This document shows, piece by piece, positions 1 to 64,000 of a DNA stretch of 64,000 bases (position 1 is the first letter of the stretch; every line of letters begins with the position of its first letter). The notes below the pieces were generated by a model. The model did no database searches. It was not told where the DNA came from and saw only the letters and a list, made by a program, of their open reading frames with translations. The DNA is taken from positions 2,728,001 to 2,792,000 of the forward strand of contig NZ_CP101458.1 in the NCBI RefSeq assembly GCF_024362525.1, written 5' to 3'. This DNA is from Natrononativus amylolyticus. Its GTDB lineage: Archaea; Halobacteriota; Halobacteria; Halobacteriales; Natrialbaceae. The position numbers and the translations under genes are program-made.

Positions 1-1059
1 GAGCGGGGGGACGAACGCCGGCTGTGCGCTCGAGATCTCCGCGGTCACCGGTCCGACCAGCGCGAACGGGAGGACGACGTAGATCATCGCCCGCGGCGAC
101 CGGCCGATCCGCCGCCAGACCGCCCGGACGACCGCGGCGGTCTGGCGGCCCGAGACCGCCTCGAGGCCAACTGTTAGCGAGCCAGCGAGGCCACCCGCGT
201 CAGCGTCGACGGTGCCGTCGTCGAGGACGGCCTCGGCGAACCAGAGCGACCGCGCCGCGACGAGAACCGTCGCCGTCGCCAGCGCCGCGATTCCGGCACT
301 GCCGACCAGCGCCGCGAGCGCGCGGACGGGGTCGGCGCCGCCGTCGGGCGTGGTCACCAGAATCAGGTCGCCGTACCAGCCGAGCGGCGTCGCCGCGAGC
401 GCCCCGCCGGCGGTCCGGCTGAGCGCGAGCCCCATGAACGTCGCGAAGACGACGACGATCCCGACGCCGTAGCGGGCGGCGTACAGCCGCGGCGAGCGCC
501 GGATCAGCGCCCGCACGCCGAGGCCCGCCGCCGTCCCGGCGAGCAGTCCGGTCAGCACGACGGCGAGTCCGCCGACCAGCGCGCCCACCGCCGTGACCGG
601 GGCGCCGGTTCCCGCGGCGAACGCGACCGCCCCGGCGACCGCGACCGGGCCGACGAACCACGCGTTCTCGAGCAGTTCGTCGACGAGCACGCCGGCGATC
701 GCCGTCGGCAGCGAGAGCGCGGTGACGAGTTCGACCGGCGGCTCCTCCCAGTCGTCGCTCGTCGTCGCCCCGAGTGCGGCGAGGACGGTGACGACGACGA
801 CGCCGATGGCGCCGATCTCCCGGGTGAGCGCGGCGACGGCGGCGGCGTTTTCGCCGGCGACGGTGCCGTAGTGATAGGCGCCGGGTTCGGGCCAGAACGC
901 CGCGTACAGCGGCAGCGGCAGCGAGCCGACGATCACCAGCACGCCGACGGTCGCACCGAGGAGGACCGCCAGGCCGAGCTGCGGGTGTTTGCGCCGCCGA
1001 CGCAGTTCGACGCGGTGGCGAACGGCCGCGATGAAGGCGATCGTCCGGGACCGGCTCAT
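1..1059 (-). CDS. ABC-2 type transporter permease, partial (C-terminus beyond window)
   Basis: The reverse strand is open for 353 codons from an ATG at 1059 to the window edge. The protein begins MSRSRTIAFIAAVRHRVELR, then carries about six hydrophobic segments separated by short acidic or arginine loops, with no soluble catalytic domain. That is the pattern of the membrane subunit of an ABC-2 exporter. Its start codon overlaps the stop of the upstream ATPase by 4 nt (ATGA), so the two are translationally coupled and very probably form one transporter. The substrate cannot be read from the sequence. The C-terminus is missing because the window ends. Confidence 0.85.
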   Translation of the reverse strand, partial: MSRSRTIAFIAAVRHRVELRRRRKHPQLGLAVLLGATVGVLVIVGSLPLPLYAAFWPEPGAYHYGTVAGENAAAVAALTREIGAIGVVVVTVLAALGATTSDDWEEPPVELVTALSLPTAIAGVLVDELLENAWFVGPVAVAGAVAFAAGTGAPVTAVGALVGGLAVVLTGLLAGTAAGLGVRALIRRSPRLYAARYGVGIVVVFATFMGLALSRTAGGALAATPLGWYGDLILVTTPDGGADPVRALAALVGSAGIAALATATVLVAARSLWFAEAVLDDGTVDADAGGLAGSLTVGLEAVSGRQTAAVVRAVWRRIGRSPRAMIYVVLPFALVGPVTAEISSAQPAFVPPL

Positions 1060-1823
1060 GAAGACTGCGCGGTGTAGGCGTCGTCGTCCGTGCCTGTCAC
1101 CTCGAGGAAGACGTCTTCCAGGCTGCCCGCCCCGGCGCCGCGTTCCGCGCGGCGCTTGAGTTCGGCCGGCGTCCCCTCGGCGACCAGCCGGCCGTCGTGG
1201 AGGACGCCGATCGCGTCCGCAAGCTCGTCGACGACCGAGAGGATGTGCGTCGACAGAAAGATGGTCATCTCCCGGTCCGCGAGGTCGGCGATCGTCTCGC
1301 GCATGGTGCGGGCGGCGCGGGGATCGAGACCGCTCGTGGGCTCGTCGAGAAACGCGACGCTGGGTTCGTGGAGCACCGCCTGAATGACGCCGACCTTCTG
1401 GCGCATCCCCTTCGAGTAGGTGTCGATTCGCTTGTCGGCGTCCTCGTGGAGGTCGAAGCGCTCGAGCAGCGCCTCGATGCGGTCGTCGGCCTCCTCCGAC
1501 GGCAGCTCCCGGAGTCCGGCGACGTACTCGAGCTGTTCGCGACCGGTCAGCTCGTCGTACAGCGGCGGCTCCTCGGGGAGGTAGCCGATGTGGGGGGTGA
1601 CGGCGTCGCGGTCGGTGACGTCGTAGCCGGCGACGCGGGCCACCCCCGACGTCGGCCGCGTCAGCGTCGTCAGCATCCGCATCGTCGTCGTCTTCCCCGC
1701 ACCGTTGGGGCCGAGAAAGCCGTAGACACGCCCTCGAGGGATTTCGATCGAGAGCCCGTCGACGGCGGCTTCGTCGCCGTAGCGCTTGGTGAGCTCCCGG
1801 GTTTCGATGGCGAGATCGGACAT
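1056..1823 (-). CDS. ABC transporter ATP-binding protein (ABC-2 / drug-exporter class)
   Basis: A 255-residue nucleotide-binding subunit. Walker A GPNGAGKT lies at about 38-45, the signature YSKGMRQ at 136-142, and Walker B with the catalytic glutamate (AFLDEPTSG) at about 157-165, followed by the switch histidine in STHIL. KGMRQ in place of LSGGQ and the C-terminal extension (LEDVFLEVTG) are typical of the CcmA/NatA-type ATPases that energise ABC-2 exporters. It acts at the inner face of the membrane with the permease encoded immediately downstream, with which it shares a 4-nt overlap. Substrate unknown. Confidence 0.93.
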   Translation of the reverse strand: MSDLAIETRELTKRYGDEAAVDGLSIEIPRGRVYGFLGPNGAGKTTTMRMLTTLTRPTSGVARVAGYDVTDRDAVTPHIGYLPEEPPLYDELTGREQLEYVAGLRELPSEEADDRIEALLERFDLHEDADKRIDTYSKGMRQKVGVIQAVLHEPSVAFLDEPTSGLDPRAARTMRETIADLADREMTIFLSTHILSVVDELADAIGVLHDGRLVAEGTPAELKRRAERGAGAGSLEDVFLEVTGTDDDAYTAQSS

Positions 1824-1891
1824 TCGTTACGCGGACTTGTCTCGGGATAGTAATAACGGTGTCTGTCGCGACACTCCCGTCGCGCTCGGGG

Positions 1892-2179
1892 CTACTCGTC
1901 CTCGTCGTTTCGCGGCCGGTTCGGGCGCACGTCGTCTTCTCGAGAGGGGTGGACGTTGATCCCGTGACCCCGGTAGGGGTCCTCGTCGGGGTCGTAGAAC
2001 AGTTCGCTTCGCTCGAAGAGGTACATGAAGAAGCCGAACAGCGGCACCGCGGCCGTGATCGCCGTCCACTTCCGGCGCTCGAGGGGCACTCGCCCGGTGT
2101 CCCAGTAGACGAACGCCGTCAGTCCGACGTGCCACAGGAGGGGGATGCCGACGATCACGGCCAGGAGGACGGTGTCCAT
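1892..2179 (-). CDS. Small two-TM membrane protein, hypothetical
   Basis: A 95-residue protein starting MDTVLLAVIVGIPLLWHVGL at an ATG at 2179. It has two hydrophobic helices (about 3-26 and 40-56) and a strongly acidic, arginine-containing tail ending RPRNDEDE. I do not recognise a named family; it resembles the short haloarchaeal envelope proteins with two helices. It stands alone, upstream of the ABC genes in the same orientation and divergent from the lipoprotein at 2296. The longer reading frame that continues upstream is arginine-rich antisense sequence and is not believable as protein. Confidence 0.75.
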   Translation of the reverse strand: MDTVLLAVIVGIPLLWHVGLTAFVYWDTGRVPLERRKWTAITAAVPLFGFFMYLFERSELFYDPDEDPYRGHGINVHPSREDDVRPNRPRNDEDE

Positions 2180-2295
2180 ACGTATCCGTCGTACCCGAAC
2201 GGCCCTAAACTCCGCGCCTGTTCGCGTGGAGACGCCCCGGAAACGACGGCGAAGAAGAACAACTGGCATACGGGTACCCCTCGTTCGTGGTACCG

Positions 2296-3543
2296 ATGCG
2301 ACGAACGGTACTGGTCGTACTCGTCGCGGCGCTGGTCGCACTCGCCGGCTGTAGCGGCGAGACGGGTCCGGAGCCCGACAACGAGTCCGCGCCCGACGAC
2401 GCCGACGACCTCGAGTCCGCACACGCGGAAGCCGACGGTAACGGCGACGAGACCGACGACGGAGACGACGAGACGGCCGAAAGCGGCGACGAGACCGACG
2501 ACGGAGACGACGAGACGGCCGAAAGCGGCGACGAGACGGATTCACAGGAGGCGGACGACGACCGCGAGACCGACGAGGACGGTGACGGCGGGACGGATAC
2601 CGACGAGAGCGGGACGGACGACTCGAGCGCCGACGCCCACGCGGTCGACGGCGAACTCGAGATCCACCACATCGACGTCGGCCAGGCCGACGCCGCGCTG
2701 TTGATCGAGCCCTCGGGCGAGACCATGCTGATCGACACGGGCGACTGGCGGCAGGACGGCTCCGGCGTAATTTCCTCCCTCGAGGCCCAGGGCGTCGACC
2801 GGATCGACCACCTGGTGGCGACCCACGCCCACGCCGACCACATCGGCGGTCACGCCGCGGTGATCGAACACTACGAGACCGAGGGCGACGGCGTCGACGC
2901 GGCGTACGATTCCGGCGTGGCACACACCTCACAGACCTACGAGAGCTACCTCGACGCGGTCGAGGACCACGACGTCACCCTCTACGAGGTCCAGGAGGGC
3001 GACTCGGTCGCCTTCGGCGACGCGCACGTCGAGTTCTACAACCCGCCGGCGGGCGATTCGGGAACCGACCTCCACTACAACAGCGTCGCGCTCACCGTCG
3101 CGTTCGGCGAGGTGACCTACCTGACGACCGGCGACGCCGAGGACGGCGCGGAGGCGCGGATGGTCGACGCCTACGGCGACGACCTCGCCGCCGACGTCTA
3201 CCAGGCGGGCCACCACGGCTCCTCGACGAGTTCGACCGCGCCCTTCCTCGACGCAGTCGACCCCAGTGTGGCGGTGATCTCGAGCGCGTACGGCAGCCAG
3301 TACGGTCACCCCCACGACGAGGTGCTCGAGTCGTTCGGCGACCGCGGGATCGAAACCTACTGGACCGGCGTCCACGGCGCCGTGGTCGTGACGACCGACG
3401 GCGAGACGGTGGCGGTCGAACCCGCCAGTGAGGGGCCGACCGACGGCTCCGAGCTCATCGACGAGAAGCCTGCCGACGATGACGACACGGCCGCCCTGAT
3501 CCACCCGGCGGTTGATGTGACTGGCGCGCCTACGACCGGTTAA
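2296..3543 (+). CDS. Metallo-beta-lactamase-fold lipoprotein, ComEC C-terminal-domain-like
   Basis: A 415-residue protein. An N-terminal signal ends in a lipobox with Cys19 (LVALAGC), so it is probably a lipid-anchored extracytoplasmic enzyme. A linker of about 90 Asp/Glu/Ser/Thr residues follows, then a metallo-beta-lactamase fold: HIDVGQADAALL, the zinc motif THAHADH at about 176-182, then LTTGDAEDGAE and GHHGSSTSS. This order is that of the hydrolase domain of ComEC and its stand-alone relatives; substrates such as nucleic acids or phosphodiesters are inferred only. A GTG lies 9 nt upstream (2287), but ATG 2296 puts the signal peptide at the start. The stop overlaps the next start (TAATG). 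Confidence 0.9.
   Translation: MRRTVLVVLVAALVALAGCSGETGPEPDNESAPDDADDLESAHAEADGNGDETDDGDDETAESGDETDDGDDETAESGDETDSQEADDDRETDEDGDGGTDTDESGTDDSSADAHAVDGELEIHHIDVGQADAALLIEPSGETMLIDTGDWRQDGSGVISSLEAQGVDRIDHLVATHAHADHIGGHAAVIEHYETEGDGVDAAYDSGVAHTSQTYESYLDAVEDHDVTLYEVQEGDSVAFGDAHVEFYNPPAGDSGTDLHYNSVALTVAFGEVTYLTTGDAEDGAEARMVDAYGDDLAADVYQAGHHGSSTSSTAPFLDAVDPSVAVISSAYGSQYGHPHDEVLESFGDRGIETYWTGVHGAVVVTTDGETVAVEPASEGPTDGSELIDEKPADDDDTAALIHPAVDVTGAPTTG
2446..2529 (+). repeat. 42-bp perfect tandem repeat (two copies) in the lipoprotein linker
   Basis: Two identical 42-bp units at 2446-2487 and 2488-2529 encode the 14-residue block DETDDGDDETAESG twice, inside the acidic linker between lipobox and hydrolase domain. 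The identity suggests a recent in-frame expansion that changes linker length. Confidence 0.9.
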
Positions 3544-3818
3544 TGGGAGACGCCGAACCCGAACCGGCCGTTGCCGTTCTCGACCGGATCGTCGACGGGA
3601 GCGCGGTGTTGTTGCTCGAGGCCGACGGCGAGGTCGTCGACGAGCGCATCGTCGAGGTAACGGCCCTGCCCGAAGAGGGACGCCACGAGGGAGCCGTTTT
3701 CGACGTCGATATCGAAGACGGCCTCGAGGCGACCTACCGACCGGACGAGGAACGGGAGCGACGGGAGCGCGCACAGGAGCGGTTCGACCGGCTCTCGAGG
3801 CGCCTGGGCGAGGAGTAG
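3543..3818 (+). CDS. DUF3006-type small protein
   Basis: A 91-residue protein (MGDAEPEPAVAVLDRIVDGS). It matches the short DUF3006 pattern: a beta-rich segment with AVLLLEADGEVVDE, then LPEEGRHEGAVFDV and a charged helical tail (RRERAQERFDRLSRRL). Its start overlaps the preceding stop by one base. DUF3006 genes commonly sit next to ComEC-like metallo-beta-lactamase genes in bacteria and archaea, so this is the expected partner of the lipoprotein. There is no signal peptide, so it is probably cytoplasmic. Its function is unknown. Confidence 0.85.
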   Translation: MGDAEPEPAVAVLDRIVDGSAVLLLEADGEVVDERIVEVTALPEEGRHEGAVFDVDIEDGLEATYRPDEERERRERAQERFDRLSRRLGEE

Positions 3819-3888
3819 GCGGCGAGCCGAGTCCGCGGCGTTCACCCGCACCGCCGTGTTCGGCCGAGATGCACGCGACTCGCCGTCG

Positions 3889-3911
3889 TCCGAACGAAAA
3901 ATCCGTTCGGA
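3889..3911. terminator. Hairpin between convergent genes, possible bidirectional terminator
   Basis: TCCGAACG (3889-3896) and CGTTCGGA (3904-3911) form an 8-bp perfect stem around an A-rich loop. It lies between two convergent genes, 29 nt before the stop of the subtilase. Position and symmetry suit a terminator for both. There is no clear poly-T tract, and archaeal terminators do not need a hairpin, so the role is inferred. Confidence 0.45.
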
Positions 3912-3939
3912 AAGAATCGATGTCTCGAGAGCGGCCGCC

Positions 3940-6900
3940 TCAGCCCCAGAGCGCCGCCGCGAGCGAGCCGACAACGCCAGTTCCGGAGCCGTCGTCGTCG
4001 GCCGCTATTCGGGTCGTTCGCGCGTCGTGGTCCTCGTCGGGGAGCGCGACCGCACCGAACTGCGAGACGAACAGCAGCGCGATCGCTCGCTCGAGGCCCG
4101 CCTCGACGACGTCGCCCTCGCCGGCGGGTGCCTCCTCGGCGAGCGCCGTTGCGGCCGCCTCGATCTCGCCGACGATCTCATCGGGGTCGTCGTCGGGATC
4201 GATCGTCTCGTGGAACCGGTGGCCGGCGAGCCTCGCGACGCCCGCGACCGCCCGTCGGTCGTCCGCGGCGGCCTCGAGGACGTCTTCGACCGTCGCCTCC
4301 GCGTCAGTCGCCGTTCCCGCGGCACCGGGCTCGTCGTGGATCTCGGGCTCGAGACCCAGACCCTCGTAGAGTTCGGCCATCGTCGGCGCGTAGTCGTCGA
4401 GACCCGCGTCGAGCCAGCCGTCCGCGTCAGCAGAGACCTTGTAGCCGGCGAAGGCGTTCTTCTCGGCCTCACCGAGCTGGCCCGCCGGCGCCTCGAGGTC
4501 GTCGTCTATCTCCTCGATCGCGTCGGCGTCGAACGCCTCGCTTTCGGTGCCGTATATCGGCGCGGCAACGGCGTTCCAACCGGGCTCGAGGTCGGTGCCG
4601 TCCGGATCGTCGCGCAACCCCGGCGGGACGCTCTCGTCGTACTGGAAGTCGACGACGGCTCTGACGCCCTCTTCGGGCTCGATCCTGAACGCCGACAGCG
4701 TGTCGACGTGCTGAAGCGCGCCCGAGCCGGTGACGGTCTGCCACACCTGGTCGTCCTGGTTCCAGGCTTCAACGGTGCCCGCGAACTCGTCGGGACCGGC
4801 GACGCCGAACAGCTCCCAGATCGTCCGGTCGGTCGGACCGGGGGTTCCGAGTCCGTACTCGCCGCCGGGCTCGAGGACGAGGTCGACCGCGATGGCTGTC
4901 GGCTCCGAGCGGTCGACCTCCTCGGGCGGCGCCGTCAGGAAGGGCGAGTACGCGATGTCGCCGTCGGCAATAGTGTCGTCGTACGTTCGATCGCCGAGGT
5001 AGTTCAGGCGGACGTCGAACGGGCCGTCCGGCGCGGCGAACCCGTCGTCGGGTTCGCCGACGAACGGCACGTCGGTGGCCGAGAGGTCGTTGAACCTGGC
5101 GAGGACGGCGTCGGCATCGAGCCCGAAGATGCCACCGTCGAGATCGATCCCGATTTCGGCGTCGATCCGGTTGTCCTCGTAGGTCGTCAGCTCGCCCGTC
5201 TGGACGATTCCGGTGTCCGAAACGTCGAGTTCGTTGTCGGTGACGTGGAGTTCGCTGTCGCCGAGTCCGAGATCGCCGACGCGGACGCCGACGGCGGCGT
5301 CGACGACGCTGTTGTTCGCGACCGTGCCGGCGAGGTCCTCGACGAGGATGCCGTTGTCGCGGTCGGCGAGCGGGTCGTCGTCGTCGGGACCGGTGATCTC
5401 GTTGTCCTCGATCGTGCTCTCGCCGCTGCCGGTGAAGTCGCCGTCGACGACGATCCCGCCGTTGAAGTCCTCGCCGTACGTGATGTCACAGTCCGTGACG
5501 GTGACGTCGGCGGCGTTCTGGAGGTAGATCCCGCCCCAGCCGATGAGGTCGGTGGGGTTCTCGACGGTGACGCCGGTGATCGTCACGTCAGCAACCGGGC
5601 CGCCGGAGAGGTCCGTGCCGACGCCGATGCCGGCGTCGAGCATCCGGCCGCCCTCGACGGTCACGTCGGAGACGTCCGCGTCGAGGAAGACGCCGCTGGT
5701 TCCCGCCGTGGTGACGTTCCTGACCGTCGCGCCGCTGACGCCGTCGTCGATCCGAACCCCGTTGCCGATCTCGTTCTTCGGATCCGCCGCGCCGTCGACG
5801 ACGTTCGCGGCGAGGTTCTCGAGGGTCACGTCGTCGGCGTTGACGTTGATCACGTTCGGCGCCGGTACGTCGCGTTCGTGGAGGATCACCGGCTCCGCGC
5901 CGTCTTCCCCGCGAATCGTGATGTCCGGCGTGCCGACGTACAGCCCGGCCTGGAAGCCGCGGTCGGGCTCGTCGACTTCGTAAACGCCGTCGGCGACGAC
6001 GACCTCGTCGCCCGGGTTGACGAAGTCGACGGCCGTCTGGAGGTCGTCGATCGCCTCCGGGACGTGGATCGGCGACGCGTAGACGGTCGTCGGCCGGAAC
6101 GTAACCGACGTCTCGTCGTCCGCGGTCACGAAGGTCGCCTCGATCGCGAACTCGCCGAGTTCGTCGCCGAGAGTCTCGACGGTCACCGTCAGTTCGCCGT
6201 CGTACGGCTCGTCGAACTCGACGGGGTCGCCGAAGTCGGTTTCCTCGCCATCGACGAACAGTTCGAGGTCGCCGCGGTCGATGAACTGCAACCCGGTGAC
6301 GTCGACGGTGAGCGCCTCTATCGCCTCGGCGTCGACCGTGAGCGACGTCGACTCGCCGGGCTCGATCCGTTCTGCTGGCGCCTCGAGCACCTCGATCGGG
6401 GGCGCCTCGACGACGTGTTCGACCGCGTTCGCCAGAATCTGGCGGCCGGTGGCGGTGACGTCGTCTCGATCGACGAACGTCCCGACGCCGAGCGAGGCGG
6501 CGAGAACCGTTCGTGTCAGGTCGTCGACGGCGAGTCCGTCGCCCGTCTCCGTGAACAGAACGGCGGTCTCGGCGAGCGTGACGCCCGCAACCTGGCCGGT
6601 GTACTCCTCGAAGAAGGTGTGGAAGCCGCCCGCGAACATCCCCATACCGAGGTCGACGGGTTCGGGCTGGGTTATCGGTGCGCTCTCGCCCTCCTCGATA
6701 ACACCCTCGAGGATCGGGTGGCTCTGTCCGACGGCGTACTCGACGTCGGGGGCCTGATTCTCGACGATCATGTCGACCGTCTCCGCTGGATCGCCGGTCG
6801 CGGCCGACAGCTGCGAGATCGCGTTGCTCGCCGACTCGAACTGATCCAGGTAGACGACGCCGACCGCGGGGTCGCTCGCGACCGCCGCGAAGTCGGCCGC

Positions 6901-8985
6901 CTCGTCGCCGAGGTTCTGGGCGACGTACGCCTCGTGATCGCCGTCGCCCGCGGCGTCGATCGCCTCCGTCGCCTCGAGGATCTCGAACTGGTAGCGAGGT
7001 GGCAGCGCCTCCCCGAGTAGCGCCTCGAGGTCGGCGCCGTAGGCGCCCTGATCGTCGATGATCCCGATCGGCACTGGTGAGTCGAACACCGACGTCGGGC
7101 CGGTCGTCACCGTCGTCTCCTCGCCGGCACCCGTAAGGGTGTGCTCGAGTTCGAGGTCGCCGGTTCCGTCCTCGCCGGTTTCGACCTCGACTTCGACAGT
7201 GCCGGTAACCGGCGAGTCGAACGCGACGGACTCGCCGAACGCAGCCTCTTCGCCGTCGACCAGCAGGGCTGCCTCACCCTCGTAATCGCCGACCTGCTCG
7301 ACGGTGAGCGTCTCGAGGTTCGCCGCGTGAAGCTCGAGCGACAGCGTGTTGCCCGCCTCGAGGCCGTCGGGCTGGTCGTCGGTGATCGAAACCGCGAGCG
7401 CGTCGCCGAGCACGAACTCGTGGGTAACGAACTCGTCGTCGACCTCGACGGTCGTCGTCTCCGTCGCGTAGCCGAACGCCTCGGCCGTGACCTCGTACGT
7501 TCCGGGACCCGCCCGGAGCGTGTACTCGCCGTCGTCGTCGGTTTCGGTGGGGAAACCGTCGAGATCCACCGTCGCGTCGGCGATCGGATCGCCGTCGGTA
7601 TCCGTGACGGTACCGGTGACGCCGCTTTCGGCGGCGACGCGACCGATCGCTGCCACCGCGTCGACGATCCCGTCGCCGTAGCGGGTGTCCGTCTCGCCGT
7701 CGGGGTTCCGGGCCGTCGAGGAGAGCGCCGCCTTGATCTGCTCGTTCGTCGGTGACTCCACCGCGACCCCCTCGATCAACCCGACGAGGCCGGCGACGTG
7801 CGGGGCCGCCATCGACGTCCCCGAAATCGCCTCGTAGGGCCCGTCGTCGTGATCGAGCGGGAACGCGCTCACCACGTCGACGCCGGGTGCCGAGACGTCG
7901 GGAACGACGTACTCCTCGGGCCACTCGTCGGGAGCAAGGCGGCCCCAGGCGGCGTCGGTGTCGATCGTCTCGCCGCTCGAGAAGTTCGCCACCTCCTCGT
8001 CCTCGTCGGTCGCGCCGATCGCGACCGAGTCGTAGACGTTGGCGGGCGACCCCGACGTCCCCACGCCGTCGTTGCCCGACGAGGAGATGACGAGCGTGCC
8101 GGCGCGTTCGGCGTTGCGGACCGGCTCGATCATCTCGCCGACGTAGCCGGTGACCCCCAGGCTGAGGTTCATCGCGTCGGCCTCCTCGACGACCGCCCAC
8201 TCCATCCCGCCGAGGATCTGGGCGAACGTACCGCCGCCGCCGTCATCGAGGACCTTGCCGTGCAGGAGTTCCGCGTCGGGGGCGACCCCGATCGCCGTCC
8301 CGGAGTCGTCGCCGCCGACGACCGTCCCCGAGACGTGCGTGCCGTGGAGGTGCGGGTCGTTCGGCTCCGAGTCGATCTCGTCGCCGTCGCCGTCGAACTC
8401 GGCCCAGTTCTCGTCCGCGATCTCGATGTCCGGATGGGCGGGGTCGACGCCGGTGTCCAGCACCGCGATGCTGGCTCCCTCGCCGCGGTTGTCGTAGGTG
8501 TCCCAGGCCTCCGGCGCACCGATCTGCTCGAGGCCGTAGGTGAACTCCCCGTCGGTCTCGGCTCCGGCGGTGACGTCGTCGTCTGGAATCTCGAACTCGA
8601 AGTTCGGGTGGACCTCCGCGACGCCCTCCTGGGCCGCGAGCGACTCGAGATCGACCTGTCCCGTATCGACCTCGAGTAAGATCGCGTTCGCGAGCCAGAA
8701 CCGGTTTTTGACCTCGAGTCCGTCGGTCTCCTCGACGTAGTCGACGATCGGCTCCTGAGCCTCCCTCGCTTCTGCCTGGAGTTCGTCGACGACCGACATG
8801 CCCGCGATCAGCGGAACGTCGACCTCGTCGGCGCGAACGACGACCTCGCTCGAGCCCTCGGCCATCGCAAGCCCTGCCCCGGTTGGCAACACGCTAACTG
8901 CCCCTGTGATACCGAGTCCCTGTAGAACCCGTCTCCTCGATACTCCGTGACTGCCGTGTTCATCCGTCATGATAGTATTTGGCAC
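3940..8985 (-). CDS. Giant Tat-exported subtilisin-like (S8) protease with beta-helix domain
   Basis: A 1681-residue secreted protein. A Tat signal (SRRRVLQGLGITGA) fills the first ~42 residues; an ATG 15 nt inside (8970) is an equally good start. An I9-like propeptide (about 50-135) and an S8 domain follow, with Asp177 (AVLDTGV), His214 (HGTHVSG), oxyanion Asn305 (SSSGND) and Ser391 (GTSMAAPH). Then come a carboxypeptidase-regulatory-like beta domain (about 456-530), Ig-like repeats, an amidotransferase/DJ-1-like region (about 640-870), a parallel beta-helix (about 1010-1390, many short T/V-rich turns) and a C-terminal region. Haloarchaeal halolysins are about 500 residues, so this is a greatly extended surface or shed protease. 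No PGF-CTERM anchor is seen. Probable roles are protein degradation or glycan contact outside the cell. Confidence 0.92.
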   Translation of the reverse strand: MPNTIMTDEHGSHGVSRRRVLQGLGITGAVSVLPTGAGLAMAEGSSEVVVRADEVDVPLIAGMSVVDELQAEAREAQEPIVDYVEETDGLEVKNRFWLANAILLEVDTGQVDLESLAAQEGVAEVHPNFEFEIPDDDVTAGAETDGEFTYGLEQIGAPEAWDTYDNRGEGASIAVLDTGVDPAHPDIEIADENWAEFDGDGDEIDSEPNDPHLHGTHVSGTVVGGDDSGTAIGVAPDAELLHGKVLDDGGGGTFAQILGGMEWAVVEEADAMNLSLGVTGYVGEMIEPVRNAERAGTLVISSSGNDGVGTSGSPANVYDSVAIGATDEDEEVANFSSGETIDTDAAWGRLAPDEWPEEYVVPDVSAPGVDVVSAFPLDHDDGPYEAISGTSMAAPHVAGLVGLIEGVAVESPTNEQIKAALSSTARNPDGETDTRYGDGIVDAVAAIGRVAAESGVTGTVTDTDGDPIADATVDLDGFPTETDDDGEYTLRAGPGTYEVTAEAFGYATETTTVEVDDEFVTHEFVLGDALAVSITDDQPDGLEAGNTLSLELHAANLETLTVEQVGDYEGEAALLVDGEEAAFGESVAFDSPVTGTVEVEVETGEDGTGDLELEHTLTGAGEETTVTTGPTSVFDSPVPIGIIDDQGAYGADLEALLGEALPPRYQFEILEATEAIDAAGDGDHEAYVAQNLGDEAADFAAVASDPAVGVVYLDQFESASNAISQLSAATGDPAETVDMIVENQAPDVEYAVGQSHPILEGVIEEGESAPITQPEPVDLGMGMFAGGFHTFFEEYTGQVAGVTLAETAVLFTETGDGLAVDDLTRTVLAASLGVGTFVDRDDVTATGRQILANAVEHVVEAPPIEVLEAPAERIEPGESTSLTVDAEAIEALTVDVTGLQFIDRGDLELFVDGEETDFGDPVEFDEPYDGELTVTVETLGDELGEFAIEATFVTADDETSVTFRPTTVYASPIHVPEAIDDLQTAVDFVNPGDEVVVADGVYEVDEPDRGFQAGLYVGTPDITIRGEDGAEPVILHERDVPAPNVINVNADDVTLENLAANVVDGAADPKNEIGNGVRIDDGVSGATVRNVTTAGTSGVFLDADVSDVTVEGGRMLDAGIGVGTDLSGGPVADVTITGVTVENPTDLIGWGGIYLQNAADVTVTDCDITYGEDFNGGIVVDGDFTGSGESTIEDNEITGPDDDDPLADRDNGILVEDLAGTVANNSVVDAAVGVRVGDLGLGDSELHVTDNELDVSDTGIVQTGELTTYEDNRIDAEIGIDLDGGIFGLDADAVLARFNDLSATDVPFVGEPDDGFAAPDGPFDVRLNYLGDRTYDDTIADGDIAYSPFLTAPPEEVDRSEPTAIAVDLVLEPGGEYGLGTPGPTDRTIWELFGVAGPDEFAGTVEAWNQDDQVWQTVTGSGALQHVDTLSAFRIEPEEGVRAVVDFQYDESVPPGLRDDPDGTDLEPGWNAVAAPIYGTESEAFDADAIEEIDDDLEAPAGQLGEAEKNAFAGYKVSADADGWLDAGLDDYAPTMAELYEGLGLEPEIHDEPGAAGTATDAEATVEDVLEAAADDRRAVAGVARLAGHRFHETIDPDDDPDEIVGEIEAAATALAEEAPAGEGDVVEAGLERAIALLFVSQFGAVALPDEDHDARTTRIAADDDGSGTGVVGSLAAALWG

Positions 8986-9357
8986 GATTGCCAGTGCGAA
9001 TTGACGGGGGCTACACCTATTAATTACTTTTTAATTATACGGTTGTATTTTCTTGATCTGTGTACTGTGGGTGTGAATTAATTAGTTGTTTGTGATTTCC
9101 GCGGCAAGATATTCCGCTGTTGAGAGAACGAGTGGGTCAGTTCGCCGTTCGAGGAGCGCACACGACGAGGGGCGCGCGAACTGCCGCACCCATCCGCGAA
9201 CGATCACCGAACGCTGCGCTCGAGCGTTCCCGTTCGACCGGCGGACCTCATCTCGGATCGCCGCACCCCGACACAACCCCTCGGACCGCTGCACCCAGCC
9301 ACGACCACCTTTTGTCTCGCTCGCAAAATCTGGACGAAAAAGTGAAAATGAAAGCCC
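8986..9357. other. Intergenic region with AT-rich promoter segment
   Basis: This is 372 bp without a credible gene. The first ~120 bp (9010-9115) is unusually AT-rich for the genome, with runs such as TTAATTACTTTTTAATTATA, and probably holds the promoter of the leftward subtilase (TATA-like TTAATTAAT in the minus reading). The remainder is GC-rich with no reading frame of good composition. Confidence 0.55.
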
Positions 9358-10494
9358 CTACTCGACGGTAAACTCGATCGCTGCACCCTGTCCGAAGCCG
9401 ACACAGAGCGTGGCGAGACCGCGGCCGCCACCGCGCTCGAGCAACTCGTGGATCAGCGTCACCGGGAGACGGGCGCCGGAGGCCCCCAGCGGGTGGCCGA
9501 GCGCGATGGCGCCGCCGTTGACGTTGAACTTCTCGGGATCGACGCCGAGTTCGTCCCGGCTGTACACCGCCTGGCTCGCGAAGGCTTCGTTGAGTTCGAC
9601 GAGGTCGTAGTCGTCGATCTCGCGGCCCGTGCGCTCGAGCAGCCCCTCGGTCGCGGGAACGGGGCCGATCCCCATCACCGTGGGGTCGACGCCGGCGACG
9701 TTGTTCGACCCGACTTCCGCGAGGACCTCGAGGCCGTGGTCCTCGGCGAATTCCTCGCTCGTCACGAGGACGCCCGCCGCCCCGTCGGAGATCTGGGAGG
9801 CGTTGCCGGGGGTGACCGTCCCGTCGCCCTTGAAGACGGTCGGAAGGCCGGCCAGGGTCTCGAGGTCCGTATCGCGGCGGATGCCCTCGTCCTCGGTGAC
9901 GGTGCCGTCCTCGGTTTCGATCGGAACGATCTGGTCCTCGAAGCGGCCCTCGTCGGTGGCGGCGGCGGCGCGCTCGTGGCTCCGCAGCGCGAACTCGTCC
10001 TGGGTCTCCCGGGAGACGTCGTACACCTCGGCGACCTTCTCGGCGGTCATCCCCATCTGGAGTTCGCCGACGTTGTACTCCGTCGCCAGCGTCGGGTGGA
10101 GGTGGACGTGGCCCTCCCCCATCGGATTACGGGACATGTTCTCGACGCCGCCGGCGATGATACACTCGCGCTGGCCCGCCCGGATCGCGTCGGAGGCGGA
10201 GATAATCGTCTGCATCGAGGAGGCACACCAGCGGTTGATCGTCGTTGCCGGCACCGACTCCCCGAGATCCGAGAGCAGGGCGATCACGCGCGCCACGTTG
10301 TTGTCCTGTTCGCCGCGCTGCTGGGCGCAGCCCCACATCAGGTCGTCGACCTCCTCACCGGAGAGACCGGTTTCCGCGAGGATGTCGTTGACGAGCGGAA
10401 TCGAGAGGTCCTCGCTGCGAACGTCGGCGAAGACGCCGTCTTCTTTCCCCTGGGGCGTCCGGACGGCACGTGCGATCACTGGCGTCTGTGTCAT
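9358..10494 (-). CDS. Thiolase family acetyl-CoA C-acyltransferase
   Basis: A 378-residue thiolase. The nucleophilic Cys90 sits in [10 protein letters not shown]; the second half carries [17 protein letters not shown] with His334 and LCVGFGQG with Cys364, completing the Cys-His-Cys set. Thiolases either cleave 3-oxoacyl-CoA in fatty-acid degradation or condense two acetyl-CoA; the sequence alone does not decide between these. I chose [10 protein letters not shown] (10494) as start because it aligns with the normal thiolase N-terminus; a frame opening 21 nt upstream adds MRDLPAS. It stands alone, divergent from the gene at 10612, so the 117-bp gap holds both promoters. Confidence 0.93.
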
Positions 10495-10611
10495 ACTCGC
10501 AGGGAGGTCCCTCACGAACTTAAATGCCGGTAGAACTGCGGGTGACGCGGGCGGAGTTTACGCCCCGACGCGAGAACAATCCTTATCCCGGCCGTCTGGG
10601 AATGAACGTCC

Positions 10612-11292
10612 ATGGACGACGACGGAGCGAGCGAGGGCCTCGAGGCTGACGCCGGTGAGACGAACGACGACCGCTCGAGTCCGCCCGCGGAAACGACGGC
10701 GGAATCCGAGACGCCGGACGAGTCGGTCGACGGCGAGGGAACGGAACCGTCGGACGAGAGTCCGATGCCCGGCGTTCCCGATCCCGAGGCGGCCGAAAAC
10801 GAGGTGCCTGACGACGTCCAGAAGTACGCCCGTTTCCAGAAGATGGACGGCGCCCAGTACGAGCGGGTCAACGAGTTCCTGCGGGACCGGACGTACATCA
10901 CGGCCCGCGAGTGGGCCATCGCGCGCCTCTGTTCTGACTTCCGGACCGAAACCGGCGTCGAGATGACCAAGATCGGCGAGAACCTCCCGGAACTGGTGCC
11001 GTTCATGACCGACACCTACTCCCCGCAGGCGGTCAACCAGGCCCGCTCGTCGTTCGAGAACAAGGTGCGGATGTCCGGCGCCACGTTCCTCTACGGCGCG
11101 ATGTGTGACTTCTTCACCGCCGAGGAGCTCGACGACGTGATGTACGAGGCGACCGAGGTCGCGAAGTTCCTCCTCGAGGTCGAGGGCGTCGACCTCTCGG
11201 TGGAGGACGAACTCGAGGCAGAAGAGCGGATCTCGACGGTGATGCGCGAGGTCCGCGAGGCGAGCAAGGAGCTGCGGGCGGAGGACGACTGA
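10612..11292 (+). CDS. Conserved haloarchaeal hypothetical protein (DUF5806-like)
   Basis: A 226-residue soluble protein. The first ~65 residues are low-complexity and acidic (Glu/Asp/Ser/Thr). The remainder is a compact, mostly helical domain beginning DDVQKYARFQKMDGAQYE, with REWAIARLCSDFRTETGVEMTKIGENLPELVPFMTD. The architecture matches a haloarchaea-only family I remember as DUF5806; no function is known to me. A TATA-like CCTTATCC lies about 30 nt upstream of the ATG, fitting a near-leaderless transcript. It converges with the next gene, leaving 1 nt between them. Confidence 0.75.
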   Translation: MDDDGASEGLEADAGETNDDRSSPPAETTAESETPDESVDGEGTEPSDESPMPGVPDPEAAENEVPDDVQKYARFQKMDGAQYERVNEFLRDRTYITAREWAIARLCSDFRTETGVEMTKIGENLPELVPFMTDTYSPQAVNQARSSFENKVRMSGATFLYGAMCDFFTAEELDDVMYEATEVAKFLLEVEGVDLSVEDELEAEERISTVMREVREASKELRAEDD

Positions 11293-11293
11293 G

Positions 11294-11854
11294 CTACTCC
11301 TCGTCGCCGCCTTCGTCGCGTTCCTCGAGCAGCTCCGACAGCCGCGTCTCGGGCGCGTTCGCCTCGAGGTCGGCCAGGCGTTCCTCGTCGACGAACAGCG
11401 ACGGGTCGTCGTGGGCGAACGACACCCAGGTGTCGATCGACAGCGGGCGGACGTGGATCCGGAGTTCGCCCTCCTCGAGTGCCGTCTCGAACACCGGTTT
11501 CATCTCCTGAAGGCCGTAGGCCAGCGGGACGAGCACTGCCGTCTCGGAGTCGGTGTCGAGTTCGACCGCCAGCGCGAACGTGGTGTTCCCCATCGGCCGG
11601 TGGTAGATCTCGGCCGCGTCGAACGTGACGTCCTCGCGCTCGACGATCGCCTCGACGGTGTCGTACTCGCTGTCCGGAACCAGGACGCTGAACCCGAACC
11701 GCTCGTCCTTCTGGACCGGCGAGACGTCGCCCGGCTGGACGACGACGACCTCCCAGCCGGCCTCGCGGTACTCCTCGGCGATCGCGTCGGTGTCCGCGAG
11801 CAGGTCCTCCCAGAGTTTCACTCCCGGCGTTGCCGACCCCGAGTCGTCGCTCAT
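11294..11854 (-). CDS. Haloarchaeal hypothetical protein (DUF7529-like)
   Basis: A 186-residue soluble protein starting MSDDSGSATPGVKLWEDLLA. It has a mixed alpha/beta domain with YREAGWEVVVVQPGDVSP, FGFSVLVPDSEYD and HRPMGNTTFALAVELD. No catalytic motif or membrane segment is visible, and the C-terminus is acidic. I recall similar proteins as a haloarchaeal DUF without known role. An in-frame start 60 nt further upstream adds only a basic, unlikely extension, so the inner ATG was chosen. Convergent with the preceding gene. Confidence 0.7.
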   Translation of the reverse strand: MSDDSGSATPGVKLWEDLLADTDAIAEEYREAGWEVVVVQPGDVSPVQKDERFGFSVLVPDSEYDTVEAIVEREDVTFDAAEIYHRPMGNTTFALAVELDTDSETAVLVPLAYGLQEMKPVFETALEEGELRIHVRPLSIDTWVSFAHDDPSLFVDEERLADLEANAPETRLSELLEERDEGGDEE

Positions 11855-11983
11855 CGGCTCCCCCCCGACAGCGGGGGCGCACTCGCCGTCCCGTCGGTTC
11901 TCGCGTGCATGCACCAGTCGGGGAGCGTCAGCGCCAAAAACGTTGTCCTCGACGGCCGAACGCCGACCGCCGGCGACGAGCAG

Positions 11984-12682
11984 TCATCCCCCGATTCGTT
12001 CGACCGTCGGCGACCGGTCGCCGACGAGCGCCGCCTCGAGCGTCTCACACACCCGGACGGGACCTGCGGAACCGCCGGCGGCAGCGACGCTCCCGACGGT
12101 CGTCGGGTCGAACGGCACGTCGAGGGCGTCGTAGACGGGCTCGAGGACGCCCGCGAGCGCCGACCGGTTGTCGGCGACGAGGATACCCGAGACGAGCGCG
12201 GCCTCGGTCGTCACGCGCTGGGCGATGCCCACGAGCTTCGCGGGCGCGCCGTCGACGGACGCGGACAGCGAGTGTGCGCCCGGACAGAACGAGTCGGCGG
12301 GTTCGCCGGGCTCGGGCTCGACGCCCAGATCACGGAGCGCGGCGGCGACGTCCGCGGTCAGCCGGTCGTATCGCCCGTCGGTCCCCCGGCGGAAGTCCGC
12401 GACCGGCTCCGTGCGGGCGAACGCGAGGGTCGTCTCCCCGTCGTAGGCGACCGCCCGACCGCCGACGCTGCGCTCGACGGGCGGAAAGCCCGCCTCGTCG
12501 GCGGCCGCTCGCGCCCGGTCGTACCCCTCGAGGCGGGAGTCCCGGCGGCCGAAGGCGACCTGGCGGTGGGGCGTCCACACCCGCACCGCGGGCTCGCCCG
12601 TCTCCGCCGTCGTCTCGAGCAGCCGCCCGCTGGCGGCCCGGTCGTCCTCGATCGTGGCCGCCCGCCCGCGGAACACGCGCAT
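11984..12682 (-). CDS. Lipoate-protein ligase A family (BPL/LPL fold) protein
   Basis: A 232-residue protein with the biotin/lipoyl-ligase core: TPHRQVAFGRRDS, then RSVGGRAVAYDGETTLAFAR, which is the RRxSGGGAV-type lipoyl-AMP binding loop, and later PGAHSLSASVDGAPAKLVGIAQRV, the lysine-containing segment that contacts the acyl-adenylate. It would attach lipoate or octanoate to E2/GcvH-type domains, or transfer between them. SVGGRAV departs slightly from the canonical RRxSGG, so substrate and activity are less certain than the fold. It is divergently placed from the gene at 12738, with a 55-bp shared promoter region. Confidence 0.85.
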   Translation of the reverse strand: MRVFRGRAATIEDDRAASGRLLETTAETGEPAVRVWTPHRQVAFGRRDSRLEGYDRARAAADEAGFPPVERSVGGRAVAYDGETTLAFARTEPVADFRRGTDGRYDRLTADVAAALRDLGVEPEPGEPADSFCPGAHSLSASVDGAPAKLVGIAQRVTTEAALVSGILVADNRSALAGVLEPVYDALDVPFDPTTVGSVAAAGGSAGPVRVCETLEAALVGDRSPTVERIGG

Positions 12683-12737
12683 GCGACGGCGTTAGGAGCC
12701 GACGAACCTAAACGCTCCCGTCACCGACCGACGAACG

Positions 12738-13622
12738 ATGGCCGTCACGCTCGGAGAGGAGGTGCTGGGACAGTACCAGCGGTTCTCGCTGTACAACTCG
12801 CCGTACCCCGCCCACGACGCCGGCTGTGCGATCGACCTCTACCCCGGAACGCTCCGGAACGGCCGAACGACCGCCGCCCCCAGCCCGGTCGCCGGAACCG
12901 TTCTCGAGACGAAAACCGTCCGCGCGCCGCCGAAGCCCTACGCCCCCGAGAACGATCACCTGATCCTGCTCGAGTGCGCGTCGCCGGCGTCCGTCGAGGG
13001 GCTCGTCGCCCGCGTGCTCCACGTCGAACCGACCGTCTCGGCGGGCGACCGCGTCGAGATCGGTGACTCCCTCGGACGGCTCGTTCGGGCGGGCTTTTTC
13101 GCCCCCTGGGTCGACAATCACCTCCACGTGGGGTTTCGCCGACCCGCACAGAACCCCCACCGGGCGTCAGGATCGCTCCCGCTCGAGGTCGGCGTGGAGG
13201 TGCGGGGACTCGAGTGGTCCGGCCGCGGCACGGTCGTCGCGACGGGCGAGACGTACGCGGTCCTCGACGAGCCCCGCCACCCGTCTCCGGGCTCGGACTT
13301 CGTTGGAATCCGCGCCGACGGAGCCGGCGTGCTCGACGGCGGGCTACCACACTACGACGACGGCGGCCTCCACGGCGGTTGTGACGGCGTGGTTCGGCTC
13401 AACGGCGACGCGCTGGGGGCAGCCAACGGGCGCACCATCTCGTGGGACGAGGTGGCCGTCACGGCAAACGGCGAGGTGATCACCGGCCTCTCGTTTTTCT
13501 GCGCGCGCGACGCCGACTTCGGCGCGAAGCTGATCCACCCCGGTCACGACCTGCGCGTCGGCGACGCGGTGTCGGTCCGGGTGGGCCCTCTCGAGCGCGC
13601 CGACGAACCAGCCGACCGGTGA
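12738..13622 (+). CDS. M23 (LytM)-like fold protein without signal peptide
   Basis: A 294-residue protein. The first ~140 residues resemble the LytM/M23 beta-sheet metallopeptidase core: AHDAGCAIDLY (His26 and Asp33 at the zinc-ligand positions), APSPVAGTVLETKTV, VSAGDRVEIGDSLGRLVR and finally DNHLHVGFR, the HxH motif. The His-Asp spacing is longer than in the canonical HxxxD, so catalysis is doubtful. The C-terminal half is an unassigned beta-rich domain. No signal peptide or membrane helix is present, and archaea lack peptidoglycan, so a cell-wall role is improbable. Function unknown. Confidence 0.65.
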   Translation: MAVTLGEEVLGQYQRFSLYNSPYPAHDAGCAIDLYPGTLRNGRTTAAPSPVAGTVLETKTVRAPPKPYAPENDHLILLECASPASVEGLVARVLHVEPTVSAGDRVEIGDSLGRLVRAGFFAPWVDNHLHVGFRRPAQNPHRASGSLPLEVGVEVRGLEWSGRGTVVATGETYAVLDEPRHPSPGSDFVGIRADGAGVLDGGLPHYDDGGLHGGCDGVVRLNGDALGAANGRTISWDEVAVTANGEVITGLSFFCARDADFGAKLIHPGHDLRVGDAVSVRVGPLERADEPADR

Positions 13623-13675
13623 GCTGTCGGGGTGATACCATTTTGTCGCCGCGTCGCGTAGAACTCCCTCCGACG

Positions 13676-14338
13676 ATGGTCGCCATTCTCAGGTTCAACG
13701 TCCCGATCTCGGAGTCGGCGTTAGGGCGGGCGCTGCAGTCACACGCTGGCACGAGCGTCGAACTCGAGTCGCTGGTTCCCAGCGGGACGGCCTCGGTGCC
13801 GTTCTTCTGGGTGTACGCGCGCGACCCCGACGCGGTCGCCGACTCGCTTCGAGAGGTGTCGTCGATCAGGGCCGCGAGCGTCGTCGAGACTGTCGGCGAC
13901 GCGACCCTGCTCGCCCTCGAGTGGGACGTCGACGGCGACCGGCTGTTTCGCGCGATCACCGACTGCGACGGCTCGATCCTGCGGGCGGTCTGTCAGGACG
14001 ACCGCTGGGAGATCACCATCAGGTTCCCCGAACACGAGCAGCTCTCGGCGTTCAAACGCAGCTGCGAGGACGCCGGTCTCAGCCCCGTCGTCGACCAGAT
14101 CTACCACCACACCGACCACGCCGCCGACCCGCGGTTCGGGCTGACGGACCACCAGCGAGCGGCGCTGACTCTCGCGGTCGAACGCGGCTACTACGATATC
14201 CCGCGGCGGTGTACGACTGCCGACCTGGCCGAGGAGCTCGGGATCTCGGCGCAGGCGGTGACCGAACGGCTCCGTCGGGCGATCGCGAACATCACCGAAC
14301 ACACGTTGCTGTCCTCGAGATCGTCGGTCAAACTGTAA
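13676..14338 (+). CDS. Bat-like transcriptional regulator (HTH_10 family)
   Basis: A 220-residue regulator. Residues ~1-155 form the bacterio-opsin-activator-associated sensory domain (MVAILRFNVPISESALGRAL ... VPFFWVYARDPDAV ... LEWDVDGDRLFRAI). The C-terminal ~55 residues are the HTH_10 domain (LTDHQRAALTLAVERGYYDI followed by TTADLAEELGISAQAVTERL). This architecture is typical of the many haloarchaeal Bat paralogues; its ligand and targets are not visible. The longer frame starting at 13442 reads through the previous gene's antisense composition and is rejected; ATG 13676 places the family N-terminus correctly. Confidence 0.9.
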   Translation: MVAILRFNVPISESALGRALQSHAGTSVELESLVPSGTASVPFFWVYARDPDAVADSLREVSSIRAASVVETVGDATLLALEWDVDGDRLFRAITDCDGSILRAVCQDDRWEITIRFPEHEQLSAFKRSCEDAGLSPVVDQIYHHTDHAADPRFGLTDHQRAALTLAVERGYYDIPRRCTTADLAEELGISAQAVTERLRRAIANITEHTLLSSRSSVKL

Positions 14339-14414
14339 GCTCACGCCGGCCATGATCGGTCAAGCCACCGTGTTAACCGGCTCGCGGCCGTACTCACGGG
14401 TAGAGGTAGGACGA

Positions 14415-14582
14415 ATGGGTGATCCAAACGTCGATAACACGCCGGACAGCGAGGACCGTTCGTCGCCCGAGAGCGAACTCTACATGATGGAGGGGCGAAC
14501 GTACGTCCTCTGTAGCGTCGAGTTCCCGTCCACCCGCTGGATCGAAACCGACGAGGTTGCCGATCTGAACGAGTGGCGGTGA
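14415..14582 (+). CDS. Small haloarchaeal hypothetical protein
   Basis: A 55-residue acidic protein starting MGDPNVDNTPDSEDRSSPES and ending with a compact segment YVLCSVEFPSTRWIETDEVADLNEWR. Size, an acidic disordered N-terminus and a short structured C-terminus fit the small conserved haloarchaeal proteins of unknown function (it resembles the DUF7331 type, not certain). An in-frame ATG at 14352 is less likely because its extra 21 residues lack acidic haloarchaeal composition. Confidence 0.6.
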   Translation: MGDPNVDNTPDSEDRSSPESELYMMEGRTYVLCSVEFPSTRWIETDEVADLNEWR

Positions 14583-14651
14583 GACAGTCTACTTGTATCG
14601 AATCGACTCGTGAACGCGGATCGCCCATCGTGGAGTGTCGATCCTCGGTGT

Positions 14652-16496
14652 CTACAGCCGCCGCTCGAGGAACTCACCCACGAGCCGAAGCGACCGGATC
14701 TTCTGATCGACGTCGGTCGAGCCGTGGCCCTCCGCGCCGAGTTCCTCGTACTCGTAGTCCTGGCCTTCCTCGTACCCCAACTCCTCGAGCCGATCCCGGA
14801 AAATCTCCGCCTGCGACAGCGGCACCCGCGAGTCGTTGACGCCGTGGACCATCAACAGGGGCGCCTCGAGGTTCTCGGCGTGGGTGACCGGACTGCGCTC
14901 GCGGTAGAGGTCGGGGTTCTCCTCGGGGGTGCCCAGGTACTTCTCGAGGAGGCCCACGCGGTAGTGGGGCATCGATTCGTCGTACATCGCCTCGAGGTCG
15001 GTGACGCCGATCCAGGCGACGCCGGCGGCGTACAGTTCGGGGTAGGCGACCAGCTGCCAGTAGGCGCTGTAGCCGCCGTAAGAGCCGCCGAAGACGGCGA
15101 TCCGGTCCTCGTCGATCCACTCCCGGTCGGCGAGCCAGCGGGTTCCCGCGGCGATGTCGTCCTGCTCGCCGCCGCCCCAGTCCTCGATGAGGAGGTTCTT
15201 GAACTCCCGGCCGCGGCCGACGGAGCCCCGGTAGTTCACCTGCAGGACGGAGTACCCCTGCGCGAGGAGGTACTGCGTGCGGTAGCCGAAATCGAGCAGG
15301 TCGAGCGACGCCGGTCCGCCGTGGGGGTTGACGACCGCCGGCGAGGGGCGCTCGCCGGAGTCGTAGAGGATGGCGCCGATCTCCCGGCCGTCGTGGCTCG
15401 CGAAGCGGAAGTACTCGCCCTCGACGAAGCTGTCGGGGTCGATGTCGCCGTACTCGGGCTCGAGCAGCGCCGTCGACTCGCCCGACTCCACCTCGTAGTG
15501 GAGCAGCGTCGGTCGCTGGGTGGGCGTCTCCTGGGTGACGATCACCTCGCGCTCGTCGCCGACGACCGTGCCGTGGCCGGGGACGTTCGCGACGCCCTCG
15601 GGCAGGTCGAACTCGCGGGTCGTCCAGCCGTCACCGCTCGCGTCGCCCGCGCTCCTTCCACTACTCCCATCCGACCGGCCGTAAACCACCGGAACCACGG
15701 CGGCGTTTCGGAACCGCCGGACCAACAGTTCGTCGCCCTCGGGGAGGAACCCGACCGGGCTCTCGACGTACTCGCCGGAGCTCACCCACTCGAGGTCGCC
15801 GCTCTCGAGGTCGTAGATCCCGACGCGGTTCCTGTCTTCGCTGTTGTCCCCGATCAGCAGCGCGGAACCGTCGGGCGACCAGTCCGCGGCGGCGGCCTCC
15901 GCGCCGACGTCGCCGATCTCGAGATTCCGCCGGTTCGATCCGTCGGCGTCCATCACGTAGACGTCGGCGTTCTCGAGGTCGTCGGTCTCGTTGGCGGTGT
16001 AGGCGATCCGCTCGCCGTCGGGGCTGAACGAGCCGCCGCCGGCAGGTTTGTCGTACTCGGTGAGCTGCTCGACGACCCCCTCGTGGCGGTCGTAGCGGTA
16101 GAGGTTCATCTGGTCGCCGCCGTCGTTGCCGAACAGCAGCCAGCGGCCGTCCTCGCTGACGTCCTGCAGGATCGTCTGGCCCTCCCGTTCGATCACCGGC
16201 TCGACGTCGCCCTCGAGGGAGATCGCGAACACGTCGTTCTGCTCGTCGCCGGCGTCGTCCGCGTGGAAGTAGATGGTTTCGCCGTCCGGCGCCCACCGGA
16301 ACGGCCAGCGGGCGTTTCGGGGCACGTCGCCGTCCGAAAGCTGGCTCATCTCGCCGGTCTCGACGTCGATCAGGTGGAGCTCGTTGCGGCCGGTGACGTC
16401 GTAGTAGACCGCGACGTACTCGCCCGTCGGCGAGGCGGCCGGGTGGTGAAAGCTCGGGAGGCTTGCGAGTTCCTCGAGTGGCACGGCGTCTGACAT
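14652..16496 (-). CDS. S9 family prolyl oligopeptidase-type serine peptidase
   Basis: A 614-residue cytoplasmic peptidase. The N-terminal ~350 residues make a beta-propeller of repeats such as WSPDGSALLIG and SFSPDGERIAYTA (TolB/WD40-like). The C-terminal alpha/beta-hydrolase carries the nucleophile in FGGSYGGYSA (Ser near 471), the acid in HGVNDSRVP (Asp near 553) and the base in GAEGHGS (His near 586). Members of S9C cleave short peptides or acylated peptides that enter through the propeller. MSDAVPLEEL is chosen as start; the frame extending further upstream is antisense-like. It stands alone, 89 bp from a same-strand gene. Confidence 0.93.
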   Translation of the reverse strand: MSDAVPLEELASLPSFHHPAASPTGEYVAVYYDVTGRNELHLIDVETGEMSQLSDGDVPRNARWPFRWAPDGETIYFHADDAGDEQNDVFAISLEGDVEPVIEREGQTILQDVSEDGRWLLFGNDGGDQMNLYRYDRHEGVVEQLTEYDKPAGGGSFSPDGERIAYTANETDDLENADVYVMDADGSNRRNLEIGDVGAEAAAADWSPDGSALLIGDNSEDRNRVGIYDLESGDLEWVSSGEYVESPVGFLPEGDELLVRRFRNAAVVPVVYGRSDGSSGRSAGDASGDGWTTREFDLPEGVANVPGHGTVVGDEREVIVTQETPTQRPTLLHYEVESGESTALLEPEYGDIDPDSFVEGEYFRFASHDGREIGAILYDSGERPSPAVVNPHGGPASLDLLDFGYRTQYLLAQGYSVLQVNYRGSVGRGREFKNLLIEDWGGGEQDDIAAGTRWLADREWIDEDRIAVFGGSYGGYSAYWQLVAYPELYAAGVAWIGVTDLEAMYDESMPHYRVGLLEKYLGTPEENPDLYRERSPVTHAENLEAPLLMVHGVNDSRVPLSQAEIFRDRLEELGYEEGQDYEYEELGAEGHGSTDVDQKIRSLRLVGEFLERRL

Positions 16497-16585
16497 GAGC
16501 GGGCGTTCACACCCGGGGCGTATCAGCCTGCGGAAAGGGGGAGTCGTATGCCGGTTGTCCATCCCTCGAATGAGTTCCGGGACTA

Positions 16586-17029
16586 TCAGCCGTGACGCTC
16601 GCGGTGGCGCTCCGTCGCGCTCCGGTAGGCCTCGTCCTCGCGGACGCGCTCCCAGTACGCCTCGAAAACGAGGGCCGCCTCGCGCTTGTCCTCGTCGGCC
16701 CACCGCTGTGGCTCCCGCTCGGACCCCTCTTCGTATTTCCGTCCGCCCGGATACTTCGCGTAGCGCATCGCCCGCGTGTACCCCATCTGGAGGTACTTGC
16801 GGGCCATATCCATTCCCGGAAACTCGTCGTTCTCGCGGTAGCTCTCGTAACGCTCGTAGATCGCTTCGGCGGCCTCCCGGGCCGACTCCTCGTCGCTGTA
16901 CGACCACAGCGGGAGCAGTTCGCTCTTGTACGGCTCGACCTTGAAGACGCCTTCTTCGCCGCGGCCGATTTCGTACCGGCCGGGGTGTTCGCGGAAGTTC
17001 GTCTCGTGCTCCGGGCCGTCGTCACTCAT
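16586..17029 (-). CDS. DUF4385 family protein
   Basis: A 147-residue soluble protein. Recognised by its order of motifs: HPGRYEIGRGEEGVFKVEPY, KSELLPLWSY, then AIYERYESYRENDEFPGMDMARKYLQMGYTRAMRYA. This layout and length match DUF4385, a family found in bacteria, phages and haloarchaea without a known reaction. The true start is the ATG at 17029; a longer frame to 17398 is arginine-rich shadow of the thioesterase gene. It is divergent from the thioesterase at 17158. Confidence 0.85.
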   Translation of the reverse strand: MSDDGPEHETNFREHPGRYEIGRGEEGVFKVEPYKSELLPLWSYSDEESAREAAEAIYERYESYRENDEFPGMDMARKYLQMGYTRAMRYAKYPGGRKYEEGSEREPQRWADEDKREAALVFEAYWERVREDEAYRSATERHRERHG

Positions 17030-17157
17030 GGGAAGGGTAAGGACTCGAGTCGGATGAACTCCCGGCAGGCAGGCCGTGCGGGCGCGAGTAAACGATCGAC
17101 AACGGAGCGAATCGGACAAACGGCACACACAAACCCCTGGCTCGCACACTCGAGGAC

Positions 17158-17625
17158 ATGACCGCGGAAGACGAGTTCGAAGCCCACCGCACCCTCTTGC
17201 AGGGGTACATCGACGAGAACCACGAGTTCCTCTCCTGGCTCGGGACGACCGTCGACCACGTGGGGCAGGGGACGATGACGATGTCGATCCCCTACGACGA
17301 CAAGCTGACGAACACCCGTCCGAACGGCGACGGGCGGCGGCCGGACATCCACGGCGGCGTCGCCGCCACGCTCGTCGACACCGTCGGCGGACTCGCACTG
17401 CGAACGGAGTTCGACGAGCCGACCAGCGGCGGGGTCGCTACGATCAATTTGAACGTGAACTACCTCCGTCCGGCGACCGGCGACCTCCGTGCGACCGCTG
17501 ACGTGGTGCGGGCGGGCTCGAGCGTCGGCGTCAGCGAGATCACCGTCGAGACGACGACTCTCGACGGCGAAATCGTGAAGGTGGCGACGGGCCAGGGGGC
17601 CTACCGGCTGTTTCGCGTCGAGTGA
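17158..17625 (+). CDS. PaaI family hotdog-fold thioesterase
   Basis: A 155-residue single hotdog domain. The diagnostic helix HGGVAATLVDTVGGLALR (about residues 63-80) with aspartate after the HGG motif is that of PaaI/YbgC-type acyl-CoA thioesterases, followed by the beta strands VATINLNVNYLRPATGDLRA and VVRAGSSVGVSEITVET. It would hydrolyse acyl- or aryl-CoA esters in the cytoplasm; the substrate is unknown. Two codons for TGxR-like variable loops (TNTRPNGDGRRP) are inserted before the active-site helix. It is followed 68 bp later by a VOC protein. Confidence 0.9.
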   Translation: MTAEDEFEAHRTLLQGYIDENHEFLSWLGTTVDHVGQGTMTMSIPYDDKLTNTRPNGDGRRPDIHGGVAATLVDTVGGLALRTEFDEPTSGGVATINLNVNYLRPATGDLRATADVVRAGSSVGVSEITVETTTLDGEIVKVATGQGAYRLFRVE

Positions 17626-17692
17626 GCGAGAGGCGGGCGGAACGGCCCCAACCCCGGACGTTTTGGCCGTCGGCGTAGTGCCCTCGAGTGAC

Positions 17693-18193
17693 ATGACCGA
17701 CAGCGACGAGACAGCAGAGACCGAGGGAGGAACGGCTGACGGAAGCGGCGACGACCGGCCGCGGCTGGTCGGAATGAACCACGTCGCCCTCGAGGTGGGC
17801 GACATCGAGGAGGCCCTCGAGTTCTACGAGTCGCTGTTCGCGTTCGAACTGCGCGGCCGCGGGGAGTCGAGCGCCTTCCTCGACATTGGCGATCAGTTCC
17901 TCGCGCTCTCGGCGGTCGACGACCCCGACGGCCCCGACGAGAAGCGCCACTTCGGGCTCGTCGTCGACGACCTCGAGGCCGCAAAACGGCGGTTCGAGGA
18001 GCAAGGCGTCGACCGCCTCGACACCGGCGGAACGGACATCCGCGACCCGTGGGGCAATCGCCTCCAGCTGGTCGAGTACGGCCAGGTCCAGTTCACGAAA
18101 GCGGACCACGTCCTCGGGGGGATGGGTCTCGCTCTCGAGAAGAGCGACGGGGCGCTCGAGGAACTCGCGGAGAAGGGAATGAAACCGGAGTGA
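17693..18193 (+). CDS. VOC (glyoxalase/bleomycin-resistance) family protein
   Basis: A 166-residue protein. After an acidic N-terminus of ~25 residues it has the paired beta-alpha-beta-beta-beta modules of the VOC fold: MNHVALEVGDIEEALEFYES, then HFGLVVDDLEAAKRRFEEQG and DPWGNRLQLVEY. Candidate metal ligands are the His of NHVAL, the His of HFGLV and the Glu of LVEY, consistent with a metal-dependent lyase, isomerase or dioxygenase; the reaction cannot be decided. The start is taken at ATG 17693 rather than an upstream in-frame codon, which would add a non-acidic leader. Confidence 0.88.
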   Translation: MTDSDETAETEGGTADGSGDDRPRLVGMNHVALEVGDIEEALEFYESLFAFELRGRGESSAFLDIGDQFLALSAVDDPDGPDEKRHFGLVVDDLEAAKRRFEEQGVDRLDTGGTDIRDPWGNRLQLVEYGQVQFTKADHVLGGMGLALEKSDGALEELAEKGMKPE

Positions 18194-18249
18194 CGCCCCC
18201 TCTCGAGGTTGTTTCCGTCGATAACGCGGACCACGGAGGACGTAATCAG

Positions 18250-18281
18250 CACGGTGTTCGAATCCCACGGTGTTCGAGTCC
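18250..18281 (+). repeat. 16-bp tandem repeat resembling tRNA T-arm
   Basis: CACGGTGTTCGAATCC (18250-18265) is followed directly by CACGGTGTTCGAGTCC (18266-18281), a head-to-tail duplication with one substitution. Each copy holds GTTCGARTCC, the tRNA T-loop consensus. It lies in the 107-bp gap between two convergent genes, with no tRNA nearby. Confidence 0.7.
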
Positions 18282-18300
18282 GTAGAAGAGCCTGTGGCGG

Positions 18301-19005
18301 CTACACGGACGCCGTCAGACCGCCGTCGACGCGGATGTTCTGTCCGGTGAGGTAACTCGAGGCGGGCGAGAGGAGGTACGCGACCGCATCCGCGATCTCC
18401 CCGGTCCGTGCCGGCCGTCCCATCGGGATTCGCTCCCTCGTCCCCTCGTCGACGTCGTAACTGTCGACGAACCCCGGTTGCACGGTGTTCATTCGGATTC
18501 CGGCCCCCGCGTACCGGTCGGCGTAGAGTTTGGTGAAACTCCCGAGTCCGGCCCGGAGCACCGAGGAGACGGGAAACTCGCTCGAGGGTTCGAACGCCGA
18601 GAACGTGGAGATGTTCACGATCGACCCGTGACCCTGTTCTTCCATGATGGGGGTGACGAGCCGGGCCATCCGGACGGCGTTCAACAGCACGAGGTCCAGT
18701 CCCTCGTGCCACTCCTCGTCCGAAATCTCGAGGAGGTCGCCCGCGGGCGGGTGGCCCGTGTTGTTCACCACCGCGTCGATGCGCCCGTAGCGTTCGTACG
18801 TCGTCTCGACGAGGGCTGCCAGGTCGTCGGGATCTGTCACCGAGCCCTCGAACCCGTCCCCGCCGAGTTCGTTCGCGACCTCGACGGCGCCACCCGACCG
18901 GGACAACAGCACCGGCGTGTATCCGTCATCGGCCAACCGTCGGGCACAGGCCGCTCCGATGCCGCTTCCAGCCGCCGTCACGACCGCGACGTTCGGGTCA
19001 GTCAT
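18301..19005 (-). CDS. SDR family NAD(P)-dependent oxidoreductase
   Basis: A 234-residue classical short-chain dehydrogenase. It has the glycine motif VTAAGSGIGAACARRLADD (TGxxxGxG variant with Ala), VVNNTGHPP in place of NNAG, catalytic Ser in STFSAF, a missing canonical YxxxK (FTKLYADRYAGAGIRMN has Lys but Phe/Leu where Tyr is expected), PGFVDS and the C-terminal YLTGQNIRVDGGL. The disturbed active-site tyrosine means activity is uncertain even though the Rossmann fold is clear. The start is ATG 19005; the upstream frame extension is shadow. It is the only recognised metabolic gene facing left here. Confidence 0.85.
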   Translation of the reverse strand: MTDPNVAVVTAAGSGIGAACARRLADDGYTPVLLSRSGGAVEVANELGGDGFEGSVTDPDDLAALVETTYERYGRIDAVVNNTGHPPAGDLLEISDEEWHEGLDLVLLNAVRMARLVTPIMEEQGHGSIVNISTFSAFEPSSEFPVSSVLRAGLGSFTKLYADRYAGAGIRMNTVQPGFVDSYDVDEGTRERIPMGRPARTGEIADAVAYLLSPASSYLTGQNIRVDGGLTASV

Positions 19006-19224
19006 ACAACGAACTACCGCGACCGCGGTCGTAAAAATATCGCGTGTACACCCCGAGAAATGTGCGTACACCGGACAGATCGTCTTCGCGCACCGCTTCG
19101 TACGCCGCCCGCGCCGGTATCGGGTCAGGCGGAGACGGCGGCCGTACCGAGACGCGCACCCGTCGAATAAACGTACCCGCAGCGCGAGCACCTGGACGCG
19201 GTCGGCGCGACAGACGGTCCAGAG

Positions 19225-19806
19225 TCAGGCGAACTCGAGCTCCCGACTCTCGATCACGTCGCCGAACAGCCACCCCGCGTGCTCTACGGCGTACTCGTGG
19301 TGGTCGTCCTCGATGGCGCCGATACAGTCTTCGACCAGCAGCGGGCGGAAGTCCCGCAGCCCGGCGCTGCCGGCGGTGTGGAGCACGCAGACGTTCGCGA
19401 GGGTGCCACAGAGCACGAGGTTCCTGATGCCCCGCGCTCGGAGCCAGCCCTCGAGTTCGGTGTTGTAGAAGGCGTCGTAGGTGTGTTTCTCGACGATCAG
19501 GTCCTCGTCGCGCACGTCGAGGTCCTCGACCAGGTCGGCCTCCCAGGAGCCCTCGAGGACGTGCTCGCCCCACCGCTCGAACTCGTCGTAGTAGTGGGCG
19601 TCCTCGAACTGCTCGGGCGGGTGGACGTCGCGGGTGTAGACGATCTGTACCCCGGCGCCTCGAGCGCGACCGACGAGGCTGACGATCGGGTCGATGACGG
19701 CCTCGCTGCCGGGGGCGTACAGCGAGCCGTCAGGGTGACAGAAGCCGTTTTGCATGTCGACGACGACGACCGCGGTGGTGTCCGGATCGAGCTGTGTCGC
19801 TCCCAT
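19225..19806 (-). CDS. Isochorismatase family cysteine hydrolase
   Basis: A 193-residue protein of the isochorismatase/nicotinamidase fold. VVVVDMQNGFCHPDGS supplies the catalytic Asp; KHTYDAFYNTELEGWLR has the Lys; and NLVLCGTLANVCVLHTAGSA carries the nucleophilic Cys after Asn-Val with the family cis-peptide. Nicotinamidase (nicotinamide to nicotinate) is one possibility and would fit with the nicotinate phosphoribosyltransferase 5 kb away, but metal-ligand details do not settle it. ATG 19806 is chosen; the 25 extra upstream residues do not belong to the fold. Confidence 0.9.
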   Translation of the reverse strand: MGATQLDPDTTAVVVVDMQNGFCHPDGSLYAPGSEAVIDPIVSLVGRARGAGVQIVYTRDVHPPEQFEDAHYYDEFERWGEHVLEGSWEADLVEDLDVRDEDLIVEKHTYDAFYNTELEGWLRARGIRNLVLCGTLANVCVLHTAGSAGLRDFRPLLVEDCIGAIEDDHHEYAVEHAGWLFGDVIESRELEFA

Positions 19807-19885
19807 ACGCGACTCGAGGGCCGGCCCGACGATAGTTCTTATCGCCCTCTCGCCGGCGTCGACTGTCGATTGACTGAACACGTAG

Positions 19886-19893
19886 CTTTATAC
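19886..19893 (+). promoter_or_regulatory. TATA element of the Hvo_1808-family gene cluster
   Basis: CTTTATAC lies 24 nt upstream of the ATG at 19917. At the usual archaeal spacing of about 25 nt from TATA to transcription start, the message would begin at or next to the start codon (leaderless), as is common in haloarchaea. Confidence 0.6.
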
Positions 19894-19916
19894 TTCGGTT
19901 CACCTGACTGTACGTG

Positions 19917-21554
19917 ATGGAAACCTCTCCGGGACGTGTCCTGTTTCTCTCGGTGATACTCTGTCTCGCCGGCGCAACCGTAGCGATAGCCCTCGTGAGC
20001 CCGGCGCTCGCCGGAGACGACGCGGACCTCGTCGAAGCCTGTGCGGTGACGCCCCCCGAAGACCACGCCGCCCCCGCCGAGGGCAACGAGACGATCGGCT
20101 GGTTCGACGGCTACTGGTACGACGAACCCCTGAACATCGACGCCAGCGACGGGATCACCGAGGACGAGCTCGAGGCGCTCAGCGCCCGCACCGCGGCCCG
20201 GTTCGAGGCGATGCGCTGTCTGGCCTTCGAGGAGCTCCCGCCCGTCGAGATCATCGACCGCGAGACGTTCGCCGAGCAGAACGAAGCGCAGTACGCGGCC
20301 GTCGACGACCGGACGCGGCTGTACGACAACGCCCAGTTCGAGGCGCTGTTGCTGATCGGCAGCGACGAGGACGCGGTCGACGTTCGGCAGGAAGACCGAA
20401 GCGCGACCGTCGGCGGCTACTACAACTTCCAGGAGGGGGAGATCGTCGTCGTCTCCGACGACCCCGACACCTTGCTGATCGACGAGGCGATACTGGCCCA
20501 CGAGCTCGGCCACGCCCTCCAGGACCAGCACTTCGACCTGGCGGGCTACCAGCGCGATACCCAGGATCTCGACAACGGCAAACTGGGCGTCATCGAGGGC
20601 GACGTGCATCGTATCGAACACCGATACCTCGAGTACTGCGCCGAGGACCGCTGGAGCGAGCCGTGTATCACGGAGGGCGATCCGACGGCCGAGGAGCCAC
20701 AGGACGACGCCGGCGAGCCGCCCAGTTGGGGGCTGTACTTCATGCAGTTCCAGCCCTACAGCGACGGGCCGGCGTTCGTCGATCACGTCTACGAGTCGGG
20801 CGGCTGGGACGCCGTCGACGCGCTGTACGACGAGATGCCGACCTCCTCGCTGCACACGATTTCCCCCGAGACGTACGGCGAGGTCGACCCCGAGGCGCTC
20901 ACCGTCGACGACGAGAGCAGCGACGACTGGGAGCGCCTGAACGCCGGCGGCCCGGACCACCAGGTGATCGGCCAGGCCGGCCTCTCGGCGATCCTCATGG
21001 ATCCCGCTTACGACGGCAACCCGATCGTCAACCCCGAGGCGTTCCTGAACACCGACGAAACCGGCGAACTCGATCCGACGAACCCGCTCAACTACGACCT
21101 CGAGGAGACCGCGGGCTGGCGCGGCGACAGGCTCTACGTCTACCACGACGAGGAGGACCGGACCGCCTCCGTCTGGAAGCTCGCCTGGACCGACGCCGAG
21201 GAGGCCGAACGGTTCGCCGGCGCCTACGAGGACCTGATCGACCACCGCGGCGGCACGGCGGTCGACGCGGCGAACCGGACCTACGAGTTCGGCGAGGACA
21301 GCGCGTTCGACACGGCCGTCACGATCGCACAGGACGGCGACCGGCTGTGGATCGTCACCGCCCCGTCCGTCGACGAACTCGAGGCGGTCCACGGGACCGA
21401 GGCCCTCGAGGAGTCCGCGGCCGATAACGCGGCCGACGACGCGGTCGACGACGCCGACGACGCGGCGGACGAAACGCCGGGATTCGGCGCCGTCACCGCC
21501 CTGGTGGCGACGCTCGCGGTCGCCGTCGCGGTCGTCCGACGCCTGAACGGCTGA
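19917..21554 (+). CDS. Hvo_1808 family surface protein, putative zinc metallopeptidase, copy 1
   Basis: A 545-residue exported protein. A hydrophobic N-terminal signal (about 8-28) is followed by GWFDGYWYDEPLNID and a long soluble domain carrying HELGHALQDQHFDL (His195, Glu196, His199), an HExxH zinc motif with a downstream EGDVHRIEH that could supply a third ligand. The C-terminus has the tripartite PGF-CTERM form: acidic linker, TPGFGAV, a hydrophobic helix, then RRLNG, so an archaeosortase probably cleaves and lipid-anchors it. It is first of three tandem paralogues. Substrate unknown; peptidase activity is inferred from the motif. GTG 19914 also precedes the ATG. Confidence 0.88.
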   Translation: METSPGRVLFLSVILCLAGATVAIALVSPALAGDDADLVEACAVTPPEDHAAPAEGNETIGWFDGYWYDEPLNIDASDGITEDELEALSARTAARFEAMRCLAFEELPPVEIIDRETFAEQNEAQYAAVDDRTRLYDNAQFEALLLIGSDEDAVDVRQEDRSATVGGYYNFQEGEIVVVSDDPDTLLIDEAILAHELGHALQDQHFDLAGYQRDTQDLDNGKLGVIEGDVHRIEHRYLEYCAEDRWSEPCITEGDPTAEEPQDDAGEPPSWGLYFMQFQPYSDGPAFVDHVYESGGWDAVDALYDEMPTSSLHTISPETYGEVDPEALTVDDESSDDWERLNAGGPDHQVIGQAGLSAILMDPAYDGNPIVNPEAFLNTDETGELDPTNPLNYDLEETAGWRGDRLYVYHDEEDRTASVWKLAWTDAEEAERFAGAYEDLIDHRGGTAVDAANRTYEFGEDSAFDTAVTIAQDGDRLWIVTAPSVDELEAVHGTEALEESAADNAADDAVDDADDAADETPGFGAVTALVATLAVAVAVVRRLNG

Positions 21555-21644
21555 GTACCCGGCGCCGGCGGGGCGGTTCGGCGGGTCGCAGGCGACGACG
21601 ATCCACGGCGGGTTTTTCTATGCTCGGTCCGAACCCGAGTCAAC

Positions 21645-23273
21645 GTGACCGAACTACGGACGCTCGTCCTCGCCGTGATCGTCGCGACGGCGCTGTTCGC
21701 GGTGCCGCTCTCTGCGACCGGCGCGACAACGGACGCCGCGGCGGAACCGCACGGTGAGCCCTCCCCCGCCACCACGGCCCCGACCGACACGACGCCGCTC
21801 GAGCCGGCGGTTGCACAGACGACCGAGCGGGACGACCCCGAGACGAACGAGACGGTCGGCTACGTCGAGGGCTACTGGTACGACGACGAACTCGACGTCG
21901 ACGACGGGGAGAGCGCCGCGCTCTCCCCGTCCGAACTCGAGGCGGTCGTCTACCGCTCGATGGCCCGCGTCGAGGTGATCCGCGAGCTCACCTTCGAGGA
22001 GGCCGTCGAGGTCGACGTCATCTCGCGGGAGGCGTTCGACGAGGAGGTCGACGAGCTGTTCGGCGGCGAGGACGACCGTCTCGTCCGGAACGTCCACGCC
22101 GAGGCGCTGTTCATGGTCGACAGGGAGACCGACGCGCTCGAGGAGTACGAGGCCCTCTACAGCGGCGCCGTCGCCGGCTACTACGATCCGGTGACCGACG
22201 AAGTCGTGCTCGTCTCCGACTCGCCCGAGGAACCCGAGGTCGACGAGGTGATCCTCGGCCACGAGCTGCTCCACGCCCTCCAGGACCAGCGCTTCGACCT
22301 CCAGCGCTACGAGAAGGGGACGCAGGATCAGGCGCACGCGAAAGACGGCCTGATCGAGGGCGACGCCGTTCTGGTCGAGCGGGCGTACGAGGAACGCTGC
22401 GGCGGGGAGTGGAGCTGCGTTCTCCCGAGTGCCGCCACGACCGGCCCGCCCTCGTACAACGTCGGCCTGTTTCTCACGCTGTTTCACCCCTACAGCGACG
22501 GGCCGGTGTACGTCGACCACCTCCGGGACGAGGGCGGCTGGGACGCCGTCGACGACGCCTACGACGAGCCGCCGGCGAGCAGCGCCGAGGTCATCCGCCC
22601 CGGCGACGACCGCGAGCCGGCGGCGATCGACCACGACGACCGCTCGAGCGACCGCTGGGACCCGGTCGACGACGGCCGCGAGCGCGTCGGCGAAGCCGGG
22701 ATGGCCTCGATGTTCATGCACCAGGCCCTCGAGTCGGACGAGGCCACGCTCGCGGCTGGCGACGTCTACGACGACGGCCTCTCCACCTACGACTACGACC
22801 ACGAGCTGACCGACGGCTGGGCGGGCGACGAACTCGTCGTCTACGCCACCGAGGAGAACGCGATCGAGGAGAGCGGCTACGTCTGGGAAACCGAGTGGCT
22901 CGACGAGGACCACGCCGAGCAGTTCCTCGCGGGCTACCTGGAACTGCTCGAGGCCCACGGCGCCGAGTCGGTCGACGACCGCGCGGACACCTACGCGATC
23001 GACGGGGCGTTCCCCGGCGCCTACGCCCTCGAGGCCGACGGCGAGTCGGTGACGATCGTCCGCGCGCCCACGGTCGACGAACTGTCCGAGATCCGCTCGG
23101 ACGCCGGAACGGCAGGCGAGGACTCGATCGACGTCGACGACGATGCCGACGACGGAGTCGGGAGCGACGACGACGGGGCGGGCGGCGCGGCCGATCGCCT
23201 CCCCGGCTTCGGTCCCGGAGTCGCCGTCGCCGCCGTGCTCGGGCTGGCCCTGCTGGCGACCCGGCGTTCCTGA
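21645..23273 (+). CDS. Hvo_1808 family surface protein, putative zinc metallopeptidase, copy 2
   Basis: A 542-residue paralogue starting at GTG 21645 (MTELRTLVLAVIVATALFAV, a signal sequence). A Thr/Pro-rich linker leads to VGYVEGYWYDDELDVD, close to copy 1, and to HELLHALQDQRFDL (His206, Glu207, His210) followed by GLIEGDAVLVER. The C-terminus ends in a Gly/Asp-rich linker, LPGFGPG, a hydrophobic helix and RRS, again PGF-CTERM. It shares the same fold, order and anchoring mode as copy 1, 90 bp upstream, so a tandem duplication is clear. Both probably face the cell exterior. Confidence 0.88.
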   Translation: MTELRTLVLAVIVATALFAVPLSATGATTDAAAEPHGEPSPATTAPTDTTPLEPAVAQTTERDDPETNETVGYVEGYWYDDELDVDDGESAALSPSELEAVVYRSMARVEVIRELTFEEAVEVDVISREAFDEEVDELFGGEDDRLVRNVHAEALFMVDRETDALEEYEALYSGAVAGYYDPVTDEVVLVSDSPEEPEVDEVILGHELLHALQDQRFDLQRYEKGTQDQAHAKDGLIEGDAVLVERAYEERCGGEWSCVLPSAATTGPPSYNVGLFLTLFHPYSDGPVYVDHLRDEGGWDAVDDAYDEPPASSAEVIRPGDDREPAAIDHDDRSSDRWDPVDDGRERVGEAGMASMFMHQALESDEATLAAGDVYDDGLSTYDYDHELTDGWAGDELVVYATEENAIEESGYVWETEWLDEDHAEQFLAGYLELLEAHGAESVDDRADTYAIDGAFPGAYALEADGESVTIVRAPTVDELSEIRSDAGTAGEDSIDVDDDADDGVGSDDDGAGGAADRLPGFGPGVAVAAVLGLALLATRRS

Positions 23274-23313
23274 GGCGGAAACGCTTTGCCGTCACCGACC
23301 TTCTCTCCGGCAG

Positions 23314-24774
23314 ATGCGACTGAGGGTGGCCGCAGCCGTCGTGTTCGTGCTCCTCGTTTCCGGCTGTGCCGCCCCGACGGCCGTCCCCGACGCCGACGTC
23401 GGCGCCGACCGCGAACTCGGGACGATCGGCGAGTTCACCGCGAACGACAGCCTCGAGATCGACGCCGACGGCGAGCTCTCGCGGGCCGACCTCGAGGCCC
23501 TGAAGTACCGCTCGATGGCCCGCGTCGAGGTGATCCGCGGCGAGCGGTTCACCGAGGACGTCGGGTTCGAGATCATCACGCGAGCGGAGTACCGCGAGCG
23601 GACCGACCGGGCGGCGGAACCCGCCGACCCGTTCACGAACGAACTCTGGCGCGGAGCGTTCGTCGTCGACGGCGAGACCGACGTTAACGAGGCGTTCGAC
23701 GAGCTGTACGGCGGCGCCGTCCAGGGGTACTACAGCTCGGGGACGATCGTGATCGTCACCGACGGCGAGGGGACGCGGATAGACCGGAACACGCTCGTCC
23801 ACGAGCTCGTCCACGCCCTCCAGGACCAACACGACAGACTCGAGCGCGAGGGAACCACGCTCGACGAGCGCCGGGCCGAGACCGGCCTGTTCGAGGGCGA
23901 GGCGAACTACGTGCCGATCCTGTACGGTGACCGCTGTGACGAGGAGTGGGAGTGTCTGCCCGCCCACTCCGGCGAGAACGCCAGCGGCGCCGAACTCGAG
24001 GCCCAGCCCTTCAACCCCGGACTGTTCCTCTCGGTGTACGCCCCCTACGCCGAGGGGCTGGCGTTCGTCGAGCACCGCCACGAGGCCGGCGACTGGGCGG
24101 CGGTCGACGAGGCGTTCGAGGAGCGGCCGAGGAGCACCGCGGAGCTGATCCACCCCGAGCGCTATCCCACGGAGCCGGTCGCCGTCGACGTCGAGGACCG
24201 ATCGACGGCCGACTGGGAGCCGTTTACCGTGGACGACGCCGGCAACGAGGTCCGGACCGAAACCGTCGGCGAGGCGACGCTGTTCGCTACCCTCTGGGCG
24301 AACGGCGCCGTCGACAGACCGCTCACGGAGGGAGCGAGAGGGTCCTCGCCGTACAATTACTCCTACTCCGCGACCGACGGCTGGGCCGGTGACACGTTCG
24401 TCGGCTACCACGACGAGGACAATCGCAGCGCCCACGTCTGGCGCCTCGCCTGGGAGTCCAACGACGACGCCGAGGCGTTCGCCGACGCCTACCGGGACGT
24501 CCTCGAGTACCGGAACGCGACGCAGGTCGAGGCGGACACCTACCGGATCGAGGGCGGCCCGTTCGCGGGCGCCTACCGGATCTCGGTCGACGGCGACGTC
24601 GTGGAACTCGTCGGCGCGCCGACGGTCGACGACCTCGAGGAAGTGCGACCGAGCGAGTCGGCTTCGACGATCGCAGCGGTCTCGGCGTCGACCCCGCTCG
24701 CTCCCGACGAACGCGGCGACGCGGGCGGTACCGCGGCGGCCGGAGGCGCCATCGCCGCGCCGGTCGACGGCTGA
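23314..24774 (+). CDS. Hvo_1808 family lipoprotein, putative zinc metallopeptidase, copy 3
   Basis: A 486-residue paralogue. Unlike its two neighbours it starts with a lipobox signal (MRLRVAAAVVFVLLVSGCAA, Cys18) and has no PGF-CTERM; its tail is a soluble Ala/Gly stretch. The catalytic-type motif HELVHALQDQHDRL (His163, Glu164, His167) and the following GLFEGEANYVPILY are conserved, as are PYAEGLAFVEHRHEAGDW and DGWAGDTFVGYHDEDN. The change from C-terminal to N-terminal lipid anchoring within one tandem array is unusual. ATG 23314 is set by the signal peptide. It is probably co-transcribed with copy 2 (40-bp gap). Confidence 0.87.
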   Translation: MRLRVAAAVVFVLLVSGCAAPTAVPDADVGADRELGTIGEFTANDSLEIDADGELSRADLEALKYRSMARVEVIRGERFTEDVGFEIITRAEYRERTDRAAEPADPFTNELWRGAFVVDGETDVNEAFDELYGGAVQGYYSSGTIVIVTDGEGTRIDRNTLVHELVHALQDQHDRLEREGTTLDERRAETGLFEGEANYVPILYGDRCDEEWECLPAHSGENASGAELEAQPFNPGLFLSVYAPYAEGLAFVEHRHEAGDWAAVDEAFEERPRSTAELIHPERYPTEPVAVDVEDRSTADWEPFTVDDAGNEVRTETVGEATLFATLWANGAVDRPLTEGARGSSPYNYSYSATDGWAGDTFVGYHDEDNRSAHVWRLAWESNDDAEAFADAYRDVLEYRNATQVEADTYRIEGGPFAGAYRISVDGDVVELVGAPTVDDLEEVRPSESASTIAAVSASTPLAPDERGDAGGTAAAGGAIAAPVDG

Positions 24775-24823
24775 TGCTCCCGGAATCGAGCAGTTTTAAC
24801 GCGTGCCAGCGGAACCCACGGGT

Positions 24824-25984
24824 ATGTCGAACCCGTTCGGAACCGTCTCCGCCGAGGCGATTCTCGACGCCACCGCCACCGACGCCTACTTCGAGCGCAC
24901 CCGCACCACCCTCGAGCACGCGGGGAAGAACCCCCGCGTCGTCGCCGAGGTGACCGCCGACCAGTTCTCGACCGGCGCGTTCGAGGTGTTCACCGGCATC
25001 CGGGACGTCGCCACGCTGTTCGAGGGGCGGTCGGTCGACGTCGACGCGCTGGCCGACGGCCGGCTGTTCGACGGCGGTCCCGTCTGCCGGATCGAGGGCG
25101 ACTACCTCGCGTTCGCCGAGTGCGAGACCTCCCTCCTGGGATTTCTCTCCCAGCCGAGCGGATTCGCGACGCGGGCGCTCGAGGTCCGGCGGGCGGCCCC
25201 CGACTCGCAGGTGCTCTCTTTCGGCGCCCGCCACGTCCACCCGTCGATCGCGTCGGTGGTCGAGCGGGCGGCGCTGCTCGCGGGTCTGGACGGGTTCTCA
25301 CACGTCGCCGCGGGCGAAATCCTCGGGCGGGAGGCGAGCGGGACGATGCCCCACGCGCTCATGTTCTGTTTCGGCGAGGGCGAGCAGGCGGCGGCCTGGG
25401 AGGCCTTCGACGAGGCCGTCCCCGCGGACGTCCCGCGGATCGCCCTGACGGACACGTTCTGGGACGAGAAGAGCGAGAGCCTGCTGGCCGCGGAGACCCT
25501 GGGAGAGCGCCTCGACGGCGTGCGCCTCGACACCACCGGCTCCCGGCGGGGCGACTTCCGCCACATCGTCCGCGAGGTGCGCTGGGAGCTCGACGCCCGC
25601 GGGTTCGAGGACGTGAAGATCTTCTGTAGCGGGGGGCTCGACGCCGACGCCCTCCGCGAGCTTCGCGACGTCGCCGACGGCTTCGGCGTCGGCAGCCACA
25701 TCACCGGCGCGCCGGCGGTCGACTTCAGCCTCGACATCGTCGAACTCGATGGGAAACCGGTCTCGAAGCGGGGGAAGCTTGCGGGCGTCAAGGAGGTCTA
25801 CCGCACCCCCGACGGCGGCCACCACGTCGGGCTCGCCGACGAGGAGGGGCCGAACGGCGCGGAGCCGCTGCTCGAGCCCCTGATCCGCGACGGCGAGGTC
25901 GTTCGTGAGGGGGACCTCGAGGCGGCGACCGAGCGCTGTCACGCCGACGCCGAGGCGGTCGGGTTCGGCCGGCCCGGCGAGTGA
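24824..25984 (+). CDS. Nicotinate phosphoribosyltransferase
   Basis: A 386-residue protein of the nicotinate/quinolinate phosphoribosyltransferase fold. Landmarks are TDAYFERT, ADQFSTGAFEVFTG, ETSLLGFLSQPSGFATRA, SFGARHVHPS, PHALMFCFGEGEQA, RIALTDTFWDEKSE and GSHITGAPAVDFSLD. It makes nicotinate mononucleotide from nicotinate and PRPP for NAD salvage; the isochorismatase-family hydrolase at 19225 could supply nicotinate. The start was set at ATG 24824, which follows a short leader; an in-frame codon at 24803 adds seven residues. A palindromic element begins 3 nt after its stop codon. Confidence 0.9.
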   Translation: MSNPFGTVSAEAILDATATDAYFERTRTTLEHAGKNPRVVAEVTADQFSTGAFEVFTGIRDVATLFEGRSVDVDALADGRLFDGGPVCRIEGDYLAFAECETSLLGFLSQPSGFATRALEVRRAAPDSQVLSFGARHVHPSIASVVERAALLAGLDGFSHVAAGEILGREASGTMPHALMFCFGEGEQAAAWEAFDEAVPADVPRIALTDTFWDEKSESLLAAETLGERLDGVRLDTTGSRRGDFRHIVREVRWELDARGFEDVKIFCSGGLDADALRELRDVADGFGVGSHITGAPAVDFSLDIVELDGKPVSKRGKLAGVKEVYRTPDGGHHVGLADEEGPNGAEPLLEPLIRDGEVVREGDLEAATERCHADAEAVGFGRPGE

Positions 25985-25987
25985 CAG

Positions 25988-26111
25988 CTATAGTACGCGC
26001 TGAAAGTCAGTGCACGCCCGGTCACACCCATCGGCGGCCAGCCTCGTCGTCGAGGCCGAGGCTGGCCGCTCAGCTGTGACCGGGTGTAAACCGTTTCAAC
26101 GACTACTGTAG
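25988..26111. mobile_element. MITE-like palindromic element with imperfect terminal inverted repeats
   Basis: This 124-bp unit is symmetrical throughout. Ends CTATAGTACGCGCTGAAAG and, on the other strand, CTACAGTAGTCGTTGAAAC agree at 14 of 19 positions. Inside them CCCGGTCACA (26017-26026) pairs with TGTGACCGGG (26075-26084), and inside that GCGGCCAGCCTCG (26034-26046) pairs perfectly with CGAGGCTGGCCGC (26057-26069). No coding capacity exists. It could also act as a transcription end for the preceding gene. A second copy of one end is present at 59147. From the element to 26314 no gene is visible. Confidence 0.7.
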
Positions 26112-26314
26112 ATCGACGTGTCGGCCTGCCGACCCGTTCGCGTGCGTTTCACCTGGGGCGCCGGCGGCGGCTGCGCTCGCGAGTTGGCTGTTCCTTCGTC
26201 CCGTCGCCGCTCGACTCGTTACGGGCCGGCTCGCTCTCCAGTTGCTGCTCGCGGCGAGAGAAGGCTCCGTTGGGGCGTGGCGAGTGGGGTGCAGTCGGGA
26301 ACGAGGCGCGTCGC

Positions 26315-26917
26315 TCAGACCTCTTCGACGCTGCCGTCGGCCTTTCGCTCGCGGAACACCTGGCCCTCGAAGAGGGTGACGACGACGTCGTCGTCCTGCC
26401 AGGCCGTCGGCGGCAGCTTCGCCTTCCGGCAGGTTCGGTCGAGGTACTCGCGTTCGCTCCAGCCGTTTTCGACGGGAACTGTCGGATAGAGCCAGCCGCC
26501 CTCGCCGCCGCCGTCGACGGCGACGCCGTGGGTGCCGAGCTCGAGGTCGGCAAGGGGGTCGTCGGTCAGGACGATGTTGCGCACCGTACAGACCGAGACG
26601 GTGAGGTTGGGAAGCTCTGAGGGCGTGACCTCCGAGCCACAGGAGTCTTCGCTCGCGGCCTCGATCGCCGCGTCGACGATGACGTGACCGAGCTGTTCGC
26701 CCGAGCGGTAGCCGCCGGCGCAGCCCCGGAGGCTGCCGCGGCCGCGAGTCGACTCGAGGCGAACGAACGCGCCGGTTCGCTCGTAGAACGTTTCTCGCAT
26801 GCTACCGGGGTGTTCTCGCTGTCCGTGGCGTACGAACGACTCGACGGATTCGCGCGCGAGTTCGACCGCTCGCGCCCCGTCTTCGTAGGAGAGGTCGACG
26901 CCCTGTCGCTGGGACAT
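26315..26917 (-). CDS. AMMECR1 domain protein
   Basis: A 200-residue protein with the full AMMECR1 fold: FYERTGAFVRLES, GSLRGCAGGYRSGEQLGHVI (the conserved LRGCxG motif), AASEDSCGSEVTPSELPNL, and toward the end VPVENGWSEREYLDRTCRKAKLP. Archaeal members (TIGR00296-type) are universal in haloarchaea; the biochemical function is unknown, with proposed links to Memo-type proteins and radical-SAM partners. MSQRQGVDLSYED (26917) was taken as the start, though an ATG 12 nt further upstream is in frame. It is divergent from rnpB, with about 90 bp between them. Confidence 0.88.
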   Translation of the reverse strand: MSQRQGVDLSYEDGARAVELARESVESFVRHGQREHPGSMRETFYERTGAFVRLESTRGRGSLRGCAGGYRSGEQLGHVIVDAAIEAASEDSCGSEVTPSELPNLTVSVCTVRNIVLTDDPLADLELGTHGVAVDGGGEGGWLYPTVPVENGWSEREYLDRTCRKAKLPPTAWQDDDVVVTLFEGQVFRERKADGSVEEV

Positions 26918-26980
26918 ACAGACAGACATGAGATTATCAACCTAAAGCGCTTCCATTCGAAGATCGGTTCGACCGCGGCA

Positions 26981-26989
26981 CTTATTCGG
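26981..26989 (+). promoter_or_regulatory. Putative TATA element of rnpB
   Basis: CTTATTCGG stands about 26 nt upstream of the point where the first helix (P1) of the RNase P RNA begins, the normal archaeal TATA distance. It is the only AT-rich element between AMMECR1 and the RNA. Confidence 0.5.
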
Positions 26990-27007
26990 CTGAAGTACCT
27001 ACCAGAA

Positions 27008-27502
27008 ATCGGAGAGAGAGCCCGGCCGCCGCGGCGGTGGCGTCGGCAACGGCGCCTCCGTACGACGTGGACCGTCCCTTCGGGACGCCCCACGCACACC
27101 GTTGTCCGACTCTCCGAGTCGCACAACGCACGCGAGGAAAGTCCCCCCACCGTTCGGGCGGGTGACCGGACGCAAGTCCGGAGCGGGAGACCGCTGGCTC
27201 TGGAACAGAAACGACACGTCTCGGCCCGATCGATGAGGCGAGCGAACCCGACCGCGAGGAAGGGGAGTTGACCCGCCGAGAGACGCACGACGAACGCGGT
27301 TCAACGCCGCGGATCGCGGGCGCGGTCTCCGACCGCGACCGGACGCGATCGACGTCGTCGACGGCCGAGGATCGATGGAACGGCGAACCCTCACCGGTGC
27401 AAGTCCGTCCCGCTGGTAGCCCGAACGCACCGCGGATTCCGCGGGCGGGGCGGACGCTCAGCCGAATGCCGGGATGAACAGAAGGGGGCTTACTCCTCTC
27501 AC
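27008..27502 (+). ncRNA. rnpB: RNase P RNA, archaeal type
   Basis: The universally conserved 5' motif GAGGAAAGTCC is at 27134-27144 and the 3' motif ACAGAAGGGGGCTTA at 27478-27492, about 350 nt apart, as expected for archaeal RNase P RNA. A GNRA-type hairpin CCGGAC-GCAA-GTCCGG follows the first motif (near 27160-27180). Potential P1 strands are GGAGAGAG near 27011 and CTCCTCTC after GGCTTA, which set the approximate ends; both ends are therefore uncertain by some 10-20 nt. The RNA matures tRNA 5' ends. Small reading frames across this stretch are accidental. Confidence 0.93.
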
Positions 27503-27680
27503 CACGTTCTACGGAGGAGCCGTGCGTAAAGTTACTATCCGTGATTTTCAAATGCCATGGTACGTAGTAGCAAAAGTCAGTGGTCAGGGCCGGGGGATCG
27601 TGACGTCTCTCCGGGAACGGATCGGGTACGTCGAACTCGGGGATTCCGAGAGCGGATCGGCGGAATTGCGTCGGTGAAAC

Positions 27681-27732
27681 CGTCCTGACGGGGTCCAACG
27701 CGAGCGAAGCGAGCGGTGGGCACGTCAGGACG
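27681..27732 (-). repeat. tRNA-Arg tail inverted-repeat module
   Basis: CGTCCTGACG (27681-27690) and its exact complement CGTCAGGACG (27723-27732) flank a loop containing GCGAGCGAAGCGAGC (27700-27714). The 10-bp arm is identical to the last 10 nt of the adjacent tRNA-Arg. With the tRNA itself, the tail therefore occurs three times in alternating orientation downstream of the tRNA. Confidence 0.8.
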
Positions 27733-27743
27733 CGAACGCCGAA

Positions 27744-27772
27744 GCGAGGGCTTCGCGTCGCGAAGCCCTCGC
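27744..27772 (-). terminator. 14-bp near-perfect palindrome downstream of tRNA-Arg
   Basis: GCGAGGGCTTCGCG (27744-27757) and CGCGAAGCCCTCGC (27759-27772) are exact reverse complements separated by a single base. It begins 11 nt after the mature tRNA-Arg 3' end. It could fold as a long hairpin in the tRNA precursor and serve in termination or 3' processing. The function is inferred. Confidence 0.55.
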
Positions 27773-27782
27773 AAGAAGTGAG

Positions 27783-27855
27783 CGTCCTGACGGAGATTTG
27801 AACTCCGGTCCCTGGCTCCGCAAGCCAAGAGGATAGTCCACTACCCTACCAGGAC
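27783..27855 (-). tRNA. tRNA-Arg (anticodon GCG)
   Basis: A 73-nt cloverleaf on the reverse strand. The acceptor GTCCTGG pairs with TCAGGAC, discriminator G; the anticodon stem TTGGC/GCCAG encloses loop TTGCGGA, giving anticodon GCG for CGC/CGT; the T-arm is CGGAG-TTCAAAT-CTCCG. The acceptor has one G-T pair and the D-stem is weak. CCA is not encoded. Immediately 3' lie a long palindrome and a tRNA-tail repeat module. Confidence 0.9.
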
Positions 27856-28030
27856 TCATCTCTCCGTAGTGTGGTTCCAGTTAAAGCCCTTTCGAAAGGA
27901 CCGCGGTCGACGGCCTCTACACCCCGTTTCCGACGCGCCAACAGTTCACACAGAGACGATAAACGAACAAAGTGAAATGCGAATTTCAGCGTGGGGTATC
28001 GCTTTCAAACCGGCTCTCGAACGAGAGCGT

Positions 28031-28630
28031 ATGAACAGACGAACACTGCTCGAGCGCCTCGCGGCGATCACCGCAGTCGGCGCCCTCGCCGGGTGTCTCG
28101 ACGAGGGCGGAGATCCCGGTGACGGCGGCGATCCGGAAGACGACGGAGCGGACGACGATGAGAGCGACGAACCCGGTGACGACACCGACGACGAGCCGGG
28201 TGACGACACTGGCGACGAAGACGACACGGACGACGAGACCGACGACACCGGCGAGGACGATGCCGACGACGACGGGTCCGGCGAAATCAGCGACCAGCAG
28301 ATTACGACGACCGACGCCGACTGCACGAACGGCAACGGCGGGGACGACGCCACCGTCTCCGTGGAGGCCGAAGTCGTCGAGATCACCGGGAGCCTCGGCG
28401 CGCCCGACCCGTGTCACGAGGCCGCGTTCGGCGACGTCGTCCTCGAGGACGGCGAACTTACCGTCGAGATCACGGCCGAACCGGGCGACGACGCCTGTCA
28501 GCAGTGTCTGGCGACCCTCGAGTACGAGGCAACCGTCGAGTTCGACGGCGACGCGCCGGATCACGTGGCCGTCCGCCACGACGACGACGGCGAGACGACG
28601 ACGGTCGCCGAAACGGACGGGGACGAGTGA
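28031..28630 (+). CDS. Acidic secreted lipoprotein, hypothetical
   Basis: A 199-residue protein. MNRRTLLERLAAITAVGALAGC ends in a lipobox (Cys22) and carries twin arginines, consistent with a Tat-exported lipoprotein. Residues ~23-90 are a low-complexity Asp/Glu/Gly/Thr linker with repeats around DDTDDEPGDDT. The C-terminal ~105 residues form a small beta-rich domain with cysteines in DADCTNG, DPCHE and DDACQQCLATL, possibly disulfide-linked outside the cell. Many haloarchaea carry comparable lipoproteins of unknown role. ATG 28031 is fixed by the signal peptide. Confidence 0.8.
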   Translation: MNRRTLLERLAAITAVGALAGCLDEGGDPGDGGDPEDDGADDDESDEPGDDTDDEPGDDTGDEDDTDDETDDTGEDDADDDGSGEISDQQITTTDADCTNGNGGDDATVSVEAEVVEITGSLGAPDPCHEAAFGDVVLEDGELTVEITAEPGDDACQQCLATLEYEATVEFDGDAPDHVAVRHDDDGETTTVAETDGDE

Positions 28631-28843
28631 ACAGCGACGGCCGTTCGACCGACGGCGGCGCCGACTTTTATAACGGATCGCGAGGCAAGAGCGGTTCGTG
28701 AGCGAGATCGTGTCCGCGTTCCGCCGGAGTCGCCGCACCGCGTTCGGTCGTCGGTCGCCCCCCTCGAGACGCCGCCGGTTGGCGATCCGGGGCCGAATGG
28801 ACAACGCTTATGCGCGGGCTACTCATGAACGAGCATAGATAGT

Positions 28844-30262
28844 ATGAGCGATATCGAGGGGATCTACGAGGACCTCGAGGCCGACGTCTCTCTCGAGGAG
28901 TTTCGCGAGGCCGTCGAGGAGAAAGTCGAACAGATGGGCGGGCTCGCAGACGAGGAGACGGCGGCGATGCTCATCGCACACGAGATCGGCGAGAGCGAAG
29001 TCAACGGCGTCGCGGACATCGAACCGGGGATGGAGGAGGTGAAGTTCCTCGCCAAGGTGGTGAGCATCGGCGAGGTTCGTACCTTCGAACGCGACGGCGA
29101 GGACGCAGACGGCCGCGTCGTCAACGTCGAGGTCGCAGACGAAACCGGCGCGGTCCGGGCGGCGTTCTGGGACGAACACGCAGAAGCCGCGGCGAACGAA
29201 CTCGAAGAGGGGCAGGTACTCCGGATCAAGGGCCGACCGAAGGAGGGCTTTAGCGGGGTCGAAGTCAGCGTCGACGACGTCGAGCCCGACGACGACGTCG
29301 AGATCGACGTCCAGATCACCGACACGTACACCGTCGAGGCGCTCTCGCTCGGCCTCTCGGACGTCACGCTCGCCGGCCGCGTCCTCGACACCGGCAGCGT
29401 CAGAACCTTCGATCGGGACGACGGCTCCGAGGGTCGCGTCGCGAACGTGACCCTCGGCGATCCGACCGGCCGCATACGAGTCACCCTCTGGGACGAACAG
29501 GCCGACCGGGCGACCGAACTCGAGGCCGGAACCACCGTCGAGGTGATCGACGGTTACGTCCGCGAGCGCGACGGCGACCTCGAACTCCACGTCGGCAACC
29601 GCGGTGCCATCGAGGAGATCGACGAGGAGATCGACTACGTCCCCGAGAGCACGCCGATCGAGAGCCTCGAGATCGATCAGGTCGTCGACATCGCGGGCGT
29701 CGTCCGCTCTGCGGACCCGAAGCGGACGTTCGACCGCGACGACGGCTCGGAGGGGCAGGTCCGAAACATTCGGGTCCAGGACGCCACCGGCGACATCCGC
29801 GTGGCGATGTGGGGCGAGAAGGCCGACGTCGACGTCGGCCCCGGCGACGAGGTGGCGCTGGCGGACGTGGAGATCCAGGACGGCTGGCAGGACGACCTCG
29901 AGGCGTCGGCGGGCTGGCGGTCGACGGTCACCGTTCTCGATTCGGGTGCGGAGGCGGGCGGTGGCGCGGAGACCGAGGAGTCGAGCGACTCGGCGAACCT
30001 CTCGTCGTTCGCGGACGGGGACGCCGGCGAGGCGACCGCACCGGAAGCCGAGACCGAAACGGGGGCTGACGACGAAGCCACGGCCGACGGCGAGGAGATC
30101 GAGTTCACCGGCGTCGTCGTCCAGGCCGGCGATCCGGTCGTCCTCGACGACGGGGAGACGACCATGAGCGTCGAGACGACCGCCGACGTCGGCCTCGGCG
30201 AGGAAGTCACCGCACGCGGGATCGTCAGGGACGGCCGCCTCGAGGCGACGGACGTCTTCTGA
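28844..30262 (+). CDS. rpa2: Replication protein A (RPA)-type ssDNA-binding protein
   Basis: A 472-residue protein with an N-terminal helical region (IYEDLEADVSLEEFREAVEE), then three OB-folds at about 65-145, 165-255 and 275-360. Each OB-fold carries RTFxRDxG followed by VxNVxVxDxTGxxRxxxWxE, the RPA pattern. After an acidic linker, a final OB-like segment (about 425-472) occurs. It binds single-stranded DNA during replication and repair. The gene order RPA - histone - histone deacetylase - CCA enzyme is what I recall for the rpa2 locus of Haloferax volcanii, the basis for the symbol. CTTATGCG near 28809 is a likely TATA element. Confidence 0.88.
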   Translation: MSDIEGIYEDLEADVSLEEFREAVEEKVEQMGGLADEETAAMLIAHEIGESEVNGVADIEPGMEEVKFLAKVVSIGEVRTFERDGEDADGRVVNVEVADETGAVRAAFWDEHAEAAANELEEGQVLRIKGRPKEGFSGVEVSVDDVEPDDDVEIDVQITDTYTVEALSLGLSDVTLAGRVLDTGSVRTFDRDDGSEGRVANVTLGDPTGRIRVTLWDEQADRATELEAGTTVEVIDGYVRERDGDLELHVGNRGAIEEIDEEIDYVPESTPIESLEIDQVVDIAGVVRSADPKRTFDRDDGSEGQVRNIRVQDATGDIRVAMWGEKADVDVGPGDEVALADVEIQDGWQDDLEASAGWRSTVTVLDSGAEAGGGAETEESSDSANLSSFADGDAGEATAPEAETETGADDEATADGEEIEFTGVVVQAGDPVVLDDGETTMSVETTADVGLGEEVTARGIVRDGRLEATDVF

Positions 30263-30381
30263 GCCGGCCGACACCGCGTCGGTCGATCGGTCGCAGTCAG
30301 CGGGAGTCGATCGGAGAGCGCGAGAACGACGGCGACGCCGCTACGAAAAGCGTTAAGGGTGCTAGCTCCCGGTATGAAGGT

Positions 30382-30813
30382 ATGAACGTCGAACTCCCGT
30401 TCGCCCCGGTGGACACCATCATCCGGCGGAACGCGGGCGAACTTCGGGTGAGTGCCGGCGCGTCGGAGGAGCTCGCAAAACGGATACAGGAACACGGTGC
30501 GGCGCTCGCGGCCGACGCCGCCGAACGGGCGACCGCGGACGGCCGGAAGACGCTGATGGCGTCGGACTTCGGCGTCGAAACGGTGATCGACAAGGACGAC
30601 CTCGAGCTGCCGGTCGCGCCGGTCGACCGGATCGCCCGCATCCGTATCGACGACCGCTACCGCGTCTCGATGGACGCTCGCGTCGCCCTCGCCGACATCC
30701 TCGAGGACTACGCCGACAACGTGGCGCGGGCGGCGGCGACGCTCGCTCGCCACGCCGACCGGCGGACGGTCATCGCCGAGGACATCGAGACGTACTTCTC
30801 GCTGTTCGACTGA
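30382..30813 (+). CDS. hstA: Archaeal histone, two fused histone folds
   Basis: A 143-residue doublet histone. Fold 1 spans about 1-65 (LPFAPVDTIIRRNAGELRVS ... AAERATADGRKTLMASDF) and fold 2 about 72-143 (LPVAPVDRIARIRIDDRYRV ... ADRRTVIAEDIETYF). Each has the central long helix and the RKT/RRT-type DNA-contact motif. Two histone folds in one chain imitate a histone dimer, as in all haloarchaeal histones. The surface is acidic, as in other haloarchaeal versions. The histone deacetylase gene starts 5 nt after its stop codon, strongly suggesting one transcript. Confidence 0.95.
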   Translation: MNVELPFAPVDTIIRRNAGELRVSAGASEELAKRIQEHGAALAADAAERATADGRKTLMASDFGVETVIDKDDLELPVAPVDRIARIRIDDRYRVSMDARVALADILEDYADNVARAAATLARHADRRTVIAEDIETYFSLFD

Positions 30814-30817
30814 CCTC

Positions 30818-31825
30818 ATGCGTTTTGGCTACAGCGACACCTGTCTCGCACACGACCCCGGCGCTCGCCACCCCGAGACGCCGGACCGGCTGCGCGCGAT
30901 CCGGGAGGGATTGAAGCGAAAACACGGCGTCGAGTACGTCGAGGCCGACCCCGCGTCGCTCGAGACGATCGCGGCCGTCCACGACCGGGAGTACGTCGAG
31001 TCCGTCCGCGAGTTCTGCGCCGACGGGGGCGGCAACTGGGACCCCGACACCACCGCCGTCGAGCGGACCTGGGAGGCCGCCACCCAGAGCGCCGGATTGG
31101 CCTGCTGGGCCGCCGACGCGGCGCTCGAGGGCGCCGACGGTCGGGAGACGCCGTTCGCGATCGGACGGCCGCCGGGTCACCACGCCGTCTCCGACGACGC
31201 GATGGGGTTCTGTTTCGTCAACAACGTCGCCGTCGCCGCCCAGCACGCCCTGGACGGGGACGACGACGTCTCGCGGGTCGCGATCGTCGACTGGGACGTC
31301 CACCACGGCAACGGCACCCAGGACATCTTCGTCGAGCGCGGCGACGTCTTCACCTGCTCGATCCACGAGCAGGGGCTGTACCCGGGCACCGGCGAGGCCG
31401 ACGAGACGGGCGACGGCGACGGGGAAGGGACGACGATGAACGTGCCGATGCCCGCCGGCGCCGAGGACGTCGACTACCTCGCCGCCCTCGAGCGGGTCGT
31501 CTGTCCGGCCCTCGAGGCGTTCGATCCCGACCTCCTCCTCGTCAGCGCCGGTTTCGACGCCCACCGCCACGATCCGATCTCGCGCGTGCGACTCACGACG
31601 GAGGCGTACGCGCTCATGACCGGGCGCCTGCGGAGCCTCGCGGAGAACACCGACGCCGCGCTCGCGTTCGTCCTCGAGGGCGGCTACGGCCTCGAGGTAC
31701 TGGCCGAGAGCGTCGCGCTCGTCCACGAGACGTTCGACGGTCGCGAGCCCATCGAACCCGAAGGGAACGTGAGCGACGACGTCGAAGCGGTGCTGGACGA
31801 GGTGGCGGCGGCGCACGGCCGCTGA
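30818..31825 (+). CDS. hdaI: Histone deacetylase family protein (HdaI-like)
   Basis: A 335-residue zinc-dependent deacetylase of the arginase/HDAC fold. Visible are HPETPDRLRAIREGL, the charge-relay RPPGHHA with two histidines, DWDVHHGNGT with zinc-binding Asp and His, the second zinc Asp in SAGFDAHRHDP, and the closing LEGGYGLE. It removes acetyl groups from lysines (possibly of proteins such as the adjacent histone) or from polyamines; the substrate is inferred. It directly follows the histone gene with a 4-nt gap, in the gene order I recall for the Haloferax hdaI locus. Confidence 0.93.
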   Translation: MRFGYSDTCLAHDPGARHPETPDRLRAIREGLKRKHGVEYVEADPASLETIAAVHDREYVESVREFCADGGGNWDPDTTAVERTWEAATQSAGLACWAADAALEGADGRETPFAIGRPPGHHAVSDDAMGFCFVNNVAVAAQHALDGDDDVSRVAIVDWDVHHGNGTQDIFVERGDVFTCSIHEQGLYPGTGEADETGDGDGEGTTMNVPMPAGAEDVDYLAALERVVCPALEAFDPDLLLVSAGFDAHRHDPISRVRLTTEAYALMTGRLRSLAENTDAALAFVLEGGYGLEVLAESVALVHETFDGREPIEPEGNVSDDVEAVLDEVAAAHGR

Positions 31826-31846
31826 CGCCGACCGGGGCCGGTCCGA

Positions 31847-33220
31847 TTACGGGGTCGGCTCGAAGTACCGCGTCAGTTCGGCGCCGAACTCCGCACACAG
31901 CGCCGTCACCTCCTCGCCGGACAGCACCTCGTAGCCCTCGGCGAGCGCCGTCTCGACGTGGGCGCCGAGCGCCACCCCGAACAGCGCGTCGCTCTCGAGG
32001 AACGCCCGCGCCGAGGTGAACTCGCGCTCGCGTTCGACGACGTAGCGGTCGCCGTCGATGAACGGGCCGTAGGCGTCGGCGTCGTCGGCGTACGTCTCGT
32101 AGAAGCCCTCCGCGTGCGGACGAACGTGGACCGGCGGCCCCTCGTGGCGTTCGACCGCGGGGCGTTCAGTGACGGCGAGTTCGGCGAAGATCACCGCAGC
32201 GTCGTCAGCGAACGTCGTCGCTCGGAAGACGTCGAACTCGTGATCCTCGAGCCCCGCGACGATCCCCTCGAGCGACTTCTCGAGCTGGGGGTAGAGCTGA
32301 TCGTCGACGAGATCCGGCGGGGAAAAGCGCACCGCGACGGGCGTCGTCTCGCGGCGCTCGAGGTGCTCGCGCAGGTCGCCCGCCGAGAGCGGTTCGGGGT
32401 CGGCGGGGTCGAAGGGGTCGAGACGCGGGTCGGCGAGTAGCTCGCGGGCGTAGTGCTGGAGGCGGGCGACGTTCTCCGCCGAGCAGACCGCCGCGACGTT
32501 GCGCTCGGGGTCCGTTGGGTCGATGACCACCAGCGGATCGCCGAAGCTCGCGCGGCCGTGATCCTCGGGGTCGAGTTCGACCGGCGGCGACCAGTCGGCG
32601 GCGGCCTCGAGCAGGGGGCGAAAGCCGCCGTACTCGACGACCAGCAACTCGGTGAGGTAGCCGCTGAACCCCCGCGTTCGGAGGTTCGAGCCGTAGGCGC
32701 CGATCCCCTTCAGGAACTGCTTGGCGACGCGGACGTCCGCCGCGAGGTCGTCGGTCAGGCGGGCCTCGAGGTACTCGTTGTGAAACGGCGTCCGGTCGAC
32801 CGCCGACCGAATCTCGGTGGCGTCCTCGAGTCGGAAACAGGGGACGACGTCGACGTCGAACCCGCCGTGGGACCCCTTCACGTAGGGGTGTTCGGCGTAC
32901 TCCTCGTGGCCCTCCGGGAGGGTCTCGTGGCCGACCGCGAGCCCGTAGCGCTCGAGCGTCTCGCGGTCGAGTTCGGGCGGAAAGCGAACGAAGACGTCGA
33001 TGTCGCGGTCGCCGCTGATCCAGGTGCCCCGGTCCGTCGAGCCGACCTGCACGACGTCGGCGCCGGCACAGCGGTCGGTGGCGGCGGCCGTCGCGCGCTC
33101 GAGCAGCGTTCGAGCGACGTCCTCGAGGCGGGCGCGCTCGTCGGCGTCGGGATCGATCCGCTCGTGGACCTCGGCGACGACGGCCTCGAAGTCGTCGGAG
33201 TCGGCGTCCTCGTCGGTCAT
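31847..33220 (-). CDS. cca: CCA-adding tRNA nucleotidyltransferase
   Basis: A 457-residue archaeal class I CCA-adding enzyme. The nucleotidyltransferase motif VQVGSTDRGTWISGDRDIDVFVRF supplies the helix-turn and catalytic DxD; next come GSHGGFDVDVVPCF with the third carboxylate, QFLKGIGAYGSNLRTRGFSGYLTELL, and the tail/body domain. It adds CCA to tRNA 3' ends, needed here because none of the tRNA genes in the window encodes CCA. ATG 33220 was chosen; the 38-residue upstream extension is not family-like. It converges on the histone deacetylase gene. Confidence 0.95.
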   Translation of the reverse strand: MTDEDADSDDFEAVVAEVHERIDPDADERARLEDVARTLLERATAAATDRCAGADVVQVGSTDRGTWISGDRDIDVFVRFPPELDRETLERYGLAVGHETLPEGHEEYAEHPYVKGSHGGFDVDVVPCFRLEDATEIRSAVDRTPFHNEYLEARLTDDLAADVRVAKQFLKGIGAYGSNLRTRGFSGYLTELLVVEYGGFRPLLEAAADWSPPVELDPEDHGRASFGDPLVVIDPTDPERNVAAVCSAENVARLQHYARELLADPRLDPFDPADPEPLSAGDLREHLERRETTPVAVRFSPPDLVDDQLYPQLEKSLEGIVAGLEDHEFDVFRATTFADDAAVIFAELAVTERPAVERHEGPPVHVRPHAEGFYETYADDADAYGPFIDGDRYVVEREREFTSARAFLESDALFGVALGAHVETALAEGYEVLSGEEVTALCAEFGAELTRYFEPTP

Positions 33221-33345
33221 TGGGGGCAGGTACTCGAGGCGGGCGGGAAAGCGTATCGGAGCGGGGTCGACCGGCGTGTGAGGAGGACACGCGGGTGGGG
33301 GGAAAACGAAAGCCCTATCAAATCCTCCGAACAACGTGAAGACGA

Positions 33346-33418
33346 GCCGAAGTAGCTCAGTTGGTAGAGCACCTCGCTGTTAACGAGGCGGTCCCAGGTT
33401 CGAGTCCTGGCTTCGGCG
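33346..33418 (+). tRNA. tRNA-Asn (anticodon GTT)
   Basis: A 73-nt cloverleaf. The acceptor GCCGAAG pairs with CTTCGGC, discriminator G; the anticodon stem CCTCG/CGAGG encloses CTGTTAA, giving GTT; the T-arm is CCAGG-TTCGAGT-CCTGG. CCA is not encoded. The D-arm and variable loop are regular. An AT-rich segment (CCCTATCAAATCC) about 25 nt upstream could be the promoter. Confidence 0.97.
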
Positions 33419-33625
33419 CTTCTGCTCGGAACTCACTCTCGCGAGGAGCGCTAGCGCCGAGCGAATTCGTACCGAGCAGAAGCAGGACAAACAGGCTCGA
33501 GCACGCGAGTCGCAGCCCGACACGAACGGAGCGAGTGTCCGGACCGTCTCGCACCTGTTCGAGTCCTGGCTTCGGCGCTTCTGCTCGGAACTCACTCCCG
33601 CGAGGAGCGCTAGCGCCGAGCGAAT
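33398..33625 (+). repeat. Tandem copies of the tRNA-Asn 3' tail with 69-bp identity block
   Basis: A 69-bp segment starting inside the tRNA T-arm (33398-33466) recurs at 33557-33625 with one substitution, 159 bp apart. It spans half a T-arm, the acceptor end, CTTCTGCTCGG and the palindrome GCGCTAGCGC. Between the copies CCGAGCAGAAG (33472-33482) is the exact complement of CTTCTGCTCGG (33419-33429), so the first unit folds. The second unit lacks the rest of a tRNA and is not a gene. Confidence 0.88.
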
Positions 33626-33688
33626 CTCTTTCGAGCGAAAGTGAAACGCCGAGCAGGCGAGTCACACGCCGGGGCGCGACCGTACAGC

Positions 33689-34930
33689 CTACGCGGGCTC
33701 GAGCAGCCCGTCCAGTCGCGCGGCGAGCCGGTCGGGGTCGACGAGCAGGTCGTCGTGCGGGTCGTGTGCGCTCGCCTCGACGACCATCGGTTCGTACTCG
33801 AATCCCAGCAGCCCCGAGAGGAGGTAGTACGAGGGGCGAACGAGCGTCTCGGGGAACAGTTCGACGATCAGGGGATCGTCCGCGAAGAGCATGTTCGCGA
33901 ACCCGGCGCCGTGTGGCGACAGCAGGACCTCGGCGCTCGAGGCCAGCCGGATCTGGTCTGCGACCGAGAGCGACTCGAAGACGACCGGCTCGAAGCCGTA
34001 GTCGGCCAGGACGGATTCGACTTCCTCGTGGTTCGCGATCCGCCGGCCGCGCTCGGTTTCCCGACGGGAGACGTAGATCCGCCTGCCGTCGGCGCACGCT
34101 CCGGGAGCGGCGTCGACCGCAGCGCGCAGCGCCTCCCGAACCCACCGACAGTCCTCGTAGGAGAGGTCGAAGCCGTACCTGGGACCAGCCCACGACGTCG
34201 CCAGGCGGTGGTCGGTGACCAGGAGTTCGTCGACCCGGCAGCCGGCGCCGTCCCACTCGAGACACCGGTCCCCGTAGCCGAGCAGGGCAAGCGTCTCGTG
34301 GACGAACGAGGGCGCTCCCTCCTCGATCAGCACCGCCGGCTCGCGACCCGTCTCCGCCTCGTAGCGCTCGAGCAACCGGAGTTTGGGGAGGTACTCGACC
34401 AGCCAGGGGTAGTAGTAGTTGTCGTAGAACGGCACGAGCGGAAGCACGGGCGACCGGATGCGCCGGCGGGGCGACGGGGGGCGCGACGCGAGGGTTCCGA
34501 GGGCCAGCGTCCAGGCGGTTTTCGTCCCCAGAAGGGGCCTGTGTTCGGCGAAGAAGTGGTCCGGGTCCGAGCCGGCCGTATCGAGGAGGATTCGACCGTC
34601 CGCGAGCAGGCCGACCGCGGACTCGCCGGCGAGAGAACAGTTGGACAGCGAGCAGAGAAAGCGCGGTGCCGGGTCGTAGGTGCCCGAAAACTCCTCGAGT
34701 TGCGGGGGGACGTCGGTCGACGAAATTCGACGCGACGATTCGGCCCCTTCGATCCAGAGCCCGTCGCGGGCGGCCGCGTGGCGCCGTAGCTCCTCGCGGG
34801 GAACGAGCTCGAGCCCCCGGTGGAACGCGACCGACTTCGGAAAGCCGACCACCTTCGACGCCAGCACCCGCGGGCCGTGCTCGCGGTAGATCTCCGCGGC
34901 TCGAGCCGGGAGCTCGCGCGGCGCGTTCAT
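33689..34930 (-). CDS. Glycosyltransferase family 61 protein
   Basis: A 413-residue protein. The C-terminal domain has the GT61 (DUF563) pattern: RRIYVSRRETERGRRIANHE, VLADYGFEPVVFESLSVADQ, SSAEVLLSPHGAGFANMLFA and DPLIVELFPETL. The central FYDNYYYPWLVEYLPKLRLL matches the family's NYYHW-type segment. GT61 enzymes transfer sugars such as xylose or N-acetylglucosamine from nucleotide donors. It lies divergent from a run of envelope-glycan genes, so a role in surface polymer or protein glycosylation is likely. No signal peptide is seen. Confidence 0.88.
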   Translation of the reverse strand: MNAPRELPARAAEIYREHGPRVLASKVVGFPKSVAFHRGLELVPREELRRHAAARDGLWIEGAESSRRISSTDVPPQLEEFSGTYDPAPRFLCSLSNCSLAGESAVGLLADGRILLDTAGSDPDHFFAEHRPLLGTKTAWTLALGTLASRPPSPRRRIRSPVLPLVPFYDNYYYPWLVEYLPKLRLLERYEAETGREPAVLIEEGAPSFVHETLALLGYGDRCLEWDGAGCRVDELLVTDHRLATSWAGPRYGFDLSYEDCRWVREALRAAVDAAPGACADGRRIYVSRRETERGRRIANHEEVESVLADYGFEPVVFESLSVADQIRLASSAEVLLSPHGAGFANMLFADDPLIVELFPETLVRPSYYLLSGLLGFEYEPMVVEASAHDPHDDLLVDPDRLAARLDGLLEPA

Positions 34931-35158
34931 CCGTCCCCGTGTCGATTCGGCGCTTCCGACTCGCGACCCGCCGAAAGCGGCGACCGGACGGCCGGGTCTG
35001 CGAAGCGGGGCCGCATTAGCTCGGAGAGTGCCGGCGGCTGGTCTCCGTGACGCTGCTCATGCGCTCGCGTCCACACGGGCGCTCATCAATGTGTTGCACC
35101 GCCGCGTCATCTGGCCGTATCGACGGTTTTAGAACGGGTGCCGTGGTCCGGGGAGACT

Positions 35159-36118
35159 GTGACCACAGCACGCGAGTCGGGGACGAAACCGATCCTCTCG
35201 GTCGTCGTTCCGGTCTACAACGACCCGCGGGGGATCCGGGAGACGCTCGAGTCGGTAACGGCCCAGACCTACCCGGCCGAGGCGTACGAGATCCTCGCCG
35301 TCGACAACGGGAGCACCGACGGCACTCGAGAGGTGATCCGCGCGTTCGAATCGTTCCACGACACCGTCCGGTTGCTCGTCGAAGACGAGATCCAGGGCTC
35401 GTACGCCGCGCGAAACGAGGGGATCGAACACGCGCGCGGGGAGATCGTCTCGTTCGTCGACGCGGACATGACCGTCGAGGAAGACTGGGCGGAGTCGATC
35501 GTCGCCTCCTACGAGGAACACGGCTGGGACTACATGGGGTGTCCGGTCGAGCTGTACGTCGAGCGGGAGACGCTGACGGCGACCTACGATCGCACACTCG
35601 GCGGGTTCCCCGTCGAGCAGTACATGCGAGAGCGGAACTTCACCGGAACCGGCAGCCTCTCGGTTCGACGCGAGGTGTTCGACGCGGTCGGACGGTTCGA
35701 CGAGCGGATCGTCTCGCAGGGCGACGGCGAGTTCGGCAAGCGCGTCGCCGAGGCCGGCTTCGACCAGCACTTCGAGCCGGAGATCACGATGTACCACGCG
35801 GCGCGGTCGGACCTCCGGGCGTGGCTCAGAAAGCAGGTCCGGATCGGCCGCGGCGCGATCCAGAAGCAGGTGTACTACCCCGAGCGGACGGAGGGCGCAG
35901 AGCGCGTCCACCCGCTTCACCCGCGGAAGTTCCTGCCGCCGAACCCCCTGGGTTTCTACGAGCGACTCACCGCCCGCGAGGCCCGGCCGAGCGGCCGCGA
36001 GATCGCCGGTCTGTACGCGATCGACTCCCTGAGCAAGCTCGCGCGGACCGGCGGCGGCATCCTCGAGTGGATCGAACAGTCGCGCGCCGGGAACCGACCG
36101 GCGGGGGGTCGGCCGTGA
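35159..36118 (+). CDS. Glycosyltransferase family 2 protein
   Basis: A 319-residue GT-A enzyme. LSVVVPVYNDPRGIRETLES opens the nucleotide-binding fold; AVDNGSTDGTREVI, GSYAARNEGIEHARGEIVSF and VDADMTVEEDW (DxD-like DAD) follow; GTGSLSVRREVFDAVGRFDE is the acceptor loop. It transfers a sugar onto a growing surface glycan. I chose GTG 35159; a GTG 21 nt upstream adds MPWSGET. Its stop overlaps the next start by 4 nt (GTGA), so the two are translationally coupled. Confidence 0.9.
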   Translation: MTTARESGTKPILSVVVPVYNDPRGIRETLESVTAQTYPAEAYEILAVDNGSTDGTREVIRAFESFHDTVRLLVEDEIQGSYAARNEGIEHARGEIVSFVDADMTVEEDWAESIVASYEEHGWDYMGCPVELYVERETLTATYDRTLGGFPVEQYMRERNFTGTGSLSVRREVFDAVGRFDERIVSQGDGEFGKRVAEAGFDQHFEPEITMYHAARSDLRAWLRKQVRIGRGAIQKQVYYPERTEGAERVHPLHPRKFLPPNPLGFYERLTAREARPSGREIAGLYAIDSLSKLARTGGGILEWIEQSRAGNRPAGGRP

Positions 36119-36870
36119 TACGCAGGATCGCCAGACGAGGCCTTCGCGAGCTCGGACGGACCGGGATCTACCAGCGACTTCCCGACCGACACAACGACGT
36201 GCTGGTCTACCACTCCGTCGGGGGCGGCGGCTACGACGACATCCCCCAGACGCAGTTTCGGCGACAGCTCGAGTGGCTCACCGACGCCTACGAGGTCGTC
36301 GACCTGCCGGCGGTCAGAGAGCCGGGCGAGCGAAAACGGGTCGCGCTCACCTTCGACGACGCCCTCGAGTCGTTCGACGAGACGGTTCTGCCGCTCCTCC
36401 GGGAGTACTCGGTGCCGGCGACGGTGTTCGTCATCGGCGGGTCGCTCGGCGACGACCCCACCGTGACCGAGCTGCGGGGGGAGCCGCTCATGACGGCGGA
36501 GCGGCTCCGGGCGGTCGCGGACGATCCGCTCGTGACCGTCGGCTCGCACACGACGAACCACGTTCCGCTCACCGAACTCGACGACGAGTCGGCGCTGCGC
36601 GCGGAGATCACCGGCGGCGCCGAGCGGATCGAAGCCGAACTCGGCGTCTCCGTCGATCGGTTCTCGTACCCGTTCTACGACTGGTCGCCGGCGGTGCACG
36701 ACGTCGTCCGCGAGGAACACGAGTACGCCGTCAGGGGACAGGGCTCCGAGGCACTCATCACGGCGGAGACCGACCCGCACCTTATCCCCCGGATAAACGG
36801 CGCGGCGCCGCTCTCGACGCTCAAGTTCACCGTCTCCGATTCGAACAAACACCTCACGCGGCGCTCGTGA
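36115..36870 (+). CDS. Polysaccharide deacetylase family (NodB-type) protein
   Basis: A 251-residue protein with the NodB core. HNDVLVYHSVGGGGYDDIPQ and RVALTFDDALESFDETVLPL give the TFDD metal/base motif; SVPATVFVIGG follows; VTVGSHTTNHVPLTELD gives the HxxxH metal-binding histidines; RFSYPFYDWS ends the core. It would remove N-acetyl groups from a carbohydrate. GTG 36115 overlaps the preceding stop, joining it to the GT2 gene. The larger frame from 35047 is antisense composition upstream of this point and was discarded. Confidence 0.87.
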   Translation: MIRRIARRGLRELGRTGIYQRLPDRHNDVLVYHSVGGGGYDDIPQTQFRRQLEWLTDAYEVVDLPAVREPGERKRVALTFDDALESFDETVLPLLREYSVPATVFVIGGSLGDDPTVTELRGEPLMTAERLRAVADDPLVTVGSHTTNHVPLTELDDESALRAEITGGAERIEAELGVSVDRFSYPFYDWSPAVHDVVREEHEYAVRGQGSEALITAETDPHLIPRINGAAPLSTLKFTVSDSNKHLTRRS

Positions 36871-36942
36871 ATCGGACTAGCAGGGACCCAACCGAGGCTA
36901 ACTGGTGCATATATAAATAGACGCTCGAGGAGTGGCCCACAC

Positions 36943-37701
36943 ATGGAACGACGAGCGATCGTCCTCGCCGCCGGCCGGGGGAAACGGCTCCAGCCGCTCA
37001 CGGACGACACCCCGAAGACGCTGCTCGACGTCGGCGGACAGCCCATTCTCGATCACATCTTCGACGCCCTCGAGGCGACCGGCTACGACGAGGTGGTCGT
37101 CGTAACGGGGTTCGAGCGCGAACAGATCGAGGACCACTGCGGCTCGCGCGAGGGTCTCGCCGTCGAGTTCGTCCACAACGCGGAGTACGACTCGACGAAC
37201 AACATCTACTCGCTGTGGCTCGCCGAGGAGTACGCGGCGGACGGCTTTACCCTGATCAACGCCGACACGCTGTTCCCCGCGGCGAGCCTCGAGCGCCTGC
37301 ACCGGGCCGGGGGAAGCGCGCTGCTCGTCGATACCCGAAACGCGCTCGAGGACGAGGAGATGCAGGTCGCCCTCGACGCCGAGCGCGTCGAGACGATCGG
37401 CAAGGACCTCGACGGCGAGGATCGGGCGACCGGCGTCTACCTCGACGACGGCGACGGGGAGTACATCGGCGTCTCGCGGTTCACCGCCGAGGACGCCGCC
37501 CGACTGTTCGACCACCTCGAGGCGTTCGTCGACCGGGGAGCGGTCACCGACTGGTACGAGGCGGCGTTCGACCGGCTCTTCGCCGAGCGCGAGATCGAGT
37601 ACGTCGAGATCGGCGAGCCCTGGATGGAGATCGACACCCCGGAGGACCTCGAGCGGGCGCGCGGTCGGTGGCCACAGGCGACGCCCGAACGACCGCTGTG
37701 A
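36943..37701 (+). CDS. Nucleotidyltransferase, LicC-like cytidylyltransferase candidate
   Basis: A 252-residue sugar/alcohol-phosphate nucleotidyltransferase. AIVLAAGRGKRLQPLTDDTP with KTLLDVGGQPILDH is the classic GxGxRLxPLTxxxPK motif; VHNAEYDSTNNIYSLWLAEE resembles the STNNxxSL segment of LicC-like choline-phosphate cytidylyltransferases and CTP:glycerol-type relatives; INADTLF carries the metal Asp and PWMEIDTPEDLERA ends the domain. It could make a CDP-alcohol donor, which fits with the CDP-glycerol glycerophosphotransferase-like gene whose GTG overlaps its stop. The substrate is inferred. Confidence 0.85.
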   Translation: MERRAIVLAAGRGKRLQPLTDDTPKTLLDVGGQPILDHIFDALEATGYDEVVVVTGFEREQIEDHCGSREGLAVEFVHNAEYDSTNNIYSLWLAEEYAADGFTLINADTLFPAASLERLHRAGGSALLVDTRNALEDEEMQVALDAERVETIGKDLDGEDRATGVYLDDGDGEYIGVSRFTAEDAARLFDHLEAFVDRGAVTDWYEAAFDRLFAEREIEYVEIGEPWMEIDTPEDLERARGRWPQATPERPL

Positions 37702-38909
37702 TCCGCCGCGCCGCGGGAGGGCTGCTCGCCGGGTTCCTGTTCGTGCTCTCGCTCGTGAGCCCGCGGGACGACTCGCTGTGGGTGTTCGGCTCGAACGGCG
37801 GCGACGCCTTCCGGGACAACGCGAAGTACCTGTTCCTGGACACGGCCGACCGGCGAGCGCACGTCAGGGCGGTGTGGCTCTCGCGAAACGACGAGGTCGT
37901 GACCGCACTCCGGGAGCGGGGGTACGAGGCGTTTCACGCCGACTCGCTCCGGGGCCGGTGGATCGCGCTGCGGGCGGGGTACGTCTTCGTGACCCACGGG
38001 ATGCCGGACGTGAACCGCCCGTGTGCCGGCGGCGCGACCAAGGTGTTGCTCTGGCACGGCGTCGCGCTGAAGCGGATCGGCTGGGACGCACCGAAGCTCC
38101 GACGCAGGCGCGAGCGGCTGAAACGGCTCGTCAAGGACGCCCTGTTCGACCGCTACGACTGGATCACGGTCCCGAGCGAGGCGATGGTCGAGCCGTTCGC
38201 CTCCGCGTTCCGGATCGACGCGGACAGGGTCCTCGCGACGGGCTACCCGCGAAACGACGTTCCCGCGGGGGCGTGGGAGGGCGAGGACCCGCTTCGAGAG
38301 GAGGCCCTCGAGGAGCGCTACCGGAACTACCGCGAGGCGGGACCGGTGATCCTCTACGTGCCGACGATCCACCGCGAGACGGGGCAAGCGGTCGTCGACC
38401 ACCTCGACCTCCACGAATTGGATCGGTGGCTGGCGTCGCGGGGCGCCCGACTCCTGTTCAAACCCCATCCCGCCGAGCCCATCGACCTCGAGGGGGAGTT
38501 CTCCCGGATCGTCGAGGTGCCGGAGGAGGTCGACGTCTACCCGCTGCTCGCTCACACCGACGCGCTGCTCACGGACTACTCGTCGATCTACGTCGACTAC
38601 TTACACCTCGACAGGCCGGTGGTCTTCTACCCCTTCGACCTCGAGGCCTACCGGGCCGAGCGCGGCTTCTACCTCGACTACGACGCGGCGACGCCCGGAC
38701 CGGTGGCGACCGAGTTCGACGACCTCCTCGAGCGACTCGAGGAGGTACTCGAGGCCGACGAGTACGCTCGAGAGCGCGAGCGAGTCCGGGAGGCGCTGGT
38801 GAACACCGGGACCGAGAGCCGGTGTCGGGCGGTCGGGGACCGGTTCGATCCGAGAGTCGGCTGTTCCGACCGCGGACGTGGGCGCGATCGCGCCCGATTC
38901 GAGGACTGA
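37698..38909 (+). CDS. CDP-glycerol glycerophosphotransferase family (TagB/TagF-like) protein
   Basis: A 403-residue protein. After a short hydrophobic N-terminus it has the family signature set: KVLLWHGVALKRIGWD, TVPSEAMVEPFASAFRIDAD, ATGYPRNDV, ILYVPTIHRE, LLFKPHPAEPID and LLTDYSSIYVDYLHLDRPVV. These include the catalytic histidines and the donor-binding Ser-Ser-Asp region of TagF. Such enzymes transfer polyol-phosphate units from CDP-glycerol or CDP-ribitol onto glycans (teichoic-acid chemistry). GTG 37698 overlaps the previous stop by 4 nt, making the cytidylyltransferase its likely donor supplier. A basic tail closes the protein. Confidence 0.88.
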   Translation: MIRRAAGGLLAGFLFVLSLVSPRDDSLWVFGSNGGDAFRDNAKYLFLDTADRRAHVRAVWLSRNDEVVTALRERGYEAFHADSLRGRWIALRAGYVFVTHGMPDVNRPCAGGATKVLLWHGVALKRIGWDAPKLRRRRERLKRLVKDALFDRYDWITVPSEAMVEPFASAFRIDADRVLATGYPRNDVPAGAWEGEDPLREEALEERYRNYREAGPVILYVPTIHRETGQAVVDHLDLHELDRWLASRGARLLFKPHPAEPIDLEGEFSRIVEVPEEVDVYPLLAHTDALLTDYSSIYVDYLHLDRPVVFYPFDLEAYRAERGFYLDYDAATPGPVATEFDDLLERLEEVLEADEYARERERVREALVNTGTESRCRAVGDRFDPRVGCSDRGRGRDRARFED

Positions 38910-39033
38910 ACCAGAACGAACAGGTCGGGCGGAACCCGAGAACCGATAGAGCGATCGTGTCCGTTCGAACCACCCGACCAGCGCGAGAGCGAGCCGTTAT
39001 CGTCCGTCGACCCCGAGTAACGGACGATCGACG

Positions 39034-40971
39034 ATGATCGGACGAGAGAGAGCCGGCTCAGGGGCGGTTCGTACCGCCGTGATTCTTCTGTTCGTCTGTC
39101 TGCTGTTCGTCGCCCCGGCGGCCGGCCACGCCTACCTCGCCGAGTCGACGCCCGGGGAGGGCGAGCGCCTCGAGGAACTCCCCGCGGCGGTCGAACTCCG
39201 GTTCGCCGGCGACGGCATCGAACTCGCGGAGATCACCGTCACCGATCCCGACGGGGCGGACGTCAGCGGCGAGGCGGCCGTCGACCCCGACGATCGGCGG
39301 GTCGTGACCGCGCCGCTCGAGGGAGACGGGGACGGGGTGTACGTCGTCGAGTGGGAGGTGCTGGCCGACGACGGCCACACGACGACCGGAACGTACCTCT
39401 TCGTCGTCGGCGAGGGCGAACTCGACCGCGACCAGCTGCTCGCGGTTCAGGACGACGGCGACGACGACGTGTCGTGGCTCGAGGCAGCGGCCAAGGGTCT
39501 GGTGTTGCTCTCGGTCGTCGGACTCGTCGGCGTGCCGGTGACCCTCTGGGTCGCGGTGTATCCGGTGTTCGGGTCGGTCGGGCGCGGGAACGACGCCCTC
39601 GGCGACCGGCGGGTGAAACGGCTGCTCGCCGGCGCCGCGGTCGCCCTGCTCGCCGGCGTCGTCACCCTCGGGTTCGTCCAGGCGACGTCAGTCGGCGCCT
39701 CGCCGACGCGGGCGAGCCTCGAGGCGTACCTCGGAACGACCCTCGGGCGCGCGTGGCTGGGTCAGGTGGCCGTCGCCGCCGGCGTCGCGGGCGTGCTGGC
39801 GGTCTCGACGCGACGGGACCTCCCCCGCCGGTACTGGCTCGGCGCGGCCGTCGCCGGCGGGCTCGCGGTCCAGCTCGCGATCGGCTGGACGAGCCACTCC
39901 GCGACGATGATCGCCCGCCTCGAGGGGGCCGCGGTCGACGTCGCCCACGTCGGGAGCGCGGCGCTCTGGGTCGGCGGGCTGGCCGCACTCGCACTCGCGG
40001 TGCCGCCCCTTCTCGAGCGGGTTCCCGCCGACCGGCGCGCCCGCGTCGCCGGGACCGTCGTCGCGCGCTTTTCGATCGTCGCGCTGACCGGCGTCACGGT
40101 CGGGCTCACGACCGGGTTACTGCTCGCGGCCTGGCACGTGCCCGACCTCGCGGCCCTCGAGTCGACGCTGTACGGCACCGCGCTCTCGGCGAAGACCGCG
40201 CTCGTCGCGCTCGCGCTCGGGCTCGGCGGGGTCACCCGGTTCGTCCTCCTGCGACGGCTGCGAACCGCCGACGGGGACGGCCCCGCGGCGAGCGGCCGGC
40301 CGATCAGCAGCGACGGCGGACGAGGGGACGAGCCGACGGATCCGACGGTGGGCTCGGTCGTCCGTGCGATCCGCCTCGAGGTCGCCATCCTCGTGCTCGT
40401 CGTCGTCCTCTCGGGCGTGATCACGTCCGTACCGACGGCCGCGGTGGCCGGCGACGACGCCCACGAGCCGGCGGTTCTCGAGCGCGGCGACGGCGACCTC
40501 GACGTTATCGTGACCGTCGTCCCCTCCTTCGAGGCGCACGACCGCGCGCACGTCGAGGAGGGCGAGCCGGTCGTCTTCGACGTCTCGCTCGAGCGCGGCG
40601 GCGAGCGGGTGTCCGCCGACGACGGGGTCGACCTCTTCGTGCGAAACGAGCGCCACGGAACCGACTTCCAGGTGCGCCTCGAGGAGACCGACGACGGGAC
40701 GTACTCGACGGTACAGAGCCTGCCGGAGCCGGAGTGGTGGGACGTCCGCGCGACCGCGTGGGTCGACGGCGACCACGCGAGCGAGTGGGTCGGAGTGTAC
40801 GCGATTCCGGAGGGACACGCCCACGCCGATCACGACCACGACCAGCAGGGCGCCCCCGACGGCCCGTTCGCGGTCTGGCTCCAGCTTGGTGCCGTCGTCG
40901 TCGGGCTTCTCGGAACGGTCGCGGTCGTCCTCGAGACGCTTCGGTTCGATCGGCACGTCCGGGACGGCTGA
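39034..40971 (+). CDS. CopC-CopD fusion copper-handling membrane protein
   Basis: A 645-residue protein. A signal peptide precedes AGHAYLAESTPGEGERLEEL, whose mature N-terminal His is the CopC copper ligand; the CopC domain ends with WEVLADDGHTTTGTYLF, which supplies the Asp/His pair. Then come about eight transmembrane helices of the CopD/PcoD type (about 150-470), with WTSHSATMIARLEGAAVDVA in the middle, and an extracytoplasmic C-terminal region (about 475-600) before a final helix. CopCD systems move copper into or across the membrane. A His-rich HAHADHDHDQQ just before the last helix could bind metal. Downstream genes suggest a metal-homeostasis cluster. Confidence 0.88.
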   Translation: MIGRERAGSGAVRTAVILLFVCLLFVAPAAGHAYLAESTPGEGERLEELPAAVELRFAGDGIELAEITVTDPDGADVSGEAAVDPDDRRVVTAPLEGDGDGVYVVEWEVLADDGHTTTGTYLFVVGEGELDRDQLLAVQDDGDDDVSWLEAAAKGLVLLSVVGLVGVPVTLWVAVYPVFGSVGRGNDALGDRRVKRLLAGAAVALLAGVVTLGFVQATSVGASPTRASLEAYLGTTLGRAWLGQVAVAAGVAGVLAVSTRRDLPRRYWLGAAVAGGLAVQLAIGWTSHSATMIARLEGAAVDVAHVGSAALWVGGLAALALAVPPLLERVPADRRARVAGTVVARFSIVALTGVTVGLTTGLLLAAWHVPDLAALESTLYGTALSAKTALVALALGLGGVTRFVLLRRLRTADGDGPAASGRPISSDGGRGDEPTDPTVGSVVRAIRLEVAILVLVVVLSGVITSVPTAAVAGDDAHEPAVLERGDGDLDVIVTVVPSFEAHDRAHVEEGEPVVFDVSLERGGERVSADDGVDLFVRNERHGTDFQVRLEETDDGTYSTVQSLPEPEWWDVRATAWVDGDHASEWVGVYAIPEGHAHADHDHDQQGAPDGPFAVWLQLGAVVVGLLGTVAVVLETLRFDRHVRDG

Positions 40972-41082
40972 CGGGTCGGGTCGTCGGGAGTCGCCGGGTC
41001 TGCGGAGCCGTGTGACACCGATCGACCCGATTTCGGCGTTCGCACCAGAACCCGAAAGGGGGTGCGGTGCCGACGCTCGAGT

Positions 41083-42312
41083 ATGCAAACGTCGATGGGT
41101 CGGCGCCGGTTCGTCCGGGTGGCAGGCGCTGGCATCGCGGTCGGGTTAGCCGGCTGTCTCGGCGACGATGGCGACGAGCCGGCAGAGACGAACGACTCGA
41201 CCGAGAGCACCAACAGCGACGGCGGCGAGAGCGACGACGCGCCGCCCGAGCCGGGAAGCGAGGGGCTCGTCTACGCGTTCGCCCCCGACACGATCGCCCT
41301 CATCGACCCGGACGAGGGCGCCGTCGTCAACGAGATCACCGACGGCGTCGACGGCGCGGAGTGGGGCGATCCGCGGATCACCGCCGACCGCGAGCGGATC
41401 TTCGTTACCGAGGGGAGCCGAGCGCGACTCGCCGTCGTGAACACCGCGACTCGAGCGCTCGAGGAGTGGGTCGACGTCGGCCCCGATCCCGTTCACGCCT
41501 ACAACCCGGTCGAGGGCGAGATCTGGGCGCACTCCGACGCCGAGGGGGCGTTCTACGTCGTCGACGCGGAGACCCTCGAGGTGCTCGACACCGTCGAATC
41601 GGGTCTCGAAGGTGGCGGCCACGGCAAACTGCTCTCGCATCCGGACCTCGGCGAGCGAGCCTACGGCGCGAACGTGACCGCGCCGGCGGCGACGACGATC
41701 GACCTGGCCGAACGCGAGCGGACGGGCCACGTCGACCTCGGCGAGGAGGGCGGCACTCACTACAAGGCGTACGCTCCCGAGACCGGGCTGGCGTACTTCC
41801 AGCGGTCGGGCGTCGGTGAAACCGCCGTCGTCGACACCGAACGCGACGAACTCGCCGACGCGCTCCCGTTCGACGGCGGGCTGTACCTCTCTCCGGACGA
41901 GACGCTGCTCGCGGTCCTCGACGGGGAGACGGTTCGGTTCGTCGACGCGACGAGCGAGGACAGCGAGGTCGTCGGCGAGATCGACGTCGAGGGCGAGCCG
42001 GGCGCGCTCCGGTACTACGAGGGCGACGACGCGCTGTACGCGTTCGCCGCGAACACCGAACCCGCCGACGTCGCCGTGCTCGACGTCGACCGACTGGAAG
42101 AGATCGACCGCCTCGCGGTCGGCGCGATCGACGGCCGGTACCGAGCGGGCGTCGCCGGCGGCGACTACTTCGTCACGCCGTCGGACGCCGACGGCACGGT
42201 CGCGGTGGTCGATATGGCCGCTCGAGAACTCGTCGCCGAGGTGGACGTCGCGCCGGGCGTCGACACCGTCCAGTACGTCGGCGAGTCGGGAACGGGATAC
42301 TCGAGCCGGTAG
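41083..42312 (+). CDS. Tat-exported beta-propeller lipoprotein (YncE/AztD-like)
   Basis: A 409-residue protein. GRRRFVRVAGAGIAVGLAGC combines a twin-arginine signal with a lipobox (Cys25), so it is exported folded and anchored. An acidic linker leads to repeating four-strand blades such as LVYAFAPDTIALIDPDEGAV and EEWVDVGPDPVHAYNPVEGE, giving a six- to seven-bladed propeller. His-containing loops (EGGGHGKLLSHPDL, EEGGTHYKAY) recall the zinc-metallochaperone AztD, which would fit with its neighbours, the CopC-CopD fusion and the COG0523 GTPase. Metal binding is inferred only; a generic YVTN propeller is the alternative. Confidence 0.8.
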   Translation: MQTSMGRRRFVRVAGAGIAVGLAGCLGDDGDEPAETNDSTESTNSDGGESDDAPPEPGSEGLVYAFAPDTIALIDPDEGAVVNEITDGVDGAEWGDPRITADRERIFVTEGSRARLAVVNTATRALEEWVDVGPDPVHAYNPVEGEIWAHSDAEGAFYVVDAETLEVLDTVESGLEGGGHGKLLSHPDLGERAYGANVTAPAATTIDLAERERTGHVDLGEEGGTHYKAYAPETGLAYFQRSGVGETAVVDTERDELADALPFDGGLYLSPDETLLAVLDGETVRFVDATSEDSEVVGEIDVEGEPGALRYYEGDDALYAFAANTEPADVAVLDVDRLEEIDRLAVGAIDGRYRAGVAGGDYFVTPSDADGTVAVVDMAARELVAEVDVAPGVDTVQYVGESGTGYSSR

Positions 42313-42375
42313 ATCGGCTCCGGACGGAGCCGGAACCGGAAGACCGACAAGCGCCCGCCCCCGCACGACTAGCGA

Positions 42376-43593
42376 ATGTCCGTCCCGGTCACGATCCTCT
42401 GTGGCGGCCTCGGCGCCGGAAAGACGACGCTGCTCTCGCGGCTCCTCGAAACCGACGACCGCGAGATCGCCGTCGTGGTCAACGACGTCGGCGAGGTGAA
42501 CGTCGACGCCGATCTCGTCGAAGCGCGAACCGACCTCGAGAGCGGCGCGGAGGTCACCGCCCTGGAGAACGGCTGTATCTGTTGTAGCCTTGGGACGGAG
42601 CTCTCCCGGTCGGTGATCGAACTCTGGAAGCGCTACGAGTTCGACGCCCTCGTCGTCGAAGCGTCGGGCGTCGGCGAGCCCGAGCCGATCGCCCACCAGT
42701 TCGTCCGCGGCCCCGCCGGCGGCCCCTACGAGCTGGACCAGCTCGTCACGGTAGTCGACGCCCGCGCGTTCCACGACGCGTTCGCCGAGGGCGACGAGGT
42801 TCCGGAACGGCGCGGCCCCGACGAGAGCGGGACGCGCCCGCTCGCGGACCTGCTGCTCGAGCAGGCGGAGTTCTGCGACCTGCTCGTCGTGAACAAGTGC
42901 GACCTGGTAAGCGACGACGAGTGCGAGCGGGTGGTGGCGCTGCTCGAAACCCTCCAGCCCCGGGCGGAGATCCTGACGACGGCGTACGGCGCCGTCGACC
43001 CCGACGAGTTACTCGAGGCCGGCCGGTTCGACCTCACCGCGGCGCGCGAGGCCGCGGGCTGGAAGGCGGCGATCGAGGCCGACGCCGACGGCGACCGCCA
43101 CGCACACGCTCACGACCACACCCACCCGCCCGAACGCTACGGCATCGAGGTCGACACCTACCAGCGAACCCGTCCGCTCCACCCCGAGCGGTTCGCCGCC
43201 CTGCTGGCGGACCTGCCGGCGGGACTCGTCCGCGCGAAGGGACTCTGCTGGCTCGCCGGGCGGGAGCGGGCGGCGATCACGATGAGCTACGCGGGGACGG
43301 AAACGAGCCTCGAGGTCACCGGCCGCTGGATCGCGAGCTTTTCGGAGCAACAACAGGAGACCTACCGGGAGAGCCAGCCCGACCTCGTCTGGGACGAGCG
43401 GTGGGGCGACCGCGAGTGCCGGCTGGCGCTGATCGGCCGGAACGTCTCGATGGACGCGCTCTGTGACCGCCTGGACGACTGTCTGCTCACCGACGCGGAG
43501 CTCGAGGCGGACTGGTCTCTGTACGAGAATCCGGCGCCGACCTCGATGGGCGAACTGGTGACGGTCGGCGAGAGCGACCGTAGAGACGGCTGA
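42376..43593 (+). CDS. COG0523 (CobW/ZNG1-type) GTPase, metallochaperone
   Basis: A 405-residue G3E-family GTPase. Walker A GGLGAGKT is at about 10-17, followed by NDVGEVNVDADLV and the CxCC zinc-binding motif GCICCSLG (Cys67, 69, 70). The GTP specificity motif is NKCDL, and a His-rich stretch DRHAHAHDHTHPP precedes the CobW C-terminal domain (HPERFAALLADLPAG). Members insert or deliver zinc or other metals to client proteins using GTP. The adjacent CopC-CopD and propeller lipoprotein genes, in the same direction, support a metal-homeostasis role. The metal cannot be identified from the sequence. Confidence 0.9.
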   Translation: MSVPVTILCGGLGAGKTTLLSRLLETDDREIAVVVNDVGEVNVDADLVEARTDLESGAEVTALENGCICCSLGTELSRSVIELWKRYEFDALVVEASGVGEPEPIAHQFVRGPAGGPYELDQLVTVVDARAFHDAFAEGDEVPERRGPDESGTRPLADLLLEQAEFCDLLVVNKCDLVSDDECERVVALLETLQPRAEILTTAYGAVDPDELLEAGRFDLTAAREAAGWKAAIEADADGDRHAHAHDHTHPPERYGIEVDTYQRTRPLHPERFAALLADLPAGLVRAKGLCWLAGRERAAITMSYAGTETSLEVTGRWIASFSEQQQETYRESQPDLVWDERWGDRECRLALIGRNVSMDALCDRLDDCLLTDAELEADWSLYENPAPTSMGELVTVGESDRRDG

Positions 43594-43765
43594 GACGGTC
43601 TGCCCTGCGGAGTTCCCCGCGCACCCGCAGGCCGGTTCGCGGCTGCGCCGGAACTGACGTGCGGAAACCGTCCGAGAGCAGCCGCAAGTGTTCGGTAGCC
43701 GCCCCCGCGGCGAGCCGTCGACCGCATCGGTAGCGATTATGGCGTCGCGCTCACGATACTACGGT

Positions 43766-44356
43766 ATGACGACCGACGACGCAGCCGACAGGCGGAGCAC
43801 CGACCACCACGGACACGACGTCATCGACCCGCTGTACGTCGCGGTGGTGACCGTCTCGAGTTCGAAATCGGCCGAATCCGATCCGGACGACCCCGGCGGC
43901 GACACGGTACAGGAGTGTTTCGAGGCCGACGGCCACGAGGTCCGCGAGCGCGTTCTCGTCCGCGACGACTACGCGACGATCCGCACCGCCGTCCGGAGCC
44001 TGGTCGCCCGCCGCGAGATCGACGTCGTCGTGACCACCGGCGGGACGGGCGTCACCGCCGACGACGTCTCACCCGAGGCGGCGTCGGGACTGTTCGAGCG
44101 CGACCTCCCAGGGTTCGGCGAGCTGTTCCGCTCGCTCTCCTGGGACGAGGTCGGCACGCGCGCGATGGCCTCCCGCGCGACGGCCGGCATCGCGAGCGAC
44201 ACGCCGGTGTTCTGCCTGCCGGGGAGCAAGAACGCCTGCCGAACCGCCTGCGAGCAGCTCATCGTCCCCGAGGCGCCGCATCTCGCCGGACTGGCGACGC
44301 GCCACCGGGTCGACGGAACCGATCAGACGCTGGCGGAGTACCAGGACGACGCCTGA
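43766..44356 (+). CDS. moaB: Molybdenum cofactor biosynthesis protein MoaB/MogA
   Basis: A 196-residue MogA/MoaB domain. LYVAVVTVSSSKSAESDPDD opens the fold, VVTTGGTGVTADDVSPEA is the molybdopterin-binding TTGGTG motif, and VFCLPGSKNACRTACEQLIV follows near the end. It adenylylates molybdopterin before molybdate insertion. The N-terminal ~20 residues are a charged linker. ATG 43766 is taken as the start; a frame opening 78 nt upstream adds an unlikely leader. T-rich AATTTTTT about 35 nt after the stop may be its terminator. Confidence 0.9.
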   Translation: MTTDDAADRRSTDHHGHDVIDPLYVAVVTVSSSKSAESDPDDPGGDTVQECFEADGHEVRERVLVRDDYATIRTAVRSLVARREIDVVVTTGGTGVTADDVSPEAASGLFERDLPGFGELFRSLSWDEVGTRAMASRATAGIASDTPVFCLPGSKNACRTACEQLIVPEAPHLAGLATRHRVDGTDQTLAEYQDDA

Positions 44357-44502
44357 GAGCGACACGCCAGCGCGTCTCGCGACTTGGATAGCAATTTTTT
44401 GAGTGGAGTTAGTAATGATCCACAAGACGTTGCCGGTATTACACAACCGCACGCCGGGTGCTAACAGCCTTTATGAGGGGAAACGTCGTCAGTTCGAACG
44501 CT

Positions 44503-44631
44503 ATGTGCCACTGCTTCGACGACGTCGACGAACTGAGTGCCAGCGAGCGCGAGGAGATCCTCGAGTCCCACACCCGCGAGGAGCTCGAGGCGGAGTTGAG
44601 CGACGACGAACTCGCGACGCTCACCGCGTAA
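44503..44631 (+). CDS. Small acidic protein with N-terminal CHC motif
   Basis: A 42-residue reading frame, MCHCFDDVDELSASEREEIL followed by a helical, Glu/Asp-rich remainder ending ELATLTA. Its composition is fully haloarchaeal. CTTTATGA stands about 34 nt upstream, a good TATA position for a short leader. Cys2-His3-Cys4 could bind a metal, perhaps in a homodimer. The family is unknown to me. It lies between moaB and the tRNA (CAT). Confidence 0.7.
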   Translation: MCHCFDDVDELSASEREEILESHTREELEAELSDDELATLTA

Positions 44632-44706
44632 TCGGCCGCGGGTCGGCGGTTTTTCTCGAGACCGGAGAGTAAGCGTTAACTATCGCGCACGGGTCGTGAC
44701 GGGTGA

Positions 44707-44781
44707 GGGCCCTTAGCTCAGTCTGGTTAGAGCGCTCGGCTCATAACCGAGTGGTCGATGGTTCGAATCCGTCAGGGCCCA
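44707..44781 (+). tRNA. tRNA with anticodon CAT (elongator Met or Ile2)
   Basis: A 75-nt cloverleaf. The acceptor GGGCCCT pairs with AGGGCCC, discriminator A; the anticodon stem CTCGG/CCGAG encloses CTCATAA (CAT); the T-arm sequence is GATGG-TTCGAAT-CCGTC. The G1-C72 start argues against initiator tRNA. Elongator Met and the agmatidine-modified Ile2 both carry CAT, and I cannot separate them here. Its last bases plus the following T (GGGCCCAT) are repeated at 47478-47485. Confidence 0.92.
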
Positions 44782-45358
44782 TCCAAATTCTGCACGGTTC
44801 TGAGCCAACGGAACCGAAGGGTACAACGCCAGTACCTCTTATTTTCGAGATCTCGGTGGTGATCGAACCGTGAGCCGTGTATGGAGTTCATCCAGCTGTT
44901 AGACGTGGGTCGCTGTCGTCGGGTCTTCTCTGATAACCGGTGTGCTGTGGACAGTTAATCAATCAGTGGTTGAGACGTGTTCGGACTAATTGTTCGCGCA
45001 TAGTAGAGTTTCAAATCTGGCTCTGTTGAAATTCTTAATGAGTGATAGGATTCGGCGACCGTGCTAAATACACAGCGCGACTGTGGCACGAGGCAAAGCC
45101 CGATCAGCGTGAAGGGTCGAATGCTCAGGACATAGCGTATACTGCTCACCAATTGGCCAACCAGCGGTACGTTGGTTCCCTGATCAGGCCGGACAGTCTT
45201 CTACCAAGTGAACCCGCGTGTTTATATCTCTAGTATGTGCTCCATACCTTCTGTTATCCGTCACATACTGTTTGGAGAATAGAATTTCAGCAGCCATTTT
45301 TTCGACTTGCTGATGCCAGCCGAAGTATACTGCCAGTAGGGATCAATGATATTAATTC

Positions 45359-46351
45359 ATGTCCAGTAAGCCAGACACGACGATCGCACACGGAGGGACG
45401 ACCAGACACGAAGAGAGAACGACCAGCGATGAGGAGAGATTGACTACTGAAGAGGGAAGATCTCGTCCCCGGGTAATTGATGTAATCACTCTCGTCGGCC
45501 TTGGGTACGTGCTCCGAGATTGGATTGGCCCAATAATCGAAAAGGTCCGTTCTGAGGGCAACGGCTCCTCAAAGCAGGGTCATGGAGTCACTAACACGGT
45601 CAAAAATTATACGGGGGGGATGACCCACGACGCGGCTGATCAAGTCCAGAAGGGTGGTCGAAAAGTAGCAGAAAAGACGGAGGAGACGACTGAGAACGTC
45701 GCCAATCGAATTAGAGAGACCAGCGAGGGACTCGGCGATCAGATCGAAGACGGAAGTAAACAGATCGGTGAGATGGTCGAAGAAAGTGGTGAAGAGGCGG
45801 GCGAGATGCTCAAAGAGGCGGGTGAGATGCTCGAAAAAGGTGGCGAGGAGACCGGCGAGATGCTCGAAGAAGGTGGTGAGGAGACAGCTGAGATGATCGA
45901 AGAAGGTGGTGAAGAAGCGGGCGATATGTTTGAAGAGAGCAGTGAGGAGACAGCTGAGATGATCGAAGAAAGTGGTGAAGAGGCGGGTGAGATGCTCGGA
46001 GAAGGCGGTGAGGAGATTGGCGAAATGTTCGGAGAAGGTGGTGAAGAGGCGGGTGAGATGCTCGGAGAAGGCGGTGAGGAGATTGGCGAAATGTTCGGAG
46101 AAGGTGGTGAAGAGGCGGGTGAGATGCTCGGAGAAGGCGGTGAGGAGATTGGCGAAATGTTCGGAGAAGGTGGTGAAGAAGTGGGCGATATGCTCGAAGA
46201 AGATGGTGAAGAAATGGGCGAAATGCTCGAAGAAGGAGAAGACGATGGTGGGGACACGAGAGAAAAGATGGGGGACGGCGGGAAAGTACCAGTCAAAACG
46301 ACTGATGAGGAAACAATAGTAGAACGTATCCGTCAGACTCTATTAAAATAG
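45359..46351 (+). CDS. Hendecad (11-residue) repeat protein with possible membrane segment
   Basis: A 330-residue protein. Residues ~1-38 are polar; 39-62 (IDVITLVGLGYVLRDWIGPI) could associate with or cross the membrane. From about 130 to 305 it consists of some fifteen 11-residue repeats of the type EMLEEGGEETG, with hydrophobic Met-Leu/Phe/Ile at fixed positions and Glu/Gly elsewhere. Eleven-residue periodicity is that of right-handed coiled coils and LEA-3-like amphipathic helices. Codon choice (gaa, ggt, atg) and GC are unlike the surrounding core genes. Stress protection or membrane-surface scaffolding are possibilities; the function is not known. Confidence 0.8.
   Translation: MSSKPDTTIAHGGTTRHEERTTSDEERLTTEEGRSRPRVIDVITLVGLGYVLRDWIGPIIEKVRSEGNGSSKQGHGVTNTVKNYTGGMTHDAADQVQKGGRKVAEKTEETTENVANRIRETSEGLGDQIEDGSKQIGEMVEESGEEAGEMLKEAGEMLEKGGEETGEMLEEGGEETAEMIEEGGEEAGDMFEESSEETAEMIEESGEEAGEMLGEGGEEIGEMFGEGGEEAGEMLGEGGEEIGEMFGEGGEEAGEMLGEGGEEIGEMFGEGGEEVGDMLEEDGEEMGEMLEEGEDDGGDTREKMGDGGKVPVKTTDEETIVERIRQTLLK
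45980..46177 (+). repeat. 66-bp tandem repeat, three near-identical copies
   Basis: Units starting at 45980, 46046 and 46112 are almost base-for-base identical and each encodes two hendecads (AGEMLGEGGEE and IGEMFGEGGEE). Diverged 33-bp half-units flank them on both sides (about 45750-46260). The identity shows recent expansion by unequal crossing-over or slippage. Confidence 0.9.
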
Positions 46352-46612
46352 GAAACTCCCGAGATGTCGATATTGAATGTGCGCAGTAAGCATATCTACT
46401 GAACGGCCGATTCATTGACTTCGCCGTGAAACAAACAAAGTCGTTGTGCTGCACTAATCCTCTGGATGTTGCAAGCGCTTTCTACCAACTGTTGGATAGG
46501 TTGAACGAGGCCTACGAGATACAGGGCGCAAATGTGACACTCTGTCGACTCACTTACGACTATTGTCGCTCTTCCTTGAGGACGGGAGTGTAGCGCTGTA
46601 TCGCCCTCTTTT

Positions 46613-47038
46613 TCAGCTATCCGGAAGGCGGCCAGGACTGCCGATCTGCGCGAGCAAGGGTGCCGATAGCGCGATTATCGCCAGAACGAGCGTCATGGCC
46701 GTAAAACGCAGTCGCCTGTCGTACTCGTCCGGATCGTTGGGGTCGACGATAACCAGCACAACAACGTGTGTTAGTATTCCCATCGGAGATCGGACGGTCG
46801 GCTGGTCGGCGTCTCGCGGCAGTTTTCGGAGTTGCCACGCCGACCAAACGGTATACCCGAACAGCGAGACTGTGATTCCGACCCACGACGCGGTAACCGC
46901 AGCTATCCCGACCGTCCCACCTCCCTCCGGAACCAGCATCAGGTAGGTTCCGAATCCAATCACTGACAGGAACAGAAAGCCAATGGAGGCTGCAAAGAGC
47001 GCTCCGAATGCTTCTCCAGGCGTGTCTGGAGAAAGCAA
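46613..47038 (-). CDS. Membrane protein with four helices, hypothetical
   Basis: About 141 residues from a TTG at 47038 (MLSPDTPGEAFGALFAASIG), with hydrophobic helices at about 10-35, 40-65, 85-103 and 112-130 and a cytoplasmic-type basic loop (WQLRKLPRDADQ). The frame stays open further upstream, but that part overlaps the PIN remnant on the opposite strand and looks like shadow, so the exact start is uncertain. The family is not recognised. It lies inside the tRNA-associated islet. Confidence 0.6.
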   Translation of the reverse strand: MLSPDTPGEAFGALFAASIGFLFLSVIGFGTYLMLVPEGGGTVGIAAVTASWVGITVSLFGYTVWSAWQLRKLPRDADQPTVRSPMGILTHVVVLVIVDPNDPDEYDRRLRFTAMTLVLAIIALSAPLLAQIGSPGRLPDS

Positions 47039-47110
47039 CCTATCGACACTAACATGAACGCTCCCAGAGCTACCGTTTGATTGTCCCTGCTGATCGTGGA
47101 GAAATCCGGA

Positions 47111-47413
47111 ATGGAACCAGATCGAGTGGCACAGTTCCTCGACCTCCTGTTTCAGTACATTGAGGTCGTCTCTGCCAGTGACTTTTATCCGGCTATCGAG
47201 ACAGCGGACGCAGCAATCGGAGACACCGACCCCGACGATGTGCTGTACCTCGCGTGTGCGATCGCCAGCGATGCTGCCACCTGGAGCGACGATCCTGACT
47301 TCGACAAACAGGACCTGGTCGATACGTACTCGAGGAGTGACGTGATCAACTCGTTTGACGCGCTCCAATCGGCGGACCAGTCCTCAGTTCTACCCGTGCA
47401 CACGCAGAGATGA
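47111..47413 (+). pseudogene. PIN-domain (VapC-like) toxin remnant, N-terminus missing
   Basis: The frame encodes only the C-terminal two thirds of a PIN nuclease: VAQFLDLLFQYIEVVSASDF, then DPDDVLYLACAIASDAATWS, DDPDFDKQDLV and TYSRSDVI. The segment with DD-LYLACAIA and TWSDDPDF is the second acidic cluster of the PIN active site. The first conserved aspartate and the preceding ~50 residues are absent, and no antitoxin is adjacent. It is therefore probably a dead relic at the right end of the islet. An in-frame codon at 47081 exists but does not restore the domain. Confidence 0.7.
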
Positions 47414-47477
47414 CTGATCGCCACTATACAGCGCCCCAAGTGGGTCAGTATAGGCATTCGAGGGAATGCGTACAGTT

Positions 47478-47601
47478 GGGCCCATGAAACCCGCGAGCGA
47501 CAGCGAGCGGTGTTGAACGAACCGCTGCCGGTTTGAACCAGACCAGTCGCGCGCAGCGAAGCGAGCACGCCTGGGCGTGGTTCATAATCCGGCAGGGTCC
47601 G
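47478..47601 (+). repeat. Displaced tRNA-tail hairpin module (matches tRNA CAT)
   Basis: The module starts with GGGCCCAT, identical to the end of the tRNA at 44707. Further on, GAACCAGACCA (from 47535) and CTGGGCGTGGTTC (47571-47583) form an inverted repeat around GCGCAGCGAAGCGAGCACGC, then GGTTCATAATCCGGCAGGGTCCG (split here for reading: 47579-47601) resembles the T-arm and acceptor of the same tRNA. It has the same order as the module after tRNA-Phe. Confidence 0.75.
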
Positions 47602-47675
47602 TAGCGAGGCTCGCGTTCGCTCACCTCGAGACGCCGGACGGACGGATTCAACTGACCGCGGCCCGTACGATTCCT

Positions 47676-47927
47676 GTGACTCCGAACCGAGACGAGACGG
47701 CCGCACCCCCCACGGCCGTCGTGAGAGCGATCGTCGACGCGCCACAACCCGTGGTAAACACGCGCTATCTCGCCGGCGAGTTCGACGTCGAGCCCGCGGA
47801 ACTCCGCGAGGAGCTGTACGAGTTAGTAGACGACGGCGTCCTCGAGCACCTCGAGATACGCGGTCGGACCCACCTCTGGTGGCTCTCGCTCGAGGCGGAA
47901 GCCGACCTGGACGACTGGCTCGAGTAG
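47676..47927 (+). CDS. Small winged-helix DNA-binding protein
   Basis: About 83 residues if translation begins at GTG 47676. AVVRAIVDAPQPVVNTRYLA is the first helix, EFDVEPAELREELYELVDDG the recognition helix, and VLEHLEIRGRTHLWWLSLEA the beta wing, the plan of haloarchaeal phage-repressor-like and MarR-type mini wHTH proteins. The same frame is open to 47577, but that part lies within the tRNA-tail hairpin and is unlikely to be translated. It is the first gene beyond the islet border. Confidence 0.65.
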   Translation: MTPNRDETAAPPTAVVRAIVDAPQPVVNTRYLAGEFDVEPAELREELYELVDDGVLEHLEIRGRTHLWWLSLEAEADLDDWLE

Positions 47928-48018
47928 CGTCCGCCTCGCATTGGCAGGGATACCGGTGTGCAGGTTACCCGCGAGCTGCCCTGCGGTTGCGCCGGAACCA
48001 GCGGGCAGGAGGTCCGTA

Positions 48019-48153
48019 TCAGCTCTGGGTGAACACCCGGATGAGCACGCCAGTGAGGATGACGAGCAAGCCGAGGATCGTTGCGATCGGCGGGATCGGA
48101 ACGAAGAGCAGGACAACGCCGGCGAGGATGACGATCGTCGAGGGACGGACCAT
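48019..48153 (-). CDS. Small membrane protein (44 aa)
   Basis: A 44-residue frame, MVRPSTIVILAGVVLLFVPI followed by a second hydrophobic stretch (ATILGLLVILTGVLIRVF) and TQS. It makes a two-helix membrane hairpin with a Pro-Ile-Pro-Pro turn. Such miniature transmembrane proteins are widespread in haloarchaea; the role is unknown. It has the opposite orientation to the wHTH gene. Confidence 0.65.
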   Translation of the reverse strand: MVRPSTIVILAGVVLLFVPIPPIATILGLLVILTGVLIRVFTQS

Positions 48154-48233
48154 ACGATACTCTCACCGGGGACGGGGGAACGGCTGCTGCAGGCAGTCTC
48201 CGAGGACTTAAGTCCGCTCTCGAGATCGACGCC

Positions 48234-48380
48234 TCACCGGCGGCGAACGTACAGCACCCAGACGCCGAGCGCGAGCAGGAGCAGCCCCCACCAGAGCGAG
48301 TCGCCGGGAAGGACCTTGAGAATCAGCGTCACGATACCGGAGGAGACGAGCGACCAGCCGAGCGTCGTCTGATAGGCCAT
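48234..48380 (-). CDS. Small membrane protein (48 aa)
   Basis: A 48-residue frame beginning MAYQTTLGWSLVSSGIVTLI with two hydrophobic segments (about 8-22 and 29-43) and a basic end, YVRRR. Its composition and two-helix layout are like the adjacent 44-residue protein, with which it may form a transcription unit (80-bp gap). The family is unknown. Confidence 0.65.
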   Translation of the reverse strand: MAYQTTLGWSLVSSGIVTLILKVLPGDSLWWGLLLLALGVWVLYVRRR

Positions 48381-48505
48381 GGCGCGAGTACAGTGTCAGC
48401 GGGTGTATAACTTCGGATCGTCGGGATCGATTGAGGATTCCCCCGAGAGCACCAGGGCCATCGTCGAATAGTATCGTTTACTACAGTCGCTCGAGAAGGA
48501 CGACC

Positions 48506-49228
48506 ATGACCGAGACTCGAGTCGCCCATCCGACGGTTCCGCAGGTCGCCCTGATCGGGCTGTTCGTCACCGCGCTGGTGACCGCTCAGCTGACGGCCTC
48601 GAAGGTGCTCGCGTTCTCCCTGCCCGTCTCGCTGCCGGTGACCGGTGCGGAGCTCGTGTTGCCGGGAGCGGCGCTCGCCTACGCGCTGACCTTCCTCGCG
48701 AGCGACTGTTACTCCGAGCTGTACGGGCGCAGGGCCGCCCAGGTGGTCGTCAACGTCGCCTTCGCGATGAACTTCGTCGTCCTGCTTCTCGTCTGGTCGA
48801 CGATCGCCGCCCCGGCAGCCGAGGAGAGCATCGATCCGGGGATGTTCGCTGACGTCCTCGGCGCCTCGACGAACATCGTCGCCGGCAGCCTGCTCGCCTA
48901 CGTCGTCAGCCAGAACTGGGACGTCGTCGTCTTCCACCGCATCCGCGAGTACACCGACGGCGACCACCTCTGGCTGCGAAACGTCGCCTCGACAGCGAGC
49001 AGCCAGGCGATCGACACCGTGATCTTCGTCGGGGTCGCCTTCGCGCTCGCGCCGGCGGTCTTCGGCGTCGGCGTCACCCTGCCGACCGAGGTCCTGGTCT
49101 CGCTGATCGTCGGCCAGTACCTCCTCAAACTGGCCATCGCCGTCCTCGATACGCCGGTCGTCTACGCCGTCGTCGCGCTGGTTCGTTCGAGGGAAGCCGC
49201 CCGGAGCGACGAGCCGGTTTCCGCGTGA
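48506..49228 (+). CDS. Queuosine/archaeosine precursor transporter (YhhQ/VUT family)
   Basis: A 240-residue polytopic protein with about six helices. FVTALVTAQLTASKVLAFSL and LPGAALAYALTFLASDCYSE are the family hallmark (N-terminal helix and the DxxxExxG-like loop), then GRRAAQVVVNVAFAMNF and WLRNVASTASSQAIDTVIFV. The VUT/YhhQ family imports 7-deazaguanine precursors; in archaea preQ0 is used to make archaeosine in tRNA, so this is salvage. ATG 48506 was chosen over a frame opening upstream that would add a polar leader. Confidence 0.9.
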   Translation: MTETRVAHPTVPQVALIGLFVTALVTAQLTASKVLAFSLPVSLPVTGAELVLPGAALAYALTFLASDCYSELYGRRAAQVVVNVAFAMNFVVLLLVWSTIAAPAAEESIDPGMFADVLGASTNIVAGSLLAYVVSQNWDVVVFHRIREYTDGDHLWLRNVASTASSQAIDTVIFVGVAFALAPAVFGVGVTLPTEVLVSLIVGQYLLKLAIAVLDTPVVYAVVALVRSREAARSDEPVSA

Positions 49229-49286
49229 GACGGCCCGACCGAAACCGGAACCGGAGAGTTTAGTGAGTCGACCGAGAGCCACGGGT

Positions 49287-50384
49287 ATGGACGAGAGAGT
49301 ATACGAGCACGCCGAGGTGCTGGTCGACTGGAGCGCGCGGGTAGAGCGCGGCGACGACGTCGTACTGAGCGTCGGTCCCGACGCCCACGAACTGGCCGTC
49401 GCCGTCGCCGAGAAACTGGGCGAACGCGGCGCGAACCTGCTGGCGACGTACAGTTCGGGCGAACTCGAGCGGGCCTACCTCCAGGCCCACGACGGCGAGT
49501 TCGACGAGGACCCCGCCCACGAGCGCGCGCTCGTCGAGAACGCGGACGTCTACCTCTCGATCGGCGGCGGGCGGAACACGAGCGCGAAAGCCGACGTGCC
49601 GAGCGAGATCCGACAGAAGCGGCGAAAAGCCCTGAAAAAGACGCGCGAAGCGCGCTACGATACCCGCTGGGTGTCGACGGTCCACCCGACCCGGTCGCTG
49701 GCCCAGCAGGCGAACATGGCGTTCGCGGAGTACCAGGCGTTCGCCTACGACGCCATCCTCCGGGACTGGGAGGAACTCGCCGAGGAGATGGCCCGGCTGA
49801 AGGCGCTGCTCGACGAGGGCGAGGAGGTCCGCCTCGTCAAAGAGGGGACCGATCTCGCGATGCGGATCGACGGCCGAACCGCCGTCAACAGCGCCGCGTC
49901 CGTCGATTATGACTCCCACAACCTGCCCAGCGGCGAGGTGTTCACCGCCCCCTACGGCACCGACGGCGAGGTCGCCTTCGACGTCCCGATGACGATCAAC
50001 GGCGAGGCGGTCCGCGACGTCCGCCTCGAGTTCGACGACGGCGAGGTCGTCGCCCACGACGCCGCCCAGGGGGCCGACGTGATCGGCGAGATCCTCGACA
50101 CCGACGAGGGGGCCCGCCGGCTGGGCGAACTCGGCATCGGCATGAACCGGGGTATCGACCGGTACACCGACAACATCCTCTTCGACGAGAAGATGGGGGA
50201 TACGGTTCATCTCGCGGTCGGCCGCGCTTACGACGCCTGCCTTCCGGACGGCGAGTCCGGCAACGACTCGGCGGTCCACGTGGACATGATCACCGACGTC
50301 AGCGAGGAGTCGAGACTCGAGATCGACGGCGAGGTCGTCCAGCGAAACGGGCGGTTTCGGTGGGAGGACGGGTTCGAGGGGTGA
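49287..50384 (+). CDS. Aminopeptidase, M29 family
   Basis: A 365-residue metallo-aminopeptidase of the thermophilic M29 type. The N-terminal domain (HAEVLVDWSARVERGDDVVL ... IGGGRNTSAKADVPSE) leads to a C-terminal catalytic domain with LPSGEVFTAPYGTDGEVAFD (the zinc Glu) and GMNRGIDRYTDNILFDEKMG, then HLAVGRAYDACLPDGE and HVDMITD with metal-binding His and Asp. It releases N-terminal residues from peptides in the cytoplasm. ATG 49287 is set by the conserved N-terminus; the adjacent upstream codons are non-family. Confidence 0.93.
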   Translation: MDERVYEHAEVLVDWSARVERGDDVVLSVGPDAHELAVAVAEKLGERGANLLATYSSGELERAYLQAHDGEFDEDPAHERALVENADVYLSIGGGRNTSAKADVPSEIRQKRRKALKKTREARYDTRWVSTVHPTRSLAQQANMAFAEYQAFAYDAILRDWEELAEEMARLKALLDEGEEVRLVKEGTDLAMRIDGRTAVNSAASVDYDSHNLPSGEVFTAPYGTDGEVAFDVPMTINGEAVRDVRLEFDDGEVVAHDAAQGADVIGEILDTDEGARRLGELGIGMNRGIDRYTDNILFDEKMGDTVHLAVGRAYDACLPDGESGNDSAVHVDMITDVSEESRLEIDGEVVQRNGRFRWEDGFEG

Positions 50385-50741
50385 GACCGCGTCGGGAGCC
50401 CGTTAGCAACCTGTTAACGGAGTTTCGGCGTTCGTCTCGGAAGTAAATACACTCATAATAATGTACCATACAGGCGTCGTATCGAGTACCGCCTGACCGG
50501 CGGCGGCACGTAGCCGGTCGGGATGAGTCGACCGTGTCTCGTCCCGGTCCCCGATTTCGACAGTTGTCTGCCCGCCCCGCCGGAGGCGGAACGTATCCGG
50601 CCTGCATCAACCCGTGGCCGTCTGCTGTCGGGCGAGTCGCGGCGACTCGCCTCACAGGCAGACGTTCGACATCACCCCGTCTCCGAACACGCGATCGGAG
50701 ACGACGTTTATTCCCCCCGAGACCGAACCGGTGAGACGAAC
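50385..50741. other. Intergenic region, structured, no gene
   Basis: This 357-bp gap holds no credible reading frame. Its left third is AT-rich (ACACTCATAATAATGTACC, about 50448-50467) and may contain a promoter; the right third contains two strong hairpins described separately and GTTTATTCC (50706-50714), a likely TATA element about 30 nt before the next ATG. Confidence 0.55.
50620..50702 (+). other. Pair of strong hairpins upstream of the DUF309 gene
   Basis: GGCGAGTCGC (50631-50640) and GCGACTCGCC (50642-50651) are perfect complements one base apart, extended outward by GTCTGC-TGT (50620-50628) pairing with ACA-G-GCAGAC (about 50654-50663) around one bulge. A second hairpin GTCTCCGA/TCGGAGAC (50679-50686 and 50695-50702) follows. 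Both lie upstream of the probable TATA element, so they could be a terminator of unknown RNA, a protein-binding site or a small RNA. Confidence 0.55.
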
Positions 50742-51353
50742 ATGTACGTCGCACTCCGGGCCGGCGCCGCGATTTACAACGACGGCCACGTCCACGCCGC
50801 TCACGACGCCTGGGAGCCGACGTGGCTCGATCTCGAGTCGGGCACCGACGACGAGCGGTTGCTCCACGGGTTGATCCAGTTCACCGCCGCGGTCTACCAC
50901 GCCCGCAGGCGGAACTGGGAGGGGGCGGTGGGGCTGGCGACCAGCGCGACCGAGTACCTCTCGGGGCTGCCTGCGACCTACCGGGGGGTCGGCCTCGAGC
51001 CCGTCCGCGGCTACCTCGCGGTGCTGGCTGCGGATCCGGCGGTGATCGAGCGCCGTCGGCCGCCCGAGCTGACCGTCGAGAGCGCGACGCCGCGCCTGGT
51101 GACCCTCGACGCCGCCGAGACGGCCCTCGCGGCCGTCGTCCTCGCCGAGGAGTTGGGGTACGACGAGGACGTCTTCGAGACCGCTCGAGCGTACGCGCTG
51201 GCGGATCTCGAGGGCGGCGACGGGAGCCGGTTCGTCGCGCTCCTGTTCGACTTCGTCCGCGAACCGAAGAACCGGGGGGTCGTCGCGCAGCGACTCGAAG
51301 GTCACGTCGCCCGTCGAGCGGCGAGAGAGCGGGACGTCGACGGGCTGTTCTGA
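50742..51353 (+). CDS. DUF309 family protein
   Basis: A 203-residue helical protein. The N-terminal half has the DUF309 signature: GAAIYNDGHVHAAHDAWEPT, then LLHGLIQFTAAVYHARRRNW, where His-x-x-x-Glu-like and Leu-x-x-Gly-Leu-Ile-Gln positions are conserved. It may be a ferritin-like or metal-binding small domain; no reaction is known. The C-terminal half is an extra helical region with acidic character. It converges with the next gene without a gap. Confidence 0.85.
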   Translation: MYVALRAGAAIYNDGHVHAAHDAWEPTWLDLESGTDDERLLHGLIQFTAAVYHARRRNWEGAVGLATSATEYLSGLPATYRGVGLEPVRGYLAVLAADPAVIERRRPPELTVESATPRLVTLDAAETALAAVVLAEELGYDEDVFETARAYALADLEGGDGSRFVALLFDFVREPKNRGVVAQRLEGHVARRAARERDVDGLF

Positions 51354-52097
51354 TCAGTCGTGGGCGGCGGAGTTGTCCCGCGGCTCGTAGCCGAGGACCT
51401 CCCGGGCCCGGTCGATGGAGTAGTACTTGCGGTCGTTGTCCGAGATGCCGTAGACGAGCTCGTAGCCGTACTCCGCCCGGAGACAGCGGTCGAAGAGGTG
51501 CGCACAGTCGCGGTAGGAGAGCCACATCGCCTGGCCGCGCTCGTAGTCGATCGGCGGGTGCCCCTTCGTGAGGTTGCCGATCCGGACGCAGACCACCGAG
51601 AGTCCGTACTCGTCGTGGTAGTACCGGCCGAGGGTTTCCCCGGCGGCCTTCGAGACGCCGTAGAGGTTCCCCGGGCGGGGGAGTTCGGTGCCGTCGAGGC
51701 GGAACTCGTCGTGGGGGCGGTACATGTCGGGGGTGCGTTCGTCGGTCTCGTAGGCGCCGACGGCGTGGTTCGAGGAGGCGAACGCGACCCTCTCGACGCC
51801 CGCGTCGACGGCTCCCTGGAAGACGGCGTGGGTGCCGTCGATGTTGTTCGCCAGGACGCTGCCCCACGGCGCCTCCGGACGCGGGTCGCCCGCGAGGTGG
51901 ATTACGGCGTCGATTCCCTCCATCGCCTCGTACACGGCGTCATCGTCCGTGATGTCCGCGACGACGAACTCGCCCGGCAGCTCCTCGGTGGGCGGTTCGC
52001 GGTCGAGCAACCGCCACTCGTACTCGTCGGCGAGGTCGGCGAGGATCGCCTGGCCGACGCGCCCCGCAGCCCCGGTCAACAGGACCGACTGTGCCAT
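51354..52097 (-). CDS. NAD-dependent epimerase/dehydrogenase (Azf-like)
   Basis: A 247-residue extended SDR. VLLTGAAGRVGQAILADLAD is the Rossmann motif TGAxGxxG; AVIHLAGDPRPEAPWGSVLA follows; the active site is FASSNHAVGAY with Ser, and NLYGVSKAAGETLGRYY with Tyr and Lys. Haloarchaeal proteins of this type include the NAD-dependent glucose-6-phosphate dehydrogenase Azf and uronate dehydrogenases; length and motifs fit either. The start is the ATG at 52097; an upstream extension of the same frame is antisense to mptD. Confidence 0.85.
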   Translation of the reverse strand: MAQSVLLTGAAGRVGQAILADLADEYEWRLLDREPPTEELPGEFVVADITDDDAVYEAMEGIDAVIHLAGDPRPEAPWGSVLANNIDGTHAVFQGAVDAGVERVAFASSNHAVGAYETDERTPDMYRPHDEFRLDGTELPRPGNLYGVSKAAGETLGRYYHDEYGLSVVCVRIGNLTKGHPPIDYERGQAMWLSYRDCAHLFDRCLRAEYGYELVYGISDNDRKYYSIDRAREVLGYEPRDNSAAHD

Positions 52098-52188
52098 TCG
52101 TTCGGTGTGAGGGCGACGGGCGATAAGTAACGTACGGTTCCAGCGCACCACCGGAACGCCCTTGGTCAGCGCCGGCGAGGCCCCGCAC

Positions 52189-52554
52189 ATGAGCGCCGAG
52201 ACGACACCCACCGACGCCGAAATCGCCTGCTTCGAGGCGGGGATCAAGTTCGGGTCGCTGTACCACCAGTTCGCCGGCACCCCGCTCACCCTCGAGAGCG
52301 CGCCGTCTCTCGCGGCGGCCATGGAGGCGGCGATCGAGAACCAGCCCCACTGCCGGGACGTCGCCGTCACCGTCCGCGAGGCCGAACTCGAGGCCGAACT
52401 CGCGGAGTCGGCCGCCGACTACACCGAGCTGACGGGACGCTTTCTCGAGGTCGAACTCCTCGTCGACTACGAGGGTCGGGAGGTCGTCGCGCGCATGGAG
52501 ATGGAAGGAGGGTACCCGATGATGCGCGTCGTCTCCGTCGGCCGGGAGGGGTGA
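52189..52554 (+). CDS. mptD: Dihydroneopterin aldolase, archaeal MptD type
   Basis: A 121-residue protein. ACFEAGIKFGSLYHQFAGTP is the hallmark of archaeal MptD (former DUF372) and IENQPHCRDVAVTV, RFLEVELLVDYEGREVVARM follow. MptD converts 7,8-dihydroneopterin derivatives in the folate/methanopterin-type pterin pathway. The start at ATG 52189 fits the family; the frame extends nine codons upstream without a good reason. It is divergent from the Azf-like gene. Confidence 0.88.
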   Translation: MSAETTPTDAEIACFEAGIKFGSLYHQFAGTPLTLESAPSLAAAMEAAIENQPHCRDVAVTVREAELEAELAESAADYTELTGRFLEVELLVDYEGREVVARMEMEGGYPMMRVVSVGREG

Positions 52555-52680
52555 GGCGTCGGCCGAACACTATCAGTTTCGAAACCGGCACGCCGTTTTC
52601 CGGATACCGGCCTCGAGAGCGCGGTTTTCACTTTCACTTTCGGGCGACCTTTTAACCCATGTGGGGCTGAACTGACAGTC

Positions 52681-53124
52681 ATGAGTCAAGCATCACTGAA
52701 CGACGACGAGCTGTTCGGCGAGGCGGCAAGCGAGATGCGATCGGACGTGGAGAACTCCCTCGAGAAGGCCTGGGACGCCCTTCCCGAGGCCGACGACGTC
52801 TGGGAGACCGACGCCGAGAACGTACTCGGCGTGCTCAACGGGCTGAAGTCGGCGCTCGACGCCGGCGACGCCGAAGATCACCTCCGCGACGCCAAGAAGT
52901 GGTTCACGATGGGCCAGCGCGCCGACGCCTTCGAGGACGCCGACGACCTGGAAGAGGAGATCGCCGATATCGAGGAAGCGATCGAGGACATCTCCGAGGC
53001 CGGCGAGCAGGTCGGCGACCTCACCTCGACGATCCCCGCGCTCCGGGGCACCCTCGAGAGCGCCGAGCCAGCCGACGACGCGGACGAAGACGCAGACGAG
53101 GAGTCCGACGAAGACGACGAGTAA
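52681..53124 (+). CDS. DUF5790 family haloarchaeal protein
   Basis: A 147-residue, highly acidic helical protein: MSQASLNDDELFGEAASEMR, SLEKAWDALPEADDVWETDA, VLNGLKSALDAGD and DAKKWFTMGQRADAFEDADDLEEEIA, then a coiled-coil-like helix and a poly-acidic tail. This is the pattern I associate with DUF5790, restricted to halophilic archaea. No enzymatic motif is seen. TTTTAAC about 30 nt upstream is a probable promoter element. Confidence 0.8.
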   Translation: MSQASLNDDELFGEAASEMRSDVENSLEKAWDALPEADDVWETDAENVLGVLNGLKSALDAGDAEDHLRDAKKWFTMGQRADAFEDADDLEEEIADIEEAIEDISEAGEQVGDLTSTIPALRGTLESAEPADDADEDADEESDEDDE

Positions 53125-53154
53125 GCAGGTCGTCGACCGTCCGAACACACCGAC

Positions 53155-53892
53155 TTATCGGCGCTCGGGCCGCGAGACGTCCCGCGATTCGACCGCCTCG
53201 AGCAGCCGCGCCAGCGAATCGGCTGCTAGCTCGAGCAGCCGCGTCCCGCGCTCGGCGCTTCCCTCCCCGGGATCGCCGACGACGCCGTTTTCGGTAAACT
53301 CCGCCGAGTCGTGCGCGAGGTTCGTGTGGCTAACCCACTCCCCCCAGCCGTCGGCACCACCCTCACGGGCCTCCTCGATGCGGTCTTCCCGAACCAGGTC
53401 GGGATGGACGTGGCGCATCAGCGCCGTCTCGAGCGGGCCGCCGTGGCCCATGTCGCTCGAGTGGTCGCCGACGGCCTCGAACCAGGTGAACGAAACGGCG
53501 TAGGCGTCGTCGTGGCGGGTGATGGTGCCTGCGACCTCCCTGAGCGCGTCGACGTTCCCGCCGTGGCCGTTGGCGAGAACGACCCGATCGAACCCATGGG
53601 AAGCAAGGCTGTCGACCGACTCGCGGACGTACCGTCGGAACGTTTCCGGGGACACCCACATCGTGCCGGGAAACTGGCGGTGTTCCTCGGCGACCCCGAT
53701 CGGAACCGTGGGGGCGACGACGACCTCGCCGTCGAAGCGGTCGACGCCCGCGTCGGCGACCGCCGTCGCCGCGAGCGTGTCGGTTCCGAGAGGGGCGTGT
53801 GGGCCGTGTTGTTCGGTGCTCCCGACCGGCAGCACTGCGAGTTCCGTCTCCGTCGCCTCGACGTCGGTCCACGTCGCGTCCGCGAGATGCAT
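53155..53892 (-). CDS. Creatininase family amidohydrolase (possibly ArfB/MfnB-like)
   Basis: A 245-residue metal-dependent hydrolase. LAVLPVGSTEQHGPHAPLGT carries the Glu and two His that bind metal; VLANGHGGNVDALREVAG and DMGHGGPLETALMRHVHPDL carry the rest. Haloarchaeal members are often annotated as the formamide hydrolase ArfB of riboflavin and F420 synthesis; creatininase proper is unlikely in this setting. MHLADATWTDVEA was chosen as start, matching the family; an ATG 6 nt upstream also exists. Confidence 0.88.
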   Translation of the reverse strand: MHLADATWTDVEATETELAVLPVGSTEQHGPHAPLGTDTLAATAVADAGVDRFDGEVVVAPTVPIGVAEEHRQFPGTMWVSPETFRRYVRESVDSLASHGFDRVVLANGHGGNVDALREVAGTITRHDDAYAVSFTWFEAVGDHSSDMGHGGPLETALMRHVHPDLVREDRIEEAREGGADGWGEWVSHTNLAHDSAEFTENGVVGDPGEGSAERGTRLLELAADSLARLLEAVESRDVSRPERR

Positions 53893-53999
53893 GCAGACGG
53901 CAACGAGGTGGGAAGTCTTGTAGCCGACGGCTCGGCCTCGAGTGAACACACGCGATAGCAGGGTGAAACGGTAACCGGCCGCCTCCCGACTGACCACAC

Positions 54000-54344
54000 A
54001 TGGACGACGAAACCCGTCAGCAGGGCGTCGAACTGGGCGAGCTGGGCACGCAGCTACAGAACCACGACTACCCGGCGAGCCAGGACGAACTGCTCGAGGC
54101 CTACGGCGACGAGACGATCGATCTCGCGTCGGACGAGACGAGTTTCGGCGAACTCCTCGAGCCGCTGAACGAGGACGAGTACGCCTCCTACGACGAGGTC
54201 GAGCAGGCGATCATGAACATGGTCGGCGACGAGGCGATCGGCCGGAAGAACTACAGCGACCGAACGCCCCCGGCGCCGGGTGAGGACCGACAGGAAGAGG
54301 GCGCACCCGGCCAGGAGGGCCAGGACGAAGAGGACTCCTTCTGA
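54000..54344 (+). CDS. DUF5789 family protein
   Basis: A 114-residue acidic protein. The N-terminal ~85 residues have the DUF2795/DUF5789 pattern of short alpha-beta repeats: LGTQLQNHDYPASQDELLEA, LASDETSFGELLEPLNEDEY and VEQAIMNMVGDEAIGRKNY. The tail is low complexity (GEDRQEEGAPGQEGQDEEDS). The function is unknown. It converges on the ABC exporter gene with no gap. A promoter is likely in the 107 bp shared with the divergent creatininase-family gene. Confidence 0.82.
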   Translation: MDDETRQQGVELGELGTQLQNHDYPASQDELLEAYGDETIDLASDETSFGELLEPLNEDEYASYDEVEQAIMNMVGDEAIGRKNYSDRTPPAPGEDRQEEGAPGQEGQDEEDSF

Positions 54345-56282
54345 TCAGTCGTCCTGGCGCGCCTCGGTGCGGGCGGTCCGCTGCTGGGCGCGTTCGATGA
54401 ACTCCTGGGGGAGTTCGTCGATCTCGCCGGCCTGGACCCCCCAGAGGTGGGCGTAGAGACCGTCGTTGGCGAGCAGTTCGTCGTGCGTGCCCCGCTCGAC
54501 GATCTCGCCGCCCTCGAGGACGACGATCTTGTCGGCGTCCTTGATCGTCGAGAGCCGGTGGGCGATCGCGAACGTCGTCCGGTTCTCGGTGAGCCGGTCG
54601 ATCGAACGCTGGATCAGCATCTCGGTTTCGGTGTCGACGTCGCTGGTCGCCTCGTCTAAGATCAGGATGTCCGGGTCCTTGAGGATCGCGCGGGCGATGG
54701 CGACCCGCTGGCGCTGGCCGCCGGAGAGTTTGACACCGCGCTCGCCGACCATCGTGTCGTAGCCGTCGGGGAGGTTCTGGATGAAGTCGTGGGCTTCGGC
54801 GGCCTTGGCCGCCTCGACGATCTCCTCGCGACTGGCGTCGAACGTGCCGTAGGTGATGTTCTCCTCGACGGTGCCGTAGAAGAGGTACGACTCCTGGCCG
54901 ACGTAGCCCATCGACTGGCGCAGGCTCGGTAGCGAGACGTCCCGAATGTCCTGACCGTCGATCCGGATCGACCCCTCGTCGACGTCGTGTAAGCGCAAGA
55001 GGAGCTTGAGGACCGTCGACTTGCCGGCGCCGGTCGGGCCGACCAGCGCGAGCGTCTCGCCGCCCGGCACGTCGAAGCTGACGTCTGCGAGGATCGTCTC
55101 CTCGTCGTTGTAGCCGAACGTGACGTCGTCGTACTTGACGTAGCCGTTCTGTACCTCGAGCGGGTCCGCGTCGCTGTCTGTCTCGATGCGCCCCTGTTCG
55201 TCCATCAGACCGAAGATGCGCTCGCTCGAGGCCTCGGCGCGCTGGTACATGTTGATCACCTGCCCGAACTGCGCCATCGGCCAGACGAGTTGCTGGGTAT
55301 AGAGGATGAAGATGACGAACGTCCCGGTCTGCAGCGTACCGGTGAACGGCCCCGGCGCCGTCCCCGTGAACACCCAGTAGCCGCCGACGACGAACGTCAG
55401 GACGAAGCCGATCCCCGAGATCAGCTGGAGACCGGGGAAGAACTTGATGCGCAGCCAGATGGCGCCCCAGTTCGTGTTGTAGTACTTGCGCGAGACGTCG
55501 TCGACGCGGTCGGACTCGAACTCCTCGGTGTTCGAGGACTTGATCACCTGAATGCCGCCCAGATTGTTCTCGAGTCGGGAGTTGACTTTTCCGACCGACG
55601 AGCGGACGGCGGCGTACTTCGGCTGGATCTTCTTGACGAAGATGTAGGTGAAGATCGCGATCAGCGGCACGGGTGCCAGCGAGATCAACGCCAGCTGCGG
55701 GTTGAGCCAGAACAGCAGGAAGCCGATTCCGACGACCATCACGATCAGCCGCGTCGCCGAGTTCAGCCCGTCGTTGAGAAAGCGCTCGAGCTGGTTGACG
55801 TCGTTCGAAAGCACCGACATCATCTCCCCCGTCTGCTTGTTCGAGAAGAACTCCATGTCGAGACGCTGCATCTTGTCGTAGGTCGCCGTCCGGACGTCGT
55901 GCTGGATGTCCTGGGAGAACGAGTTAAAGCCCCAGTTGCGGACCCAGTGAAAGATCGCCCCGAGCGCGAACGAGCCGGCGATGGCGACGACGACGAACCA
56001 GAACTGGCCGTCCTGGGTCGCGGGCAGCCAGGATTCGGGGAGGGCGCTCAGCGGCACCTGGTCGTGAAACAGCGCGTCGCCGAACAGGGAGTCGATCGCC
56101 ACACCGAGGAGGAGCGCGGGGAGAAGATCGAGCGCCCTCGCAAAGATACTCGCGAGCGTTCCAACAGTCACGGAGAACCAGTAGGGACGACCGAACTCGA
56201 AGAGCAACCGGCGCATCGGGCTATCGATGTTCTCCCGTTGCTCCTCGAACGGATCGTCTTTTTCCCAGTCGACGCTGCTCAT
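54345..56282 (-). CDS. ABC exporter with fused transmembrane and ATPase domains
   Basis: A 645-residue half-transporter. Six transmembrane helices occupy about 40-360, then comes a nucleotide-binding domain with GPTGAGKSTVLKLLLRLHDV (Walker A), GYVGQESYLFYGTVEENITY (Q-loop), the signature LSGGQRQRVAIARA, DPDILILDEATSDVDTET (Walker B with Glu) and AIAHRLSTI (H-loop). It would work as a dimer to export a lipid, peptide or drug; the substrate is unknown. The start is ATG 56282, giving the N-terminus MSSVDWEKDDPFEEQ; a longer frame by 27 nt is possible. DUF192 lies upstream in the same direction. Confidence 0.93.
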   Translation of the reverse strand: MSSVDWEKDDPFEEQRENIDSPMRRLLFEFGRPYWFSVTVGTLASIFARALDLLPALLLGVAIDSLFGDALFHDQVPLSALPESWLPATQDGQFWFVVVAIAGSFALGAIFHWVRNWGFNSFSQDIQHDVRTATYDKMQRLDMEFFSNKQTGEMMSVLSNDVNQLERFLNDGLNSATRLIVMVVGIGFLLFWLNPQLALISLAPVPLIAIFTYIFVKKIQPKYAAVRSSVGKVNSRLENNLGGIQVIKSSNTEEFESDRVDDVSRKYYNTNWGAIWLRIKFFPGLQLISGIGFVLTFVVGGYWVFTGTAPGPFTGTLQTGTFVIFILYTQQLVWPMAQFGQVINMYQRAEASSERIFGLMDEQGRIETDSDADPLEVQNGYVKYDDVTFGYNDEETILADVSFDVPGGETLALVGPTGAGKSTVLKLLLRLHDVDEGSIRIDGQDIRDVSLPSLRQSMGYVGQESYLFYGTVEENITYGTFDASREEIVEAAKAAEAHDFIQNLPDGYDTMVGERGVKLSGGQRQRVAIARAILKDPDILILDEATSDVDTETEMLIQRSIDRLTENRTTFAIAHRLSTIKDADKIVVLEGGEIVERGTHDELLANDGLYAHLWGVQAGEIDELPQEFIERAQQRTARTEARQDD

Positions 56283-56339
56283 TACCCCGACTGAATGGAC
56301 GGTCAGCAATAAACGTTGCCTACGAATCGAAATACCCCG

Positions 56340-56831
56340 CTACTCGTACTCGATGCGAACCTCGTCGCCGACGTCGATGCCGGTTTCGTTCGCGTAGCCC
56401 CGAGGCACCTCGAGCACCCACTGCGCTCGCCCCGAGTAGCGCAGATCCTCGCCGTCCTCGCCGGGTTCGGGCGCCCGCGCGTGGTGAATCGTCGTGATCT
56501 CGCCGTCGCTTCCGACGAAGATGATGTCGATGTCGAAGTCCATCTCTCGCATGACGTAGGTGCGCTCGTCCCCGCTCGAGTGGACGAACAGCATTCCGGA
56601 GCCGTTCTCGAGGGAGTCGTGGTCGCTGAGTCCCGTGTAGCGCTCCCGCCAGGTGTCGGCGACGTCGGCGTCGACGGTCGCCAGCGTCGAGTTGTCGCCG
56701 TCGACGACGGTCACGGTCGCCCGGTCCTCGGTGAACGGCGACGGGAGGAGACCGATCTGGACGAGTACGAACCCGACGAACACCGCGACGGCGGCGAACA
56801 GGAGGGACTTCCAGACGGTCTCGCGGTTCAT
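56340..56831 (-). CDS. DUF192 family membrane-anchored protein
   Basis: A 163-residue protein. One N-terminal transmembrane helix (about 8-28) is followed by a DUF192 beta-barrel: VADTWRERYTGLSDHDSLEN, GMLFVHSSGDERTYVMREM, DFDIDIIFVGSDGEI and QWVLEVPRGYANETGIDVGD. DUF192 proteins are small, mostly extracytoplasmic, and often near transport or lectin functions without a known reaction. It ends 57 bp before the ABC exporter gene and shares its direction, so co-transcription is possible. Confidence 0.9.
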   Translation of the reverse strand: MNRETVWKSLLFAAVAVFVGFVLVQIGLLPSPFTEDRATVTVVDGDNSTLATVDADVADTWRERYTGLSDHDSLENGSGMLFVHSSGDERTYVMREMDFDIDIIFVGSDGEITTIHHARAPEPGEDGEDLRYSGRAQWVLEVPRGYANETGIDVGDEVRIEYE

Positions 56832-56893
56832 CCAGTGTCACTGTGGGACGAGAAAGTAAAGGTTATTCGGGCGCGCCGGTTTCAGTAGCGTAC

Positions 56894-56967
56894 GGGCTCG
56901 TGGTCTAGCTGGTTATGACGCGGCCTTTACAAGGCCGAGGTCGGTGGTTCGAACCCGCCCGAGCCCA
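56894..56967 (+). tRNA. tRNA-Val (anticodon TAC)
   Basis: A 74-nt cloverleaf. The acceptor GGGCTCG pairs with CGAGCCC, discriminator A; the anticodon stem CGGCC/GGCCG encloses TTTACAA (TAC); the T-arm is GGTGG-TTCGAAC-CCGCC. CCA is not encoded. A tRNA-tail hairpin module follows at once. Confidence 0.95.
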
Positions 56968-56972
56968 CTGTT

Positions 56973-57113
56973 GCTGTCGCGAACAAGTACGTGAGCGACA
57001 GCGCCGTGATGCGAGTGGCGGGTTCGAAGTAGAGAAGTCGCAGCCCGCGAAGCCGAGCGAAACGAGGCGAGCGGGACCGTCTTCGCGTAGTTCGAACCCG
57101 CCCGAGCCTACTA
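56973..57113 (+). repeat. tRNA-Val tail hairpin module
   Basis: Hairpin A: GCTGTCGC (56973-56980) and GCGACAGC (56995-57002). Hairpin B: GCGGGTTCGAA (57018-57028), the inverted T-arm of the tRNA, opposite TTCGAACCCGC (57091-57101), the direct T-arm copy that continues CCGAGCCTA like the tRNA end. The loop is rich in GAGCGAAACGAGGCGAGC. No other tRNA parts are present, so this is not a second gene. Confidence 0.82.
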
Positions 57114-57192
57114 CTGACGAAAAAATAGCACCGCGAGAAAACGAACGTAGAGAAGACTGGCGGTCGAAATCGGTGCACAGCCGGCTCATCGG

Positions 57193-57630
57193 TCAGTGAG
57201 TCAGTCGAGCCCGGAGCTGGCCGATGAGCCCGTCGCCGGATTCCGCCTGGAGCTCCGCGTGGAGCCTCGAGTTCTCCGGTTCGTCCTTGATTACCAGCCG
57301 GAGGTACGGCTCGAGCTGGGTTGCGTTCTCCGAGAGGATGACGGAGTGGTTGTTCTCGTCGTGGTTGACGACGTTCGCGTCGGCGAGTTTGGGAACGTGA
57401 CACTGCACGGACGAGACGTAAACGCTCTTGTACTCGTTCTTGGCGACCTCCTCGGGAGGGACATCGTGCTCCCAGCCGGCGACCTGTTCGGCCAGCGACG
57501 AGAGTTCGATCGGCTGGTCGTACCCACGGAGCGCGTAGAGCAGGTATCGCCGACGCCGGTTGGCGAGCAACTCGAGAATCGTATCAGCAGTCAATCTCGA
57601 TGACTCCTTATCCGTGGTAAGCGCTTCCAT
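57193..57630 (-). CDS. Haloarchaeal winged-helix (DUF7344-like) regulator
   Basis: A 145-residue protein. ADTILELLANRRRRYLLYAL is the typical opening of haloarchaeal DUF7344-type HTH domains, then ELSSLAEQVAGWEHDVPPEE and SVYVSSVQCHVPKLADANVV, the DNA-recognition and wing region. The C-terminal ~45 residues are acidic helices. It probably regulates nearby or unknown genes; no target is visible. ATG 57630 aligns with the family start; a longer frame by nine residues exists. Confidence 0.85.
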   Translation of the reverse strand: MEALTTDKESSRLTADTILELLANRRRRYLLYALRGYDQPIELSSLAEQVAGWEHDVPPEEVAKNEYKSVYVSSVQCHVPKLADANVVNHDENNHSVILSENATQLEPYLRLVIKDEPENSRLHAELQAESGDGLIGQLRARLTH

Positions 57631-57846
57631 AACACAATAGAATCTCTCCGGCCGCAAAAGGGTGTCTTGAATATCCGCAAATCCAACAGACAGGGCTTGA
57701 GCCCCTTATCTTCGCGAGACTGTCCGGTCTGCATAATGGTTGCTTAGGCGCCGATTGACGCCGCTCGAGGCGGGAACTACGAGCGTGGCGACGAAACGGC
57801 CGGCATTCGAAATCCTTTTTTACGTCATCGACGGAGGTTGAGGTGC

Positions 57847-57920
57847 GCCGCCTTAGCTCAGACTGGGAGAGCACTCGACTGAAGATCGAGCTGTCCCCGG
57901 TTCAAATCCGGGAGGCGGCA
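57847..57920 (+). tRNA. tRNA-Phe (anticodon GAA)
   Basis: A 74-nt cloverleaf. The acceptor GCCGCCT pairs with AGGCGGC, discriminator A; the anticodon stem CTCGA/TCGAG encloses CTGAAGA (GAA); the T-arm is CCCGG-TTCAAAT-CCGGG. CCA is not encoded. Fragments of this tRNA recur in both orientations in the next 180 bp. Confidence 0.96.
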
Positions 57921-57954
57921 TTTTTCTGCGAACAACGTGAGCAGTGAAAATGCT

Positions 57955-58096
57955 CCCGCCCGGATTTGAACTAGACCGAGGTTCTGCGAGCGAAGCGAGC
58001 AGGTTCTCGGGCGTAGTTCATAATCCGGGAGGCGGTATCCGGATTTTACGCGACTCTCACTCGAGAAGTTACCGGACTCGACTGAAGGTCGAGCTG
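57955..58096 (+). repeat. tRNA-Phe tail module with an anticodon-arm copy
   Basis: CCCGCCCGGATTTGAAC (57955-57971) is an inverted T-arm copy; GCGAGCGAAGCGAGC (57986-58000) is the core; GTTCATAATCCGGGAGGCGG (58016-58035) is a direct copy of T-arm plus acceptor. Forty bases further, ACTCGACTGAAGGTCGAGCTG (58076-58096) matches the tRNA anticodon arm at 20 of 21 positions. The order of parts is scrambled relative to a tRNA. Confidence 0.85.
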
Positions 58097-58100
58097 CCCT

Positions 58101-58274
58101 GTGGGTGTAGCGCGCGTCAAGGACGTCGGTCTCGAGACCGGCGTCGCCGACCGTGCGGCTGCCGTCGCCACAAACGAGGCCGACACGTGGCTCCTCTACG
58201 AGTACGAGCGCGATGGTCCCGTAGACTCGCTCGAGGAGGCGGCCGAAACGCTCCGGACGGCCGAACGCGAATAA
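58101..58274 (+). CDS. Small hypothetical protein (57 aa), uncertain
   Basis: A GTG-initiated frame of 57 residues, VGVARVKDVGLETGVADRAA followed by AVATNEADTWLLYEYERDGP and an acidic helical end, LEEAAETLRTAERE. Composition is haloarchaeal (acidic, few Lys). It begins right after the tRNA-Phe relic, so the true start or completeness is doubtful; it may be the remaining end of a longer gene cut by that duplication. No family assigned. From 58275 to 58550 no other gene is convincing. Confidence 0.45.
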   Translation: MGVARVKDVGLETGVADRAAAVATNEADTWLLYEYERDGPVDSLEEAAETLRTAERE

Positions 58275-58550
58275 CGGGTCGGCCGGCCACGAGTCAGCGG
58301 CTGATCTCGAAACCCCACCGCAACTGGACATCGTTCGCCGGCGGATCGGCGAACGCGACGACGACCGCCCCGTCGTCGAGTGAAGGTCCATCGCGGCGGC
58401 GCTTTCCGCCCAGACGTTTCGAACGGCGGGCGTGACACCGAGGTCGTGGGGACGGCACTCGCGTCGTCCGGTCCCTGCCACGGATCGAACGACTAATGAG
58501 AGATGTTAACTCTACACAGGACATCGACCTAACCGGAAGACTCCCACACC

Positions 58551-59132
58551 ATGTCTACTCGACAGCCGGACCGCGGGGAGAACCCGCTCGTCACCCGGAA
58601 AACGTCGGACGAAACGGAGGGTGAGTTCGTCAGGTTCGAACTCACGTTCCACCCTGGCGACGAAGCGGTCGGGAAAGCGCTCGGTCTCGAGCACGAACCG
58701 TGGCCGATCGACTTCCCGACGGAGCACGTTCACCCACAGCAGTCGGAACGCTGGCGGGTGCTCTCGGGAGGGCTGGGCGTCGCGTTCGAAGGCCGCGAGG
58801 AGATACTCGGACCGGACGACACCGTAACGCTTCCGGCGGGGGTTCCTCACCGGGTCTGGAACCCGCTCGCCGAGCCGAGTCGCGTCGTGCTGGAGTTTCG
58901 TCCGGCGCTCGACGCACAGGAACTCACGGAGACGCTGTACGTTCTCGCACAGAGGGGTGAAACGGGGAAGGACGGGCGGCTAAAGCCGCTCCAGTTCGCG
59001 GTGACTGTGGCGGCGTATCCAGACCAGTTGTACCCGACGGGAGTCCCCGTCACGGTTCAGAAGAAACTCGCTCGCCTCCTCGCGCCCCTCGGGCGTCGAC
59101 TCGGCTACCGGGAGAGTTACGACCTCGATTGA
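58551..59132 (+). CDS. Cupin domain protein
   Basis: A 193-residue protein with one cupin barrel. TEHVHPQQSERWRVLSGGLG is cupin motif 1 (two His, Glu) and LPAGVPHRVWNPLAEPSRVV is motif 2 with the remaining His. The C-terminal ~70 residues are helical (FAVTVAAYPDQLYPTGVPVT, KKLARLLAPLGRRLGYRESY). Metal-dependent dioxygenase, isomerase or simple ligand-binding roles are all possible. ATG 58551 is preceded by ACCTAACCGGAAG without an obvious Shine-Dalgarno site. Confidence 0.88.
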   Translation: MSTRQPDRGENPLVTRKTSDETEGEFVRFELTFHPGDEAVGKALGLEHEPWPIDFPTEHVHPQQSERWRVLSGGLGVAFEGREEILGPDDTVTLPAGVPHRVWNPLAEPSRVVLEFRPALDAQELTETLYVLAQRGETGKDGRLKPLQFAVTVAAYPDQLYPTGVPVTVQKKLARLLAPLGRRLGYRESYDLD

Positions 59133-59146
59133 ATCGACCGTGACCG

Positions 59147-59178
59147 ATAGCGGCCACTGAAAGTCAGTGCCGACCCGG
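59147..59178 (+). repeat. Relic end of the 25988-26111 MITE-like element
   Basis: ATAG, then six bases, CTGAAAGTCAGTGC, three bases, CCCGG occurs here with exactly the spacing found in the left end of the element at 25990-26021. The remaining parts of the element are not recognisable, so this is a solo or decayed end. Confidence 0.6.
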
Positions 59179-59349
59179 CCGTGGGACGAAACGCGGTTCG
59201 GAGTTAGCAACGCGAACGAGAACTGCGAACATTGCGACAGGTGTACAATGTTGTTACCGTATAGTTGTCCAGTTGCGACGGCGCAGACGAAGGTTGGTGG
59301 CCGCCGTCCACACAGGCAGAGTTATGATTGTTGTGTGCAAACACATGTC

Positions 59350-60252
59350 ATGGGAGAGCGCATACGCAAGCGGTCGGTCGACACAACCCAGGGCGATGGG
59401 ATTCCCCGCGACGACCGGGTGCTCAGAATTACACGGTGGAGCGGGTACGTGATCGCTCCGGTGTTGTTCCTGGCGTTCGTCTCACTGTACGGGGCGCCGG
59501 GTAGCACGGAACGGTACTTCGCCTGGGGGATCTCCCCCGATCTCACTCCGCTGCTGATGGGGGCCGGGTACGGTGCCGGCGTGTACTTCTTTTACCGAGT
59601 CGTCACGACCGACGAGTGGCATCGCGTTCACGTCCTGTTTCCCGGCATCGCCGTGTTCACCCTCGCAATGGGGGTCGCGACGGTCCTCCACTGGGACGCC
59701 TTCACGCACGGCCACTTCTCCACGTGGCTGTGGGTGTTTCTCTACGTGGTGACGCCGGTCCTCATTCCTGCCCTCTGGGTGTACAACGGTCGGACCGATC
59801 CCGGGAAACCGGCACCCGGTTACGTAACGGGAGGAGAAACGACCACCGGGAACGGTTCGCCCGACGACGCGGCGGTTCCGTCCGTCGTCCGGTGGACGAG
59901 CGGTTTCGTCGGCGTCGTGCTGACGGCGGCGATCCTGATTCTGTTCGTCTGGCCGGAGCCGATGATCGACCGGTGGCCGTGGGCAGTAAGCCCACTCACC
60001 GCCCGGGTGTTGCTGGGATGGGCCTTCGTGTTCAGCGTCGTCAGCGTCTTCTTCGCGTTCGAAACCCGCAGGAGTGCAGCCAAAATTCCAATCGAGAGTC
60101 TGGTCATCTGGTTCGGATTGCTACTCGTCGGGTTTGCTCGATCCTGGGGTGACGTGGATTCGGCGAACCCGATCATGTGGGTCGTTCTCGGAGGCATCAC
60201 GGTCTATCTCGTGGGTCTATCGGCGCTGTACGTGCTGATGGAGCGGCGGTGA
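59350..60252 (+). CDS. Polytopic membrane protein, hypothetical
   Basis: A 300-residue protein beginning MGERIRKRSVDTTQGDGIPR, with about eight hydrophobic helices from residue 30 onward, including YVIAPVLFLAFVSLYGAPGS, LTPLLMGAGYGAGVYFFYRV and VRWTSGFVGVVLTAAILILF. Two similar halves (a WSGYVIAP-like and a WTSGFVGV-like opening, each followed by a tryptophan-rich helix) suggest internal duplication. The family is not recognised. The frame continues upstream to 59167 but only with polar sequence, so ATG 59350 is preferred. Confidence 0.75.
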   Translation: MGERIRKRSVDTTQGDGIPRDDRVLRITRWSGYVIAPVLFLAFVSLYGAPGSTERYFAWGISPDLTPLLMGAGYGAGVYFFYRVVTTDEWHRVHVLFPGIAVFTLAMGVATVLHWDAFTHGHFSTWLWVFLYVVTPVLIPALWVYNGRTDPGKPAPGYVTGGETTTGNGSPDDAAVPSVVRWTSGFVGVVLTAAILILFVWPEPMIDRWPWAVSPLTARVLLGWAFVFSVVSVFFAFETRRSAAKIPIESLVIWFGLLLVGFARSWGDVDSANPIMWVVLGGITVYLVGLSALYVLMERR

Positions 60253-60462
60253 TCGCTCGACCGCGATCGACAAGTGAGTCCTCGCAGCCCACGTGGTCGC
60301 AGCGAACCGACGCCGGCGAGTCACACCTCAGAAACGTCTCAGCAGGATTCGAATCCTGACGGCGGCCACTCTGGCCGTTCGAGAGCGAACTGATCGTCCG
60401 ATACGCAAGCAAGCGCGCTCGTAGATCGGAGACGGACAGTCGGTCGGCCGTCGGCGGATCGA

Positions 60463-60579
60463 TTACGTCTGCAGCAGGTGTAACGCTTCCCGGAGGTGGT
60501 ACCGCGTCGTCTCGTCGTCGCTGTGCTCGAGCGCCTGTTCGAGGTGGTGCTCGAGACGGCACGAAAGGTCGTCAGTCAT
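60463..60579 (-). CDS. Small conserved-type haloarchaeal protein (38 aa)
   Basis: A 38-residue frame: MTDDLSCRLEHHLEQALEHS, then DDETTRYHLREALHLLQT. It is a single amphipathic helix rich in His, Glu and Leu, of the kind seen as tiny conserved proteins beside haloarchaeal metabolic genes. A weak AT-rich element is found upstream on the reverse strand (CTTATACGATC). Function unknown. Confidence 0.65.
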   Translation of the reverse strand: MTDDLSCRLEHHLEQALEHSDDETTRYHLREALHLLQT

Positions 60580-60634
60580 CGTACGCTGGCCAGTGCGGAG
60601 CGATCGTATAAGACCCGATGAAACTTCACCCAGA

Positions 60635-60739
60635 TGAACGGTCGTTGAGACGACTTTACGGAATGAACGACCGTGGACTCGTTTGAACGGTCGCGTGAAC
60701 GGTCCTCGCGACCGTTCACACGCAGGCGATGAACAATCG
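60635..60739 (+). promoter_or_regulatory. Cluster of TGAACGGTCG repeats upstream of carbonic anhydrase
   Basis: TGAACGGTCG or close variants begin at 60635, 60664 (TGAACGACCG), 60684 and 60696 (TGAACGGTCC), with a reverse copy GACCGTTCA at 60710 and a partial TGAACAATCG at 60730. GTGAACGGTC (60695-60704) and GACCGTTCAC (60710-60719) form a perfect 10-bp inverted repeat with a 5-nt gap. Spacing and position, within 135 bp of the start codon, suggest a multi-site operator. Confidence 0.6.
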
Positions 60740-60769
60740 TTTTGTCCGTGCGCGATACCAGTTGCGCGT

Positions 60770-61459
60770 ATGGACGAGGTACTACTCGAGTTGCTCGCGG
60801 GTAACCGGGCCCACGCGGCCGAGCTTCCGGACGGTTACTTCGCGCCGGTAGAAGACGAACAGCACCCGGACGTGGTGACGATCTGCTGTTCGGATTCGCG
60901 CGTCTCCCAGGAGGGGATGTGGCACACCGACCGGCCGGGCGCCGTCTTCACGCCGAGCAACATCGGCAATCAGGTCTGGGACGACCACCGGGGCGAGCGC
61001 ATCGTCGACGGGAGCCTGCTGTATCCGGTCTATCACACGGGGACGGACGCGGTCGCCATCGTCGGCCACACCGGCTGCGGTGCCGTCACCGCCGCCTACC
61101 GCGTCGCGACGGGAGCGGAGCCGCCCGAACCGCAGGGCGTCGCGAAGTGGGTCGAGATGCTCGTCCCGGTCGTCGAGGAGGCCCTCGAGAGCGACCTCAT
61201 CGAGGAGGACGACGAGTGGACGACCGTCAACCAGCTCGTCGAGTACAACGTCGACTACCAGGCGCGGTTCCTGCGGAACTCGGCGGATATGCCGGCAGAC
61301 GTCGCGGTGTACGGCTTCGTCTACGACGTCCACGGCGTCTACGGCGACGCGCCGGGGCGGGCGTACCTTGTCAACCTCGAGGGAGAAACCCGCCCGCCCG
61401 AGATCGCAAGACGGCTTCCGGAGTCCGAGGCGGACGCCGCCGCGAGTCTGCTGTACTGA
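60770..61459 (+). CDS. Beta-class carbonic anhydrase
   Basis: A 229-residue enzyme. ICCSDSRVSQEGMW gives zinc Cys40 and the Asp42-Arg44 dyad; VGHTGCGAVTAAYR gives zinc His100 and Cys103. Thus all ligands of a beta carbonic anhydrase are present. It interconverts CO2 and bicarbonate in the cytoplasm. ATG 60770 matches the family; the longer in-frame opening at 60683 runs through the repeated operator-like sequence and is unlikely to be translated. That repeat cluster suggests dedicated regulation. Confidence 0.93.
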   Translation: MDEVLLELLAGNRAHAAELPDGYFAPVEDEQHPDVVTICCSDSRVSQEGMWHTDRPGAVFTPSNIGNQVWDDHRGERIVDGSLLYPVYHTGTDAVAIVGHTGCGAVTAAYRVATGAEPPEPQGVAKWVEMLVPVVEEALESDLIEEDDEWTTVNQLVEYNVDYQARFLRNSADMPADVAVYGFVYDVHGVYGDAPGRAYLVNLEGETRPPEIARRLPESEADAAASLLY

Positions 61460-61502
61460 CCGCTGACGTCAGGTTATTGTCTCTCGGTCCGAAAGACGAC
61501 GT

Positions 61503-61760
61503 ATGCCACGGCCGCCGATCTGGGATCACCTCTGGGGGTACCTCGAGAGCGACACCGGGTTCTACTACGCCGTGGGCGTGTTCACCCTGTTCGTGTTCGT
61601 CCTCGCGCTCGTTCTGCTCGCGCTGACCAGTCCGAGCGGCCTCGGAACGCGGGAGCTCGTCGGCCTCGTCGTCGGCTTTCTCCTCTTTATCCTCGTCTAC
61701 TTCGTCTCGATGGCGGTTCACAGACTCGAGGGCGGCGATGGCTCCCGGAGCGAGCGGTAG
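61503..61760 (+). CDS. Small two-helix membrane protein, hypothetical
   Basis: An 85-residue protein with two long hydrophobic helices (about 22-44 and 52-74) and a charged end, RLEGGDGSRSER. It is 43 bp downstream of the carbonic anhydrase gene and in the same direction, so it may belong to the same transcript. No family is recognised. Confidence 0.75.
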   Translation: MPRPPIWDHLWGYLESDTGFYYAVGVFTLFVFVLALVLLALTSPSGLGTRELVGLVVGFLLFILVYFVSMAVHRLEGGDGSRSER

Positions 61761-61841
61761 TCCGGAGCGGATGTCGACGGCTCGAAACGGGATGGCCACA
61801 ACACAAGAGTTAACCGTGGGCGGCCACTCCGTTCAGAAGCA

Positions 61842-62036
61842 ATGGCGAAAGGAACCGTTGATTTCTTCAACGACACTGGCGGCTACGGATTCATCGAGAC
61901 TGAGGACGCGGACGACGACGTGTTCTTCCACATGGAAGACATCGGCGGCCCGGACCTTGAGGAAGGACAGGAACTCGAGTTCGACATCGAGCAGGCCCCC
62001 AAGGGCCCGCGCGCGACGAACGTCGAGCGCCTGTAA
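61842..62036 (+). CDS. cspA: Cold-shock domain protein
   Basis: A 64-residue single cold-shock domain. MAKGTVDFFNDTGGYGFIET includes RNP1 (GGYGFIE) and DVFFHMEDI is RNP2; EFDIEQAPKGPRATNVERL closes the barrel. It binds single-stranded nucleic acid, melting RNA structure. Haloarchaea carry several copies. The 43-nt region upstream contains AGAGTTAACC, a possible promoter. Confidence 0.95.
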   Translation: MAKGTVDFFNDTGGYGFIETEDADDDVFFHMEDIGGPDLEEGQELEFDIEQAPKGPRATNVERL

Positions 62037-62143
62037 GGCGAATTCGCGGTAGTATCGGCACTTCACTGACTGTATTTCACACCCGGGAGTGGCGACGCGG
62101 CCGATCCTGTCGGTTTTAGTACCACGACATCCCAGGTACGGCT

Positions 62144-62509
62144 ATGGCCGAGCCACTGCTCCGACGGGGCGAGGAGATCGAGTACGAGTCAGTCGACGCC
62201 GCAGACGGCCTCGAGAAGGGCGTCCTGATCGCCGAAGAACACGGCGCGCCGAACTTCGCGATCCGGCGGTTCACCCTCGAGCCGGGAACGGAGGTCCCGA
62301 AACACACGAACGCCGTCGAACACGAGCAGTACGTCCTCGAGGGCGAGTACGTCGTCGGCATCGGAGACGAAGAGTACGCGGTCGAAGCGGGAGACTCGCT
62401 GTTGATCCCCGCCGACACCGTCCACTGGTACCGAAACGAGGGCGACGAGGCGGGCGCGTTCATCTGTGCGGTTCCCAACGGCGACGACGAGATCGACCTG
62501 GTCGAGTAG
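62144..62509 (+). CDS. Cupin domain protein, small
   Basis: A 121-residue, single-domain cupin. Motif 1 is PKHTNAVEHEQYVLEGEYVV with two His and a Glu; motif 2 is LIPADTVHWYRNEGDEAGAF with a His. RmlC-like beta barrels of this length usually bind a metal and act as small dioxygenases, isomerases or sensors. The substrate is unknown. It is flanked by the cold-shock gene and the helicase, all in the same direction. Confidence 0.9.
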   Translation: MAEPLLRRGEEIEYESVDAADGLEKGVLIAEEHGAPNFAIRRFTLEPGTEVPKHTNAVEHEQYVLEGEYVVGIGDEEYAVEAGDSLLIPADTVHWYRNEGDEAGAFICAVPNGDDEIDLVE

Positions 62510-62606
62510 CGAGCGGCCGGCGGGTGAGCAGCTTCGGTCGGTGGTACCGGCGGGCGATATCACGAAGTCGAACCGCTCAAGTACGCCGCTCGAGTAGGTT
62601 TTCCCA

Positions 62607-64000
62607 GTGTCGAAGCAGGTCCCAGACGTCGAGACGCTCTTCTGTCACGAGACCGGGTCGGACTACCTCGTGGTCGTCACCCGCGACGACGAGCGGCTGT
62701 TCCGGGCGAAGCTGGGCCTCTCGGAGACCGCGGCCGGCCCCCGCCCGAGCAAGTTTCGCATCAAGCGCGGCTCCAGCGAGGAGCCCCGCCGACCCGACGA
62801 GTTCGTCGAACTCGCCCGCCGGGCGGCCCGGATTCGGATCTCCGAGCAGACCTCGAAGCGGGGGCGACGGGAGCTCCAGGAGATGCTCGACGGCTACCAG
62901 CTCGAGGCCAAGGTCGTCCGCACCTGTCGGTACTGCGCCTCGGCGGGCCGGTACTCCCCGGTGACGACCGGAACCGCCGTTCGGGACGGCGCAGACTGGA
63001 TCTGTACGGACTGCGCCGAGCGCGAGCTCGAGCGGGAACTCTCCTACGTCGGGAACGTCACCGGCGCCGCGAAAGAGCGCCTCGAGGAGCTGATGCTCGA
63101 GGTTCAGGACCTCGAGCGGATCGTCAACCTGCTCAAGGGTCGCCTCGACCCCGACCTGACGAAGTTCGATACGATTTCGGCGACGACCGACGAGGTCGAC
63201 CCCGTCCGGGTCGACTCGCTGAACCTCCATCCAGGCTTACAGGGGCTGCTCGAGGACCGCTTCGAGACGCTGCTCCCGGTCCAGAGTCTCGCGGTCGAAA
63301 ACGGCCTCTTTGACGGAGACGACCAGCTCGTCGTGAGCGCGACGGCGACCGGGAAAACGCTCGTCGGCGAGATGGCCGGGATCAACCGCGTGCTCAACGG
63401 GAAGGGGAAGATGCTGTTTCTCGTCCCCCTCGTGGCGCTCGCGAACCAGAAGTACGAGGACTTCCGGGAGGAGTACGGCCACTTGGTCGACGTCACCATC
63501 CGGGTCGGCGCGAGCCGGATCAACGACGACGGCAACCGGTTCGACCCCGGCGCGGACGTGATCGTCGGCACCTACGAGGGGATCGACCACGCCCTGCGGA
63601 CGGGCAAGGAGATGGGCGACATCGGCACCGTCGTCATCGACGAGGTCCACACCCTCAAAGAGGACGAGCGGGGCCACCGCCTCGACGGGCTCATCTCGAG
63701 ACTCAAGTACACCACGGAGCGACGCACCGCGCAGCGGGAGGAGTACGGCGGCGCACAGTGGATTTACCTCTCGGCGACCGTCGGCAACCCCGAGAAGCTG
63801 GCGGCGGCCCTCGAGTCAACACTCATCGAGTTCGAGGAGCGACCCGTCCCGATCGAACGCCACGTCACCTTCGCCGACGGCCAGGAGAAAGTCAACGTCG
63901 AGAACAAACTCGTCAGGCGGGCGTTCGACACCGAATCCTCGAAGGGGTACCGTGGACAGACGATCATCTTCACCAACTCCCGCAGACGGTGTCACGAGAT
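62607..64000 (+). CDS. Superfamily 2 DEAD/DEAH-type helicase with zinc-finger, partial
   Basis: A GTG-initiated frame (VSKQVPDVETLFCHETGSDY) is open to the window end, about 464 residues. An N-terminal region contains a zinc finger with CRYC and CTDC pairs (about 112-141) and a coiled-coil helix. The helicase core follows: LLPVQSLAVENG (Q-like motif), SATATGKTLVGEM (Walker A, Lys near 251), LVPLVALANQKY (Ia), IDEVHTLKEDE (motif II, DEVH), YLSATVGNP (motif III) and TIIFTNSRRR (motif IV). It resembles the Ski2/Hel308-related helicases, with an archaeal N-terminal addition. The C-terminus lies outside the window. Confidence 0.9.
   Translation, partial: MSKQVPDVETLFCHETGSDYLVVVTRDDERLFRAKLGLSETAAGPRPSKFRIKRGSSEEPRRPDEFVELARRAARIRISEQTSKRGRRELQEMLDGYQLEAKVVRTCRYCASAGRYSPVTTGTAVRDGADWICTDCAERELERELSYVGNVTGAAKERLEELMLEVQDLERIVNLLKGRLDPDLTKFDTISATTDEVDPVRVDSLNLHPGLQGLLEDRFETLLPVQSLAVENGLFDGDDQLVVSATATGKTLVGEMAGINRVLNGKGKMLFLVPLVALANQKYEDFREEYGHLVDVTIRVGASRINDDGNRFDPGADVIVGTYEGIDHALRTGKEMGDIGTVVIDEVHTLKEDERGHRLDGLISRLKYTTERRTAQREEYGGAQWIYLSATVGNPEKLAAALESTLIEFEERPVPIERHVTFADGQEKVNVENKLVRRAFDTESSKGYRGQTIIFTNSRRRCHE

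Follow-up and report, generated by a model that had tools for sequence, protein, structure and literature searches.

The Betapleolipovirus SNJ2 of haloarchaea has an att site of 13 bp at a tRNA 3′ end, and integrated haloarchaeal elements are often devoid of an integrase, which has presumably been lost (PMC8371274). In Haloquadratum, partial tRNA duplications are located beside prophages, the tRNA 3′ end being repeated through prophage integration (PMC3119063). Islander-type islands, which are borne by tRNA genes, provide a further point of comparison (PMC4383910).

The locus described here is part of a stretch of 64,000 nucleotides, C1:2728001-2792000 of genome G000 (3.99 Mb, 3 contigs), which was analysed as a whole and is referred to as the window. 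The source is a haloarchaeon, and both DNA and protein similarity place its relatives in the Natrialbaceae. An intact tRNA-Met gene lies at the 5′ side, an islet of low G+C content is inserted at its 3′ end, and a hairpin module (47486-47602) that resembles the same tRNA end follows. The islet is very probably the remnant of an integrative, plasmid-like element that was inserted exactly at the tRNA-Met end and thereby displaced the module. The features of the locus are as follows, in window coordinates.

44707-44781, plus strand: tRNA-Met (CAT), intact (ARAGORN; Rfam RF00005, 70.9 bits)
44769-44782, plus strand: left att core CCGTCAGGGCCCAT, overlapping the tRNA 3′ end
44783-47477, no strand assigned: islet of 2,695 bp, very probably a decayed integrative element, defined by composition and missing from empty sites
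44783-44986, no strand assigned: element left end (CCAAATTCTGCACGGTTCTGAGCC...)
45060-46462, plus strand: plasmid-derived block, sharing ~81% identity with a plasmid of Halostagnicola larsenii
45359-46351, plus strand: open frame for a 330-aa protein with 33-bp units and apolipoprotein-like amphipathic repeats (PF01442)
47081-47413, plus strand: PIN_2 toxin gene fragment (PF10130, E=1.4e-17), without its N-terminal part and partner gene
47478-47485, plus strand: right att remnant GGGCCCAT, equal to the old tRNA/module junction and matching GGGCCCATG, the module start in empty sites
47486-47514, plus strand: module hairpin 1, with a homologue in the tRNA-Met module of Natribaculum breve and predicted by RNA folding
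47519-47540, plus strand: module inverted copy of the tRNA 3′ end, its T-arm part best kept, seen in the fold and by a covariance model
47541-47576, plus strand: module hairpin 2 core, from the fold (CCAGACCAGTCGCGCGCAG..., also in G027)
47579-47600, plus strand: module direct copy of the tRNA-Met 3′ end, by pattern match

An earlier note, made from the sequence alone, had described a 2.7-kb segment of lower G+C content lacking a visible integrase, and had read it as the product of site-specific integration at the tRNA 3′ end that displaced the module. The segment is real and its bounds could be refined to those listed above: the islet proper has 53.1% G+C compared with 68.0% in the rest of the window (z ~-5.8 against 2.7-kb windows). 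The tRNA-Met copy in the window has no intron, while in several relatives (L142, L154, L140, L090) the elongator tRNA-Met carries one after the anticodon. Elsewhere in the window the RNase P RNA (27103-27495) measures 393 bases, of which the Rfam model matches 270 positions, and this excess length suggests extra helices.

The repeat of the tRNA end to which the note had drawn attention, the 8-mer GGGCCCAT, is indeed present at both islet borders (44775-44782 and 47478-47485), but by itself it does not rise above chance, as 21 of 100 shuffled versions of the window contain it at least twice; it was therefore dropped as sole proof of integration. The core comprises 14 bp at the left border, eight of which are kept at the right. 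Reverse-complemented, CCGTCAGGGCCCAT equals the opening 14 bases of SNJ2 record OP012469, and it recurs at the right-hand junction of the G093 and G095 elements.

The empty site that the note had suggested looking for, a tRNA end fused to the module, is present in relatives. The family set of 125 genomes holds no second species of the window's genus. In Natribaculum breve TRM20010 (L166), tRNA-Met directly joins GGGCCCATGGAACCTGCGAGCGACAGCGAGCAGTGT..., the orthologue of the module in the window. Once the islet is removed in silico, the window shares 84.6% identity with N. breve in a 65-bp alignment that spans the junction of tRNA and module (E=8.5e-13), and farther downstream a block of about 3 kb from window position 48459 is syntenic (76%). 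A fusion of this kind also occurs in a Natrialbaceae MAG (L161), Halovivax sp. KZCA124 (L157), Natronococcus sp. A-GB1 (L162) and Natronococcus amylolyticus (L164), as well as in genomes G008, G024, G027, G056, G087, G089 and G092, although some of these genomes and the named loci look like one genome listed twice. The precise empty-site junction predicted for the locus of the window is GGTTCGAATCCGTCAGGGCCCATGAAACCC.

Among filled sites, Natronococcus sp. A-GB7 (G093/L163) has the layout of the window, with the tRNA, a 6.6-kb element, the att copy CCGTCAGGGCCCATG and the module in this order. The G095 element at tRNA-Met, apparently two elements in tandem, has an ORF of 115 aa and a complete PIN_2 gene on its left and encodes a tyrosine integrase on its right (PF00589, E=7e-13; 45% identity to the SNJ2 integrase), followed by the att copy CCGTCAGGGCCCATG. 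In G088 a 5.2-kb insert precedes the module. None of the relatives read carries the gene content of the islet between tRNA and module, an arrangement that the earlier note had regarded as speaking against integration.

The left end of the islet, directly 3′ of the core, is the end of a recurrent element. The same end follows tRNA-Met in G058 and G073, with 84-89% identity over 280 and 163 bp, tRNA included. It also matches, with 81% identity over 200 bp, an att-like copy on a 508-kb plasmid of Natrinema zhouii (L104), where the only tRNA-Met detected near the core copy is degenerate. This plasmid tRNA-Met (L104, ~3285-3383, minus strand) bears an intron, has a broken acceptor end and lies about 2.7 kb from the oppositely oriented att-like copy. 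On the N. zhouii chromosome an element that aligns with the first ~45 bp of the islet left end lies behind the tRNA-end copy in the module rather than behind the tRNA.

The block at 45060-46462 has further relatives on Halomontanus, Natronosalvus and Natrinema plasmids. The 330-aa repeat protein within it matches PF01442 with E=7e-15, which is below the curated cut-off, and its N-terminal 114 aa have homologues in only 12 of the 125 family genomes, its own included. The gene contains an in-frame array of about a dozen 33-bp repeats (45747-46320) that varies in length among relatives. The PIN_2 frame covers only positions 46-116 of the PF10130 profile, so the N-terminal part is missing; its relative in G095 is full length and preceded by the 115-aa ORF. 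A 155-aa frame on the minus strand (46613-47080) has neither a Pfam match nor a plasmid relative and thus may not be a gene. The right part of the islet is homologous to G093, G095, G094 and a Natronorubrum aibiense plasmid. This homology ends at ~47471, just before the att remnant, as would be expected if a deletion had fused internal DNA to the right border, and the right end of the islet has no arm in common with those of the G093 and G095 elements. This and the short right att copy (8 bp) speak against the integration put forward below.

In agreement with the earlier note, no integrase domain was detected among the islet ORFs tested against Pfam, and none of the integrase matches listed for G000 (7 of 9) falls inside the window. 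The islet ORFs match Pfam only in the PIN_2 and apolipoprotein-like repeat families, with no viral gene recognised. A phage origin by direct DNA similarity was also considered and set aside, as the listed hits consisted of tRNA matches to unrelated phages alone.

Overall, the locus displays an intact tRNA at the insertion, an empty site in relatives and a recurrent element end with an extrachromosomal att-like copy, as is typical of integrative elements, and is missing an integrase of its own; hence the islet is named a decayed remnant. The site specificity of the event is supported by the 14-bp core in common with SNJ2, the homology of the element end in other genera and the A-GB7 layout. Together with the empty sites, these uphold the integration proposed in the earlier note, even if the 8-bp repeat is weak evidence alone and the islet is not a whole element. 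It is proposed that an SNJ2-family tyrosine integrase recombined attP with the tRNA-Met 3′ end, which would have rebuilt the tRNA on the left and kept the former boundary between tRNA and module, GGGCCCATG, on the right, with the module now 2.7 kb farther off. The module would in this case be an older, vertically inherited structure that was present before the islet. Later deletion, possibly with more insertions at this hot spot, would then have taken away the integrase and most of the cargo, as a consequence of which the element would be unable to excise by itself.

The strongest competitor of a single integration is a patchwork that never was one element but was built up by repeated insertion and deletion where integration is frequent, a reading with nearly an even chance of being correct. 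The nearest relatives differ between the left part (G058/G073), the middle (H. larsenii and other plasmids) and the right part (G093/G095/G094/N. aibiense), and G095 has an apparent tandem of two elements at this tRNA; on the other hand, the islet ends still fit one att pair and a plasmid-like composition runs through all of its parts. Since its parts resemble different elements, one integration followed by decay and serial insertions are indistinguishable, and the islet is probably a composite, decayed remnant and not a complete element. Arrival by homologous or illegitimate recombination with a coincidental 8-bp repeat, which would suit the chance level of the 8-mer and the absent integrase, is highly improbable given that the right border coincides precisely with the junction of tRNA and module in empty sites and that on the left an element end known from other insertions stands immediately after the att core. 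In itself the islet, as the remnant of an integrated element, is ordinary, being one more decayed island at a much-used att site. The locus matters because it exposes the module, a tRNA-matching hairpin that is present in nearly all of the sampled haloarchaea.

The module comprises hairpin 1, an inverted tRNA 3′ end, hairpin 2 and a direct tRNA 3′ end, in this order after the tRNA, and this anatomy applies to the modules of G000 in general. Hairpin 1 has a stem of 8-10 bp with a GA/GA internal loop in most of them. The resemblance to the tRNA noticed earlier is real, as chance would yield the 22-base tRNA-end-like string GGTTCATAATCCGGCAGGGTCC (47579-47600) only 0.01 times. The note had also likened this module to that following tRNA-Phe, and a single covariance model, R1, in fact finds the Met (47528-47590, E=7.5e-7), Phe (57961-58026, E=1.2e-11) and Val (57019-57100, E=0.0027) modules of the window, the first two of which were in its building set. 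The modules after tRNA-Val(TAC) (56969-57112) and tRNA-Phe(GAA) (57921-58040) each carry the 3′ end of their own tRNA. A long module follows tRNA-Asn (33420-33578); its direct copy lies at +137 and it appears to be a tandem with a repeat of the first hairpin.

A strong direct copy of the own 3′ end (local score of at least 17) is located downstream of 20 of the 44 tRNA genes tested in G000, where upstream controls reach a maximum of 11 and shuffles of 15. As for modules without an apparent tRNA in this genome, one pair sits behind tRNA genes missed by ARAGORN, while the degenerate hits C1:544330 and C1:551481 have no clear tRNA on the same strand. The displaced module of the window fits its tRNA less well than most modules do, as if keeping in step required proximity; this is a single case, and the non-displaced Phe and Lys-CTT modules show similar loop changes.

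R1 contains a 13-bp arm helix in which 10 of 13 pairs have changed on both sides, and it has matches in 376 of the 391 Halobacteria genomes searched and in 85 of the 86 genera (E<=0.1). In a phylum-wide sample of 148 genomes searched at E<=0.001, 21 match, all of them Halobacteriales, and the other genomes of the sample have no match. Outside G000, ARAGORN places a tRNA close by on the same strand at 26 of the 29 best-scoring loci. The other three, in three other genomes, at first seemed to be modules without a tRNA, which was rejected when an intron-bearing tRNA-Arg(TCT) missed by ARAGORN was recognised ahead of each. Apart from L110 and L135, the modules at these 26 loci fit their own tRNA clearly better than they fit unrelated ones. 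Rfam has no family for the module at gathering score, and mir-239 and sR10, weak matches far below the cut-offs, were discarded. No published description of such modules was found, literature coverage being incomplete.

The favoured interpretation of the module is that of a structured RNA trailer that doubles as a secondary att site; the inserts on the N. zhouii chromosome and in G088 show that its tRNA copy can be used in this way. More specifically, the modules could form a haloarchaea-wide, undescribed class in which inverted and direct copies of the own tRNA surround a conserved stem, are actively kept in register, fold as a pre-tRNA trailer and offer a spare att site that takes elements instead of the tRNA; as a whole this proposal is tentative and rather doubtful. 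Equally tentative is the idea that the modules are passive debris, relic att copies of ancient integrations that became palindromes by hairpin-templated mutation. The copied stretch runs from the T-loop to the 3′ end, where the att sites of tRNA genes usually lie, copies are also seen in tandem and elements use the module's copy as att too, all of which suits debris, whereas a fold conserved in 376 of 391 genomes does not. Moreover, modules of the long-stem class have an inner helix that is not derived from the tRNA. Pairing in this helix is complete (100%), both partners have changed at three pairs, and one G-U pair recurs in each of the 19 sequences, which favours a selected RNA structure; as all sequences were chosen with a model of the same structure, the degree of pairing is inflated, whereas the two-sided changes are less affected. 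The G-U pairs are kept on the tRNA strand and so argue for an RNA structure that is read in the direction of the tRNA. That the islet and the hairpin form a cassette, comparable to a gene cassette with its attC site, might be suggested by the module at the islet 3′ end and by the module after the G088 insert, but is most unlikely as modules adjoin tRNA-Met without cargo in many genera, the module of the window is orthologous to that of N. breve and the att-core remnants lie 5′ of the module, not 3′. If the module is functional, it bears on archaeal tRNA 3′ processing or on the way in which haloarchaea accommodate integrating viruses and plasmids, and the empty and filled sites named above make both ideas testable.

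SNJ2 shares with the islet the same 14-bp core CCGTCAGGGCCCAT at the tRNA-Met 3′ end, and SNJ2-family integrases are represented at tRNA-Met by that of the related G095 element. The islet differs from SNJ2 in the absence of an integrase or recognised viral gene, in its end sequence and in a body that resembles megaplasmid DNA; of the Pleolipoviridae traits it has the SNJ2 att core at tRNA-Met, while Pfam detects neither structural genes nor an integrase. After tRNA-Met in seven other genomes (L139, L141, L143, L150, L158, L170, L174) the sequence reads CATCCGC...CCGAAGTGTGGCCG..., like the SNJ2 end abutting its core, and SNJ2-like proviruses or their remnants therefore look frequent. Integron attC sites present their recombination core as an imperfect inverted repeat with a variable tip. 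The module can be likened to them by analogy, as it too is an imperfect inverted repeat with a variable tip. MITEs have terminal inverted repeats that are common to all copies and independent of the site, whereas the arms of each module match its own tRNA. Like Islander-type islands (PMC4383910), the islet has an intact tRNA on one side, a displaced target fragment on the other, foreign composition and relatives with an empty site. It departs from them in that its fragment is very short (8 bp) and in that it interrupts a unit of tRNA and hairpin, where it has pushed aside a second and independent tRNA-end copy. Finally, the partial tRNA duplications of Haloquadratum resemble the modules in repeating a tRNA 3′ end, whereas the modules measure about 100-150 bp, follow roughly half of the tRNA genes and combine an inverted copy with two hairpins.
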